Assembly (NCBI GenBank): GCA_036925085.1
Contig: JAUPFP010000001.1
Coordinates: 4,535,001 to 4,599,000, forward strand
Length of the DNA stretch: 64,000 bases
Direction of reading: 5' to 3'
From: Brachycybe producta
Taxonomy: Eukaryota; Arthropoda; Diplopoda; Playtdesmida; Andrognathidae
The translations under genes were made by a program, and so were the position numbers. Shown one piece after another: positions 1 to 64,000 of this stretch (position 1 is its first letter; each line of letters opens with the position of its first letter). The notes below the pieces were generated by a model. That model saw nothing but the letters and a program-made list of their open reading frames with translations, ran no database searches and was not told where the DNA came from.

Positions 1-121
1 TTTTAAATTGGATCAAATAAATTTATTATATATTATTATTCATTAATATAGGGACTAAAAAAATTTTAAAAATATTTTCAAACTTCAATAAAAAGTTTAT
101 TTTAAATTTTATTTTATCTTT

Positions 122-205
122 CAGGTGTAAAATGGAAAGAAACGTGATTGCATTTTAGAAACTAGAAGAATAGCTCAATCACAAAATAATTTTATGTTGA
201 TACCT
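122..205. repeat. FB-A foldback element, left-arm fragment
   Basis: Contains the FB-A signature gaaactagaag followed by tagctcaatcac and atgttgata. It runs straight into the half FB-B copy that follows, the same A-to-B junction seen near 6.28 kb. Confidence 0.6.
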
Positions 206-482
206 TTTACGCAAAATTACTTCGAAAAATCTCCGCAAAGAATGCTAGCATCGTTTTTCTATTGAGCCCATAGACCCGATGTTAAAGAAAAAACGTTAAT
301 TTTTAAAATAGATAGTCGCGGCGGCAATATGTTCATTTTTCATATTTAAAGTTGTCCAATTGTGATGGTTCAAAGTGCAATGTGTACCTTAAATATAAGC
401 TGATCTAGTGATAGAATGACAAAAAATTGGTAAGTGTTTTTCTATTTTTAAAAACTATTTCAAAATCGCGAATTTCTAACTA
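206..482. repeat. FB-B giant palindrome, single arm only
   Basis: This stretch matches the left arm of the FB-B copy at 6.3 kb almost base for base: gcaaaattacttcgaaaa, the gctagcatcg block, cccgatgttaaag, gcggcggcaatatg and gcgaatttctaac. The second arm is missing and unrelated AT-rich DNA follows, so this is a half element. Confidence 0.75.
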
Positions 483-848
483 AATTTAATAAGAATTGAA
501 GCGCGATTTAAACCACTGATTTAAATTAATCCAGCCAGCTTTCTTCATTTCGAAATCGTTAAAAATAAACTTTTATAACGATATTTAAACAAAGTGTATT
601 TTTAGGAAGTTTCAATAATTTTCTTTTATCAACTTCTTTATAATAAAATTTCATCACATGTTATGACAATGATAATAATAAATTATGCTATTGTTATCGA
701 CTTTAAATTAAGTGGAATTTTGAAACGTTTGAACAACCAACGATAAAATTATCAAGAATTACAATTTTTGAAGTTTGTAAATCATTTTTTTTAGTAATTT
801 TTACTAATCGATTTAAATCGAATCGATTTGATTTAAATTATTTTTATA
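483..848. other. AT-rich spacer, nothing recognised
   Basis: No open frame, hairpin or repeat family recognised here. It includes a short run of alternating AATCGATTT words (about 805-835). Confidence 0.5.
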
Positions 849-1084
849 CAGTAAAACCTGGATAAAACGGACCCTTAGTAAAAACAAAAACCTGGCTAAA
901 TGGGGGAGAAAAAAAATAATCTGGGAACTTAACATAATGTGTTTTACGCTTGCGTTTTGTTTGCGTTTGCGTTTCACGTTTGCATTTCACGTTTGCGTTT
1001 TACGTACCTCTATAAAACGGAAAACTGCTAGAACGAAAATAATTGTCTAGAACAATAGGATTCCGTTTTATCCAGGTTTTATTA
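849..1084. mobile_element. Pogo/Tigger-like MITE
   Basis: Near-perfect terminal inverted repeats are present: the left begins cagtaaaacctggataaaac and the right end is its complement (to about 1084). CAGT-AACCT tips next to TA are typical of the pogo/Tigger group. The ~235 bp element has no coding capacity. Its interior has a 12-base repeat of the gcgtttcacgtt type at 950-1005. Confidence 0.65.
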
Positions 1085-1149
1085 ATTTTCATTTTACATA
1101 TAAATTTTAGTTTAATTGAGTTTAAAATTTAGGCCTGAATAATGTAGCC

Positions 1150-1600
1150 AATGAACTTCAAGCTTGAACCCTCAGAACAGGGTTCCAATATAAAGAAAAC
1201 CCCTATTTTAATGAAAATACTTTATTTGAACATAACAGTAATTTATGTTAGAAACTTGTTCCGAGGCTTAAAGTTGACGATCAAGGGCTAAGTCTCCTTC
1301 TTGAATTTGCACCTTAAATGAGGGTACAATTGAGTACAAAAATAACATCATGTCCAGTGTAGGTACAAGTTTGAACCCTCAGAACAGGCTTCCAATGTAA
1401 ACCCATATTTAAATGTAAATCTTAGAAAATACAGTAATTTATTTATGTTAGAATCTTGTTCAGAGGCTTAAAGTGGATGATCAAGGGCTAAGTTTCCTTC
1501 TTGAATTTGCACCTTAAATAAGAGTACAATTGAGTACAGAAATAACATCATTAGGGTACAAGTTCAAGATTCTTTCTTGAAGTTGTGCCTTAATGATGGA
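1150..1600. repeat. ~207 bp tandem duplication
   Basis: ttgaaccctcagaacagg occurs at 1164 and again at 1371. The following 200 bases repeat with about 85-90% identity, including atcaagggctaag and cttgaatttgcacctta. A third, internally deleted partial unit follows near 1560. No coding frame is conserved between units. Confidence 0.75.
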
Positions 1601-2417
1601 ACAAAAAATAATATCAAAGGTTGCAATTTATTGTCATTCAATTATGTTGTTATAAAAATTATAAAATTATACAATTATTGATATCACAACTATTTTCTTC
1701 CATTGTCTTTTTTTTTGTTCTAACTATACAAATTCTAGTCTTCTTTTATCAATCAGTTTGATTGATTGATTGATTGACAATTGCTTTCAATTACAATTTA
1801 AGATTTACACTGACATGAGGCGGCCTCCTGACACATTTGAGTGTCCTCCTCCTCCTCAAACTGAAATTAATCTCCAACCAACCCCCCCCCCCCCCCTCAG
1901 CTCCCTAACCTCCATCAATTTACTAGATTAAATTTATTAAATTGAAATGTTTAATGCACTTTAAGTTTAAATATTAAAATATTAAATTAAATTAAATACT
2001 CACCAGTAGCAATGGAGAAAAAAAAAGCACTTAAGATTATTTTTGATTAAAATTAATCTCCAGTCACTGTATTATTATGATGAATTATATTACTAATAAA
2101 TATATAATTTAAAATTGTATATTTTTCACTATTATGAATAATTTGAAATTTAACTGTTTTCAGGTAAAGAAGAATTAAATTCAGATTTTTTTTAAACCAA
2201 AAATTCTCAACAATTGCTGTATTTTGTAAGATGATAAAAATTATAACCTCCAAAATGAAACCTTGTCCATTCTAGTCTTGAAAAAAAAAACTGATTGCAA
2301 AAATCAATATTGCAATGCAGTCAAAATAGCCTACATTGCGATGACGTCATGCTGTTTTATTTATTTTAAATAAAGAAAACGCCCTCTAGCGGCAATTTGG
2401 CCAAAAAAATTATGATA
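1601..2417. other. Spacer with C-tract, CRE and CTCF-like motif
   Basis: Mostly AT-rich sequence. It holds a 15-base C run (1882-1896), a GGAGG/CCTCC-rich stretch near 1845, TGACGTCA at 2342-2349 and a CTCF-like word at 2379-2396. A chance 66-codon frame on the minus strand (2053-2253) is AT-rich with no protein features. Confidence 0.5.
2379..2396 (-). promoter_or_regulatory. CTCF-like motif
   Basis: On the minus strand this reads GCCGCTAGAGGGCG, which fits the bilaterian CTCF core (C-C-A/G-C-N-A-G-A/G-G/T-G-G-C-G) at nearly all positions. This is sequence matching only. Confidence 0.35.
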
Positions 2418-3170
2418 ACATCAGTCAACACAATGGAATTTTACCAATATATAAATAGAAAAATTATAGCCTCTCACGAGGAAGAGGAGGAGGAGGCTAG
2501 AAATAAATTAAATGTAGGGTGAAATAATTCAAAATATGGAAATGAAGGATAACAATGGAATACAATTTGTGATTATTATTCTACTTTTCAAAATAAAACA
2601 TTAAACAGGAAGATTGGAAGTGTTTTAAAAACTAGAAAAGTAAAGAAATCACTTAAAGACATTTTCTTTTAAAATAAACTTTCTTTTGGCAATTTGAAAA
2701 TAATGCCTTAAAAAAGTTCTCTAGAAACTAGAAGAGTAAATCACGAATTCTGCTCAGGAGCAAAATTAAGAAAAAAACTAGAAAGTGATTTAGAGACTAG
2801 AAGGGTAGCTTTTAATCACAATGAAATTTTACCAACACGTAAATAGGAAAATAGCCTCTTAGGAGGAGGCTATGAATAAATTAAATGTAGGGTGGAAAAA
2901 TTCAAAATATGCAAATTAAAGATAACAATGGAATAAAATTGTTTTAAAAACTAGAAAAGTAAAGAAATCCCTTAAAGTCATTTTCATTTAAAATAAACTT
3001 TCTATGACAATTTGAAGAAAAAAAAATGTTCGCTAGAAACTAGAAGTGTAAATAACCTAGGATGGTTTATGAACAGATGATTTTTCAATTCTGATTATTC
3101 TGTCTTTCAGGAGCAACATTTTTTTTTTCAGGAGAAACGAGAAAGTGTTTTAAAGACTAGAAGGGTAGCT
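2418..3170. repeat. Composite FB-A-related unit, two tandem copies
   Basis: A ~390 bp unit starts at about 2429 and again at about 2818. Each copy holds an 'aattttaccaa' block, a tagcctct hairpin with a GGAGGAGG stretch, a 'taaattaaatgtagggtg' block, and several gaaactagaag signatures in alternating variants (gaaaag, gaagag, gaaggg). A third copy is at 41.3-42.0 kb, so the composite moves or duplicates as a block. Confidence 0.75.
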
Positions 3171-3385
3171 TTTAATCAGTTAAAGATATTTTCAGGTTGA
3201 TATCTTTCAAAATATACTTTGAATAAACATAAATTCAAACAAATTGTTTGCTTAAACTCAAATAAAAAGATAATTTTGAAAGATATAAAACATGAAAATA
3301 TTCTGAAGTGATTGCGCTACCTTTCTAGTTTATAAACCACATTCAAGTTTCTCTTCATTTAGCATCTGAAAAACAGAATTTGAAA
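3125..3385. repeat. FB-A foldback, near-complete
   Basis: The left arm has actagaagggtagct and gttgatatctttcaaaata. The right arm has ttttgaaagatat, catgaaaatattc and ctttctagttt in reverse order, then cattcaagtttctcttca. The two arms are inverted copies around a short AT centre. Confidence 0.75.
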
Positions 3386-3670
3386 ATGTTTTAAAAACTA
3401 GAAAAGTAAAGGAATCACTTTATGATGACATAAAAAAATAAACTTTTTATGGCAATTTGAAATTCTCTTATTTGAAAAAAAAAGTATTCTAGAAACTAGA
3501 AGAGTAAATGAAATCACTTAAAAAGAATTTTCATGTTGATAATTTTTTTTCTTCAAAATTATCGATTTTCATTTTTTTCCTTTCAAGTTGGGTCAAAAAT
3601 CAATAATTTTGAAGTTGATTTTTAAAAGTATGAACTTGAAAATTACACTTCTAGTTACTAAAAAAAAGGC
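3386..3670. repeat. FB-A variant arms
   Basis: Two further signatures (aaaaactagaaaagtaaag at about 3396 and gaaactagaagagtaaatg at about 3491) are followed by degenerate inner-arm sequence including atgttgata and its inverted partner around 3545-3650. Confidence 0.6.
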
Positions 3671-3785
3671 TTTCAAAGTTTTGTTTCAAAACACTGAATA
3701 TAACCATCAGGCCCGCCTTACAAACAAAATCCTACAAATGGGATAATCACATCTTATGATGTCACTGCTTATTATGACTGCTAAT

Positions 3786-3899
3786 TATGACTGCCATTAA
3801 GTATGGTACAGCATAATGTGACAGTCATAAAAAGACAGATCATAATCTGTCTTTTTATGACTGTCACATTATGCTGTACCATACTTAATGGCAGTCATA
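3786..3899. repeat. Perfect 55 bp-arm palindrome
   Basis: Bases 3786-3840 and 3845-3899 are exact reverse complements over 55 positions, separated by a 4-base centre (cata). The arm starts tatgactgccattaag and ends agacagat. Copies of tatgactg just outside (near 3771) suggest it grew from a small tandem/foldback element. A perfect arm this long implies recent formation or active repair. Confidence 0.95.
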
Positions 3900-4914
3900 A
3901 AAAATATGATACATAATAAACATTATGACAGTATTGGTCATAAAATGAAGTCATGTATTTTGTTCTTGTGACTGTTACAAAGTTGTTATAAGATTGTCTT
4001 ATTTTCTTACTGTAATGAACCCACAGAGTTCTAGTTACTTTTTTGGACTTGAAAGTGTAGCTTAAGGGTCATATTTTGTTGTTCTTTAGTGAACGTGACA
4101 TTTGTCACACACAAACAAAAGTTCCCCTTATCTTTCCCCCCCCCCCCCCTCTGTTATTGGCCTACGTGCAGACAGACAAATAATGCAAAATTTGCAATTC
4201 TATTAAATGGATACAAGTATTTTTTTATATATATTTTAAAATGCAAATTAAGAAGTTGAAGTTTGAGACATAAAATAAACTTATATAACAAAATTCAAAA
4301 TTATGAATTCAATCAAATTTATTTTTAATGAAAATCAACTTTTATAATTGTATTGAAGATTTAAAAAAAATATAATAAGATACACAAAGAAAATCAGCAA
4401 ATAAAAATTAATTATCACAAAAACAAAACTAGAAATTTACTGGACTATTATTTAAAACTGAAATTTCTTTAAAATTTTGAGAATTGATAATTATTAATGC
4501 TAAATTTAGGAGAAAAAAAAAACATCCAGTTTTATATATTGTAAATTTAGTGATATTTTAATATAAACTTATTAGGAAATTGTCTTATTTAAAAGTATTT
4601 GTGATTTTCACAAGAAAAAATGCAAAAACCTTCTATAAAATAAATTTTAGATATAAGAGAATGAGTGTAGCTGATTTGTTATTATTATTTTTATGATAAA
4701 ATTAATTATTTATTAATTTTATATTATTTATTTATTAATTATTTCATTAATTAATTAATTATATTATTTATTAAATGTAATTAATTATTTATTAATATAA
4801 TTTTTTTATTAAATTTAATTAATTCTTTTTTATTTAAATGAAATTTATTCTATTTTAGTTTTAAAAATGTTAATTTTATTTTGCATAAATTTCAACATAA
4901 TAATGTTATTTTAT
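3900..4914. other. AT-rich spacer, nothing recognised
   Basis: Contains a 14-base C run (4136-4149) and dense TTAATTA words (4680-4850). No supported coding or structural feature. Confidence 0.5.
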
Positions 4915-5445
4915 CACTTAGGATGGTATATGAATAGCTGATTTTCAAACTCTAAATTATTCTGTCCTTCAGAAGAGCAAAATTAATAGAAACTAGGAAG
5001 TGTTTTAGGACTAGGAAGTGATATTTTTCAAAATAAACTTTTTACAGACAAAAATTAAAAAATATCGTCTGCTTAAAGTTACGTCATTTTCAAACTCTCA
5101 TAAAAAGCTTATTTTGAAAAATATCAATATGAAAAAACTCCTTAAGTGAGAGGCGGTTTGCACTTTAAAACCACCATATGAAGAAATTAAAAATGTTTTA
5201 AAAACTAGAACGGTACAGATATCAACATGAAAATGCTATTAAATTAGTGGATTAATTTATTAAACTTTTTATAGACAAAAAATATCATCTATACTTAAAA
5301 TTGGGGCCAACAAGAAAATACGGATTAAATGATTAAGCTACCCTTCTAGTTTCTAAAACACTTTCTAGTTTCTCTTCATTTTACAACTGAAAGACAGAAT
5401 AATGAAGTGTTTGAAAGGCGCGCCATTGACACTTTAAAAGGATTT
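4915..5445. repeat. Two FB-A foldbacks in tandem
   Basis: The first copy (about 4915-5195) has ctgattttcaaactc, caaaataaactttttacag, atcgtctgcttaaagtt and the inverted arm aagcttattttgaaaa. The second (about 5196-5445) repeats the order and ends with gctacccttctagtttct and gaaagacagaataatg. The outer end ggcgcgcc-attgacactttaaaa is a variant of the usual gcgtttacactttaaaa. Confidence 0.75.
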
Positions 5446-5529
5446 GAAATTTTCAATAATTTCATTTATTATTTTAACTAAAATTTGGCACACAAAAAAA
5501 TTTCGACAAAATGACAACACGACGACACC

Positions 5530-5604
5530 AAATGTTTGATTTTCAAACATTTCGTTATTAGCCGAGAAAACAAAAACCGCAATTATTTTCCTACCAACCT
5601 AATA
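5530..5604 (-). mobile_element. Mariner terminal fragment
   Basis: Read on the minus strand from 5604, the sequence begins ttaggttggtaggaaaat and then aattgcggttttt. This is the TTAGGTTGG-type tip known from cecropia-type mariners. The same tip with about 90% identity occurs at 34.58 kb. No second end was found nearby, so this is a truncated copy. Confidence 0.65.
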
Positions 5605-6214
5605 GAAAGATGTTGCAATTTAAAACAAATTTTAAAGTTGTTTTACATCATTTAAAAATAATTAATCAAATGTTAAAAGGGGAAGGAAATTGTTTTTACC
5701 CTTCAAACATTTGAACTTTTATTGATGATTAATTTTGGTATTTATTCGTCATAATGGAACTCTACCCTTGATGATTTCATCTTTGGTTTTTATTTTAAAT
5801 TTGAACTCCATTTTGTGCTGCAATTTCAATTTTCACAATCGTCTTTTTTTTTCCTCCCTTAAATTTTAAGTACTTTTTAAAAAGTGTGTCATCTTTTGTA
5901 ACTTTGTAAAATGACCACTTGACCAGAAAATGAAACATTTAATGGCACATTGACCATTCATTGTAACCCTTTTATCGTACATTTAACTCTTTATTTTAAA
6001 AAAAACGGAACAAAAAAAACAAATAAGTTGTAATTTAAAACGGGTGCAAATTAAATCGATTCAATGGTCAAATTGTCTAAAATTACAACCATTCAAAAAA
6101 TAATTAGTTAATTACAACTTTGACGATATCATTTTAAAATATTAATTTCTGAAGTAGTCAACCTAGTCTCTATCATAATATTATTTATTAAAATAGCTTT
6201 CATCTCTGCTTATT
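5605..6214. other. AT-rich spacer, nothing recognised
   Basis: No convincing frame, repeat family or hairpin was seen in this stretch. Confidence 0.5.
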
Positions 6215-7140
6215 CAAGTCTTTTAGGAGAAAAATCAAGAAAAACTTGAAGGTGTTTTAGAAACTAGAAGGGTAGCTCAATTTCCTTAAGAGGCTACATC
6301 GCAAAATTACTTCGAAAATTCTCCGCAAAGAGCGCTAGCATCGTTTTTCTATTGAACCTATAGACCCGATGTTAAAGAAAAACCGTTAGTTTTTAAAATA
6401 ACACAGTCGCGGCGGCAATATGTTTATTTTTCATATTTAAAGTTGTTCAATTTTGCTGGTTCAAAGTTCAATGTGCACCTTAAATATATGCTGATCTAGT
6501 GATAGAATGACAAAAAATTGGTAAGTGCGGTTCTATTTTTAAAAGCTATTTCAAAATCGCGAATTTCTAACTCTTATGTTAAACTCCATAGAGTACGCCC
6601 AAATAAGAAAAAAATATCCATATTTTAATGGTAAAAATACGTAAAAATAATTTTAAAAAACCGGAAACAAATCAGCACGTGCGCCAATGTGTTGGCTTCA
6701 CTGTGGTTTAATTGTGGTTTTCTAAAATTATTTTTTAGGGATTTTTGCGAGCATTTTAATGGATGTTTTTTTTTCTTACGAGCGCGTACTCAGTGGAGTT
6801 TAACATAAAAGTTAGAGATTCGCGATTTTGAAATAGTTTTTAAAAATAGAACCGCACTTACCAATTTTTTGTCATTCTATCACTCGATCAGCATATATTT
6901 AAGGTGCGCATTGCACTTTGAACCATCAAATGTGGACAACTTTAAATATGAAAAATAAACATATTGCCGCCGCGACTGTGTATTTTAAAAATTAACGTTT
7001 TTTTCTGGGTCTATGGGCTCAATAGAAAAACGATGCTAGCGCTCTTTGCGGAGATTTATAGAAGTAATTTTGTGATGTAGCCTCTTAAGTGATTTGAGCT
7101 GAAACTTCTAATTTATAACAAACTTTCAATTTATTTTTAG
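6215..7140. repeat. Complete FB-B palindrome bounded by FB-A ends
   Basis: The outer ~60 bp on each side are FB-A (gtgttttagaaactagaagg on the left, aagtgatttgagctgaaact on the right). Inside, two ~370 bp arms are inverted copies: gctagcatcg, cccgatgttaaag, gcggcggcaatatg, gcgaatttctaac on the left and their complements on the right. The non-palindromic centre holds gcacgtgcgccaatgtg and ttggcttcactgtgg and is conserved in the 15 kb copy. No transposase frame. Confidence 0.85.
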
Positions 7141-7719
7141 TGTTGTTTGTTTTGTAATTCCGAATAATTTTCAATTTCAAGAGTTAAAAAAATTAGCTAT
7201 TTTTGTATTTTTTTATTTTCATTTTTGTTAATTTTCATTTCTTTATTGTCTAAATAGCGAATTTACAAATACAAAATTGCGATTACATTGTTTTCTATGA
7301 AAAGGGTAATAAATACAGGGTGTGTTTATTGAATGAAAACATTTTTGACTCCTTTTTCGATTAAAATCGGGAAATTAAAAATTAGACAAAAATATTAAAA
7401 AATTTAAAAAAAAAAAAATGAACATTTTTGAAAAAAATAAATAAACAGCATTAATTAATTAACATAATTACCAGTTATTCGAGATTTTTAAACGAAATTA
7501 ACTATGAATGACACATTTCTTAATCAAAGAAATTCTTTGTGAATTTAAAGTAAAATTAAATTTTTTTTTGAAAACTGGAAAATTTCACGATAATTGGAAT
7601 GAAAATAATTCAGGCGTTAAATTAGTTTCGAATGAAAACTGGAATCAAAATAGTCTTTTAAAGAAAATTCCTGAAATAAAATCCATTTTACAAGATTTTT
7701 TTTCAGCCACGAATTTTCT
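7141..7719. other. AT-rich spacer, nothing recognised
   Basis: A chance 98-codon frame crosses here and into the following repeat. It has no family resemblance and its composition matches the background. Confidence 0.5.
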
Positions 7720-8025
7720 TAAACTGACCACTTTGTGGCGCCACATAGTGCTTGTTTTAGCATACATAGGTGGTCGAAAAGTGGTCAAAACGTGGTCTGT
7801 GTAGAGTCCAATCCTAATAGCCTTGGCACACAGACATCATTTGGTGGTCGATTTAAACTGCAAAATGAAGTTGCTGGTGGTTGGGCTGTGGTTGTAATGT
7901 ATTTTTTATGTAAAGTTTCCTTAGATTCGAAGTCGTCGGGACAACCCGACTTCATTTTGCAGTTGAATAGCAGTCAAAAAAAGTGGTTTGTATGTTTCAA
8001 CCCTAAGGTTCCAGATATACAGGGT
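7720..8025. repeat. GGTCTGTG-type foldback just downstream of TMEM35A
   Basis: Two nested inverted units carry the words ccttggcacacagac, ggtggtcgatttaaactgc and, inverted, ttgcagttgaatag and gtggtttgtatg. The centre has a hairpin (cgaagtcgtcggg/cccgacttc near 7936-7955). A sister copy is at 17.0 kb. It probably lies in or near the 3' UTR of the TMEM35A-like gene. Confidence 0.6.
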
Positions 8026-8102
8026 GTGTACACATCTGTGTCTACAATAAATTTAACCAAAAATTCAAAAAAGTACTTCTGAGGTTAGATATAGTTAATA
8101 TT

Positions 8103-8389
8103 CTAATCTGTTTTAATTTGTTTGTCGTTGTGTTGGTGTTGCGAAGAAGAGGAGGAGGAGGAAGTGGACACATTTGTTTGTTCGTTATTAACGGCCACTT
8201 CAACAGCTTTTGACTCTTTTGCCGCCTTGCGCCTCACTTGCACGTATACGACCAATCGGCAAGTGAGCATGAAAGTGAATACTATGGACGGCGCCATTCT
8301 TTCGAACCGATCTCCTATGGCCTGATGAGTGTAAACGGCTCCGATCATGAGAACCAAGAGCACCACATTGGCCACCTCCTTTATGCAAC
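8103..8389 (-). CDS. TMEM35A: TMEM35A-like terminal coding exon
   Basis: The acceptor is tttgcag (AG at 8391-8390) and the phase-1 codon completes as GGT (Gly83). The exon carries membrane segments three and four, a basic stop-transfer VRRK, a polar tail with a serine run coded by imperfect AGC/TCC-type triplets, and a TAG stop at 8105-8103. No canonical AATAAA lies close behind. The first one on this strand is at 7330-7325, about 770 bases after the stop, so a long 3' UTR or a variant signal is implied. Confidence 0.88.
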
Positions 8390-10277
8390 CTGCAAACAAA
8401 TAAAAAAAAATAACAACCCCATGGTAAAATTTTCTGATTGTTTGTCAGGAGCATCATATTGAACCACTGAATCAAATAAAAAATATTGCATGTCTTTATC
8501 TCATTCCATTCTTGAGTTGTTCGACCCACAAAATCGGGGTTCCGGACACAGACACACACACATCGTTTTTTTTGCCCCTTTTCTTGCATGATCCTATATA
8601 CTTCCATTGCTCTAAAGAGCAATGGAGGTCAAAAAGAGTCCACCACAGGACCACATTATGTACGAAAATGCCCATATTGTGCCAGTGCAGAGCCATAACT
8701 AGGTCATTATTGCCCTCGTTATGGCTCTGTGCCGGTCTCGTATTGTGACATACCTGGCACGAAGACTAGAATCAGTCCACAGACAGCTTCAGTAATTCCT
8801 ACCGTTCTACGGTACCATTTCGAGGACACCTTGAAACCGAGGTTCTGAGCCAATGGAAATACTTTCGCATATTGGACAAAAGATTTTCTCTGCAACAAAA
8901 TAATTAGTTAATTAATCAGTTAATAGTTCTGTCATCAGCACGATTATTAAACAAAATTTTTGCAAAATTAAAAATTCGGTAGCTAAATTAAACACATTTA
9001 CTTGGCATTTTTTATAGCATTTTTGGCAGCCATTTGCAAAATACCCTTTCACCTTAATTTGCATATATGAAAATTAAGAAGAAAAAACTGGAGCAATATT
9101 TAACCTAAGAAGTTGAAATTGTTTTCGAAACTAGAAGAGTAAATGAAAACATTTAACAGTATTTTCATCTTCATATTATATTTTAAAATAAACTTTTTAT
9201 TATTTTTTAAAATTCACCAACAAAAAACCATTTAGTGAATAAATTACTCTTCTAGTTATTAAACCTCTTTTTAAGTTTTTCTTAAGGTAATTCCAAATTA
9301 CCTAAGAAGTTAAAATTGTTTTCGAAACTAGAAGAGTAAATGAAAACATTTAACAATATTTTCATCTTCATATTATATTTTAAAACAAACTTTTTATTAT
9401 TATTTAAAATTTAGTAAATTTAGTAAATAAATTACTCTTCTAGTATTTAAGTTTTTCTTAAGGTAATTACAAAGTGTAAATTTTTCCTAAACTTTAGTTA
9501 ATCTGTATTTCAGGAAGCAAAGTTAAAGAGAAACTAGAAGGGCCGCTAAGAATATTTTCATGTTGATTATCTTTTAAAATACACTTTTTATGTTTTGAAA
9601 ATAACACAACTTTATAAGCAGAAAATATTGTTTTAATTTTTTTTGTTTATAAAAAGTTTATTTTGAAAGATAACAAACATACAAATAACCTTAAGCGATT
9701 GCGTTACCCTTCTAGTTTTTATAATATTTTCTAGTTTCTCTTAATTCTAGCTCCAGGAGAAGAAAAAAAAAACAGAATAATCAAGAGTTCAATGATTAAA
9801 ATGAGAAAGTTATTTTCAAAATACAAAATAACAAGTTTTTTACATTTTGGCGGGTAAAATATCCATTCTCTCACTAGAGGTCGCTACTTTTAGATCAAAA
9901 TTCATTTCATTCATTGATTTTTTATGGGACCACGTGTCCTTCTCCACTCCCCTCCCACATCCTCCTCCTCCATTTTTGTTTCATTTTGTAAATTAAATCT
10001 TAAGAATTTCGTCAATTTTTCATTCGCAAATTTCAATATAATGAAGAATTTGAAAAATTAAAAATGGCGGAAAAATTAAACACAAATGTCTTAATATTTA
10101 GGGCCTAATATTCAGCCCTAATATTTCCTTTTTTTTTCTCTCTAAAAATTACCAAATTTTACTTACTAGGTCCTTGTGCATATCATGATTCAATTTGTTA
10201 GTCACCTTCATGATTCCAACAAATATAAAGAATAAACCTAATAAGACTGATAATGTTTTTAAAACAATAGACGCCAT
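8103..10277 (-). CDS. TMEM35A: TMEM35A/NACHO-like nicotinic receptor chaperone, three coding exons
   Basis: The spliced minus-strand gene joins 10277-10167, 8889-8754 and 8389-8103 into 177 residues plus TAG (human protein about 167). Both introns are GT-AG, phase 0 then phase 1. TMEM35A/NACHO is a four-pass endoplasmic reticulum protein that helps nicotinic acetylcholine receptors such as alpha7 fold and assemble. Seen here: an N-terminal hydrophobic segment (about residues 4-25) with GLFFIFVGIMK, a middle segment (about 66-82) ending in VFVPG, then KEVANVVLLVL (86-96), HQAIGD (104-109) and the fourth segment with LTCRLV (124-129). I recall the human protein having GLFFVFMGTIK, LVPG, KDVANF, HQLVGD and LTCRLL at the same places. 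The tail (138-177) is polar, with a seven-serine run and QHQH, and is probably lineage-specific. The start has a good Kozak context (aacaaaATGG). Intron 1 is 1277 bp and full of foldback repeats. The paralogue TMEM35B is the main alternative. Confidence 0.9.
8604..8729. repeat. Two short hairpins inside intron 2
   Basis: 8604-8613 pairs perfectly with 8616-8625 (ccattgctct, 2-base loop). 8688-8699 pairs perfectly with 8718-8729 (cagagccataac, 18-base loop). Both lie inside the short second intron of the TMEM35A-like gene, in sequence richer in G+C than its neighbours. They may be a small foldback insertion; I see no coding meaning. Confidence 0.6.
8754..8889 (-). CDS. TMEM35A: TMEM35A-like exon 2
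   Basis: The acceptor is ttgcag just upstream of 8889 and the donor is gtatgt from 8753. The 136 bases encode 45 codons plus one base, from RKSFVQYAKVFPLA to LILVFVP. It contains the cytosolic loop (KSFVQY matches KSYVRA of the human protein) and the second membrane segment. It is too short and unmarked to show up as a long open frame and is recognised by family similarity and splice sites. Confidence 0.88.
9085..9480. repeat. FB-A short variant, tandem pair, in TMEM35A intron 1
   Basis: Two near-identical ~200 bp units each start aagttgaaattgttttcg or aagttaaaattgttttcg, followed by aaactagaagagtaaatg, and end with the inverted tactcttctagt. They differ by few bases, indicating a recent duplication inside the intron. 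Confidence 0.7.
9515..9790. repeat. FB-A foldback in TMEM35A intron 1
   Basis: Left arm has gagaaactagaaggg and catgttgattatcttttaaaata. Right arm has gtttattttgaaagataac and gttacccttctagttttt and ends near gctccaggagaag. The intron RNA of this copy could fold into a long hairpin. Confidence 0.7.
9871..9886 (+). promoter_or_regulatory. CTCF-like motif in intron 1
   Basis: TCACTAGAGGTCGCTA resembles the CTCF core with one weak position (T for G in the GGG). It lies in intron 1 of the TMEM35A-like gene. Confidence 0.25.
10167..10277 (-). CDS. TMEM35A: TMEM35A-like exon 1 (coding part)
   Basis: This exon encodes 37 codons, MASIVLKT through MHKDL, and ends at the donor gtaagt (10166-10161), so the intron is phase 0. 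The hydrophobic stretch that starts right after the initiator fits the first membrane segment or signal anchor of the family. The MAS start and the GLFF-FxG pattern agree with vertebrate TMEM35A as I remember it. The 5' UTR boundary cannot be set from sequence alone. Confidence 0.88.
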
Positions 10278-10620
10278 TTTGTTTTCTATAAATTGAATGA
10301 GGCATCAAAAATTAAAATATTTCATTCACACAATTTTTTTCAGAAATTTATCTTTTCTTCACATTAAAATGAGTCCATGACATCAACATCCTTGTGTGAA
10401 ACATGGCGGACGAATGCACCCCTTCTTTCTGCCTGTCAAATTAAAGGGAAGGAATCTAGAAAACCCGGGATTCAGCTCTTTTTGGACTCATCCCCCTTCC
10501 CTTCCCCTATTCACCCTCACCCAATTCCCCCCTCTCTTTATTATAATTCTATAGAAAAGAAACACAGAGCCCATTGTATTCAAATTAAAACATTTAATCT
10601 TAAAAATTAATGACGTCATG
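10268..10620 (-). promoter_or_regulatory. Probable TMEM35A upstream region with CRE and ATGGCG motifs
   Basis: A perfect cAMP-response palindrome, TGACGTCA, sits at 10611-10618. The start codon lies in a YY1-like word (AAAATGGCG), and a second ATGGCGG on the plus strand is at 10403-10409. The stretch 10377-10545 is clearly richer in G+C and pyrimidine runs than its surroundings. This suggests a promoter for the minus-strand gene, but no TATA box or transcript start can be fixed. Motif matches of this size can occur by chance. Confidence 0.35.
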
Positions 10621-10684
10621 ATTTGTAATTTTCAACTATTTAAATTATTACAATTTAGAATTTAGGTTTCATATTGAATAAAAT

Positions 10685-10865
10685 GCAATATCAGTCATTT
10701 TGTAAAATTAATAGGCAAAGTGCAAAACCAACGATTAAGTAGTAAATCTTCACATTGTCTTATTGTTTTAGACATTTTGCATACTGTCTAAAATGCTATG
10801 AATTGTGTTAATGAATTTGTACACTGACTAGGCATTGTGCAAAATAACTGATTTTCAATTTGAAG
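10685..10865. repeat. FB-G element, short copy
   Basis: The ends are inverted: atcagtcattttg on the left and caaaataactgattt on the right. Inside are words typical of the family (aggcaaagtgcaaaacc, ttttagacattttgc). Related copies occur at 26.4-27.5, 43.4-43.9 and 50.4-50.7 kb. Confidence 0.6.
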
Positions 10866-10987
10866 TTTTATATGCATAGAGACAACGGAACACACTATAG
10901 ATGGCAGCACCGATTCAATGAATGGAGCTGTTCTTTTTTCTCACTAGAGAGTTGCACTGTTTATGACATTTTCTTATCTTATTATTA

Positions 10988-11250
10988 CTGTTCGGATTTG
11001 TATGCAATACAAAGCAAGTGTTTCTCAATCTATAGAAAAAAGGTCAATTGTGAAATAACAATCCCATAAAAACACTCGTTAGAGGCTAGAACTCTAGTTG
11101 ACAAATGACAGTAAAAAGACATCTAGCCTCTAACAAGCCTTCTTTGATTGAAAAAAGCATAATTGCTGTTGCTCACAATGCTTCATAATTGGCCCTTGGG
11201 CCACACGTTGAGAAAAGTTTGCTTGATAGCGCATAAAAATCCGAGCTCTA
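10988..11250. repeat. FB-C foldback, copy 1
   Basis: The outer inverted repeat is ttcggatttgtatgcaa and gcataaaaatccgagc. Inner inverted pairs are ggtcaattgtgaa/ttcataattggcc and gttagaggctaga/tctagcctctaac around a centre containing a short tgacaaatgacag hairpin. Confidence 0.8.
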
Positions 11251-11639
11251 CTTATTAAGAGATAATTATAATATTTTTAATGCATGTTAATTTGCATATT
11301 TCAATATTAATTAGAGCAATTTATTTGTTTGTTTTTAAACAGAAAATTCTCACATGTTAATCATTTCTTTTTAATTAATATATTTAATTGATTAATATTT
11401 TAGAAATTATAATAAATTAATAAAGCAAAACAACAGATTAAACAACAATTAATGTTAATTTAATCACATTTTCATAATAGAAAAATTATTTTTCGCGCCA
11501 AATTATTTGTGGCGCGAAATCTCTTTTAACTTGAAGTTAACTTAATATCAAACCATATGGTGGCGCCACCTGTCTCAATGCAAAGATTTTCTTTGTTAAA
11601 ACGCTTCAGTCAATAGGAGATTATTTAAAGTAAAGTGTA
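11251..11639. other. AT-rich spacer with a GGTGGCGCCACC palindrome
   Basis: Mostly TTAATTA-like sequence. ggtggcgccacc near 11560 and an inverted gcgcgaaat/atttcgcgcc pair (tttcgcgccaaat...ttggcgcgaaatc type, 11493-11522) stand out against the background. Confidence 0.45.
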
Positions 11640-11965
11640 GTGTTTTCTACACTAGAAGAGTAAGTGATTTGCATAAGAAGAGCAAAATTAAGAAAAGCTA
11701 AAAATATGTTTTAGAAACTAGAAGGGTGACATAACCCATTAAGAGTATTTTCATGTTGATGATATATTTCAAAATAAACTTTTTATAGACAACATTTAAA
11801 ACTTGTAATCATCTGGGTCATTTTCGAACTTACAAACAAAGCTTATTTTGAAAGATAGCAACATGAAGATATACGACAGTAATTGAGTTACCCTTCTAGT
11901 TTCTAAAACACATTCAAGGTTTTCTATTATTTTACAATCTGAAAGAATAATCTAGAGTTTAATTC
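11640..11965. repeat. FB-A foldback
   Basis: Left arm gaaactagaagggtgac, catgttgatgatatatttc; right arm aagcttattttgaaagatag, gttacccttctagtttct; ends at a degenerate ctgaaagaataatc. A second short signature (cactagaagagtaagtg) leads it. Confidence 0.75.
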
Positions 11966-11995
11966 CTTTCTTTTCTTTTGATTTGCACATTTTGC

Positions 11996-12103
11996 AAATG
12001 GCCGCCTTAAATTTAAAATGGCTGCTTTAAATTTAAAATGGCCGCCTTAAATTTAAAATGGCTGCTTTCAATTTAAAATGGCCGCCTTAAATTTAAAATG
12101 GCT
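11996..12103. repeat. 21 bp minisatellite, five units
   Basis: The unit is atggccgccttaaatttaaa, with alternating gccgcc and gctgct versions, so units 1, 3 and 5 resemble each other more than their neighbours. Each unit contains the palindrome aaattt. Confidence 0.9.
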
Positions 12104-12719
12104 TCCTCATTTTTGGTATTTTTTGGCCTTTTTTTTTCTTGGTCTACTTATATAATGGTGTTTTGAATGCTGATTTGTTGTTTTTTTGGCTGAGGTTTTT
12201 CAAATATGAATTGGATCTCATAGGCCTAATTAGGCCAAGGCTTAAAATTGGTTGTTCAAAATGCATTAGTGTATATTTATGTTGGTTAAACATTAAACAT
12301 TCTTTTATTGTGTGCTTCTTATCTCATGTTAATTAGGTTCTAATTGGATTGCATTGAGCGTTCCCAAGTGGACTCATATTCTAAATAGGCCTATATATAA
12401 TAGTACAAAATTCAACGTGTTTCTCATTTTGAAAAATAAATCTCTCTCCCCCACCCACCCTCTTCCCATCCTCATAGTAAACAATTATGTGTCATGTGAC
12501 ACACACAACATTAAACAATGTGACGTCATTATTCAGGTTTTTACTAAATGAAAAAGACACTTTTTTCATTTCGTTTTGAAAATAAGCCTAAACTGAAAAC
12601 ATGAAATAATAGGCTTAAAAAGCAAGGATCCAATTTGCATAATATGCAAATGAAGTAGAAATAATGAATAATTAAATCGAAATGTGGAGTCTGTGGTCAT
12701 TCTGCTTTTATTTTGATAA
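12104..12719. other. Spacer, no gene recognised
   Basis: Holds TAGGCCTA at 12221 and 12386 and TGACGTCA at 12521. Two chance 65-codon frames have no family features. Confidence 0.5.
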
Positions 12720-13165
12720 AGCAACATTAATAAGAAATTGAAAGTGTTTTTTTTAGAAACTAGAAAAGGAAATGAATTACTTATGAGAAATTTTCATGTT
12801 GATATCTTTAAAAATGTAAAATTTGTTTTTACTAATAATTTCAAATTATTGATTTTTTTGTTCAGATTTGATTAATTTTAAACTGCAATACAATTTTTTA
12901 TTTTAAAAGATATTAACGTGAAAATCCTTTCACACAAATTAACTTATACTCTTCTAGTTTTCACAACACTTTCTGAAATGCAGAATTATGTAAAAAAACT
13001 AGAAGAGTAAATGAAGTGAGGATTTTTCAAGTTGATATCTTTAAAAATACACTTTTTAGTTCACTTCAAGTTGAGCAAAAAAAAATAGGTCCAAAAAATG
13101 GCTGATTTTAAACTTCTAAAATGTTTATTATTAAAGACAAAACTTTACTCGTCTAGTTTATTAAA
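12720..13165. repeat. FB-A variants, degenerate
   Basis: Signatures gaaactagaaaaggaaatg, aactagaagagtaaatga and the inverted tatactcttctagtttt bracket atgttgatatcttt/aagatattaacgtgaaaa arms. At least one full and one partial copy. Confidence 0.65.
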
Positions 13166-13203
13166 ACGCAGAGTATCAAAAAAATAAACCAGCACTTAAA
13201 AAA

Positions 13204-13300
13204 TACAAGCATTCATTTATGAGTTCATAATACCATGCATTACCCATGATGCATCTTAACTTTTTGGGTGCATTTGAAAACACCTAGCAATTGTCTTTTC
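13204..13300. repeat. Single unit of the 52 kb satellite
   Basis: catgcattacccatgatgca at 13236, followed by gtgcatttgaaaacacctag, matches the unit of the tandem array at 52.2-52.97 kb. Confidence 0.65.
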
Positions 13301-13742
13301 ACTCTTCATAATTAGGGCAGAAAAAAAAATCTGCATTTTTAAATAAAAAAGACAGTTTAGAGGCTAAAATCTAGAGAAAAAAAAACTAACGATTGCTTAT
13401 GTGATGATAAATTCTGAGAGAACTCTAGCCTCTCTTATGGATCGGATTTTTATGCAATATCAAGCAAATGTTTCTCAATCTGCATATCCGAAAGGGCCAA
13501 TTGTGAAGTAACAATCCCATTTAAAACAACCAACGATCATGATTTTTTTCAATCAAAAACAGCTATAGTTAAGAGGCTAACAGCTGATAGTATAACCAGA
13601 CATTTAGCCTCTAATCAGCCCATTTCTTATTAGAAAAAAAAAAACCATAATTGTTGGTTGCTTTAATGATGATGATTATTACTTCATAATTGGCACTTGG
13701 ACCCACAAGTTGAGAAATATTTGCATAAAAATTCGAACCCTA
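13301..13742. repeat. FB-C foldback, copy 2, with an extra half unit
   Basis: The full unit is about 13438-13742 (atcggatttttatgcaata to gcataaaaattcgaaccc), with gctaacagctgat and tagcctctaatcagcc inside. Bases 13301-13437 carry an additional half core (gaggctaaaatctag...ctctagcctctc). Confidence 0.75.
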
Positions 13743-14659
13743 AAGTGATTTAAGCAGTTTTTTCAAACAATCTTGACTGACATTTTCAAATGTTTTCTGA
13801 ATAATTTCATTACACTACTGTATATATTGCATTTCCAAATGCAATCTAATTATATTTCAATTGTGTTTTTGAATAATGAAAAATAATTTTGAATTGAAAA
13901 TTGCTCGCAACTCCTACAAGTTTCTATAGACTATACTTATTTTTACTAATTGGCATTAACAATATGCATTTGAAAAGTGATGATGATGATGATGGTTTTT
14001 ATATTGTTTGGTCACAAAAAGAGGAACACGCAAAGAGAATCACAAATTTTCGGTTTTGTGTCTTTTGTGTAATTTTTTTTTTTCCTTTGAGCGAAAATTA
14101 CACGTTTTGCTATCACTTTTTATGTTTTTATGTTCAAAAGTTGTTACTTTCACTAATATAATAGGCCTAAATGTGTGTCCGGGGACATGAGGTCCTATGT
14201 TATTTAAGTCGGAATTGCCTCAATATAAAAAGAGGCCTATACATTCAAATTGTAGATGGCGACACAAACCAAATATGGCGCCATTTTTTTTTTGCAAAAA
14301 AAATAAGTAGGCCTATAATGACAGCATTTAAAGTTATCATTGGATAACAAAGAGAAGAACACCTACTAATATAAATATTCTAGTATATTATATATTGTAT
14401 GGTGGGTGCCCTTAATAAAGGTCCTTTTGTTCCTATTGTGACAGACAATAGGGGTGGCAATGTTATTAGATAGGCCTATATATTTAAACACACACTGAAC
14501 AATAGATACCATTTTATGTACAGTATGTCTCAGAACCAATGGACCTCGTGACCAAAATATACAAAGAAAAACCGTTTAACACGAAAAAAAAATCAGATAT
14601 CAAGAAATATATATGCTCAGATGGGTCCATTAGAATAGCATAACAAATTTTCATTTAAA
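13743..14659. other. Spacer with clustered TAGGCCTA, no gene
   Basis: TAGGCCTA occurs at 14162, 14308 and 14471, plus gaggccta near 14233. An 86-codon frame at 13901-14161 is phenylalanine-rich noise from T runs. Confidence 0.5.
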
Positions 14660-14975
14660 GTGGCTTATGATTATGAACAAAAATAAAAACTAGAAAGTGT
14701 TTTAGATACTAGAAGAGTATAGCTCAACCACTTAAGGGCATTTTTATATGTTGATATCTTTCAAAATACACATCAGCATAAAATTTACTTATTTTCAAAT
14801 TGATATAAAACAGCTTATTTTGAAAGATATCAACATGAAAATTCTCTTAAGCAGTTACGCTACCTTTCTAGTTTCTAAAACACATTCAAGTTTCTCTTCA
14901 TTTGGCATCTTGAAATATAAAAAAACAAGAGTTCAAGAGGCGTTTACATTTTGAAACCACATTAACACAAAATTC
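14660..14975. repeat. FB-A foldback, near-complete
   Basis: Left arm from gtgttttagatactagaaga; right arm caacatgaaaattctcttaa, gctacctttctagtttct and aggcgtttacattttgaaac. The sequence then runs into FB-B, as at 6.2 kb. Confidence 0.75.
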
Positions 14976-14984
14976 GCTTAACAC

Positions 14985-15715
14985 GAAAAATAGATGCTAC
15001 ACATTTTAAAATACACAGTCGGTGGCAATATGTTTATTTTTCATACTTAAAGTTGTCCAGTTTTGATCGTTTAAAGTGCAATGTGCACCTTAAATATATG
15101 TTCATCTAGCGATAGAACGACAAAAAATTGGTAAGTGCTCTTCTATTTTTAAAAAAAATATTTCAAAATCGCGAATTTCTAACTTAGGTCTATGTTAAAC
15201 TCCATTGATTACTAGCTCGTTAGCAAAAAAAAAAAATCCATTAAAATGTTTCTAAAAATACGTTAAAATAATTTTAAAAAAACAGAAAAAAGTCAGCACG
15301 TGCGCCAATGTGTTGGCTTCACTGTGGTTTACTTGTGGTTTTTTAAAAAATATTTCTAGGTATTTTTACAAACATTTTAATCGATGTTTTTTCTTACTTA
15401 GGCGTACTCAATGGAGTTTAACATAGAGAGTTAGAAATTCGCGATTTTGAAATAGTTTTTAAAAAATAGAACTGCACTTACTAATTTTTTGTCATTCTAT
15501 CACTAGATGAACATATATTTAAAGATGCACATTGCACTTTGAAAACTTAATATTGGAGAACTTTAAATATGAAAAATAAACATATTGCCGCCACTGACTG
15601 TGTATTTTAAAAATTAACGTTTTTTTCTTTAACATCGGGTCTATGGGCTCAATAGAAAAACGATGCTAGCGCTCTTTGTGGAGATTTTTCAAAGTAATTT
15701 TGCGATGTAGCCTCT
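14985..15715. repeat. FB-B palindrome, left tip deleted
   Basis: Both arms are present from the ggcggcaatatg-like block inward (left ~15015, right ~15597). The left arm lacks the outer gctagcatcg and cccgatgttaaag blocks, which are intact on the right. The centre gcacgtgcgccaatgtg, ttggcttcactgtgg matches the 6.3 kb copy. The right end ttttgcgatgtagcctctta again meets FB-A-like tip sequence. Confidence 0.8.
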
Positions 15716-16144
15716 TAAACGATTCAGGTAACTAACTATTCTTATAACTTGGGGCATTAGTTTTTGATACACACTCTGTAAATAATATAAAGACCCTATA
15801 TATATATAGAGAGAGAGAGGATTTATTCTAGTTCTTATTGTGTCGTTGATTGTTAGTGTTTAGAGTCAAATACATTGTCATGTTTTCTGTTTTTTCATTG
15901 TTGAAAATTTAAGATAAAATGAAAAAAAAAAAACTAATATCCGGTTTGTAAAGAGAAGAGAAAATGTCTCAAAGGAGCTTCATGAAGAAAAGAGATTGTT
16001 TTCAAAATGACAGTGAATTTAAGTCTTTGCTCTTTTTTTTTTGATGACTATTTAACTATAGGGTGGAAGAAAAGAGAAAGAGCTATTCCAGTATTTTATG
16101 CATCAGTCAGAGTGAAAATTTAGCCATTTTAAAAAATGACTAAG
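15716..16144. other. Spacer, nothing recognised
   Basis: Contains a short TA/GA microsatellite (about 15799-15819). No supported frame. Confidence 0.5.
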
Positions 16145-16605
16145 AAATGTGCAAAATTAACAATTCTATAGTAATATTATTATGACGCTTCATGAACAAG
16201 CTCTGATTGTCGAAAATTCTACTTATTTTGCATGTCAAAAGAAGAACATTAAAAATAAATTGAAAGTGTCTTAGAAACTAGAATGTGCAAAATTCTATAG
16301 TAATTAATTATTATTCATTTTTGCAGAATTTATGAAGTTTTCTGAACAGCTGATTTGTCGACTTCTATTCATTTTTTATTTCAAAAGAGCAACACTAGGA
16401 GATATGGAAAGTGTGTTAGAAACTAGAATGTATAAAGTGACACGATGTGCAAAATTAACAATTCTAAAGTAATTACTAATTAATTATTAGGCATTTTTGC
16501 AGAATTTATGAAGTTTTCTGAACAGCTTATTTGTCGACTTCTAGTTATTTTGTATTTCAAAAGAGCAACACTAGGAAATACGGAAAGTGTGTTAGCGTAG
16601 TTATT
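16145..16605. repeat. ~140-160 bp tandem repeat, three units
   Basis: gtgcaaaatt starts units at about 16149, 16286 and 16448. Each has attctatagtaatta, tttttgcagaatttatgaag, ctgaacagct and gtcgacttcta. FB-A-like gaaactagaatg words lie at the junctions. Confidence 0.7.
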
Positions 16606-17014
16606 ATGCAGAATGACTGATTTTTCACTTTGGCGGGATTAACGTTCATCTTCTCCTTTTTCCATTTTTTTTAATGTAATTTTGGAACATAAAAATTTAT
16701 GAAACACGTAGTTTAAAACTTGAATTTTAGGAGGTTGAAATACAAACCACACCTCGGAATTAAATGTAGGCCCTATATGTATATGTAAGGGCCTTTTAGA
16801 ATATTCTATAATATGCCTAAGTGAGAAATGACAGCATCATATATATTTGAAACTATCAAATATGAATTTGTCACATTTTAATAGTCATATATTACGAGAG
16901 ATTGACAAGTTATTTTAATATAGTTTTAGTTTGTTCAAAGGACATTTCATGAAAAACTCATATTACTTGAGATCGGTCCCAAGAGTCCAGACTCTAAGGC
17001 CCTTGGCAAACAGA

Positions 17015-17168
17015 CCACTTTTTGACCACTTGTTTTTTACTACAAAATGAAGGAAGTCGGCTTGTAGAAAAAACCGACCACATTGTGGTCCACATGCATG
17101 TGTAGTCCACCTGCGACTCTATTTTGCAGTTGAAAAGTAGTCTAAATGTGGTCTGTGTATTCTAGGCT
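17015..17168. repeat. GGTCTGTG-type foldback, copy 2
   Basis: ccttggcaaacagaccac on the left and gtggtctgtgtattctaggc on the right form the outer pair. tacaaaatgaag and ctattttgcagt form the inner one. It is the sister of the element beside TMEM35A. Confidence 0.7.
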
Positions 17169-17477
17169 TCCAGCCCTGTTGAACTCCCATAGCTCTCATT
17201 TATTTTTTTCTTATAATTTTCAGTGGCAATAAAAAAGTATTGTTATGCCAAACTATCGTGGTGCCTTTAATAAAATAAGTTAAACTTAAACCATGATGCA
17301 GAACAAAACTTTCTATAGTAAGTCTATGAAGATTTTTAAGTTGAGCTTTGTTTAATTTTATTACTTTGGCTTAAGTAACATTTTAGAATGAGGTTGTTAG
17401 GTTTTTTTTTAGTATTAAATATTGATATATTTTAAAATAAACTTTTTATACACGTTTTTCAAATTAACAAACAGAAT
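17169..17477. other. AT-rich spacer, nothing recognised
   Basis: No frame, hairpin or repeat family was recognised between the foldback and the hAT-like tip. Confidence 0.4.
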
Positions 17478-17955
17478 CAGTGGTGCAATCAGGTTTCTGG
17501 TCTGGGAGCTGGTGCTAATCGATATCATCAATATTCAGTGATTGAAATTGATTTATAAAAATTTATATTAAATTATGAAATTATTAAATATACCAGTATA
17601 CCCAATAGTAATTACTTACCAACAATCAAATTTGATTTTTACTGAATTGTCTATGTTTTCCAAGAATTAAAAAAATAACGCGGGATTGCAGAATACATTC
17701 TGCGAGCGTAGCGAGCAACAAAAAGTTTAGAATTTCTTCTTGGGTTTCCCGTTTATTTTTAAATTTTCTGGAGGAAGATTCATAAAAATGACTGTATTTA
17801 CTATTTTTAAATAAACACACAGCAGTGAAAAAAAGATATTCAGTTATGTAGACTAATTTAAATTCTAATTAAATTTTTAATTTCCTAAAAATCTAGAGTT
17901 TACAAGTTTCTATGTAGTTGGTGCTCTGCTGAGCTCCAGCACGATTACACCACTG
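17478..17955. mobile_element. Possible hAT-like non-autonomous element
   Basis: Starts cagtggtgcaatcagg and ends, in complement, cagtggtgtaatcgtgc, the CAGTGGTG tip being typical of hAT transposons. A second tip-like end (tagcaccactg) follows near 17996. An 8 bp target duplication could not be shown. Inside is gcgagcgtagcgagca (near 17701), a word often seen in animal Helitrons. Confidence 0.4.
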
Positions 17956-18024
17956 GTCCTAGGGTGGCTTCAGCCCTCCCCTGTGGTAGCACCACTGCAG
18001 AATATAAGCATATTTGTAATTCTC

Positions 18025-18120
18025 AAGAAACTAGAAGGATCAGCTAAATCACTTAAAAGTATTTTCAAAGTTGACATCTTTTAAATTAAACTTGTTATAG
18101 ACAATTTTGTTATAGATAAT
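18025..18120. repeat. FB-A arm fragment
   Basis: caagaaactagaaggatcag, cacttaaaagtattttcaaa and ttatagacaattttg keep the order of an FB-A left arm. The partner arm is found only after the intervening MITE-D. Confidence 0.6.
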
Positions 18121-18169
18121 TTTGTTTTCTTTTGAATTAGTTGTGGCCATTTTTTTGCATTTTTTTTTT

Positions 18170-18330
18170 TTGCATATTGAGTTCACTTCTTGTTGTTCAA
18201 TTGTGAGATGTAATGCTACTTGACCCTGATGATGGAGAAAATTCATCTCCGAAAACGTTGTTGGTCCATGTAAATCTTTATCATTCAACCATGTGGACTT
18301 CGATTCCTGGTTAATATTGACCATTGTGAT
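18170..18330 (+). other. Hammerhead-ribozyme-like core in a possible retroelement remnant
   Basis: CTGATGA at 18226-18232 is followed by a 5 bp stem (GGAGA 18234-18238 with TCTCC 18246-18250) and GAAA at 18251-18254. This is the order of conserved hammerhead boxes with stem II. GACC (18222-18225) can pair with GGTC (18263-18266) as stem I. The stem III/cleavage side is poor: with AAC/GTT pairing, the cleavage base would be G, which is not allowed. So this is at best a decayed ribozyme. Penelope-like elements carry such motifs. Confidence 0.3.
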
Positions 18331-18353
18331 TAAAACAATTCTAATAAATCATC

Positions 18354-18668
18354 GTAATACCCAGTAGACACTTGATAATTTAAATGCATTTAAATAATAA
18401 ATGTGTTCTACAGAGACCTGTGAAGGGCAAACAAACAATATGTCGTCAAATTCAATTTATTCAGTTAATAATCTGAAAATATTGAGTTAATACTTAAATA
18501 ATAATATATAAACTATTGACATTAAAATATTGATTTAGTATTTCAATTTAAAATATTAATAATAAAGTCAATTTTTATTTGGTGTTCATGTCCTTAACTG
18601 GATTCCGTATAATTCACCTAAACACATTTAATTTGAATTCATTTAACTCATGACTGTGTACAAGGTAT
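18354..18668 (-). mobile_element. MITE-D copy 1 (minus orientation)
   Basis: Complement of the copies at 25.06, 42.03 and 53.23 kb: it runs from cccagtagacacttgataat to actgtgtacaaggtat. The interior includes ggattccgtataattcac and aatattgatttagtattt. It sits between two parts of an FB-A element, so it probably inserted there. Confidence 0.8.
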
Positions 18669-18870
18669 AAGCAGACAACAATTAAAAAAATATGGTCTGC
18701 TTAAAGTTGGTTCATCATTTTCAGAACTGACATAAAAAGCTTAGTTTTGTTTTAGAAACTAGAAGGGTATAGCTTCAACTATATCCTTCTAGTTTCTAAA
18801 ACACAATCAAGTTCCCTCTTTAATTTTGCTTCTTGAAAAATACAGAATAACCAGCTGTCAAGGAGGGGGG
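18669..18870. repeat. FB-A right part with direct arm-to-arm junction
   Basis: tggtctgcttaaagttgg and aaagcttagttttg are inner-arm words. Then gaaactagaagggtatagc is followed within 15 bases by its complement tatatccttctagtttc, forming a tight hairpin near 18755-18800. Confidence 0.65.
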
Positions 18871-19527
18871 GAGGGGTAATTTATTCTTTAAAACCAGTTT
18901 AAATGTGAATAAATTATAAAATATGTATATTTTTTTTAAAAAAAATCTATGATTTCTCAATTTTTACAATCTTTAATTTTAATTTACAAAAATCTTATAA
19001 AACTTTTATTTCTCTTAATTATTTCCACTGAACTTCCATGAACTTTTTTTTTTAATTAACAATTTGATAATTGATTTTTTTTGTTGTTGTTGTTCAAAGT
19101 TTATAAAAATTATTACTCCATTAAAAGCATATATTTGTCAATTCTAATTTTTTTTTATATAAAAAACAACTAAATTAAAGTTGATAAAAATATCATTAAA
19201 AATAATTTTCTTGATGCATATTAATAAAAATCAAACAAGATTTTATCATTCTCTTCATGAAGTTCTTGTTTTGTTTTTTTGCATAAAATTTATTTAAAAA
19301 AAAAACCAACAACAAGACTAAAAATCTTAATCGACTATTTAAAGTACAATTATTAATTAAGACTTTAATTATATGTATTCAAGTGCTGTTTTTCTACTTT
19401 TGAAAAAAAAAATCCCCTCTTCCTTTAACTCCCTTTTTTTTTTCTTCTTAAAGACAACCAACTCTTAATTGGTAAAAACCTATTAAGAAAATGACGCCAG
19501 TCAAGTTGGTGACGTCACAAATATATA
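18871..19527. other. AT-rich spacer, nothing recognised
   Basis: Contains a GGGGGGG run at about 18862-18875 and TGACGTCA at 19510-19517. No supported gene. Confidence 0.5.
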
Positions 19528-19769
19528 CAGAGTGGCGCAAAAGTAATCATCGCATATTTATCAGAAGACGCCGTAACTCGCGAACGGAATGACATATCGA
19601 GCTGAGATTTTTACTGAACATTCTATGGAGGATTTCTAGATCAAAGCTACTTATTTTAAGTCTGATATGTCCGTTCCCTTAACGAGTTATGGGGCAATAT
19701 GATTATTTATTGTATGACAATTTTTGGCTTCATTTGTATTTACTACCGAATTAATTAATTAAAAAATTA

Positions 19770-19815
19770 TGTTATTCCCCCCCCCCCCGGTGCGAAGCTG
19801 GGTACTAAAGCTAGT
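19770..19815 (+). mobile_element. Helitron-like 3' end
   Basis: A C run followed by ccggtgcgaagctgggtac and CTAG-T (19811-19815) resembles the hairpin plus CTAG terminus of animal Helitrons, whose common form is CCCGTGCGAAGCCGGGT then CTAG. The stem is imperfect here. A related word, gcgtagcgagca, occurs at about 19996. No Rep/helicase fragment was seen. Confidence 0.4.
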
Positions 19816-21101
19816 AAAGCCTACATTATAAAAGTTAAAAATAAAGGCTTAATTCTTATATTAATTTAACACTAATTATTATGAAAAATAATGTCTAACA
19901 AATGGCCACCTTCACTGCGTTTCGCATACTTTTTTTATGAAAATTACACCAATAAAAGTGTAAATTTGTTTTGTAATTTTGCATAAACATTTAGCAAGCG
20001 TAGCGAGCAACATTTTTTTTTTAAATAAAAAGTGCCTAAAAACCAGCAAAATTAATTTTTTTTTTGTAAAATTTGTTCTAGTTTTTATTCTCTTTCTTTA
20101 AAAAAACGTGTTATTTTACATTTTTTCTATTTTTTAAATCAGCCTTTCTTGTGCGATTTTTTTTTTATTGAGTTTCACCCATAAAATCGGTCCTCTAATG
20201 AAAAAAAAACAGGATCTCGAACAAAGCGGCCCATTGGGGAAATATGCCCGATATAGGCGAGTCGGCCTCTGTTGTCTCTTACGATGGCATATTTTATATA
20301 ATTTCAAAAGACATTTTACCATAAATTTGCCTGATTTCTTCAATTATGTTGGCCTTTGAACCTGGCAGAGAATCAGGTTAATTTGCGTATATACTATGTA
20401 TCTGCTCCTTAAATTAGCCCCATATTAAAAAAAATTAAAGAGCCATCAACTCTGGTGATCTTGGCGGCTATGTTAAGTTACAGAATCGGAGAAATAAGCC
20501 GGGCCTCCTGAAAAAATAATTTCACTAACTGTTTGCTGTTTTATTTCATTGATGGTTACAGTATCGTCCAGATTATAATGGATTATACATTTAGAAAAAA
20601 CTTAAAATAAAAAAAAAACACGTGGACAAATACATCTTTCTTCTAGGACCACATTTTCAGGAAGGATGTAGTTCAATTTATTCAAAACAGGATCTACCTA
20701 ACAGGTGTCATACAGAAAAAAAGGGCTGGTCAGAGAAACAACTTTATTAAAAGAAAAAAGCTGGTGCTGCCTGGTTATACAGGTTCCGAAAACGGACAAC
20801 ATACTGATCAATTCAAAGAACATACATTTAAGATTGAGACACACATGCACGCCCTCTAATGTTCAACACTAACAATTTCATTGTCTTCCTGGATGTGTGT
20901 ACAGTGGCACCATCTTGTTGAAACCACACTTGTCCTTTCTCTTGACCCTCAATTTTGGCAGAAGAAATTCCTCAATCATTCTCGCCATTAACAATCTTCC
21001 ATAATACGGAATGGTGACATCAGAGCCAATGCCACGGATTTCAATGCAATGGCTGGTATTACATTGGATCCTTGTTGGGATGCTGCCAGGGTATTTCAAA
21101 G

Positions 21102-22009
21102 CAGTGGGTCTCCAAATTTTTTTGATTGGTACCCCTAAGACAGAAAAAAAAAAAAAAAAAAATAGCGCGGACCCCCGCTACGTGGCTACTTGTGCTGATT
21201 CCTCATCTATTTAGTGTTCATAATCGTGTAATTTAAAAATACAAGTTAATATTTGTTATTCTTTACTTAATTTTCTTATTTTTTCTGTCAATATAAAAAA
21301 GTCAGGGACACACATGCAGAAACATACAACAGAAAACACACAAGAAAACCACTGCAACAAAAGAAATTCTGTTCGTTTTCTTTTTTCTGTTCTGCATGTG
21401 ATGAACACACATGCAGAACAGAAATGTGACATGCCATCTATTGTGAAACATAGACAACAGACATTTGACTGTAGTTGTCAGCCATGTTGTTTGCTTTGAA
21501 TCTACAAAAAATGTTTTGATGATATCATGCTTAAATCCTATTGGTTCATTTATAACAGAAAGCAGGAAAGAACAGAAAAGATAGAGCAAAGCTAGCTCTT
21601 ATTTTAGGTTCTGTTCTGTTTTTTTTTTTTTGCACTTTGGAAAATGAAGAATTGTCTGTTTTCTTACATGTTTTCTTTTACGTTTTCTGCATGTGTGTCC
21701 CTGGCTTTAGGAAAAAAAAAAATACAAAAAGAAAATATTAAATTTTCTGGCGTACCCCCTGGGTAGGCTTGCCATCTTTCCTCTTTTGTGGAGGACAGTC
21801 CTCCATTGGAAGGAAACGTCCTCCGACCAGGATCGTCCTCCATGAAGGCAAACATGTCCTCCACACAATAAATTGTATAAAAACTTAAATACGTTCGTGG
21901 AGCCGGATGGTCCTGGCCAGAGGACAGTTCTACTGCATGGAGGAGGACTGTCCTCCACAGGTGGCAAGCCTACCCCTGGGGTATGCGTACCCCACTTTGG
22001 AGACCACTG
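21102..22009. mobile_element. hAT-like element nested in the mariner, with 8 bp target duplication
   Basis: The 15 bp tips cagtgggtctccaaa and tttggagaccactg are inverted. The flanks tttcaaag (21094-21101) and ttttaaag (22010-22017) agree at seven of eight positions, fitting the 8 bp target duplication of hAT. Inside near each tip are rare-cut words (ggtacccct, gcgtacccc) also inverted. Length 908 bp, no transposase. Confidence 0.75.
21302..21710. repeat. Inner foldback nested in the hAT-like element
   Basis: cagggacacacatgcagaa at 21303 and its complement ending at about 21704 form the outer pair. tctgttctgcatgtg/cacatgcagaacaga is a perfect 15 bp hairpin near 21387-21425. A second inverted pair (gaacagaa/ttctgttctg) lies at 21568-21618. 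Chance open frames of 61-95 codons arise on both strands. It could be another CAGGG-tipped hAT MITE. Confidence 0.65.
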
Positions 22010-22129
22010 TTTTAAAGTATAAGCTCTGCACAACTTGTGCGCATTGACTGTGGTGTGTAGGCCTATTGGCTTTTTTCCGAACTTTCTAGTTTATTTTGAA
22101 AAGAAAAAAATATTTCAAAACAAACCAAA

Positions 22130-22640
22130 AAAAAAGGGGCCTGGCTCACTACAGCTACCAGGCTCACTACAGCTGCCAGGGTCACTACCTGAGCTACCAA
22201 AAAAATAGATAGACCTTTTTTTTTCATCAAAAGGGTCATTACAGCTACCAAAAAATATAGTCCTGTTTTATCAATACGTTTAGTTTAGGTTAGATTCGGT
22301 TCAGTTAGGTTTCATTAGACTTGGTTAGGTTAGCTTCCGTAAGGATCAGTTAGGTTCGGTTAGGTTCGGTAAGGATAGGTTAGGTTCGGTTAGGTTCGGT
22401 TAGGTTAGGTTTGGTAAGGTTCGGTTAGGTTCAGTTAGGTTTGGTAAGGTTCGGTTAGGTTTCATTAATTAGGTTAGGTTAGGGAGAAAGGGTTATATTT
22501 TTTGGTAGCTGTAGTTATGAGAAAGTGATGAAAAAATGTCTATATTTTGTTCCTATATTTTTTGGTAGTTGTAGTGACCCAATTAGCTGTTCTCCCCCTA
22601 GTAACTGTAGTGACCCCCAACCTATTAACCAAAAAAGTTC
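22130..22640. repeat. Inverted GTAGCTGTAGTGAC words around a TTAGGT-rich core
   Basis: Left side (22141-22255) has four copies of tcactacagct-acca. Right side (22495-22612) has three copies of the complement. Between them, 22275-22490 is a degenerate array of ggttcggttaggttaggt, built from 5-6 base TTAGG/TTCGG units. It resembles telomere-like repeats but is irregular. Confidence 0.7.
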
Positions 22641-22676
22641 TAAACAAAATGTGATGAATACTTTTGCGCCACCCTG

Positions 22677-23114
22677 TATATATATACAGGTATCTCAGGT
22701 AAAACAGGTAAAAAAAGAAAGAACTTGTTGGGCGCTAAAATTCTTGAATGACTTTTTTTTTTGTTGTCTTTTTGTTATTATGAACGATTTTTGTCTCAAG
22801 GAAGAGACATTTTTATGATGACCGTTATTTTGCAAAGAACACAGAAATCATTTTAAGGTTTCCACTTAAACGGCTTTTATAAATAGGGTTTTTATCACTT
22901 TGTTAAACTATTTTTTTTTGTGGTGGAAGTTCATTTAACCAAAAATGACAAAAGACAAGACCCTCAAAAAAAAAATTCACTATTATGTCAAGTCCAAAGG
23001 TTTAATTAATGTACACTCAATTGCATAAGTTTTAACATGAAAACTTGTGACAATCCTTTTTCAAACCAGAAAAAAAAATCAGATGATTTATTTTTATGAC
23101 CAATTTTCATTCAA

Positions 23115-23147
<33 letters not shown>

Positions 23148-23479
23148 TTTCAACAAAAAAAAATCACTCATTATTAAAGATAAAACAAGAATTTTCCATT
23201 TTTTATAATCAAAACGTTTTAAGATTATTTTATTTTAAATTTTGCAACATGGTTGGTCTCTCTCTCTCTCTAAACAAGAGATTATAAAAGTTTTTATTGC
23301 AACAAAAAATATGATTGATTCATTCATAAATTGATATTTCGTGATATTTATAAAAAAAAATAACATGATGATTTTTTATATAAAATACACGATTTTTTTA
23401 AAAAAAAAATTAGGTGTAATTTTGTGTGGTTTTAAAAAAATGTAAATGATATTTGGGAACCCTTTTCTTCAAAAAGCAA
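22677..23479. other. AT-rich spacer with CT microsatellite
   Basis: (CT)n at 23114-23147 and a shorter CT run near 23257-23270. The open frame at 23096-23287 is made by the CT runs and is not a gene. Confidence 0.6.
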
Positions 23480-23625
23480 AACTAGTAGGAATTTTGAAAG
23501 TTTTTAAGAAACTAGAAGAGTAGACTATATAGTTCAATCACTTAAAAGAGTACTTTCATGTTGATATATTTTATAATAAGCTTTTTTGTCTTCAAAAAAG
23601 TTCATTTTGAAAGATGCTATTATTA
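23480..23625. repeat. FB-A partial copy
   Basis: gaaactagaagagtagac, caatcacttaaaag, catgttgatat and the inverted ttcattttgaaagatg show a shortened foldback. Confidence 0.65.
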
Positions 23626-23870
23626 ATATAATTTCCATACATAAAAAATGCAATAAATGTTTTTTTTTTAAAAAAAATATAAAATAATATTTTTTTTTAA
23701 TATTTTCTATTATTTTAAAAAATGGTTTATTTATTTATTTGATTATCATTTTATGATATTTACATATGATTTACAAAGTTATACCATAGTTTGTACATTT
23801 TTGTATACGTTTTACAACATGGTTGCTTTTACACTGCAGTTGATGCAATAAATACTTTTTTCTTATATAA
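23626..23870. other. AT-rich spacer, nothing recognised
   Basis: Runs of A and T with TTTATTTA words; no frame or repeat family recognised. Confidence 0.4.
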
Positions 23871-24258
23871 AAAATTAATAATTTCGTTATTTTAGGACAA
23901 AATTAATAATTTCGTTATTTTAGGAAAATAATTAATAATTTTGTTATATTTAAAATAATTAATAATTTTGTTATTTTAGGACACAATTAATAATTTTGTT
24001 ATTTTAGAACAAAATTAATAATTTTGTTATTTTAGGAAAAAAAATAATAATTTTGTTTATTTTAGGACAAAATTAATAATTTCGTTATAATAGGAAAAAA
24101 ATTAATAATTTTGTTATTTTAGTAAAAAATTAATAATTTTGTTATATTTAAAAAAATTTAATAATTTTATTTTAGTAAAAAAATTAATAATTTTGTTATT
24201 TTAGAAAAAAATAATTTTTTTATTTTAGAAAAAAATTAATAATTTTGTTATTTTTTAA
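23871..24258. repeat. ~27 bp AT-rich minisatellite
   Basis: About 14 units of attaataattttgttatttt plus agga/aaaa spacer. Variants differ by C/T at the ttcgtt position and by spacer length. Confidence 0.9.
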
Positions 24259-24537
24259 AAATAAATAAATTATTGCTATTGAATAAGTTATTTATTTATT
24301 CGTTGACGTTTTAGAAATTTGCGACTGAGCAAGTGTATTACCCGATTGTAACTGAAATGTTACTTTATAAGATGACACCTTAAGATACGGTTTGACTGTA
24401 TATGAAAGGTGAAAATAATAGTTTTACAACTTCAAAAGGCAAACTTAAAACACCCCGTCAATCACTCATTTGAATAAATTTTATACAAAAGATAGTTGTA
24501 GATTTTTTTATATTGCACATTTGTAAAGTTTATAAAT

Positions 24538-24845
24538 CAGGGCTTTGGAGCAACACTACGACAATAATATTGGCAGCTCCGACTTCGCTCCAGCTCCTTT
24601 TTCAAATTAATTTTGAATTAAATTTCTTAAATCAAATTTAACATTAACATAAATAGTGCCACCATTACAACTCACACAAATGACTTAACAGTAAAATCAA
24701 TTAAATAAATAAGAATTCAAATGTTGGATTGAAATGAAAATTTAAAAGAAAAAAAAAAACTGGAGCAGGTAAGGAGTCAAAAATATTACTACTCCAGCTC
24801 CAGGTAAACACATGCTGCTGCACTGCTCCGGGCTCCAAAAAGCTT
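24538..24845. mobile_element. Possible hAT-like MITE (GGCTTTGGAGC tips)
   Basis: cagggctttggagcaac at the left and gctccgggctccaaaaagc at the right are inverted. Inner ctccagctcc blocks at 24588 and 24791 also pair. Target duplication not clear. Confidence 0.45.
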
Positions 24846-25054
24846 GTTTTACTGTATATTTGCATCTATACATTATGTTGCATTCAATTGGCGTAATTGT
24901 TCATTACACGAAATGAACATAAATAGATCTGATGCAAAATGCGAAATGGACGTGCATTTTCTGTAATGGACAAATACATCAATATACCATATACATGTTT
25001 TTTTTTTTAACCATTTGTGTATTTTTGTACTTCAGAATGCATGTATATTATACA
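24846..25054. other. Spacer, nothing recognised
   Basis: A T run (25003-25010) and TAGGCCTA at 25055 border this stretch; no gene seen. Confidence 0.4.
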
Positions 25055-25062
25055 TAGGCCTA

Positions 25063-25362
25063 ATACCTTGTAGTATGAGTTAAATGAATTGAAATAAAAT
25101 GTGTTTAAGTGAATTATAAGGAATCCAGTTAAGGACATAAACCCAAATAAAAATTGACTTTAATTATTAATATTTTAAAAATTGAAGTACTAAATCAATA
25201 TTTTGTCAATAGTTTATATATTTTATGTATTAACTCAATGTTTTCAGATTATTAACTGAATAAATTGAATTCGATATATTGTTTGTTTGCCCTTCACAGG
25301 GGGCTCTGTAGAACACGTTTATTATTTAAATGCATTTAAATTATCAGGTGTCTACTAGGTAT
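25063..25362 (+). mobile_element. MITE-D copy 2
   Basis: Starts taccttgtagtatgagtt and ends atcaggtgtctactaggtat. The interior has ggaatccagttaaggacat, attgactttaattatta and gcccttcacagggggctctg. Imperfect inverted tips (ATACCT-GTA..ACAC) and TA at the borders. Confidence 0.8.
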
Positions 25363-26437
25363 AAAGGAATGCATTTTTGCGAGTTTTTAAACTGCATAAA
25401 AAATCTTAACCTTAATCAACTATTTTTATATGACATTTGCAATTGCATGTTTTTGCATATTTTTTTTTGTGCATATTTTCAGCACTTGCACAACTTCACA
25501 AATGCAAGCATATTTTTATACTGCATAAAATGCACTCAAATTTCTAACTTTTTTTTATGTTGCATAAAAATCCTAACAATAATGATTTAACCTTTCTCTC
25601 TCTCGCTCTCTCTCTCCCTGTATGTTGCAATGAATGAATGCTATATCTACTTTCATGTTTAACAGTCCAAATGGCACCAAAACAAAAGTTGTAAATTGTC
25701 AATTCAGAACATACAAATGGGCATATTTTTCTTGTTTTAAATACCAAGCACCATCAGACATTTTAAATTTGAACGTTTTTCTTCCAGATTCTTTTTTGTG
25801 TGTATGTGTGTCTATTTGGCAAAGTTGCTGTTGTGCATATATTATAATATAAGGCACCAAAGAAAATAGGGAGAAAAAAAAAAGACAAAACATTTGCAAA
25901 CAAACTGTCAATTTAGCATCTTTTGAAAGCAAAGCATCCTTAAGAGCAATTCGTAGTCAATTGTTTAAAACTAAAAAGAAGAAAAAGTATCAGTTTAATA
26001 ATAATGCCGACGACAAGTTTGTTAGGCACTTTATATAATGTATGTATATACCCACACACATAACACACACACATTTATATGGTGAAAAATAAAAAAGACC
26101 CTCGCAGAAGAAGAAGAAGAAGAAAGTCTTCTTATGTAGGTCTTAAAACTCCCGAGAAAAAAAAAGAGCATTACCTGAAAAAGCTTTTTTTAAGATTGAA
26201 GTTTGTAGATTTCACCCCCCCCACCCCTTCTACCCTCCTCCTCCCTCTTCCCCTCCCTCAGGTGATTGTAGACCTTTTAAACTGTCGTCTAGATTACTCG
26301 GCGTCAAAAACGCCAGCTTCAGAAAGGTGATAAAATCGCTTTATCATTAATAAAAATTCATTGAAGACTTTTTTTCTCAACAAAAAAAAAAGTTTCTCAC
26401 TTTTGTTGTTGTTGTTGTTGTCTTGACAAAGTGGAAA
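25363..26437. other. Spacer with microsatellites, no gene
   Basis: Recurrent gcataaaa and gcatatttt words (25370-25570), a CT run (25593-25618), an AC run (26050-26075), AGAAGA (26106-26125) and a CCCTCC-rich stretch (26211-26260). Frames of up to 86 codons here look like chance. Confidence 0.5.
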
Positions 26438-27535
26438 TCAAGTCTTTCTGCAAATTCACCAGTCAAGGTGTCAAAAACTACCAATTTATTAGAAAATCTA
26501 TGCTTTGACTACCGTTTTAGGCAATTTGCATAATGCCTTCATCAATGCTTTTTTTATTTTAGGCATTCTGTGTGGCATTGTTTTAAAATAACAGTCAATG
26601 TTGCAAATCTACTAATTTGATAGTAAATCTACACACTAACAGCAATATATGTCCAAAAGCACTAATTTTCTAGAAAACGTGCACATTGACTGATGTTTTA
26701 GGCGATCTACAGAATGCCTGCATCAACATAACCAATCTATGTAAGCCTTTTTTTTATTTAAGGCATTCTACACACTGTATAAAGCAACAAGTGAATGTGC
26801 AAAACTACCAATTTATTAGAAAATCCACACATTGACAGGTATTTTAGACAATGTGCAGAATGAGTGCATTAAAACCAATCTATATATGCTTTTTTTAATT
26901 TTAGGCATTCTGTACATTATCTAAAACAACAGTGCATATGTAAAACCACCTATAACAGCAATGTACTATGTACAAAAAAAACCCACAAAATTTATAGAAA
27001 ATCCACACACATTGACTGGTGTTTTAGGCAATTTGCAGAATGCATAAAAGAGCAAAAAAATATAGGGAACACCTTAATGATATTATTTAGATTGTTTTGT
27101 TGTTTTAGCCAATGTGCACATTATCTAAAACAACAAGTGAATGTGCAAAACCACCAATTTGATAATAATTTGACAGCAGTGCAAATCACAAATTTTCTTA
27201 GGCAATGTGCAGAATGGATAAAATAAAAGAATTTAGGCAATAATTTAATGAACATTATGTAGCTTGCTTTGTTGTTTCAGGCATTTTAAACAATCGATGT
27301 ACAAAACTGCTAATTTAACTGGTATCAGTAGACGCTATTTTAAGAAATGTACAGAATGCCTAAAACAATAAGCCAATCTAGACAACAATCATAGATATTC
27401 AGCTTGTTGTCATAGGCATTTTTTTTGTACAGTGTCTAATAGGCTACAACATCAGTCAATGTGTAAATTTGCATTCAAATTGATGGTGCATGTTGCACAC
27501 TGTCTACAAATTGTGCAAAATGACTTGATTTTCCA
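26438..27535. repeat. FB-G family expanded into degenerate satellite
   Basis: About eight units of 110-160 bp, each with a 'cacattgac-gtgttttaggcaatgtgcagaatg' order (split here) and inverted 'aggcattctgtacattatct' words. The array starts with ctttctgcaaattcaccagtc and ends with caaaatgacttgattttcc, the same tips as the short copy at 50.4 kb. Confidence 0.7.
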
Positions 27536-28029
27536 CTTAGACTGTCACCATGTCTACTTGTGTTTCTAGTTGAAGGTGAGACTTTTAAAATGTGTTCCTG
27601 TAATAATAATTGTGATGATGATGATGATGATGATGACTGACAGTCGTCACTCAGTCGCCTGTTTTTTTTGTGTCTGTTTTCATTGCCATGCCACACACTC
27701 ACTCACTCACTATCATGAAACTCTTGATTATGAGCGACACTTAATTTTGTAATATGATGCAGTCAGTCATGATGATGAAATAGTAAAAAAAAAAATAGAA
27801 GGGCTCTTAAAAGATAAGCTAGACTTAAAAATCCCCATTTCAAAGTGAGTGATGGATCATATTGAGTAAAGTCACTCAAAATTTTACACAAATATAAAGT
27901 CAAACGCGGTCAAACGCTTTGCAGATATTCTACTTGATGAACTTCTTTTTTTAAAAAAAAGTCGCTAAGAAAAAAACAAACTATTTTTCTATCTTATCAA
28001 AACAACTTTTTTTTTAAAAAAAGAAAAAG
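27536..28029. other. Spacer with GAT microsatellite, no gene
   Basis: (GAT)n at 27614-27636 and three CACT repeats at about 27697. A 75-codon minus frame is serine-rich because of the GAT repeat and has no family resemblance. Confidence 0.5.
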
Positions 28030-28735
28030 CTTGAAAGTGTTTTAGAAACTAGAAGAGTAAACTGAATCAACGAAGAGAATTTTCATGTTTGCAAATGCTC
28101 ACTTTTTTATTCTTATGACCCAATTGAAATCATATGAATACCAAAATGAGCATTTGCTCATGAGTATGAGCACAGAGCAAAAAAAAAATATTAGGTCTAC
28201 TATGGAGTCTAATGGTCACTCATTTCTTTTTGTGAGCAATTGCTTCACTATTTGGAGATATTCATATATGAAAGTTGAGCAAATACTCCAAATAGTGAGG
28301 AATTGCTCACAAACAAAAATCGAGTTTGGACAAGATGTAGACTGAATTTCTTTAAAAAACAAACAAACAAACAAACCCAGCCTTCAGAACTAGGAAAAAA
28401 TTACAAAAAATATGTGGACCAATGTTTTGAAGTGCCCTGTGACAATTACAACAAGCACCACCATAACAGGCTACAAAAATATAACATAAAATTGAATCCA
28501 GAAACAGGCACTGAAAAGTAAGGATCACAGAAAATTAGTCCACCAAATTGGAACCATGATCAAAAGACCAAAAAAATAAAAGAAACAATATATAAGGACC
28601 TTGATGATGAAGTAAAAAGTTTATTTTGAAAGTTATCAACATGAAAATATTATTAGTAGGATTTAGCAACCCATTCTAGTTTCCTAACGCTTTCAATTTC
28701 ATCTCTTTCTCTGTTACTGAGCACTTCTGAAATGC
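28030..28735. repeat. FB-A element split by a ~530 bp loop
   Basis: Left arm at 28036-28090 (ttttagaaactagaagagta, attttcatgtttgc). Right arm at 28616-28705 (gtttattttgaaagttatc, caacatgaaaatatt, cccattctagtttcc). The loop between them holds an unrelated hairpin and 8 bp AAAC repeats. Confidence 0.65.
28232..28310. repeat. Hairpin with ~25 bp arms
   Basis: gtgagcaattgcttcactat at 28232 pairs with the sequence ending at 28310 over 25-26 bases, with one mismatch and one bulge. It lies inside the FB-A loop. Confidence 0.8.
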
Positions 28736-28924
28736 AGATTCCAGCTTACTTTCTGAGGCATATTGTATGTTGAGCTTCATTTCAAGAAGTGATACCACAT
28801 AACACGTAGCACTGAGATGCTGTCAGTGCTATACAATGGCATAGTTTGGCACATCACAGGACTGAGTTAAGTTTGAAATTGTTTGGAAAAATTACACGGG
28901 GTGATTGTCCTAAACCACAGTCCA

Positions 28925-29240
28925 GTGATATTCATAAAGCACTATACATGGGTTAGGGCTGACCACTCTAGGAAAATTAGGGAGATTTTTGCTAGGACAG
29001 ATTCATATTATTGGTCTTTTTTTAACTAAGAGTTATAAGACAATGGAACTCTCTTCCTGAGGAAGAAGTGGTGAATGGGGATAATATTGTTTTGTGGGAT
29101 TGATAATCATTTATTAATTTTGTTTTGTTTATATATTTGCTTGACAATGCTTAATGCTGCATGTGGACTTTTATGTCCCTCTGCCATAGGCATATTTGGC
29201 TGCTAGCAGAGTACTAATTGTAATTGTAATTGTAACACAA
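28925..29240 (+). pseudogene. CR1/L2-like non-LTR retrotransposon 3' end (reverse transcriptase tail)
   Basis: Translation gives YTWVRADHSRKIREIFART, then SYYWSFF, and after a frame change LRVIRQWNSLPEEEVV. RV-x-x-WNSLP-x-VV is the well-known C-terminal signature of CR1/L2-type reverse transcriptases. A stop precedes LRV. The 3' end finishes in taattgtaattgtaattgta at about 29215-29236, the short tandem tail such elements use. The copy is truncated and dead. Confidence 0.75.
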
Positions 29241-29419
29241 TATAAATTTGACAAGAGGATTAAAAAGTTATAATGCAAATTTAAGGTTTTGTTACACAAT
29301 TTTTTGCTAATAAAATTATTTGGCCGTTTTTTGAGCCATAATTAATATAATTATGTTACAAACATGACATCACACACTTCTTTTTCTCTCTCTAAAATAA
29401 TATTCGTAAAATCACATTA

Positions 29420-29770
29420 AATTGATTTGAACACCAGATGTCTCTACAAGTCAATATCTTTTAAAATCATTTTTTTTTTGTTTATTTTGCGACATATTTT
29501 ATGCGAAAACCTCGAAATCACAAAGAGATTTAAGAAATTTAGTGTTTATCTTGATGAGGTTAATCTGGCATGTCTGGCCAGTAGACGTGGCACGTTACGT
29601 GTCTATTGAACTATTTTATTTTTCCTTTGTTTTATTCTTTCTATTTTTATTTTAACATAAATTTTTATTTTAATATAAATTTATTTGTTGTAATGTGTAA
29701 TGGTCTTATTAATGACCATTGGCTCCATTGTAACCAGTTTGAATAAACTCCAATTATTAAAAATGTCACT
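29420..29770 (+). other. Possible second retroelement or transcript tail, unrecognised
   Basis: A 60-codon frame ends at 29609, followed by an AT-rich stretch, a short hairpin (aatggtcttattaatgacca near 29699-29718) and gaataaactccaattatt, a polyadenylation-like end. An inverted pair, aagaagtgatacca (28786) and tggtatcacttctt (29775), brackets the region. Identity not established. Confidence 0.3.
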
Positions 29771-30430
29771 TACATGGTATCACTTCTTAACCGATGCTAA
29801 TAGGCATGTAGACATAATGCAAATTTAAATATTTGAAATATTCAATATATATATATATATATTGCCACATAGATTAAAAATAATAGAATATTAGCAATAT
29901 TTTGACCCATCAATACTGCAAAACAGCCTTTTTGAATAACTTTATCAACTTCATTTTTGTTTGTGTGTGGTTTTACGAAAATTTATATATTTTGTGTTTT
30001 TTTTTTCTTCTCCCAGCTGATTATAGGCACCTCTAGCAAATTTGTTCCCCGTTATGGGCATCCCGGTTACTTATTTAATCTGAAAGTGGCCCCTTCATAA
30101 GTATAGACCAAAGTATATAAACATAGGGTGCAATATTGTAAAACTTTTGATGTTTGCAAATTGCCCATCATATACAGTATATATATATATAGTAAGCATC
30201 AGCAGTAATTCACTCAGGCAAAGTAAGATTGAATGGCGGCATTGCATTTGAATGACTGACCAGTGAAGTAGTAGTGACCCTCCCCCCTTCCCTCCTTTGG
30301 ATTTGAGTTTCTTGTCTTTATTTACCGAGATCGGTCAGTCCCACATACTGACCACCATATAATCATTGGGGAAGGATACCGGTATCTAAAAAGGAACCCA
30401 TAATACCGGCAAAATGAAAAGAAGTCATTC
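29771..30430. other. Spacer, no gene
   Basis: Short TA runs (29846-29862, 30176-30191). Nothing else recognised. Confidence 0.5.
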
Positions 30431-31280
30431 TGTACTATTACTAGGCAATTTGAGAATGCATACATATTCAGTAGTAAATCTGAAAATTTATTAGCAATTT
30501 AGGCATTATGTAGAATGCTTTAAGGCCCCAACTGTTGACTATGCAGATTTTAATGCAAGAAATTCAGCATGTAGAAAACGCCAACTGAAAATACGGCAGA
30601 AAACAAAATTTCTCTAATTTAAATATTTATTTCTATGCTATTTACGGTATTTTGCTTTTTTTTTCTGTTTACTTTCCACCAAATAAATAGAATAGAATTA
30701 TTTAAATTATAAAATATATATATATTTTCAGTTTGCATTTTCTGTCTGTGGGTTCTTTGAATTAAGGCATTGAATTTAAAGCACTGCCTTAAAACGCCAA
30801 CTGCAAATGCGACTGAAAACATTTTTTTTTCTAATTTAAATATATACATGTCGTTGTATTCTATATATTTTGCTTTTTTTCTGCTTACTTTCCGCCGAAT
30901 AAATATCAAAGAATTATTTAAATTAGAGAAATTATATTTTCAGTCGGCGTTTTCTGCATGTGGGATCTACGACTTCAGCATTTTACACATTGCCTAAAAA
31001 CACCAACTGAAAATACAATTTCTCTAATTTAAATTATTATGTCCTAGTTCGCTTTTTTTCTGCTTGCTTTCCTGCAAATAGAAACAAAAAATTGTTTAAA
31101 TTAGAGAAATTCTATTTTCAGCCAGCGATTTCTGCAAGTATGAATCTTCACCATATGCATTTTCTCACATTGCCTAAAATTTTTGCACAATGCCTTAAAA
31201 CAATTCAAACAAAACACTTTCTTTCATCTTTTTTTAACATATTGCCTAGTTAATTTACAGAATGACGTTTATTGACATTT
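30431..31280. repeat. Three tandem ~200 bp foldbacks inside FB-G-like flanks
   Basis: Each unit has cgccaactgaaaat on the left, a ttctctaatttaaat/atttaaattagagaa inverted pair, and ttttcagtcggcgttttctg on the right (units near 30575, 30790 and 30998). The outer flanks carry FB-G words (aggcattatgtagaatgc, cacattgcctaaaa). Confidence 0.7.
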
Positions 31281-31835
31281 GTTGCAATAAAATATAACTT
31301 TCACCCTTTTTTTTAATAGAAAATTATTACTTTCAGCAACTGAAAAAAAGCCAAAAAAAAAAAACCCCACTCACACCACACACATTGACAGGGTCAATGA
31401 TACACAGCAAAGGTGTTCTATATATAATTAAAATAGGTATATAATAGCATTGTGGTCATCATCATCATACCTGACTGACTGACCACTGACTGACCACTTG
31501 ACCAGTTCTCTTTCAAAATGAATATATACTTTGTTGGGTGAAGGAAAAAAAAAAGTCAATATGAATTGTGGCTTGAGGGTGGTGTTGAAGTGTCACACCA
31601 TTGAAAACACACACATACATTTTGGAGATTTGTGGTGTTTATTTAGGCGGGTTTTGGTGGCGGTGGTGGCGGCGACTGTAAAAAAGGTGAACAAAAACAC
31701 ACCTTTACCTCCTATGGTGAGAACACACGTAATAACGTAACAACAGAAGCTTTTTTTTTTACCTGTCCAATTTTCTATTATATACTTTAGTATAGTCACA
31801 TGATAAACGGCATTGCAAAACTCACCGAAAAAAAA
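31281..31835. other. Spacer, no gene
   Basis: Contains gactgactgaccactgactg (about 31472-31491) and a GGCGGTGGTGGCGGCG stretch near 31660. Frames on both strands are low-complexity. Confidence 0.5.
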
Positions 31836-32101
31836 TTAGGGGTTCGGATTTTTATGCAATTATCAAGCAAACGTTTCTCAATTTGTGGCTCAATTGTGCA
31901 TTATGCTTTTTTTTTCTAATAAAAAAGGCTGGTTATAGAGACTAGATATCTGGTTGCTATCAGTTGCCAACTAGAGTTCTAGCCTCTAACCAGTGTTTTT
32001 TATTGACAAAAAAAAACATAATTGTTAACTTTCAGAATTGGGTTTTGGGCCACAGATTGAGAAACAGTTGCTTGATAATTGCATGAAAATCCGAGCCCTA
32101 A
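31836..32101. repeat. FB-C foldback, copy 3
   Basis: ggggttcggatttttatgc to gcatgaaaatccgagcccta. The core ggttatagagactagatatc and ttctagcctctaaccag pairs. TTA lies at both borders. Confidence 0.85.
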
Positions 32102-32211
32102 TCGAAAAATTGACAGAAACTTCTGTAAAAAAAAATCTTTCATGTTTATTATTTTGAAAAAAAAAACATGTGGTTTTAAAGTGTTAACAACACTTGTATT
32201 CTAGTCTAACA

Positions 32212-33065
32212 AGAGCAACATTAAGAGAAACTTGAAAGTGTTTTAAAAACTAGAAGAGTTATTCAGTCACTTAAGGTGTGTTTCCATTTTGATATATTTT
32301 AAAATAAGCTTTTGATTTCAGCTTGAAAATGACCCAACTTTAAGCAAATCATATTTTTATTTATAAAAAAGCTTATTTTGAAATACACCAGATACCCTTC
32401 TAGTTTCTAACCACAAATTTAATTTCTTCCTAAGGTGGTTTTTTTAAAAGTGCAAACGCCTCTTAAAATTTGGTTATTCTATCAGGTTACTTAATGATAG
32501 AATAACTAAAGTTTAGAAGGAGTTTATATTAAAAAATTAAGAGGAATTTGAAATTGTTTTTAAAAAAACTAGAAAGGTAGCTCAGTCACTTAAGGTGTGT
32601 TTCCGTGTTGATATATTTTAAAATTCAGTTTGAAAATGACCTAAATTTAAAAAAAATGATATTTTTATCTATAAAAAATTCATTTTAAAAAATACCAGTT
32701 ACCCTTCTAGTTTCTAACCACACATTCAATTTCTATCCTAAGGTGGTTATTTAAGTATAAATACCTCAAACTTTGATAATTCTAACACCAGCAACTTATG
32801 AAGGCGTTTATAATAGAAACTTCCAAGTGTTTTTTTTAAAACTAGAAGGGTAACTCAGTCTGACTATTTTTAAAAATTAAGCTTTTTATGTCAGTTTGAA
32901 AATAACCCAATTTTAAGCAGATGATGTTTTTTTTTCTCAATAATTTTTGTTTATAAAAAGTTTTATTTTGAAATGAGATCGGAGATGAAATTATAACAGT
33001 GGGATTCCGTTGCACTTCTAGTTTTTAATCACACTTTCAGTTTCTCCTATAGTGATTTTTTCGAA
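32212..33065. repeat. Three FB-A foldbacks in tandem
   Basis: Units at about 32212-32480, 32515-32780 and 32810-33065. All have aactagaag, agtcacttaaggtgtg (first two), a short inner arm, and the inverted acccttctagtttctaacca (first two). Loss of the catgttgatatc block sets this subfamily apart. Confidence 0.75.
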
Positions 33066-33498
33066 ACGTTCATAAAACATCAATTCGACTTTCAATTGCA
33101 AAAAAAAAAATGCACCGTCACAGTTTTAATTAAGTGAATTTTAAGTAATTCACACTTTCAATAAAAGTTTATTTAACATTTTTTTTTTAATTATTAAATG
33201 AAAAAATTCTGTAATTATTTTTTTTAAAAAAATATTCAATAAATAATTACAAAAATGGAAACCACTGAAATTTTCTGAATTATTAACGAATGTTTATTCT
33301 AATCTATATTTTGTAACAATTAGTTAATCTAAATTACATAAACAACATTATTGTTTTTAATAAATAAATTTTCAGATTTAATTAAATTTCATTTTATTTC
33401 CATAAAACTTTTTTTAAAGCATATATTTGTCTGACTTTTTCGTGCATATAAATCCTCGCTTTATAAACACCAACAAAATTGTGACATCAATCACTAAA
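33066..33498. other. AT-rich spacer, nothing recognised
   Basis: Runs of A and T, no family recognised. Confidence 0.5.
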
Positions 33499-33803
33499 GC
33501 TCGGATTTTTAATGCAAAATCAAGTAAATTTTTCTCATATTTGTGGTCCAAGTGCCAATTGAGAAGTAATTATCATCATCATGTAATTATGCTTTTTTTT
33601 ACTAATCAGAGAGGCTGGTTAGAGGCTAGATGTCTGGTTACTATCAGTTGTCAATTAAGTTGTAGCCTCTAACCAGTGTTTTTGATTGAACAAAACTCTA
33701 ATTGTTGGTTGATCTAAATGAGATTGTTTACTTCAACAATTGGCCCTTTTGAGACACAGATTAAGACAACTTTGCTTGATATTTGCATAAAAATCCGAGC
33801 CAT
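33499..33803. repeat. FB-C foldback, copy 4
   Basis: gctcggatttttaatgcaaa to tgcataaaaatccgagc, with inner ggttagaggctagatgtctg and tgtagcctctaaccagtg. An 81-codon frame (33427-33672) is an artefact of this repeat. Confidence 0.85.
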
Positions 33804-34581
33804 ATCAATCACTTATTTAGGCCTATTTTATATACTGTAACATGGGGGTACCTATTGAGGAATGTTAAGATACAGTTACACACGACAAATATGTATTTTA
33901 AAAAAGTAGGAGGACCTTTTTTATGTATATATGTTGGAATATAGTGAGAAAAAAAGTTAAAAAAAAAATTGTCTGTAATTTTATTTTGTAGAAGGGTCTT
34001 TTTTTGTTGGTCATTCAAATAGGCCTATATGAGAAATTCTAAGAGATCAAAAAAAAACATTTTTTGACAAGAATTCATGGCGCCACTTGTACACTTTAGG
34101 TTTGCCTTTATGTTTTATAATTGTGTGTAAAAAAAATATATGCAGGTAACATTAGGCTAACATTGTAAGGTCTTTTTTCTTCCTTCCTATAGGGTCAACT
34201 TAATGACTTTTGCCCTTAGGCTCTGGCGGCGGTGGCGGCGGCATTTTCAGCAATAGAGAAGGAGGAAGGGGCAGGACATTTAGGGGCATTAAGGGGCATT
34301 AAGGGGCAGGAATTGTTTTCTCTATACCAACACACACACACCTCTTATATATATACATTATGACAGTATATTAGTTGCTGCTGCTGCTTGCTTGCTACCT
34401 GACATAATTTTCAAAAAGTATAATCAGAATAAATAGAGAGCGGATTTATATGCACTAATATGCAAAAAAAAAAATATCTATTGAAAAAACTCATGAAATA
34501 TGCTCGATAAATTGGGGCGGGAAAATATTATAATCGAATGTGTTAAAGGTGGTTTTAAAGTGTTTAATGCCTCTCCAACTG
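33804..34581. other. Spacer, no gene recognised
   Basis: TAGGCCTA at 33818 and 34020, a GGCGGTGGCGGCGGC run at 34215-34243 and three aggggcatta-type repeats at 34280-34307. Confidence 0.5.
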
Positions 34582-34655
34582 TATTAGGTTTGGTAGGAAA
34601 ATAATTGCGGTTTTAGTTTTCTCAGAGCTCTAATAACGAAATTTATGAATTAATA
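34582..34655 (+). mobile_element. Mariner terminal inverted repeat
   Basis: tattaggtttggtaggaaaa then taattgcggtttt matches the complement of 5530-5604 and the TTAGGTTGG tip of cecropia-type mariners. It immediately precedes a minus-strand transposase C-terminal fragment, as expected for one end of the element. Confidence 0.7.
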
Positions 34656-34667
34656 AATTTAACTTTA

Positions 34668-34790
34668 TTAATCAAAATAAGCACCATTACAATTATTGAC
34701 ACATTTTTATTCTAATTAATTACAAGTTTATTTATTCCGGTGGTGAAATATTTCTGATTTCTGGAGTTGATAAAATCATCGAAATGCTTT
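34668..34790 (-). pseudogene. Mariner transposase C-terminal fragment
   Basis: Minus-strand frames give FDDFINSRNQKYFTTGINKL and, after a frameshift, KCVNNCNGAYFD and a stop (34670-34668). The pattern F-x-x-GI-KL...KCV-NNGAYF is the usual end of cecropia/mauritiana-group mariner transposases. No catalytic part remains. Confidence 0.7.
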
Positions 34791-35120
34791 TTTTTGCAGC
34801 AGCAGCAACGTTGTTTCAGATGTCCATTTTCAATTCAATAGCCTAAACTGAAACACAATTAACAATGAAACCAAAGAACTTAATGTTACTCAAATACAGA
34901 CTTATAAATGCACTTTCAAATGATCACAAACACAATGTAATTACACTTATATTGAAAACAATTGAGTGTCAATTGCAGTAAACAAAATTCGCAATTAATA
35001 ATTTTAAGTGATTGAGAGCTACACTTCTAGTTTATAAAACACTTTATAGTTTGATTCTGTATTGTACAATAATTAATCTAATAATATGTAAAAGTAGCCT
35101 CTAAATAAAAGGTCACTTTA
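34791..35120. repeat. Spacer with FB-A right-arm fragment
   Basis: ttttaagtgattgagagcta and acttctagtttataaaacac at 35003-35043 are an isolated FB-A right arm. The rest is unrecognised. Confidence 0.55.
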
Positions 35121-35515
35121 ACTATGCAAATATTCAAATTCAGTTTAAAACCGACATTCATTGCCTTCAGAATACAGAATATATGCAATAAAACTTGCAA
35201 CGTGACATGCAACTTGTTTGTTTATAGGTGTGATACGTCATGCAACTTGATAAAACTTTCTTTTCAACTAGTTGCGACACTTAGTTTCATTGAGTTGCGC
35301 ATCCTCAACTTCTGAGAGACTTTCTATGAAATTTTTGACAAACAAGGCTGTATGCATTGTAAGGCGTTTTGAAAACTTGATTGAAACTAGATTATAAAAC
35401 TATAGTTTCATTTGTTTGATATAGAAAGTTTATTACAAAGTTCTAGTTGTGAGTCACATCGCAAGTTGCATCAAAAGTTGCTATAGTGTGATAGGGGCTT
35501 TAGAGAAACTATTTC
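35121..35515. repeat. Degenerate foldback rich in GCAACTTG/CAAGTTGC
   Basis: acttgcaacgtgacatgcaa near 35190 and cacatcgcaagttgcatcaa near 35456 are inverted. The right end gtgtgataggggcttta (35493-35509) resembles tips of MITEs. The left tip is not clear. Confidence 0.4.
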
Positions 35516-35982
35516 TAGTACAAAATGTGCAAAATGAGGGCTGATATAGCAGTATTTTTTATTATTTAAATATAGCTACCATTTTAAGTATTGTATTTCA
35601 GCATAAAAATTTGAAATGACTTTTCTTTTTAAAAGTCATATGATGCAAATTGTATAATATATAATATTATTATATATGCAATTCTGCTTAAGTCCCTTTA
35701 GAGATATGAAAGAATCATTTTTTGTTTTCCTTTACTTGCGCAAGATGGTGGGGGCCTCAGAAAAAAAAAATGCATTTATGAGGGGGAAAAATGTTGTTTG
35801 GCTTAAATAAGTCATCATCATACTTGAAATTCTAATATGAATTTCTTCCTTTAAAAAAATATATGCAAATAAGGAGTCCTACTCTCTCCAAAAAATAAAA
35901 ATGCTCAGTGTGGTTTTAGTTGGATGAAATCCAATATCTGCATCTATGAAAACGTTAAGTTTGAGCAGTTTTATTTTTGTGC

Positions 35983-35987
<5 letters not shown>
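35516..35987. other. AT-rich spacer, no gene
   Basis: No conserved frame, element end or tandem unit was recognised ahead of the TA tract. Confidence 0.45.

Positions 35988-36055
<68 letters not shown>
35988..36055. repeat. Compound (TA)n(GA)n microsatellite
   Basis: About 18 TA followed by about 16 GA with a clean switch at 36024/36025. A 65-codon minus frame is produced by these repeats. Confidence 0.95.
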
Positions 36056-36060
<5 letters not shown>

Positions 36061-36192
36061 GAAGCCATATATGCATATTTTAAGGGTCTCTTTCTATAGC
36101 TCCTTAATAGGACCCCCTCATCCTCATCCTCCTCCTTCTCCTCCTCCTACACTTCAAACTTCTATATTTGCATCCGTAAAGACCAATATATA

Positions 36193-36992
36193 CAGAGTGC
36201 CTCTCATAAAATGTATTATAAACATTTTTGGTTGTTGATAAACGCCATTGTTTATTTTCTTAAATTTAATTTAATAATTGTATAATTGTATAATTAAGAG
36301 TAAATGTTACATTAAAGATCAGATATGAATGCATTGCATGTTTGCATTGTATGTTTAAATGATGCATTATCTCAAGTGTTCAAAATGTCCTCCATTCTCA
36401 TCAAGGCATTGCTGGCATTGCTGACATTGGTAAAAAAACTGATCTGCAAAACATTCAATTGTCGCACAATTGTGAGAAATATATGTTAATAATTGATGTT
36501 TGCAGATCAGTTTCTTATTCAATGTGCTGTTTCAGCCATTGCTTATTAACTGTTTGGGGAGTGTTGCAGTGGCCATCATGTCACAGTATACAAAAGTTAA
36601 ATTATTTTCATTTAAATACGGTCTTCTTAAACAAAATTACTAACTAGTAATGTAAAAAAATAATAGTCATAATTTGAAGTTTAGTTTTAATTTTCCTATA
36701 TATGCTTAAAACAAAGGTGTTGCTTTTACAACACTGCAACACCACTGGAGTCCGCCTACATGTAACATGTTCTTACTGATGTTAGCAATATGCCTTGATG
36801 AGAATGGTACGACATTTTGAGACACTTTGAGATAATGTCATCATATTTAAACATAAAAACATGCAATGCATTCTTAACTAATGTTTATTGTAACATTGAC
36901 TCTTAATTCAAATTAAATTTAAGAAAAATCAACAATGGCAGTTATTTACAACCAAAGTGTGTATATAGGCCTACAATTTTTGGAACACTTTG
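36193..36992. mobile_element. Foldback MITE made of two inverted mariner 3' ends
   Basis: The outer ~260 bp on each side are inverted copies: ataaacgccattgtttattt pairs with the complement of caacaatggcagttatttac, and ccattctcatcaaggca with tgccttgatgagaatgg. Tips are cagagtg/cactttg between TA dinucleotides. Each arm includes transposase C-terminal codons, so the element arose by inverted duplication of one end of a Tc1/mariner transposon. The ~300 bp centre holds a second hairpin (actgatctgcaaaac/tttgcagatcagttt). Confidence 0.8.
36367..36450 (-). pseudogene. Tc1/mariner transposase C-terminal codons
   Basis: Reads FADQFFYQCQQCQQC, then LDENGGHFEHLR and TAA (36369-36367). C-LDENGGHFEHL is the closing motif of many IS630-Tc1-mariner transposases. 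The opposite arm (36785-36835, plus strand) keeps a more damaged copy of the same codons. Confidence 0.7.
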
Positions 36993-37445
36993 TATTTGCA
37001 TAATACATATATGTAAAACACACACAACCTCTCTCCACCTTATATGTTTTTAAAACACAGAATGTTTTGTGCATAATTTATGCATATCTTGGTTGAACCC
37101 ATATATATGCATGTTTGTTATATTACTCTTATATGTCTTTTGATGCTATTTCAGAGGGGAAAAGAGAGTAAAAAAGGGTAATTCGCCCCTTTTTTTTGAT
37201 TCCAAGTACTCTGGAGACTTTTAAACTGCAGTTTTATACTGAAAATGAATGATATCTAAAGGGAGCAATGAGAACCTTTTGCAAAAATATATAAAGTATA
37301 TAGAGAGTTGCATATAAAACAAATATGGCTACCAATTTAAAACTTCAAAAAAAAATATGGTGCGCTTCTACTGTAATCAATTTGGTAGCATAAATAAGAT
37401 GCATATACCACTTTGGTTTACTCAGATATATATTTTCCAGCATGT

Positions 37446-37447
<2 letters not shown>
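36993..37447. other. AT-rich spacer, nothing recognised
   Basis: No supported feature between the mariner foldback and the TA tract. Confidence 0.4.

Positions 37448-37488
<41 letters not shown>
37448..37488. repeat. (TA)n microsatellite
   Basis: About 20 uninterrupted TA units. It creates an isoleucine/tyrosine run in an otherwise meaningless frame. Confidence 0.95.
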
Positions 37489-37493
<5 letters not shown>

Positions 37494-37694
37494 ACAAAGT
37501 AGCCTATATAAAGATAAAACCATATGCAAATTTTGTAGCAAGTTTAAGTGTAAAGTGGAAATTAAATTCAGTAAAACAAAATCAAGGCAATTTCAGTGCT
37601 TCAATGGCTACATTTGAAAAAGGCTACTTTTGTGTAAAGTGGTATTAGGCCAACCAGAAAACAAAAATGCACTTTTCATGTTTAGTGAGTAATT

Positions 37695-38443
37695 GTTACC
37701 TTATTTACCTAACTGGTAGATTATTTACCTGATTGGTAAGTTATTTACCTGATTGGTAAGTTATTTATCCTAAATTGGTAAATTATTTACCTGATTGGTA
37801 AGTTATTTGCCTGATTTTTAAATTATTTATCTAATTGGTAAATTATTTACCTGATTGGTAAATTATTTACCTAATTGGCAAATTATTGACCTGATTAGCA
37901 AATTATTTACCTAAATTGGTAAATTATTTACCTAAATTGGTAAATTATTTACCTAAATTGGTAAATTATTTACCTAAATTGGTAAACTATTTACCTAAAT
38001 TGGTAAACTATTTACCTAAATTGGTAAATTATTTACCTAAATTGGTAAATTATTTACCTAAATTGGTAAATTATTGACCTGATTAGCAAATTATTTACCT
38101 AAATTGGTAAATTATTTACCTAAATTGGTAAATTATTTACCTAAATTGGTAAATTATTTACCTAAATTGGTAAATTATTTACCTAAATTGGTAAATTATT
38201 TAAATAATTGGCAAATTATTTACGTAAATTGGTAAATTATTTAAATAATTGGCAAATTATTTAAATAATTGGCAAATTATTTACCTAATTGGTAAATTAT
38301 TTACCTAATTGGTAAATTATTTACCTAAATTGATAAATTATTTACCTGATTGGTAAATTATTTACCTAATTGGTAAATTATTTACCTAATTGATAAATTA
38401 TTTACCTAATTGGTAAATTATTTACCTGATTGTTAAATTATTT
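37695..38443. repeat. 20-21 bp minisatellite with quasi-palindromic unit
   Basis: About 36 units of ttatttacctaaattggtaa. Early units have cctgattggtaag, the middle block is homogeneous cctaaattggtaaa, and late units have cctaattggtaaa, so homogenisation is local. TTTACC and GGTAAA within each unit are inverted, so single strands could form serial hairpins. Confidence 0.95.
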
Positions 38444-38479
38444 ACCTAGTCGATACCCATATTTGTATAATGAAGAAAA

Positions 38480-38710
38480 TTTTGACTGTGTTTTAGAAAC
38501 TAGAAGGGTATAGCTGAAACACCCAAGGGTATTTTATATTGCTATCTTTCAAAATAAACTTTTTATAGACAAAAACTAAAAAAAATAACGTCTGGTTAAG
38601 TTGGGTTAGTTTCCCAAAACACTTTCCAGTTTTTCTCAATTTTGCAAATAAAAAGACAGAATAATCTGAGTTCGAAAGACGTTTACACTTTAAAACTACT
38701 TTTAAGTTTA
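38480..38710. repeat. FB-A foldback next to the minisatellite
   Basis: gtgttttagaaactagaagg, tttcaaaataaactttttat and acgtctggttaagttggg, then ccaaaacactttccagtttt and gaaagacgtttacactttaa. The second inner arm is deleted. Confidence 0.7.
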
Positions 38711-39284
38711 TTTAAAAAAAATAAAGTGTAAACCCGAATCATTATTATATTAAGCAATAATCGATTCTATTGATTTTTGAAACTTCATAGGTCTATTAAG
38801 TTGATTTGACTTTTGCATTTCTAGTTTTAAATTTCCCATTTTAAATTCATGACAGATAAGTAACATATATTGCACTTATGTGATCTTTATGTTAAATATT
38901 GACCTTCCAGCCCTTTTTTTTCTATTGTTGTCCAAATATCCCCTTGACACTTTCAAAATCTTTCATAATACAACTTGTACATACAAGGGAATACATGGGA
39001 ATGGTTTAAGGGTCAATATATAAAATGTACAAATCGCGCCACCATTGGCGCCTATTGGTGGTGGTGACATGTTCACAACATTTTGTATCATATGGGGAGA
39101 GATTTCTGAAGATTTTTCCCTTGAAAAATATTGATATTTTATTGTTATTCCAGCCCCTATTTTTAAACCCCATAAGAGCCAGAAAACAATGTTGTTTCAA
39201 GTAATATCAACAAGAATATACACCAGATGGCGCACATAAAACGCGTTCTCTTTAAAGATAGAAGAAGAGCTTAAAAGTCAAGGG
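38711..39284. other. Spacer, no gene
   Basis: A G+C-richer patch at 39035-39070 has gcgccaccattggcgcc, with gatggcgcac near 39226. No conserved frame. Confidence 0.5.
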
Positions 39285-39375
39285 CTGCCATTCTAGTTTT
39301 TAAAACGCATTCAAGTTGATTTTCATTTTGCATCTAAAAGATAGAATAATCAGAATTGGAAAAATCTTCTGAGCA
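39285..39375. repeat. FB-A right-arm fragment
   Basis: ctgccattctagtttttaaa, acgcattcaagttgattttc and aagatagaataatcag match an FB-A right arm with its outer tail. Confidence 0.55.
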
Positions 39376-39647
39376 GAATAATACTTAATAAACCAACAAT
39401 TTTCTTTATCCCTGTTTAGAGGGTTCAAATTCTAAGTTTTCCTAATAAATTTGGTCCATCTTCAAAATTTTACTATTTGGGGAATTTGGAATATTTGGAG
39501 GAATTCGTGGGAAAACTACTTTTTAAAACCTTAATTTTCAACATTCAATAACTTTGCCAATTCTTCGCCAATATATATTAATTTATTTGCAAATAAATTC
39601 TCATTATAATCAATTTTATATTATTAATAAATTAATTCTAATTTATT
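39376..39647. other. AT-rich spacer, nothing recognised
   Basis: No supported feature in this stretch. Confidence 0.4.
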
Positions 39648-40431
39648 AAGGCCAGTCTGCATATTTGCTTTTTGTAGCTTTAAAGCTACTGCTTGCTTCG
39701 AATTTCTTTCACTATAAAATTTAAAGCAATGAAGTCAATATTAGCATCAAAATCTAACCTATAACCTCTGCTCATAAAGTGTATATAGCCGTTACCTCAT
39801 AATCAGCTGACTTGTCTTTTCATTTTTTATGCATAGAATCTGATGGAAGCTTCAAACAGCAAGCAGCAATTAGCTTTTTAAATGCAAATATGCAATAACA
39901 TGAAAAGCTACAAAAAGGAATTGCAAAGCATAGCTTTTAAAGCTGCAGAAAGCAAATATACAGTTTAGCCTTAAGCTTCAAAAAGCAAGCAGCAGCAGTT
40001 AGCTTTTTAAAGATGCACAAATGCATTCTACGCAATAACAAGAAAAGCTACAAAAAAGCAATGCAAAGCATAGCTTTTAAAGCTGCAGAAAGCAAATATA
40101 CAGTTTAGTCTTAAGCTTCAAAAAGCAAATATGCAGTTTACCCTTAAGCTTCAAAAAGCAAGCAGCAGCAGTTAGCTTTTTAAAGATGCACAAATGCATT
40201 CTACGCAATAACAAGAAAAGCTACAAAAAAAGCAATGCAAAGCATAGCTTTTAAAGCTGCAGAAAGCAAATATGCAGTTTAGCCTCAAGCTTCAAAAAGC
40301 AAGCAGCAGCAGTTTACATTTTATAAATGCATTAAAGCACAAATATGCAATAACAGGAAAAGGTATCAATAAAGGCAATCAAAAAGCTTAGCTTTAAAGC
40401 TGCAGAAAGCAAATATGCAGTTTAGCCTTTA
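39648..40431. repeat. Inverted-tip element with internally amplified AGCTTCAAAAAGCAAG units
   Basis: The left tip aaggccagtctgcatatttg and the complement of the right tip aaatatgcagtttagccttt pair over ~38 bases, with tagctttaaagct just inside each. The right half repeats three to four times in ~145 bp units (ttcaaaaagcaagcagcagc, aaagctgcagaaagcaaata). The outer borders match a single element, so the array grew within it. Confidence 0.75.
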
Positions 40432-41334
40432 GATATTTATCTTTTACTAAAGACGCGTTTTATCCGCACCACGTGCTGTATAAGATTGATAAAATTGTTA
40501 CTCTTTTTGCAGTTACTTTTTTTTTTAGTGAGGAATCCCCTAGATACTATAATAGCAACAATCCCAGTATATCTATTATAGGAGGCACATGTATTTCTTT
40601 ATATTGATTTTTTTTTGTTATACAGTATATATATTTTCGCTTTAAAATGAATGAAGTTACAAACTAGAAGTACAACTACTACTATTACATGTACTGTTTC
40701 CAATATATGTGTATATTTTCTCTAAAAAAATAAGGGGTACAATTGGAGACAAACTAATGGAAGGTAGCTTTGGGATATATTGGAACACCCTGAAGAGATT
40801 AAAAATCGTAGAGAGAAAACTTCTATTTAAGTTGAAATAACATGGAACTGTAATATGGTGGGGAGAGAGGGTGGGTCCAACCCAAACCCCTCTGTCTCTC
40901 TCTCTCTTCAAATATTTAAAACTTTGAAGAAGAAAAAATTTGAACATGCAATTCAGTTGTTTGGAGGTTTTTATAAAGCTTTAAGGGGAAGTTGGTGGAT
41001 GAAATTTTAAGGGGAAGAAAAAGAGTGAACATTTATTATGTTTTGGTAGAAAAAAAAAATTATCTACTTGAATTTAAATAAATTTAATTGTGTTTCTGAT
41101 TCAGTTTTATTATATGTATAAGATATGTATGAGAAAAAATTATGAAATATTACACTTAAATCAATTATTTGTTGACTAGTGTGACCCTGGCTTTTGTTGC
41201 ACATGCGTGGTATTTTGTCATTTTGATTGCAAAATAAAATTTGTAAAAATTAATATATTTTAATTTATCTAATTATGAAATTTGTTTTATTAAAAAAAAA
41301 ATGCAAAATTTAAAATGAAGATAAATGTGGCAAT
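40432..41334. other. Spacer with one unexplained minus-strand frame
   Basis: A 96-codon minus frame (40657-40947) is rich in serine, phenylalanine and isoleucine. It contains a GA microsatellite and has no recognisable domain, so probably chance. Remainder AT-rich. Confidence 0.4.
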
Positions 41335-42440
41335 TTATCAGTATCTAGAAACTAGAAGAGTAAAACATCTATGAACAGCTGATTTTCGAATTCTGATTAT
41401 TTTGTCTTTCAGGAAAGCAAAATTAAGAAGAAAAAACTCCAAAGTGTTTTAGAGACTAGAAGGGTAGCTTTTAAATATAATAGAATTTGACCAATAGAAA
41501 AAAATAGGAAATAGCCTCTTAGGAAGAGGCTACAAATAAATTAAATGTCGGGTGTGAAACATTCAAATTATGAAAATGAAAGATAACAATGGAGTAAGAA
41601 TTTATAATTATTTCTACTTTTCAAAATAAAACATTAAATAGGAAGAATTGAAAGTGTTTTAAAAACTAGAAAAGTAAAGGAATCATGAGGATTTCTTTTA
41701 AACTTTCTATGGCAATTTGAAAATCGCACCTGGATAAAATAGTTCTAGAAACTGGAAGCGTAAATCACCTAAGATAGTTTATGAACAGCTGATTTTTGAA
41801 TTCTGATTATTATGTCTTTCAGAAGAGCGAAATTAAGAGAATATGTTTTAGAAACTAGAATGGTCCTATAAATTACATACAAGTAATTTCATGTTGATAT
41901 TTTTCAAAATAAACTTTTTACAGACAAAATTTAAAAAAAAAAATCATTTCTGCCGTTCATTTTCTTGGGTCATTTTCAAACTCAAATAAAAAGCTTATTT
42001 TGAAAGATATCAAACATAAAATTACATTTATACCTTGTACACACATGAGTTAAATAAATTTAAATTAAATGTGTTTAGGTGAATTATACGGAGTCCAGTT
42101 AAGGACATGAACAAAATGAAAATTGACTTTATTATTAATATTTTAAATTGAAATACTAAATCAATATTTTGCCAATAGTTTATAAATTATATTTAAGTAT
42201 TAACTCAATATTTTCAGTTTATTAACTGAATAAATTGAATTCGACATATTGTTTGGTTGTCATTCACAGGGCTCTGTAGACCACGTTTATTATTTAAATG
42301 CATTAAATTATCAGGTGTGTACTAGGTATTAAGTAATTAAAGCTATACCCCCTTCTAGTTTGTAAAACACATTCAAGTGTTTTTTTCTTCATTTTGCAGC
42401 CTGAAAAACAGGAATAATCCAGAGTTATAGAGGTATTTAC
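41335..42440. repeat. Composite FB-A unit (third copy) interrupted by MITE-D
   Basis: Same block order as 2418-3170, including ggaaatagcctcttaggaag and ttaaatgtcgggtgtg. An FB-A foldback (left arm from 41845, right arm from 42335: ccttctagtttgtaaaacac) is split by MITE-D. Confidence 0.75.
42034..42331 (+). mobile_element. MITE-D copy 3, inside FB-A
   Basis: Starts taccttgtacacacatgagt and ends ggtgtgtactaggtat, flanked by TTTA on the left and TAAG on the right. The FB-A sequence resumes on both sides, so this is an insertion, probably at TA. Confidence 0.85.
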
Positions 42441-43349
42441 ACTCTAAACCACCTGAACTTCCCAAATTCCTTTCAATTCAAAATAAAATCAACTTCATTT
42501 AAATAAATTTAAATCAAATTCATATCCATAAATATTCATAAATTTCATATCTCTTGATTGACAAAATGTTTATTTTTACCAAATATAATGAAATATACAT
42601 CATTTTTTTTTTGGCTGACAACTAGTGATCCTATATATTAATCTCGCCATTAAATTGTACAAAAAAAGGGAGTTTCTTTTTTAGAATTGCAAACAATGAT
42701 GATGACCATCCCAGTATATAACATTTATAGTCTAGCCTATATAGTAGGACCTCACTGGCAGGCAGTTTGTATAACATCTGCAACAGATGTGTGTTTGTTA
42801 ACTGACGCCGTCAGTCAACCATACTTTTTTTTTTTTCATTTTACAGGAAACAGTTTTTTTTAAATGACAATTAAATTGATTCAAAGATTTATTTTGAAAC
42901 ATAATTTAGAAAAAATGTCTTTCAATTTTTATTAATTAACAAACAGCGTTAGATTTTTTAAAATGACAAAACACAATCATTTTCATCAGTTGTGGTTTCC
43001 AAAAAAATGTACATATTAATTAACATAATTATTCTGATTATATACAAAAATAATCAATTATTACATTTATAAGGTGTTAGCATTAACTTTAGCCACAAGG
43101 TGGCGCTACGTGTTGTAAATTCCTCTGCATAATTTGCAATTCTATATGCTCATTAAACTTTCTAGTATTTTTTGGGGGGTGGGTGGTTTTCTTAATGCCT
43201 CATAACGTATTTAATGTTGTGTGAAATAAAAATATTTCATCTACTAATAACTAATTAATATTTTAAGTGTTCTCACTTTTTATGAGATATTTAATTATGT
43301 CTGGTGTGTTATAGTTAAAAAAAAAAAGAAAACAAGCAGACATTCTGCG
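42441..43349. other. AT-rich spacer, no gene
   Basis: Only the CTCF-like word at 43093 and a T run at 42827-42837 stand out. Confidence 0.5.
43093..43108 (+). promoter_or_regulatory. Strong CTCF-like motif
   Basis: CCACAAGGTGGCGCTA fits the CTCF core, including the trailing CTA, with essentially no weak position. It is an unusually G+C-rich word in an AT-rich stretch. Confidence 0.45.
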
Positions 43350-43945
43350 CAATTCCTAGACAATGTGCATAAATCACTAATTTTATATTATTATAGAAAC
43401 GCATATTCATTTGCATTCTAGGCAATGTTAACAATGCCGACATCAGCTAGAAAAAAACATAGATTAATATTTTGAACACATTTTACAGATAGGCTTATTG
43501 TTGTTAGAAACATTTTGCATATTGCCTAAAACAGCAACAAATGTACAAAACCCATCTATATATATATGGTAGTAAATTTGTATATTGACTGGTGTTTTAG
43601 GCAATATTCAAAATGCATAAATTAAGTAGCCAATCCTGATAATAAATACTATAACCAGATATTGCATTACAGTTAGGCTGATTATTGTTCCAGCCATTAT
43701 GCGCATTGCCTAAAACAGTAATACATTTACAAAAACCATTTATATATTCTAGTAAATCTAGACATTGACTAATATTTTAGGCAATAAAGAAATCTTAATA
43801 ATAAATACTATAACCAGATTTTGTAGATTGGCTATTCATTTTAGGCATTTTTTGCACATTGCCTAGAAATTAATCAATTTGCACAAATACTAGCCAATTG
43901 TTAGTTGTGCAATTTTGCTAATAATTGTGCAAAATAGCTGATTTT
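43350..43945. repeat. FB-G family, several units
   Basis: Three units with ttttaggcaata, cattgcctaaaacag and 'atattctagtaaatctagac' type words. The ends attctgcgcaattcctagac and gtgcaaaatagctgattttc are family tips. Confidence 0.65.
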
Positions 43946-43965
43946 CAACATTGATGGCAGATTTT

Positions 43966-44134
43966 TTTCTCAATTTGTGGCCCCCATTTAGATCAACCAA
44001 CAATTATGGTAATTAATAACATTAGCTACATCTTCTAGCCTCTAATCAGCCTTTTTGATTAGAATAAAACCATAATTGGCACTGTGAGCCACAGATTGAG
44101 AAACATTTGCTTGACAAATATGAGCCCCTAGTAA
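43966..44134. repeat. FB-C foldback, shortened copy
   Basis: tttctcaatttgtggccccc, cttctagcctctaatcagcc and cacagattgagaaacatttg are FB-C words. The outer ccgagc tips are lost and the centre is shortened. Confidence 0.7.
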
Positions 44135-46128
44135 TTATGCAAAATAGCTGATTTTTTTCACTTTGACTACAACAGAAAATATATAAGATGGGAACCGTTT
44201 TTTTCTTCTAACCCAATTTTAATCAATATTATTATTGTGATGGCTTTATATAGTATGAGACACTCTTGTTATTTTTATGCATAACATTATAACGTGATTA
44301 CATCTCTTTTGGTTCAACCATTATATTACATATATAAAGGCAATGAATGCTATTTAATTCTCTCTCATTTGCATATTTTAGTCCCCCCCCCAAAAAAAAT
44401 GGCGATGGAAAGGAAAGGGAAGGGAAGGAAGGAGGGTAGAAAAGTGAGAGTGTTTGTATAGAAGGTTAATCTGCATCTGGCACTCTTTATATACTTTCCA
44501 TATAGTACATGTTATTTTGATATAATCATCATTGTATCACAAGGGGGTGGGGGAGGGGGTGGTTTAAATTGAACTATTATCTCATGCCACTCTCAGATGA
44601 ATTGTGTATAATTCACGTTTTAGTTTTCTCCCACCTGACCCCCACCTCTCCCGCCATCAAGTTAAAAGATCAACTCCCTATTTAATATACAGTATGTTTC
44701 AGAATCAACTATACCTTGTTTATAATATCAAAATATAAGTAAAATGGCGCTTTCAAAACGTTCATTATTTAAAAATATTAGAAACTAGAAAAGGTAGTTA
44801 TATCAAAATTAATTATGTTAATTATAGTGATAAAAGAATTACGAAATTTATTTTGAAAATTCAATATTTTTTAAATTAACAAAATTACTCATTCGTTTCA
44901 TTCAAAACATAAATATTATATAAATATTAGAAACTAGAACAGTAAACAATTTAAAAATACAAGGTAGTTATTAACAAAAAAAAAACATGTCAAAATTAAT
45001 AAAAATTAATTAATTTCATTGAATGAAAACAAAGAAAAATTCTGTTAATTATTGTGAGAAAAAATTACATTTTAAAATTTATTTTTAAAATTCAATATTT
45101 TTTTTAATTTCAGCTTTTGTACAATAAAATTAGTCAAAAATTTAAAAAAAAAATTGTTGAATTTTAAAAATAAAGTTTAAATTCGAATTTTTTGTCTCGC
45201 ATTAGAGATAGAATTACTTTTATTAAACTTCTTTGTTTAAAATTCAATAATTATGTTAATGTTTTACTAATTTTAATAATTTTGTTAATTTTTGTCTAAT
45301 TTTAATCATTTTGTTAATTTTTTTGACTAATTAATTTATGTACTGAAATAAAAAAAATATTATAAAATATATTAATTTAAATATATTAATTATAAAATAT
45401 CCGACCGAGATAGAATTTTTGTTTTTGCTAAACTCCATTGTTTTAAAATTCAATAACAATGTTAATTATTGATCAATTTTATTCATTTTCTGTAGAATTA
45501 CAGTTTGATATGTTGTCGACAACCAACTTAATTTTCAAATCTGTATCTTTTATAATTTCTGAGATACAGTAGTAGCAGTCAATATTTAAATAGTAAACAT
45601 TTTATCAGCGCCATCTTGTATTATTAATTTAATAACAAAATGGAGAGAGATATGATTCTGTGACATTCTGTATAATAAGTGTAATATGTATTTGTGTGTG
45701 ACAACATTTTAATCCACTTTCAGTGTCCTGTGACAACAACATAAGGGAGAGACATATTACAGTATACAAACATAGGGGGGGTGGGGGTGCTGGAGTGACC
45801 AATTATCATATGGCCTAGTACCACTTGAAATAAATGGGGTCTCTTTTTTTTATTTGGTAAATGGGCGCACACACACACACTGTGTTATTTTTATATTGAA
45901 GTGTGCGCGGGCGTGACGTCGATGATGCGCACAAAGTTTATGCGCATATTGTGTCTGTTTTATGTTAGATTTGAATAGATTTTCATTGCACACACATACA
46001 ATACATACAAAACACACAACAATAGACTCAAGTTAAAGCTGTTTAAGTTGTAACAGACGGAGGGGAGGAGATCCTCTTAAATGGATTAGCATTTTCGTGA
46101 TAAATTTAATGTATCAAGTACTTTTGAA
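44135..46128. other. AT-rich spacer with degenerate FB-A signatures and a CpG patch
   Basis: Two isolated FB-A words (ttagaaactagaaaagg at about 44780, ttagaaactagaacagta at about 44928) lack arms. 45895-45950 is unusually CpG-rich (gtgtgcgcgggcgtgacgtc, gatgatgcgcac). No gene. Confidence 0.45.
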
Positions 46129-48138
46129 CAGTGGTTCTTAATAGGTGGCTCAATTGGGCCACATCAGGGCTTCCATGTGCAATAACAACAACAAAAAAAC
46201 ATGCTTCAAACATTTTAGAAAATTATTAAATAGGGCTCCATAAGTGGGCTTCACTAGGACTTTATACATTTGGACACTTGGACACTTTATTATTCAAAGC
46301 TTTGATATGGCCCATTTATAGGCAACATTTAAAAATCTTCTAAAATATGTGGCCCTTTTTTATATAAACTCTCAAATGTAGCCCACTTATGGGCACAATT
46401 TAAAACCCTTTAAAAATAGATGGGCCACATGAAAGGTTTGTATAAGAAAAACTGTCCAAATATTTTAAAAGATTTTTATGGAGTGCTCATAAGTGGACCA
46501 AATCAGAGGTTCATTTAAAAACCTACCAAAACATTTTGCAAGATTTTTAAATAAGCTAGTGTCCATAAATAATTGGGCCACTTCAGAGTCATATATAAAA
46601 AATGGCAAGATACTTTGTTTAATTACATAGCGCCCATAAGTGGGCTACATCAGTACTTCATATATGAAACTATCCAAACATTTTAGAAAATTTCTAAGTA
46701 ATGCCTATAAATGGGGCCACATCAGAGCTTCAAACAAAAACCTGCCCAAATATTTTATAAGATGATTAAATTAGGCCAGTAAGGGGGCCACATCAGAGCT
46801 TCATATAAAAAGCTGTTATATTTTAGAAGATTTTTATGGATATAGCTCATAATTGGACCACATCAGAGTTTTGTATAAAAAAATCTGACCAAATATTTTA
46901 GATTATTAAATAATGCGCATAAGTGGGCCACATTAGGACTTCATATAAAAATTGCCCAAACGATTTAGATGATTTTTAACCAAAATTTTTAGATGATTTT
47001 TAACCAAAAATTTTAGATGATTTTTAACCAAAATTTTTAGAACATTTTTAAAGAGTGCAAAATAAAGTGGACCACATTAGGACTTCATATAAAAACTGCC
47101 CAAACTTTTTAGATGATTTTTTAACCAAGATTTTTTAGATGATTTTTAACCAACATTTTTTAGATGATTTTTAACCAACATTTTTTAGATGATTTTTAAC
47201 CAAAATTTTTTAGATGATTTTATACCAAAATTTTTAGATGATTTTTAACCAAAATTTTTAGATGATTTTTAACCAAAATTTTTAGATGATTTTTAACCAC
47301 AATTTTTTTAGATGATTTTGAACCAAAATTTTTTTAGATGATTTTGAACCAAAATTTTTTTGATGATTTTGAACCAAAAATTTTTAGATGATTTTTAACC
47401 ACAATTTTTTAGATGATTTTTAACCAAAATTTTTTAGATGATTTTTAACCAAAATTTTTAGATGATTTTTAACCAAAATTTTTAGATGATTTTTAACCAA
47501 AATTTTTAGATGATTTTTAACCACAATTTTTTTAGATGATTTTGAACCAAAATTTTTTTGATGATTTTGAACCAAAAATTTTTAGATGATTTTTAACCAC
47601 AATTTTTTAGATGATTTTTAACCAAAATTTTTTAGATGATTTTTAACCAAAATTTTTAGATGATTTTTAACCAAAATTTTTAGATGATTTTTAACCACAA
47701 TTTTTTTAGATGATTTTGAACCAAAATTTTTTTGATGATTTTGAACCAAAAATTTTTAGATGATTTTTAACCACAATTTTTTAGATGATTTTTAACCAAA
47801 ATTTTTAAATGATTTTTAACCAAAATTTTTAGATGATTTTTAACCAAAAATTTTTAGTTGATTTTTAACCAAAATTTTTAGAACATTTTTTTAAAGAATG
47901 CAAAATAAAGTGGACTACATTAGGACTTTATATTAAAAAAAACTACGAAAATAATTTAGAAGATTATTAAATAATGCACGTAAGTGGGCCACATTAGGTC
48001 TTTATACATATATAGAACTACCAAAAAAAATGTTTTAATATTTTCAAAATATGTGAGTCTCACCTGTCCATCATCATATTTATTATAGAATCAGAGATGT
48101 ATTTCTAATTTAAAAATTTGCCCATATGTTGAGAAACC
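46129..48138. mobile_element. Possible hAT-like element filled with tandem arrays
   Basis: The left end cagtggttcttaatagg is a typical hAT tip. Near 48126-48138, atgttgagaaacc is the complement of a related tip, though without its CACTG. The body is a degenerate ~80 bp satellite (gggccacatcagagcttcat, attttagaagatttttaaat, aatgcccataagtgg), interrupted by a 24 bp minisatellite. Confidence 0.45.
46980..47885. repeat. 24 bp minisatellite with higher-order structure
   Basis: About 38 units of tagatgatttttaaccaaaa. Marker variants (aaccacaatttttttagatg followed by gaaccaaaatttttttgatg) recur at about 47297, 47519 and 47693, giving a ~174 bp higher-order period in the second half. Confidence 0.95.
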
Positions 48139-48829
48139 CCTTCGAATAGTTATATCTTTGTCTAATTGGAAATACAGACACCACAAAAGCTTGATAGTGT
48201 GCTTGATTGGACATTAATGGTCCATGAAGTCAATAGAAACAGAAAAAAAGGAGGTTGGGAAGGGGGAGGTGGGGGGGGGGGGGGGGTCACCGCCATATAT
48301 GATGATTATTTATATACTAACCTCCCCCCCCCCCCCCAAAAAAAAATCCCTTTCTCACTTTTTCCCAAACTTAATCTCATCTGAGAGTCCCAATAAAGAT
48401 ATTATCATTTAACGCTATCATATATTATCTTCCTGTCTAATAATTTTCTAAGTGGCTGAAGCAAAAGAGAAAAAAAAGGACCCCCAACCCCCCCCCCCCC
48501 CCCCCCCCTTCCCCTTAAAACACCGTTTGATATTATTGAATCAAATTTAGATACATCTCTGTCAATGACTATGCAAATGTTGAGAGACAACCAATTTTTG
48601 GAGGTTTTTTTTGTTGTTATTTGAAGTTAGAAGTAAAATGAACACAAATTCACATGTGGATAACAACCTATTCATATTTGAATTTGGTGGTGGTTGGTGG
48701 TGGTGGTGGTTCCTGTGTAATCATGTGGTTTATTTCACAGATGGAACCAATTTTTCCCATTTGGAGCCATTATATACTCAAGATTGGATCATTTTAGTAA
48801 CTACTAATACCGTGTTTCCATTGAAAAAA
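48139..48829. repeat. Homopolymer G/C cluster, no gene
   Basis: G16 at 48271-48286, C14 at 48324-48337 and C21 at 48488-48508. Short glycine- and proline-rich frames on both strands are caused by these runs. A GGTGGTGGTT stretch follows near 48686. Confidence 0.7.
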
Positions 48830-49455
48830 TTAACTGCAGTTAAAAACTTAAACTATCATTAATTTTTCAAGTGACAACAAATGTGGTTTACATTAACTAT
48901 GGTTTTAAATTTATGAACAATGAAGTTAATGCTCAACTGCATTTACACAAAATGTCATTACATTAACCATGGTTAAACTTTTGGCTACCCACATTATTGA
49001 ATTAGTTTATAATTTAATATGTTACTTCCATAATTAACAATTAATAACTCGTATTCAATGCAAAAATTAACTGCAGGAGTTAAAAACAATTAATTTTTCA
49101 AGTGGTAACAAATGTGGATACATTCACTATGGTTAAATTTCTGAACAATAAAGTTAACACTCAAGTGCATTGACACAATGTAGTTAAATTAATCATGGTT
49201 AAATTTCTGAACAATAAAGTTAACTCAACTGAACAGACACAATGTGTTTAACTTAACCATGGTTAAATTTTCTGAACAATAAGGTTAACTGAACTGCATC
49301 GACAAAATGTGGTTACATTAACCATGATTAAATTTCTGAACAATAAAGTTAACTCAACTGCACTGACAAAATGTGGTTATGTTAACTGTGGATAAATTTC
49401 TGAATGAAGTTAACTCAACTGCATTAACAGAATGTGGTTAATCCCATTATTGAAT
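48830..49455. repeat. ~60 bp tandem repeat, about eight degenerate units
   Basis: The unit contains aatgtggttacattaacc, atggttaaatttctgaac, aataaagttaactcaactg and ca. Units differ by 10-20%. The ttaaccatggttaa core is palindromic. Confidence 0.8.
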
Positions 49456-50417
49456 TGGTTACATCACTTCCTGTGTTCAAAGAAATTTAGCCTGCAAACA
49501 ACATGCTGATTTTTGCCTTAATTTTTGACTGAATGTAGGAATGAAAATGTCACAAGAAAAAAATAACTGCAGTTCCATAACCATGGTTAACTGAAGACAG
49601 GCATGTGACCACCAGAAAATAGAATTAGAAATAAACTTTCCGCGTTCTTTTCTAATAAAAAAGATATATGGCGCTACTGGTAAATTCCTTACAAAGTGAA
49701 ATTCTGTGGGATTTTTTTTATTCAGCATGTATGATTCTTCCTTAAGACCCAAATTCAAAGCTGAAACTAGATACTTGAAACCACTGAGCACAGATAAACC
49801 CTGCTCAAGGGTACTCAATAAAACAGGGATTTTCTATAGTTGCAACCTTGTTTCAGAAGGTTCAAGTTGAAGTTCAAGTGCTAAATATCCACTGTTAAAA
49901 TGTGGACCTAAAGTACTTGAAGTTCTTATTGTACAAGGTTCTTTTTTTATATATAAGAACACAGTTAAAGAAGGACTTTAAGTATCAAGTTTTTCTTTTA
50001 AATTCTAGCATATTAATTAATGCCCAAATTCAAATAGAGTCTTGGCATTTGAACTTCCAACTCACACCTATTTAAATAAGGTTTTAACACAAAAAGACCC
50101 TTTTTTAAAGGTAGACCTAATTCTTTAAACATGGCTTTTCTCAGCTGCTTTATATACCAAATGGACACAGATCAATAAAACTGCTCTAAATGACATTTTC
50201 CCCCTCTCACTTTTTATATTGCTCAAAGTGGGCTCATGATGCCAACATTTGGATCCGAGTTAATTCTCCAAACACAGTTAGCTTATTCGAAATTAATATT
50301 TAACTAAATGTTCATTTTTGTTGTTGTACTTTTAGTTCAAATGAAACAAAAAAAAAATTGGGCTATAGTTATTGGCTTAGATAAAAGCACATACATGTTG
50401 CCACTAATGTAGAAAGT
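49456..50417. other. Spacer with one dispersed repeat shared with 53.1 kb, no gene
   Basis: 49614-49745 (atatggcgctactggtaaat, aaagtgaaattctgtgggat) is about 75% identical to 53095-53235. The 113-codon minus frame 49477-49818 crosses this repeat and has no family resemblance. Confidence 0.5.
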
Positions 50418-50668
50418 AAGTCATTCTGCAAATTCACCAGTCAATTTGCAAACCACAAACTGTGCAGTAGATTTGCACATTGACTACCTTTGTGTAATCA
50501 ATGTACAAAATACATTAAACAACAATCCAATTAAGATAATGCCTTAATTATTTTAGGTATCTTGCGTATTAGATCTATCTACTGCTCTAGTCAATGTGCA
50601 AATTTTCTATTAGTATTCGTGGTTTTGAAAATTGGCTGGTGACTTTGCAGAATGACTGATTTTTCACT
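50418..50668. repeat. FB-G element, intact short form
   Basis: cattctgcaaattcaccagt on the left and ggctggtgactttgcagaat on the right are inverted tips. The interior holds tttgcacattgac, gtcaatgtgcaaa and attttaggtatcttgcg. This ~250 bp copy shows what the unexpanded element looks like. Confidence 0.75.
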
Positions 50669-51080
50669 TTGACAATAACATAATAGGGTTTAGTCCTACA
50701 TTAGGTCTAATAATAATTGCATTTGGGTTTTCGAAGTTGTACTAGACAATGTGGTACTCAATCTTTGGACCACAGATTGTACTGGGAAGTCAAAAAGTCT
50801 GTGAACCAATGAGAATTAGTCTACATATGCTTTATTGCTTATTTTACGTGTATTTCAACTGCAAACTCTGCTAAAACTTGCAAGCTTTGGAGTTTCTAAA
50901 AATCAGCTTCACAAAGCATACCTTTTCATACAAACACGTGATGTTGCAAGCTTCACAATATTTTATAAACTTTACAATTTCAAAGCTAACTTTATGTTCT
51001 AGTTAAGGCAAGCATTTCAAAGCTCACTGGTGTCATTTTTGAAGCTTCGCAGGCTGCTTTGTTGCTTAGCTAGAAAGTAT
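50669..51080. other. Spacer, no gene
   Basis: agcttcacaa and aagctttg words recur (50885-51060), perhaps an older part of the next array. Confidence 0.4.
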
Positions 51081-51265
51081 TACAAATCTAGCTTTAGTGC
51101 AAGCCAAGCCTTCATGAGAGCGAAGCCTAATTAGCATAAGACAAGCCTTCGTGCAAGCCAAGCCTTCATAAAAGCCAAGCCTAATTAGCATAAGCCAAGC
51201 CTTCATGAAAGCAAAGCCTTAGCACAAGCAAAGCCTTCGTGCAAGCCAAGCCTTAGCACAAGCCA
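51081..51265. repeat. AAGCCAAGCCTT tandem repeat
   Basis: Irregular 17-36 bp units combining gcaagccaagccttcat, gaaagc and aagcctaattagcata, about eight copies. Confidence 0.85.
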
Positions 51266-51513
51266 AGCCTTGTTAATCCACTATTTCTCTTCAAATTTTT
51301 TGAATAACATCCTGTATGTCTCACTATATATAGCTAAAAATGATAAAAAGTGGCTCATCCAATGAGAAAGCTCAATTCCATTATGGCACATATATTTACA
51401 GAGGAGAGAAACCTCATTCAGTTACTATTAAGATGTTAGCCTATAATAAGTCTATATATTTTATTTTTCCCTTTTTGTATTAGGTCTTAATAGTGTGTAC
51501 ACAATATTAGAAA

Positions 51514-51548
<35 letters not shown>

Positions 51549-52199
51549 AACCACTAAGTAGAAATTCATTTAGTGCTTCCATTTTTTTTCTTTTTCTTCT
51601 TCTTCTTCTTCCATCTCTTTTCTAGTGTTAAGACACAACTTATTGCAGCACTTAGAAATCGGATAATTTAATAAGAATCATTTTGTGATCCATCGCAGAC
51701 ATGTTATTTCAAATTGTGACTGCAATAAGAATGAAGTGGCAATAAAACAAGAGAGATGCATTTCAAGCATCTAAAAACACACAAAACACACTTTTCTCAT
51801 TTTTTTTTTCTTTCCCTAATTCTCCACCTCCACCTCCTCCATCTTTTCAGAACATGATTAGCAAAATTAAAGTGATAGTTGGCGAAAACTTGATAATAAT
51901 AGAGAAAATGCTATTTTTCTAGTCTACTTCAGACTTCATCCTGGTCTTATGTCTATATCTCCATTATGAAGCTGTATTATGATGCCATCAAAAGATACTT
52001 TCTAACACATTTGTATCAAATTAATTTTTAGATTGGTTGTTGGAATTAGATCTAACTACTTCTAGGAACTAAAGTGGTTGCCATTGCATTATAGTTTATA
52101 CTGGGGTCATACTGCACGTTTCACAAGACATGTAGTATTGGATTGTTTTACATATTTGTTGAGGAATGATTGATAAAGCACATTGATAATAGCTTTCTA
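51266..52199. other. Spacer with GA and TTC microsatellites, no gene
   Basis: (GA)n 51514-51541 and (TTC)n 51595-51611. Nothing coding recognised. Confidence 0.5.
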
Positions 52200-52975
52200 G
52201 GAGTCTGTCAGCTTCTAATAACGGTAGCTGCACTGACAAAATAAATGCAGATCTGGCAGCCATTTTTAAGTTGATTAATATGCATTACCCATGATGCATC
52301 TTATGGAAGGATGCATAGGCGTTGCATTGATAGAAACTCGCAGGAGACTGAAGCTTCTAAAGAATGCAGCACTTGCAGAATAAATGCAGCTTTGGCAGCC
52401 ATTTTTAAGTTGATTAATATGTATTACCCATGATGCACCTTGCAGAAGGATGCATAGGTGTTGCATTAATAATTTCTTGCATGAGACTGAAGCTTCTAAC
52501 GAATGCAGCAATTACAGAATACAGTATATACAGCCATATGAATGTAAATTAGAATGCACATTGCATTACCCATGATGCATTCTATACAAGGGTACATTTG
52601 AGAACTCCTAAGTTTCTTGCATATTGATTGGAGCATAACAGCAGACTTGTCAGCTTCTAACAACAGCTGCAAAATGTACAGAACACGTGCAGAATAGCAG
52701 CCATTTGTGAGTTAATAAGGATGCATCAGGCATCTCAACCAATGAGTGCATTTGAAAATACCTAAGTTTGTTGCATTGTTCACTACAAGAAGACAGCTTC
52801 AACATCTGCAGCACTTATAGAATAGATACAGCCATATATAAATGAATTAGAATGCAAATTGCATTACCCATAATGCATCTTAAAGAGTGCGTTTGAAAAC
52901 ATCAAGATTAATTACATTGCATGAGACTGTCAGCTTCTAGCAACTGCAGCACTTACAGAATACAAGTTGCCATTT
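52200..52975. repeat. ~140 bp satellite, five units
   Basis: Units are marked by cattacccatgatgcat or variants at about 52283, 52422, 52564 and 52862, each with agcttctaacaa, tgcagcacttacagaata and gcagccatttttaag. A degenerate unit lies near 52715. The 78-codon minus frame is an artefact of the repeat. Confidence 0.85.
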
Positions 52976-53232
52976 ATCTGAATGCATTCACTTGTTCACT
53001 TGCAAACTTCCATAAATAGTTTATTTTTTTAACAAAAAATAAGTGCTTCAGTTTAGGGAGAAATCACACATGCTGAAAAAAACAGTAGAAATTAGAAATA
53101 GGAATTAAAAATCAACAATATTTCTATGATTATTTGCACTGAAAAATATATGGCGCTTCTGTTAAATTTCGTTACAAATTGAAATTCTGTGAGATTTTAT
53201 AAATGCGTTTGTGATTACTTTTCCTTATACCT

Positions 53233-53580
53233 TGTCCACACATGAGTTAAATGAACTCAAATTAATTGTGTTTAGGTGAATTATACGGAATCCAGTTAAG
53301 GAAATGAACACCAAATAAAAATTGACTTTATTATTAATATTTTAAATTGAAATACTAAATCAATATTTTAATGTCAATAGTTTATATATTATATTTAAGT
53401 ATTAACTCTCAATATTTTCAGATTATTAACTGAATAAATTGAATTCGACATATTGTTTGTTTGCCCTTCACAGAGGGCTCTGTAGACCACATTTATTATT
53501 TAAATGCATTTAAATTATCAGGTGTGTACTAGGTATTACTCTTCTAGTTTCTAAAAGGCTTTCGAATTTTTTTTTCAAGG
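53233..53580 (+). mobile_element. MITE-D copy 4 with FB-A flank
   Basis: taccttgtccacacatgagt to ggtgtgtactaggtat, immediately followed by tactcttctagtttctaaaa, an FB-A right arm. Together with the copies at 18 and 42 kb, this is the third MITE-D next to FB-A. Confidence 0.8.
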
Positions 53581-54681
53581 AATTTTCAAAATGTAGTGTA
53601 AATTAGAGGTTGTAGAGTCTAAATAGTGTAAGTGTAATAAAATGAAATGTTTCTTCTACTATCAGACAGATTGATCATTAAAAAAAAATCCAGAATAAGG
53701 TTTAGATAAAAAGACCTTGATATTTAACCCAAACTAAATGAACATTTCTAACATCATTGATTAGAAAATTCGAAAGCTCATTTGGGAAATGGAGTTGTTA
53801 TTTTTTACTTCTTATTTTGTAGACTTGTTAATTTCTTTCCTAACCCCCCTTCCTTCCCCCCTTTAATCTCCTCCCTGTCTCATGTGAGTTTATTATCATC
53901 ATCCTTATTATTATTATTATTATTATATGGTGAACTACTTAATTGCGAGGCTAATGATTCCTAAAGTGCAAACCCCCCCCCCCCCCCCTCTTTTCTATTA
54001 GAATCTAGAATGATGCTTTTCAATTTAAGTAATTGTATATATTTTTATATAACTGACAACTGCAACTTGTTTGTGTGGCAGAATTTTTTTAAAAAAAAAT
54101 TATATTCACCATAATTAATAAATACAATTAAATTAATTGGTGGCAAAAAATTATTTAACATCAATTTTGAAAGAGAAAGAGAAAGGGGTTAAACGAAAAA
54201 TGTCTAATTACATGATTACAAATTATACAAGCATATATATTATGACGTCATAACATTATATTGTTTCAATTAAGACAAATCTTGTAATGCAGTTTTTGTC
54301 TTTAGAATTAAAAATTGTAATTTTTAATAACTTGTGGTGGTAATTAAAACGTCCATCTTTATTTTTGGTATCTTGAAAGAGCCAAAGACACAAATTTGAA
54401 ATTTTGAGGGAAAATAAGATGGAAAACAAAATGGCGCTTGTCGAGGTGTGCTAATTGATGCTATAGTGTACTCTCTATGGTGCTGTCATTTTTTGTCCTC
54501 TTGTGTAAGTAATTCCTAAAGGACGTGTTGTGTGGCACACTAGTGTGACAATGAGTTTCGCCAGGTGTGCTACAAAATTTTGGATCTGATATTGAATATA
54601 TGTTAATATAATTTAATATTTTCAAACAAATTTGAACCAAAAAAAAAAGTATGCAATGCAGAGATCTTCTTGAATTCTAGC
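53581..54681. other. Spacer, no gene
   Basis: TTA repeats (53912-53930), C16 at 53973-53988, TGACGTCA at 54243 and two gtgtggcacactagtgtg-like words (54531, 54713) shared with the following hAT MITE. Confidence 0.5.
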
Positions 54682-54689
54682 CTCTAATC

Positions 54690-54789
54690 CAGTGTATTCC
54701 AAAAAGTTTGCTGTGGCACACTAGTATGCAGCAATTTATCCAGACAAAAAATACTGTGCCATCAGCCAAAAAATGTTTGGGAACCACTG
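54690..54789. mobile_element. 100 bp hAT MITE with 8 bp target duplication
   Basis: Starts cagtgtattccaaaaagt and ends acatttttt-like sequence through gtttgggaaccactg. Flanks ctctaatc (54682-54689) and ctctagtc (54790-54797) match at seven of eight bases. CAGTG tips and an 8 bp duplication are hAT hallmarks. The left flank ttctagcctctaatc is itself an FB-C core word, so it inserted into an FB-C remnant. Confidence 0.8.
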
Positions 54790-54797
54790 CTCTAGTC

Positions 54798-55084
54798 TGT
54801 CCTAAAGGTTAGGACCTCCTACCAGTGCAAAAAAGGTAGCAGGCATATATACTGGCTCCAAAATCCTAGGTCGGCAATATCTGGCATCGGTGATTCGCTT
54901 CCTCCCTTCCCAAACATCTTCCATCCAGCAGCGAGCAAAGCGAGCCACAAAAATTAGCAACTTTTTTTAGTATAGTACCAAACACATAAACACGTTTGAA
55001 AAAAATGTAAATTTACATTTCACAGAACTTTACTAGCGGCTTTTCGAGGACCATCCAATTCTGAAAAGTTCTCGAGGGCTTCAT
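54798..55084. other. Spacer with Helitron-like word
   Basis: gcgagcaaagcgagcca near 54932 resembles the hairpin word of animal Helitrons. No CTAG end is adjacent. Confidence 0.3.
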
Positions 55085-55360
55085 AGTTTCTATATGCTTA
55101 GAGATGGTTTCTTAATTTTCAGATTCTCCTGGGGTGAAACAGTTTCGAAAATCTTCCAAATAGCTTCCAGTTTAGAGAAAGTTCCGGGGGGGGGGGGGGG
55201 GGGGGGGTCTTGCAGTTTTGTGAACATCCCAGCACCTTCACAATTTCGAGTTGACCAGAACCGAATGGATGTGGCATTTGCCACGTCGCCACTCAGTCCA
55301 ATACGTGCCTGAATGGTATAGACATTCTCAACTACACCATACCATATAAGCATAAATTGG
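55085..55360. other. G+C-richer patch with open frames on both strands
   Basis: Minus frame 55353-55090 (87 codons, VYTIQARIGLSGDVANATS) and plus frame 55094-55312 (72 codons) overlap across a 22-base G run (55186-55207). The minus frame stays open upstream to about 55415. No family is recognised, and the run would make proline or glycine. Splice sites are not convincing. It could be a decayed exon or transposon fragment. Confidence 0.3.
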
Positions 55361-55619
55361 TATTGAAAAGTGGGGTGGCAAGAGTTGGGGAACCAAGAAC
55401 AAAAAAAGACCTACTATTGAATTGCATTTTTGGAAGGATTGAACTGTTAACGGACTAAAAATGCTTTATGCTGACCATGTAGGATGAACAGGAACAGATA
55501 ACTTGATGACAAATGTGTCAACTTGTATCCTGTTTTTATTGCAAGTTATAAACTTTTACAAAAAATTAATTTAGTTTTTTGAGGGGTGGCGGCCTAAACA
55601 CTCCGCACGGTCCCTAATT
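55361..55619. other. Spacer, nothing recognised
   Basis: No frame or repeat family was identified here. Confidence 0.4.
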
Positions 55620-56017
55620 TAACAGGCATGTAAAGACAGGGACAAGCAGACGTTTGTGCCACCCTTTTATGAGCGTCAGACCAAAGGGCGGAGCATGTGA
55701 CGTCAGACCACATAAATAAACCAATTAGAAGTTGCCAGTCCTCATAAAAGGGGTGGAGCAAACGTCTGCGTGTTACTTTCTAATGTACGCCTATGCACCA
55801 TACAAATGAAACAGGAAATTAGAAATTGGGACAAACAGAAGTTGGCTCTGCCCTTTTTATGACGACCGGTAACTTCTAATTGGTTGGTTATGTAGTCTGA
55901 TGTCACATGCTCCGCCCTTTTCAACGTCGAACCACACAACAAACCAATTAGAAGTTGCTGTTTGTCATAAAAAGGGCGGAGCCAACTTCTGTTTGTCCCG
56001 ATTTCTAATTGCCTGTT
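55620..56017. repeat. Foldback with CTTCTAATTGGTT arms (one intact, one degraded)
   Basis: The intact palindrome is 55811-56017: acaggaaattagaaattggg, acagaagttggctctgccc and aacttctaattggtt pair with the complements on the right over ~75 bases. A degraded unit with gcagacgtttgtgccaccc lies at 55625-55765. It contains TGACGTCA at 55698. The 66-codon minus frame is an artefact. Confidence 0.85.
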
Positions 56018-56390
56018 TCAATTGAATTATCAACACCACCTATGGTGTTTATTATTTTATACAGATAAATAGTGAATTTCATTTTGAAACATACTGTAAA
56101 TTTGCATATATATTAAAGAATAGAAAGTTGAATTGCTAATATTTAATTACCACAAATGTGTGTGCATTATGTTCAAACACATTCATAATTATCATTAAGA
56201 CATAACGAAAAAAAAAACCATTTTTTGTCTACTAATTAAGGATTTATTAAAATCAAGTTTGCATTTCTTCTTCTTGTTGGAAAAAACAATAATATTTAAC
56301 TGCAGTAGTCACTTTAATCATCCAATTAAATGCAATTTAAGTTTAAGCTTTAATTTTTTTTGTGTGTGTTTAAAAAAGGAGAGAGTGATC

Positions 56391-56393
<3 letters not shown>
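56018..56393. other. AT-rich spacer, nothing recognised
   Basis: No supported feature between the foldback and the TA tract. Confidence 0.4.

Positions 56394-56467
<74 letters not shown>
56394..56467. repeat. Long (TA)n microsatellite
   Basis: About 36 uninterrupted TA units, the longest in the window and a likely polymorphic, cruciform-prone tract. Confidence 0.98.
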
Positions 56468-56469
<2 letters not shown>

Positions 56470-57291
56470 ATAAAGAGATGTCTAATTACAAGTGTATAAT
56501 TAACTAAATCATTATCGTCATACTAGACACCATTATTTGCATTTACACCAACCAACCACCTATTTACTATTCTTGAGACAAAACTTAAACATAAGTTGCC
56601 TTTTAATTTGATTGAAATGTTTGATAAAAATTAATTCTTCTTCAACACAATAAGAAGAAAAAGAAGGAAAAAATTATTTTTTTCTTTCTAAATTGTTATT
56701 TTCTAAATTATAATTTCAAGTTGAATTGATTTTTTTTTTGTGGTGGTCTTTTTTTTAAAGTTAATGGAGAGATAAAAAATTATTACAAAAATTGGAGACA
56801 ATAAAAATGGATCATTTTTGAGGTAATTTAGAGTAAAAAAAAGTGTAAATGTCTAATAGACCTCCTTACATATAGATACAAAGATAAGGTAATTTTCTAG
56901 GGTGAAAAATAAAAAGAGGGGAAAAATAACCAAAAAAAAAGTTGTTTTACAATGTTATTTCAGGAGAATAAGGGAGGAAAAAATGAAGAAGGGAAAAGTT
57001 TTTCTCTTCACAATTACTTGAGTTTTACTTAAAATAAAGCTAAGCTTTAAACAGAAAGAAAGCTACCACTTTCCATACGCCGTATTTAGAGAGATTTTGA
57101 ATTTTGAGAGTTTAGCTTTGTTGCTTTGTAACGTTTTAAAATATTGTTATTTAATCAAAAGGTTGGTTCAGACCATGGAGAGTTTAATGTAAGGTAAGGT
57201 AAGGTTGCTCTCTACTGCGCATGTGCATTGTTTAAACGCACAAAATCAAAGTATAGAAGAAACACAATAGGTTAATTTTTTTTAAATTAAG
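56468..57291. other. Spacer; possible NRF1-like word
   Basis: ctgcgcatgtgcattg at about 57216-57231 resembles an NRF1 site, and gtaaggtaaggtaagg sits just before it. No gene body is recognised. Confidence 0.35.
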
Positions 57292-57293
57292 TT

Positions 57294-57915
57294 GCCACTT
57301 TACAAAAAAATGTGTTGGTATTTTACCAAAATGCGTGTGGCCACTTTACCAAAATATGTGGCCACTTTACTAAAATGTGTGGCCACTTTACCAAAACATG
57401 TGGCTACTTTACCAAAGTGCGTGGCCACTTTACCAAAACATGCGGCTACTTTACCAAAGTGTGTGGCCACCTTACCAAAACATGTGGCCACTTTATCAAA
57501 ACATGTGGCCACTTTACCAAAACATGTGGCCACTTTACCAAAATGTGTGGCCCCCTTACCAAAACATGTGGCCTTTATAACAAAATGCGTAGCCACTTTA
57601 CTAAAATGCTTGGCCACTTTACCAAAATGTGTGGCCACCTTACCAAAACATGTTGCCACTTTATCAAAACATGTGGCCACTTTACTAAAATGCTTGGCCT
57701 CTTTATCAAGATGTGCAGCCACTGTACCAAAACATGTGGCCACTTTACCAAAATGCGTGGCCACTTTACCAAAATGTGTGGTCACTTTACCAAAACATGT
57801 GGCTTTTTTTACAAAAATGCATAGCCACTTTATCAAAACATGTGGCTACTTTAACAAAGGTTGTGGGCAACTTTATGGAAATATGTGGCGACTTTAACAA
57901 AGTATGGAGCCACTT
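57294..57915. repeat. 21 bp minisatellite open in five frames
   Basis: About 29 units of gtggccactttaccaaaaca. The unit length is a multiple of three and few stops occur, so long frames appear on both strands: 201 codons plus (57292-57897, unit VATLPKH), 170 plus, 178 minus (57836-57300, unit CFGKVAT), and two shorter ones. Units vary mainly at gcg/tgt/cat positions. Simultaneous openness argues for a repeat rather than a gene. Confidence 0.9.
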
Positions 57916-58660
57916 TAGAAAAATTATTGTAAAACTATAAATCTGTTTCGAGAGTTCAAGTGTAAGTTTCCTTTTTAAATTTGGACCTTATCTTAACATC
58001 CTCAAGGTGCGTTTTCATGCGCGCTGTGTTTTTTAGTATTGTGCGCTTGTGAAGGTTGGGTGTGATCATCGATCACGTGACCACCACTTAAAGCTTCACA
58101 GCTGCAGAAATCCTATTGGTTGAAAATAGACGTGACACACAAGTGTACAAACACAGCATTAACATGTGGCAAAGTCAGAAACTTGTGTGCCCATTTGCGG
58201 CGCACAGCTGAAACCAGATTGCTAGTGGCGCGCGTTTATATTTGTAGAGAATCCAAGGCGCCGTGAGATTTCGGGTTCCCATCAATTGTGTTTTTTTTGC
58301 TTGATTAATAGTCGAAAAAATTAATTTGACGCCTCTTTAAATGACTTCAATGTCTTCAAAAAATATATGTCTACTTGACTAAAGTTTTGGCAATGGGCGC
58401 CTCTAAAAATCGCGCGCCTAGTATGCCTAGATTTTACGCTTTGTTTTGCACACAGCTCAGAGTTCATTATAGCTCGAATTTTGAAGCTCAAAAGTGAGCA
58501 TGAAAATCCACCTTTAGACACACACACACACACACAAAAGGTTATACTTCTATAGTGAAAATGGTTGGGTGTCCGTCACTCGTCACCTATGTAATTTAGC
58601 TGCGCGCCTTTGTGCTTTGTGAGCCATTGTTATGAGAAAAAAAAAAGTCTATATAATACA
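57916..58660. promoter_or_regulatory. CpG-rich patch, possible promoter region
   Basis: CpG words are frequent here compared with the rest (gcgcgctgtg, ggcggcgcac-like, ggcgcgcgttt, aaggcgccgtg, aatcgcgcgcctag). There is a CACGTG E-box (gatcacgtgaccacc, 58070-58084) and an inverted CCAAT word (cctattggttg, 58112-58122). No open frame follows convincingly, so any gene would have its coding exons elsewhere. Confidence 0.3.
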
Positions 58661-59214
58661 AAATTCGGCCCCAGATATCCTAACATTTGAAAATATATTT
58701 AATAATAATAAAAAAAACGGAAACTCGAAGCCCATTTAGTGTCATTGTGTGAGTGAAAATGACAGGTTATCAGTGACACCCAGACACACAACTGACCATC
58801 CCATGGTCATTTATTAAATTGCCATATACAACTTTGCAATGAAAGACCACTCATTTCTATATATACAAGTGAAAACACCGACAATTTCTTGAGTATACGG
58901 CGGCGGAGGCACCTCATTTGTGCACCCGGTTTTCTGTTTTTGTGTATTAAAAAGGCGCCACAAATGAGGTGATGACCCAAACAAAAATGACATAAGCCAT
59001 AATTTCATATCACTTTGGTATAGACATAAAATTATCTTCTTTTTTTTTTTCATTGTAGAAAAATATAATATCTTGTAATATTTATAACAAAAAAAAAATG
59101 TATTCTTTGAATAAATATATAAGGTTGGTTTTTATGGTGTTGTTGTTGTTGCAAAAGTCAGATGTGTTGAGTATTTAATGATGCAAATTTTTAACTAAAA
59201 TAATTAATATATTG
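58661..59214. other. Spacer, no gene
   Basis: aatgaggtg/cacctcattt words near 58909 and 58962 are inverted (cctcatttgtg...cacaaatgagg, about 58910-58970), forming a small hairpin. Otherwise nothing. Confidence 0.5.
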
Positions 59215-59606
59215 CTCGAATTTTTATGTAAATATCAAGTAAATTGTTTCTCAAACTGTGGCTCAAAGGGCAATTGTGAAGTAAGCTTATAACTGGAGCT
59301 CGGATTTTTATGCAATATCAATCAAAATGTTTCTCAATTTGTGGCCCAATTGCCAACAAATGCAACAAATGCAATTATGCTAATGGTATTTTCTAGCAAA
59401 ATACTGATTAGAGGCTAGAGAACTCTATTTGACAACTGATAGTAACAAGACATCTAGCCTCTAACCAGCCTTTTTAAATTAGAAAAAAAAAATCATAATT
59501 AAAGTAATTTTAATGATGATGAGCGGATGATTACTTCACAATTGGCTCTTGTATGGGCCACAGATTGAGAAACATTTATTTGATATTGCATAAAAATCCG
59601 AGCCCT
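59215..59606. repeat. FB-C foldback, copy 5, with duplicated left tip
   Basis: The full unit is 59296-59606: gctcggatttttatgcaata to ataaaaatccgagccc. Just upstream, 59217-59285 is a second left tip (gctcgaatttttatgtaaat, ttctcaaactgtggctc). Confidence 0.85.
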
Positions 59607-60556
59607 AGCCCTTATAATTACATAATTACATTGATCGCGTGGAGGCTAAAATCGTGTGCCCTTTTTTCTCAATTTTTAATACAAAATGTGCATTTACGCT
59701 GATCTAGCGCCACAATGAACAAACGCGTAAACTGAATAACTGCTAAGTTTGGCGTTTATTTTGGCGCCTTTCAACAAAAATAAATTTAAAAAAAGAAAGG
59801 CAATTTTTTTAATATTTATTTTAATAAAGTAAAATATTAGATATTAAATTAATTAATAAAAATTTGGAAGAAAAAAAAAATTGATGTCATCCAGAATCAA
59901 TAATAGAAAATTTAATTCAGATTTGCTAAAATAAAATTAACAAATTAAATAATCATTTTAATTATATTCAATTCAAAATTCTACTCGTCTCTAAACAGAA
60001 TATTTAATAATTAATTATTGCATGTATTATAAAGTTTGAAATATTTAATATTTGAATGGTTTCAAAGTGGCGGCCATATTAATTTTCAACTCACTCAGAT
60101 GTTGACCGAGTTTATAGTCTTGTTTTTCCTTTTTTTTGCATAACAATAACTTTCATAAACAGATTTGTATGTTTAACATATTTTCTTTTCATATTTTTGT
60201 ATATTGAGCACAGGTCAACCTGTAAACTATCAATTGTTTAAAAACTAGAATTTGTTATAATGTTAACTTATAATACAACCTACTTATAAAAATGGATGCG
60301 TTCAGTTTTTAAGTGCTTTTCAAGATGCTTGAAAAGCTTTCTAATTACTAAATTATTTATATTAAATTATTTAAATTCAATAACTGAATAATGTCTTATT
60401 TTTTTGGCATAAAAGGCGCCTCATACATGGAGGCAGATTTCCTAAACGCATCACGGGGTAAATTGAGACAAATGTTTTACCATAATAGGGCCCTATCCTA
60501 AATAAATATGGCAGTTTTATTACGATTATTGATCAGTAGACCTAATCATCACTATA
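59607..60556. other. AT-rich spacer, no gene
   Basis: A few CpG words at 59625-59770 (gatcgcgtggagg, ctagcgccac, aaacgcgtaaac, ttggcgcctttc). Otherwise AT-rich. Confidence 0.45.
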
Positions 60557-60870
60557 GGGGTTCGGATTTTTATGCAAAATATCAAAGCAATCGTTTCTCA
60601 ATTTGCGCGGCTCAAGGGCCAATTGTGAAGAAACAAGCTCAGTTTATAGAGATCAACCAATAATTATTGTTTTTTTTTTCAATCAAAAATACTTGGTTAG
60701 AGGCTAGAACTCTCTAGTTGACAACTGATAGTCACTAGACATCTAGCCTCTAACCAGTAATTTTGATTAGAAAAAAAAAACACAATTGCAGTTCCTCTAA
60801 TGATGACGTCACAATTGGCACTTGGGGCCACAAATTGAGAACCATTTTGGTTTGAAATTGCATTAAAAAC
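60557..60870. repeat. FB-C foldback, copy 6
   Basis: ggggttcggatttttatgca on the left. The right tip is degraded to attgcattaaaaac. The inner ggttagaggctagaactctc and gacatctagcctctaaccag are intact. TGACGTCA at 60804 lies inside, from a change in the gatgat block. Confidence 0.8.
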
Positions 60871-61224
60871 AAAGACGTAACAAATTCCAATAAAATTCAA
60901 ATCTACAAAAATCTTGTAATTTTTAATAAAAAGAAATTAAAAAAAATATGCCACACAAAATGATATTTTGTCATTGAAATTTTTTTTTAATTATTTTAAA
61001 TATTTTGAGTAATAAAAAAATTCACAAGAAATTTCTTAACAAATCAATGAATTAAAGAAAATGCTTTTAAGATCAATAATGATTATTCTAGGATATAAAT
61101 ATATTTGAAAATATTATCACTATAGTTATGGTTATTATTATTTAATTAATTAATTAATTACATGTATGAATTTATTCTTAGAGTCGAATAAATGTAAACT
61201 GTGAATAATTTCTGCAGAATTTAT
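60871..61224. other. AT-rich spacer, nothing recognised
   Basis: Includes a TTAATTAATTAATTAATTA run (about 61141-61159). Confidence 0.5.
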
Positions 61225-63065
61225 TTTCAAACTCTGAACATTCTTCGTTTCAGAAGAGCAACAACAGCAAGCAAAGATTAAAAGTTTGTTAGAAATTAGA
61301 ACGGGTATAACTGAATCATAGTATTTTCATGTTGATATCTTTCAAAATAAACCTTTTTAAAGGGCCTAGACAAAATTAAGAGGGAAAAAATATCATCTGC
61401 TTAAAGTTGGGTCATTTTCAAACTCACAAAAAAAAGTTTATTTTGTAAGTAACAACAAGAAAATACTATTAAGTGATTGAGCTACTCTTCTAGTTTTTAA
61501 AAGTCATTTAAATTTTGCTCTTCTCAAAGGCACAATAATTAATTAGACTTTGACGGCCGTTTAAGACTTTAAAAAATACCCTAAATGATTCTGTTTTTCA
61601 GAAAGAGCAAAAAATTAAGAGAAACTGGAAAAGTGTTTTAGAATCAGAGTATATTTTAAAGTTTAATAAAGTTTAAAATAAACTTTTTACAGACAAAAAT
61701 TTAAAAAAATGTAGTCTGCTTAAAGTTGGGTCTTTTTCAAACTCATAAAAACGCTTATTTTGAAAGATAGCAACATGAAGAAATATCCTTAAGTACTTGA
61801 GCAACCCTTCTAGTTTCTAAAAAAAAAAACATTCAAGACTCTCTTCATTTCGCACTTTTAACTATAAAATAATTAAGAGTTCGAGAGGCGTTTACACCTT
61901 AAAATCACCTTAAGTGATTGATTTACTCTTCTAGTTTCTTACACACTTAATTTATTTTTTATAAAAAAAAATGCAAAAAAAACTAGAAAGAAATTCAAAA
62001 TGTGTTAGAAGCTAGAACGGTCGCTTAATCACTTAATAGTATTTTCATGTTGATATATTTCAAAATAAACTTTTTACAGACAAAAAGTTTAAAAAAAATA
62101 TCGTCTGTTTAAATTTGGGTCATTTTCAAACTGACGATAAAAAGCTTATTTTGAACGATAACACAAAATAAAAATAGCCTTAAGTGATTGATCTACCCTT
62201 CTAGTTTCTAGAACACATTCAAGTTTCTCTTAATTCCGTATCTGAAAGACAGAATTAATCAAGATTTCAACAAGCCCCCCCCCCCGTTTACACTTCATAA
62301 AAAAACATCTTAAGTGATTGATTTTACTCGTCTAGTTTCTAAAACACTTAATTTCTTTTTTTATAAAATCTGCTTTTAAAACGAAAAATAATCAAAACTC
62401 GAGAGTAATGCAAAACGTGTTAGAAACTAGAATGGTCAATAATATTTTTCTGTTGATATATTTCAAAATAAACTTTTTATAGAAACAAAAATTTAAAAAA
62501 AAGTGTCATTTTCAAATTCACATAAAAAAAGCTTATTTTAAAAGATATCAATATTCAAAATAGCCTTATGTGGTTGATCTACCCTTCTAGTTTCTAAAAC
62601 AGATTCAAGTTTCTCAAGAATAATTAATTCCGTATCTGAAAGACTAAGAATAATCACGATTTCAAGAGGCCCTGTTTACACTTTATAAAAACACCTTAAG
62701 TGATTGATTTTACTCGTCTAGTTTCTAAAACACTTCTTTTTTATATAAAATCTGCTTCTAAAACGAAAAATAATCAAAACTCGAGAGAAGGTGCTAGAAA
62801 CTAGAATGGTCAATAATATTTTTCTGTTGATATATTTCAAAATAAACTTTTTATATAAACAAGAATTAAAAAAAAAAAGTTGTGTCATTTTCAAATTCAC
62901 ATAAAAAGCTTATTTTAAAAGATATCAACATGAAAAATAGCCTAAAGTGACTCAGCTACCCTTCTAGTTTCTAAAACACTTTCAAGTTTATCTAAATTTT
63001 GTATCTGAAAGACAGAATAATAAAGAGTTCGCGAGGCCCCGTTCACACTTGAAAAAAAAAAAACA
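61225..63065. repeat. FB-A cluster, five tandem foldbacks
   Basis: Successive units start near 61290, 61625, 61990, 62410 and 62790, each with tagaaactagaa-type words, atgttgatat(c/a)tttcaaaa, ctttttacagac or ctttttatag, the inverted agcttattttgaaag, and acccttctagtttctaaaac. Between units the outer tails (gagttcgagaggcgtttaca, accttaagtgattga) are followed by a partial arm (actcgtctagtttctaaaac). Units four and five are nearly identical, showing recent amplification. Confidence 0.85.
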
Positions 63066-64000
63066 CCTTTAAGTTTGCAATTTTATTAATTATTTTATAT
63101 CTTAACAATTTATTTAAATTATTTTTAATTAAAAAAAATTTAAAATCATCATTTAAAACTCACCCATCATCATCATCCTTTTTATATTAAATTAAATTAA
63201 ATCACCAAATTTCAAAATGGACATCAAAAAATTCATTCATTACTATATTTAAAAAAATAAATAAATGACAATATTATTAATTTAAATAATTAACAAAAAT
63301 ATCTCACCTTTAATTTATGTCATAAATGTTTTAAAAATGAATTTTCATGATTTTTTTTTATAAAATCTAATTTTTTTATATAAAATAATCATAAGAGAAA
63401 GAGATAGAGTGAGAGAGAGAGATAGACCTGAATTAGAAAAGTAGAAAAACCCAAAAAAAAAAAATCAATTGACTTTGATTGGTTGTTGAGAAGGAGGAGC
63501 TTATTTAAAGGTGATGACTACAATGACTGACACGAATAACACCAATGAAACAATTGGAGGGCGGTGACATTGTGTATTTTTTTTGCGCTAAAAAGGGGGG
63601 GGGGGTGGAAGAAGGTATGAGGGGTGGTTGGAGGTTATATTTATTAAGGAAGGGAGGGATGAGGGGAGCAAGAAAAATAACATGAGAGTTGATAGTAAAA
63701 AGTAGAATATCCATATTAGAGTATGGTTCACACATCTATAAAGATGCATCTCTGATGATGTTCTTCTACTATACAAAGAAGTGTAATTCTAGTTTTTAAA
63801 ACATCACTGATTGATAAACCTTATGTCGTCACCATCATACAGTGTTGCCATGTTAACTCATGATTTGTCTTTTTTTTTTTGGGGAAAAAAAAAACAGCCT
63901 AGAGGCTAGAATTGTTTAAAGCAAGAAAACCTCATTCAAATTGTAGTGTTGCATGAAGCAACACACAACAACAGCTGAATATACAACACAACAACAACAA
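63066..64000. other. AT-rich end region with microsatellites, no gene
   Basis: A GA run at 63408-63422, G11 at 63595-63605, and an isolated FB-C core word (cagcctagaggctagaatt, about 63895). The window ends in AAC/ACA-rich sequence. The two proline-rich minus frames at 63505-63776 come from the G-rich stretch. Confidence 0.5.

Follow-up and report, generated by a model that had tools for sequence, protein, structure and literature searches.

TMEM35A, the gene for NACHO, was recovered from a screen of 3880 genes whose products reside in the endoplasmic reticulum (ER) and is reported to raise nicotinic receptors including alpha7, whereas 5HT3 and GluA1 are not raised (PMC9318448). The human protein is reported to have 167 residues (PMC8263253). 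In an assembly model put forward as a proposal, NACHO holds the plus side of the alpha subunit and is later displaced (PMC12068001); the binding model comes from a preprint needing replication (PMC12568589). Cited proteomics speaks against direct binding, in that the associates of NACHO included OST subunits and calnexin but not alpha7 (PMC9318448).

Insect members of the family have also been studied. The fly gene CG13920, whose human orthologue is given as TMEM35A, stood out in a climbing test among six significant outliers (PMC10409296). Its product, DmNACHO, is reported to aid human alpha7, and to lower the apparent affinity of BtRDL for GABA, for which the authors suggest a possible disruption of assembly (PMC8263253). 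The honeybee alpha6 receptor is cited as functional with NACHO (PMC12721288; the alpha6 statement is also made in PMC13409772), and a tick alpha6 receptor is described as functional without added chaperones (PMC12721288). Cockroach workers had begun cloning NACHO, and insect nicotinic receptors are named among insecticide targets (PMC7221154). Such receptors are hard to express in the laboratory, and NACHO is among the helpers used, so it is useful to have the gene correctly modelled in one more invertebrate; general understanding stays as it was.

The locus described here lies in a window of 64,000 nucleotides, bases 4,535,001-4,599,000 of a 22.2-Mb contig (C1), in a genome of 295 Mb and 442 contigs. 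It is very probably an intact, single-copy NACHO gene of the TMEM35A type from an invertebrate, probably an arthropod, whose product would be a four-pass, ER-located helper of receptor assembly. The gene adds a member to a known and functionally studied family, and the surprise that the preliminary description implied is not warranted, insect NACHO being already known and expressed in the fly and honeybee reports.

Gene structure

Three minus-strand exons (positions are those of the window) join into 534 nt including the TAG stop and translate into 177 residues without an internal stop. The coding part of exon 1 (10277-10167, 111 nt) runs from the ATG to a phase-0 donor and encodes residues 1-37, with the first hydrophobic segment and its GLFF-F-G motif. 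Exon 2 (8889-8754, 136 nt) encodes residues 38-82, contributes the opening base of codon 83 (Gly in the VPG motif) and ends in phase 1. Exon 3 (8389-8103, 287 nt of coding sequence with the TAG) carries the C-terminal tail as well as KEVAN, HQAIGD and LTCRL. The ends of both introns are canonical: intron 1 (10166-8890, 1277 nt, GTAAGT...GCAG) has the junctions CCTA/GTAAGT ... TTTTGTTGCAG/AGAA and the intron end TTGTTGCAG, and intron 2 (8753-8390, 364 nt, GTATGT...GCAG) has CCAG/GTATGT ... TTTGTTTGCAG/GTTG and the intron end TTTGCAG. An in-frame TGA stands at 10307-10305, 30 nt upstream of the ATG, with no ATG between, so, barring an intron in the 5' part, the ATG at 10277 comes first in its frame.

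Splice models were enumerated from this fixed ATG to the end of the region at 8103. Each had one or two introns, with donors drawn from a set of seven hexamers (6 sites) and acceptors of the pyrimidine-rich YAG type (15 sites). Within that scope, the three-exon model of 177 residues is the longest of 442. None of the 441 alternatives exceeds it in length; the runner-up, of 162 residues, uses an acceptor at 8844 and would lose 15 residues from the start of exon 2, a stretch covered by the alignment to the PDB NACHO chain. The exon coordinates, the GT-AG joining, the start and the stop given in the preliminary description all hold, with both introns as in the best of the enumerated models. Base composition is mixed in its bearing: third-position GC of the coding sequence is 47.8%, against 24.7% GC in intron 1, and the 40.1% GC of intron 2 is close to the coding-sequence level, which counts against the gene model.

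It had also been claimed that exons 1 and 2 are too short for lists of long frames, and their stop-to-stop frames indeed measure 51 and 62 residues. The frame of exon 3 (113 residues stop to stop) is the only one listed, appearing at a 65-residue cut-off and missing at 120. Such escape from long-ORF tracking is common for short-exon genes, and the reading of this gene from raw sequence succeeded cleanly.

Homology and copy number

When the joined protein was compared with all PDB chain sequences, a single match reached E<=1, with E=1.6e-29: chain 9h9e_B, named 'Novel acetylcholine receptor chaperone'. The PDB search gave no organism, and we take the chain to be human NACHO. Residues 4-137 of the window protein align to residues 7-138 of this chain with one two-residue gap, and 47 of the 132 aligned residues are identical (14/34 in exon 1, 12/43 in exon 2 and 21/55 in exon 3). 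The local score against the PDB NACHO fragment is 272; in 1000 shuffles the mean was 28.5 (SD 4.8) and the maximum 49, so the match is not due to chance. An approximately reversed query (178 letters against 177, hence not an exact reversal) gave no PDB match at E<=10. The family likeness noticed at first sight is borne out, as are the five motifs on which it was founded: GLFF-FxG, VPG, K(E/D)VAN, HQ-(I/V)GD and LTCRL are common to the window protein and 9h9e_B in the alignment; GLFF, VPG, VAN, HQ, GD and LTCRL are shared within the aligned core.

The Pfam model DoxX_2 (PF13564) matches residues 8-123 of the joined protein with 43.3 bits (cut-off 26.3); the Pfam models DoxX, MauE and DUF308 stay below their cut-offs on this protein. 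DoxX_2 is a broad superfamily with prokaryotic members, has matches in 4 of 14 control genomes, and does not name a function. In 19-residue windows above 1.0, hydropathy alone gives three blocks, 1-31, 62-111 and 111-136; the second has room for two helices and contains VPG, around which helices 2 and 3 merge. The collinear alignment with NACHO supports a prediction of four transmembrane helices, though hydropathy alone shows three blocks.

Six-frame searches of the organism's own genome, which score best candidates only and in which some stretches read as N, returned one clear locus with either query. With the window protein, the three exons of the NACHO-like gene were found (E=2.7e-15, 2.6e-23 and 3.9e-55 for exons 1, 2 and 3, respectively), and no paralogue rose above noise in the 295 Mb, the next best match having E=7.46; with the PDB fragment the next best was E=9.33. 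The DoxX_2 model gave one match in the genome, exon 3 of the NACHO-like gene, at E=0.04 and below its cut-off. Since this model is weak even on exon 3 of the NACHO-like gene, only best candidates were scored and some stretches read N, a divergent short-exon paralogue could be missed.

Proposed function and alternative readings

By homology with its relatives, the window protein would be expected to reside in the ER and to aid assembly of pentameric ligand-gated channel subunits, nicotinic receptors first and perhaps GABA-gated ones, probably by shielding membrane interfaces of the subunits until it is displaced. A different placement of the gene, on the TMEM35B side or as a pre-duplication co-orthologue of TMEM35A and TMEM35B, with a role other than receptor assembly, is unlikely. 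One clear family member in the genome would fit a pre-duplication gene, and the sequence comparison covered NACHO (9h9e_B) alone, as the sequences searched yielded neither an animal TMEM35B nor a further invertebrate NACHO. The TMEM35B reading has against it the strong match to NACHO itself, the statement in a 2020 paper (PMC7175337) that tmem35b is unrelated and shares little sequence homology with tmem35a, and the naming of TMEM35A as the human counterpart of CG13920 (PMC10409296). Judged on the match to the NACHO sequence, which is strong, a place on the TMEM35A side, or as a co-orthologue, is much the more likely. That the gene is instead a pseudogene, decayed or unexpressed but with its frame still open, is extremely improbable. 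The gene is known here from genomic sequence alone, as such a reading would allow, but its frame is intact over three exons, its splice sites are intact and its motifs conserved; the retained introns mean that it is not a retrocopy, and no other clear copy that could be the working one was found in the genome.

The tail, residues 138-177 (codons at 8225-8106, minus strand), does not align with 9h9e_B. The window protein, with 177 residues, is longer than the reported human protein (167 residues; PMC8263253) and than the insect homologue from Drosophila (CG13920, 160 residues, compared here by its description; PMC8263253). The tail had been called rich in serine and histidine over about 40 residues: the serine part stands, with 9 Ser in 40 and a run of seven, and the histidine part was overstated, with 2 His in 40; Ala, Lys, Val, Asn and Gln occur four times each. 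The seven consecutive serine codons read four TCC, two TCT and one TCG, and a short microsatellite-like run is explanation enough for them. The protein ends K-Q-I-K-T-D, with Lys at -3. In a published review, ER-retention residues of the NACHO C-terminal region are given as KVKVS in vertebrates and KQE in the fly, and predicted structures from five species superpose except in this cytoplasmic region (PMC9318448). The window protein differs from the vertebrate pattern in ending K-T-D after its serine-run tail, and may resemble the fly protein, in which Lys would likewise lie at -3 if KQE are the last three residues. Because known NACHOs differ here, the tail is an expected place for variation, and its difference carries little weight. 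Being of low complexity and cytoplasmic, the tail probably serves as a flexible linker with a putative ER-retrieval lysine at the C-terminus; a lineage-specific regulatory segment, for instance one that is phosphorylated or alters ER retention and so tunes which receptor subtypes are assembled, is very unlikely.

Other features of the window and assembly

Intron 1 holds two 112-nt direct repeats, 9103-9214 and 9300-9411, and within them lies a motif that is common in the window, AAACTAGAAG(A/G)GTA. With up to one mismatch, this motif occurs 28 times on the plus and 22 times on the minus strand of the whole window (raw counts, without a chance expectation), for example at 9103-9411, 2629-3493 and 61483-62957, and within the array at 62111-63060, whose period is 386 bp; it is apparently an abundant dispersed repeat. 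A fold-back repeat at 6274-7100 has inner arms at 6376-6614 and 6768-7006 (239 nt, 89% complementary) and outer arms at 6274-6367 and 7007-7100 (94 nt, 90%). Two short stretches of it, used as probes, are found again near 244-467 and 15170-15649, and it is possibly a non-autonomous fold-back mobile element. The 21-bp tandem repeat at 57294-57924 (29.8 copies) contains open frames of 177-203 residues stop to stop on both strands, which probably do not mark a gene and are an artefact of the repeat period being a multiple of three. Inside the contig, at 22280-22483, lies a degenerate TTAGG-like array with the consensus TTAGGTTAGGTTAGGTTCGG, which resembles the arthropod telomere repeat. Of the window's 99 stop-to-stop frames at a 65-residue cut-off, a Pfam scan covered 10 besides the NACHO-like protein and gave no match above a cut-off and three below one, and two NCBIfam matches were below cut-off; in the window, no Rfam family reached its gathering score and ARAGORN in its bacterial setting found no tRNA.

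Elsewhere in the assembly, contig C442 (15,359 bases) is mitochondrial, its long frames being read with code 5, the invertebrate mitochondrial code; on the strength of this contig we judge the host to be an arthropod. Its tRNAs were named by the mitochondrial mode of ARAGORN and COX1 by profile; the names of the other proteins are provisional and were assigned from their sequences. The gene order is rearranged: trnL2 does not separate COX1 from COX2, which begins immediately after the stop of COX1, and ND4-trnH-ND5-trnF lie on the same strand as COX1. A nearly full-length COX1-like stretch with an in-frame TAA occurs at C1:12697416-12698753, and COX1 fragments occur at C17:4028172-4029047; both are probable nuclear copies of mitochondrial COX1.
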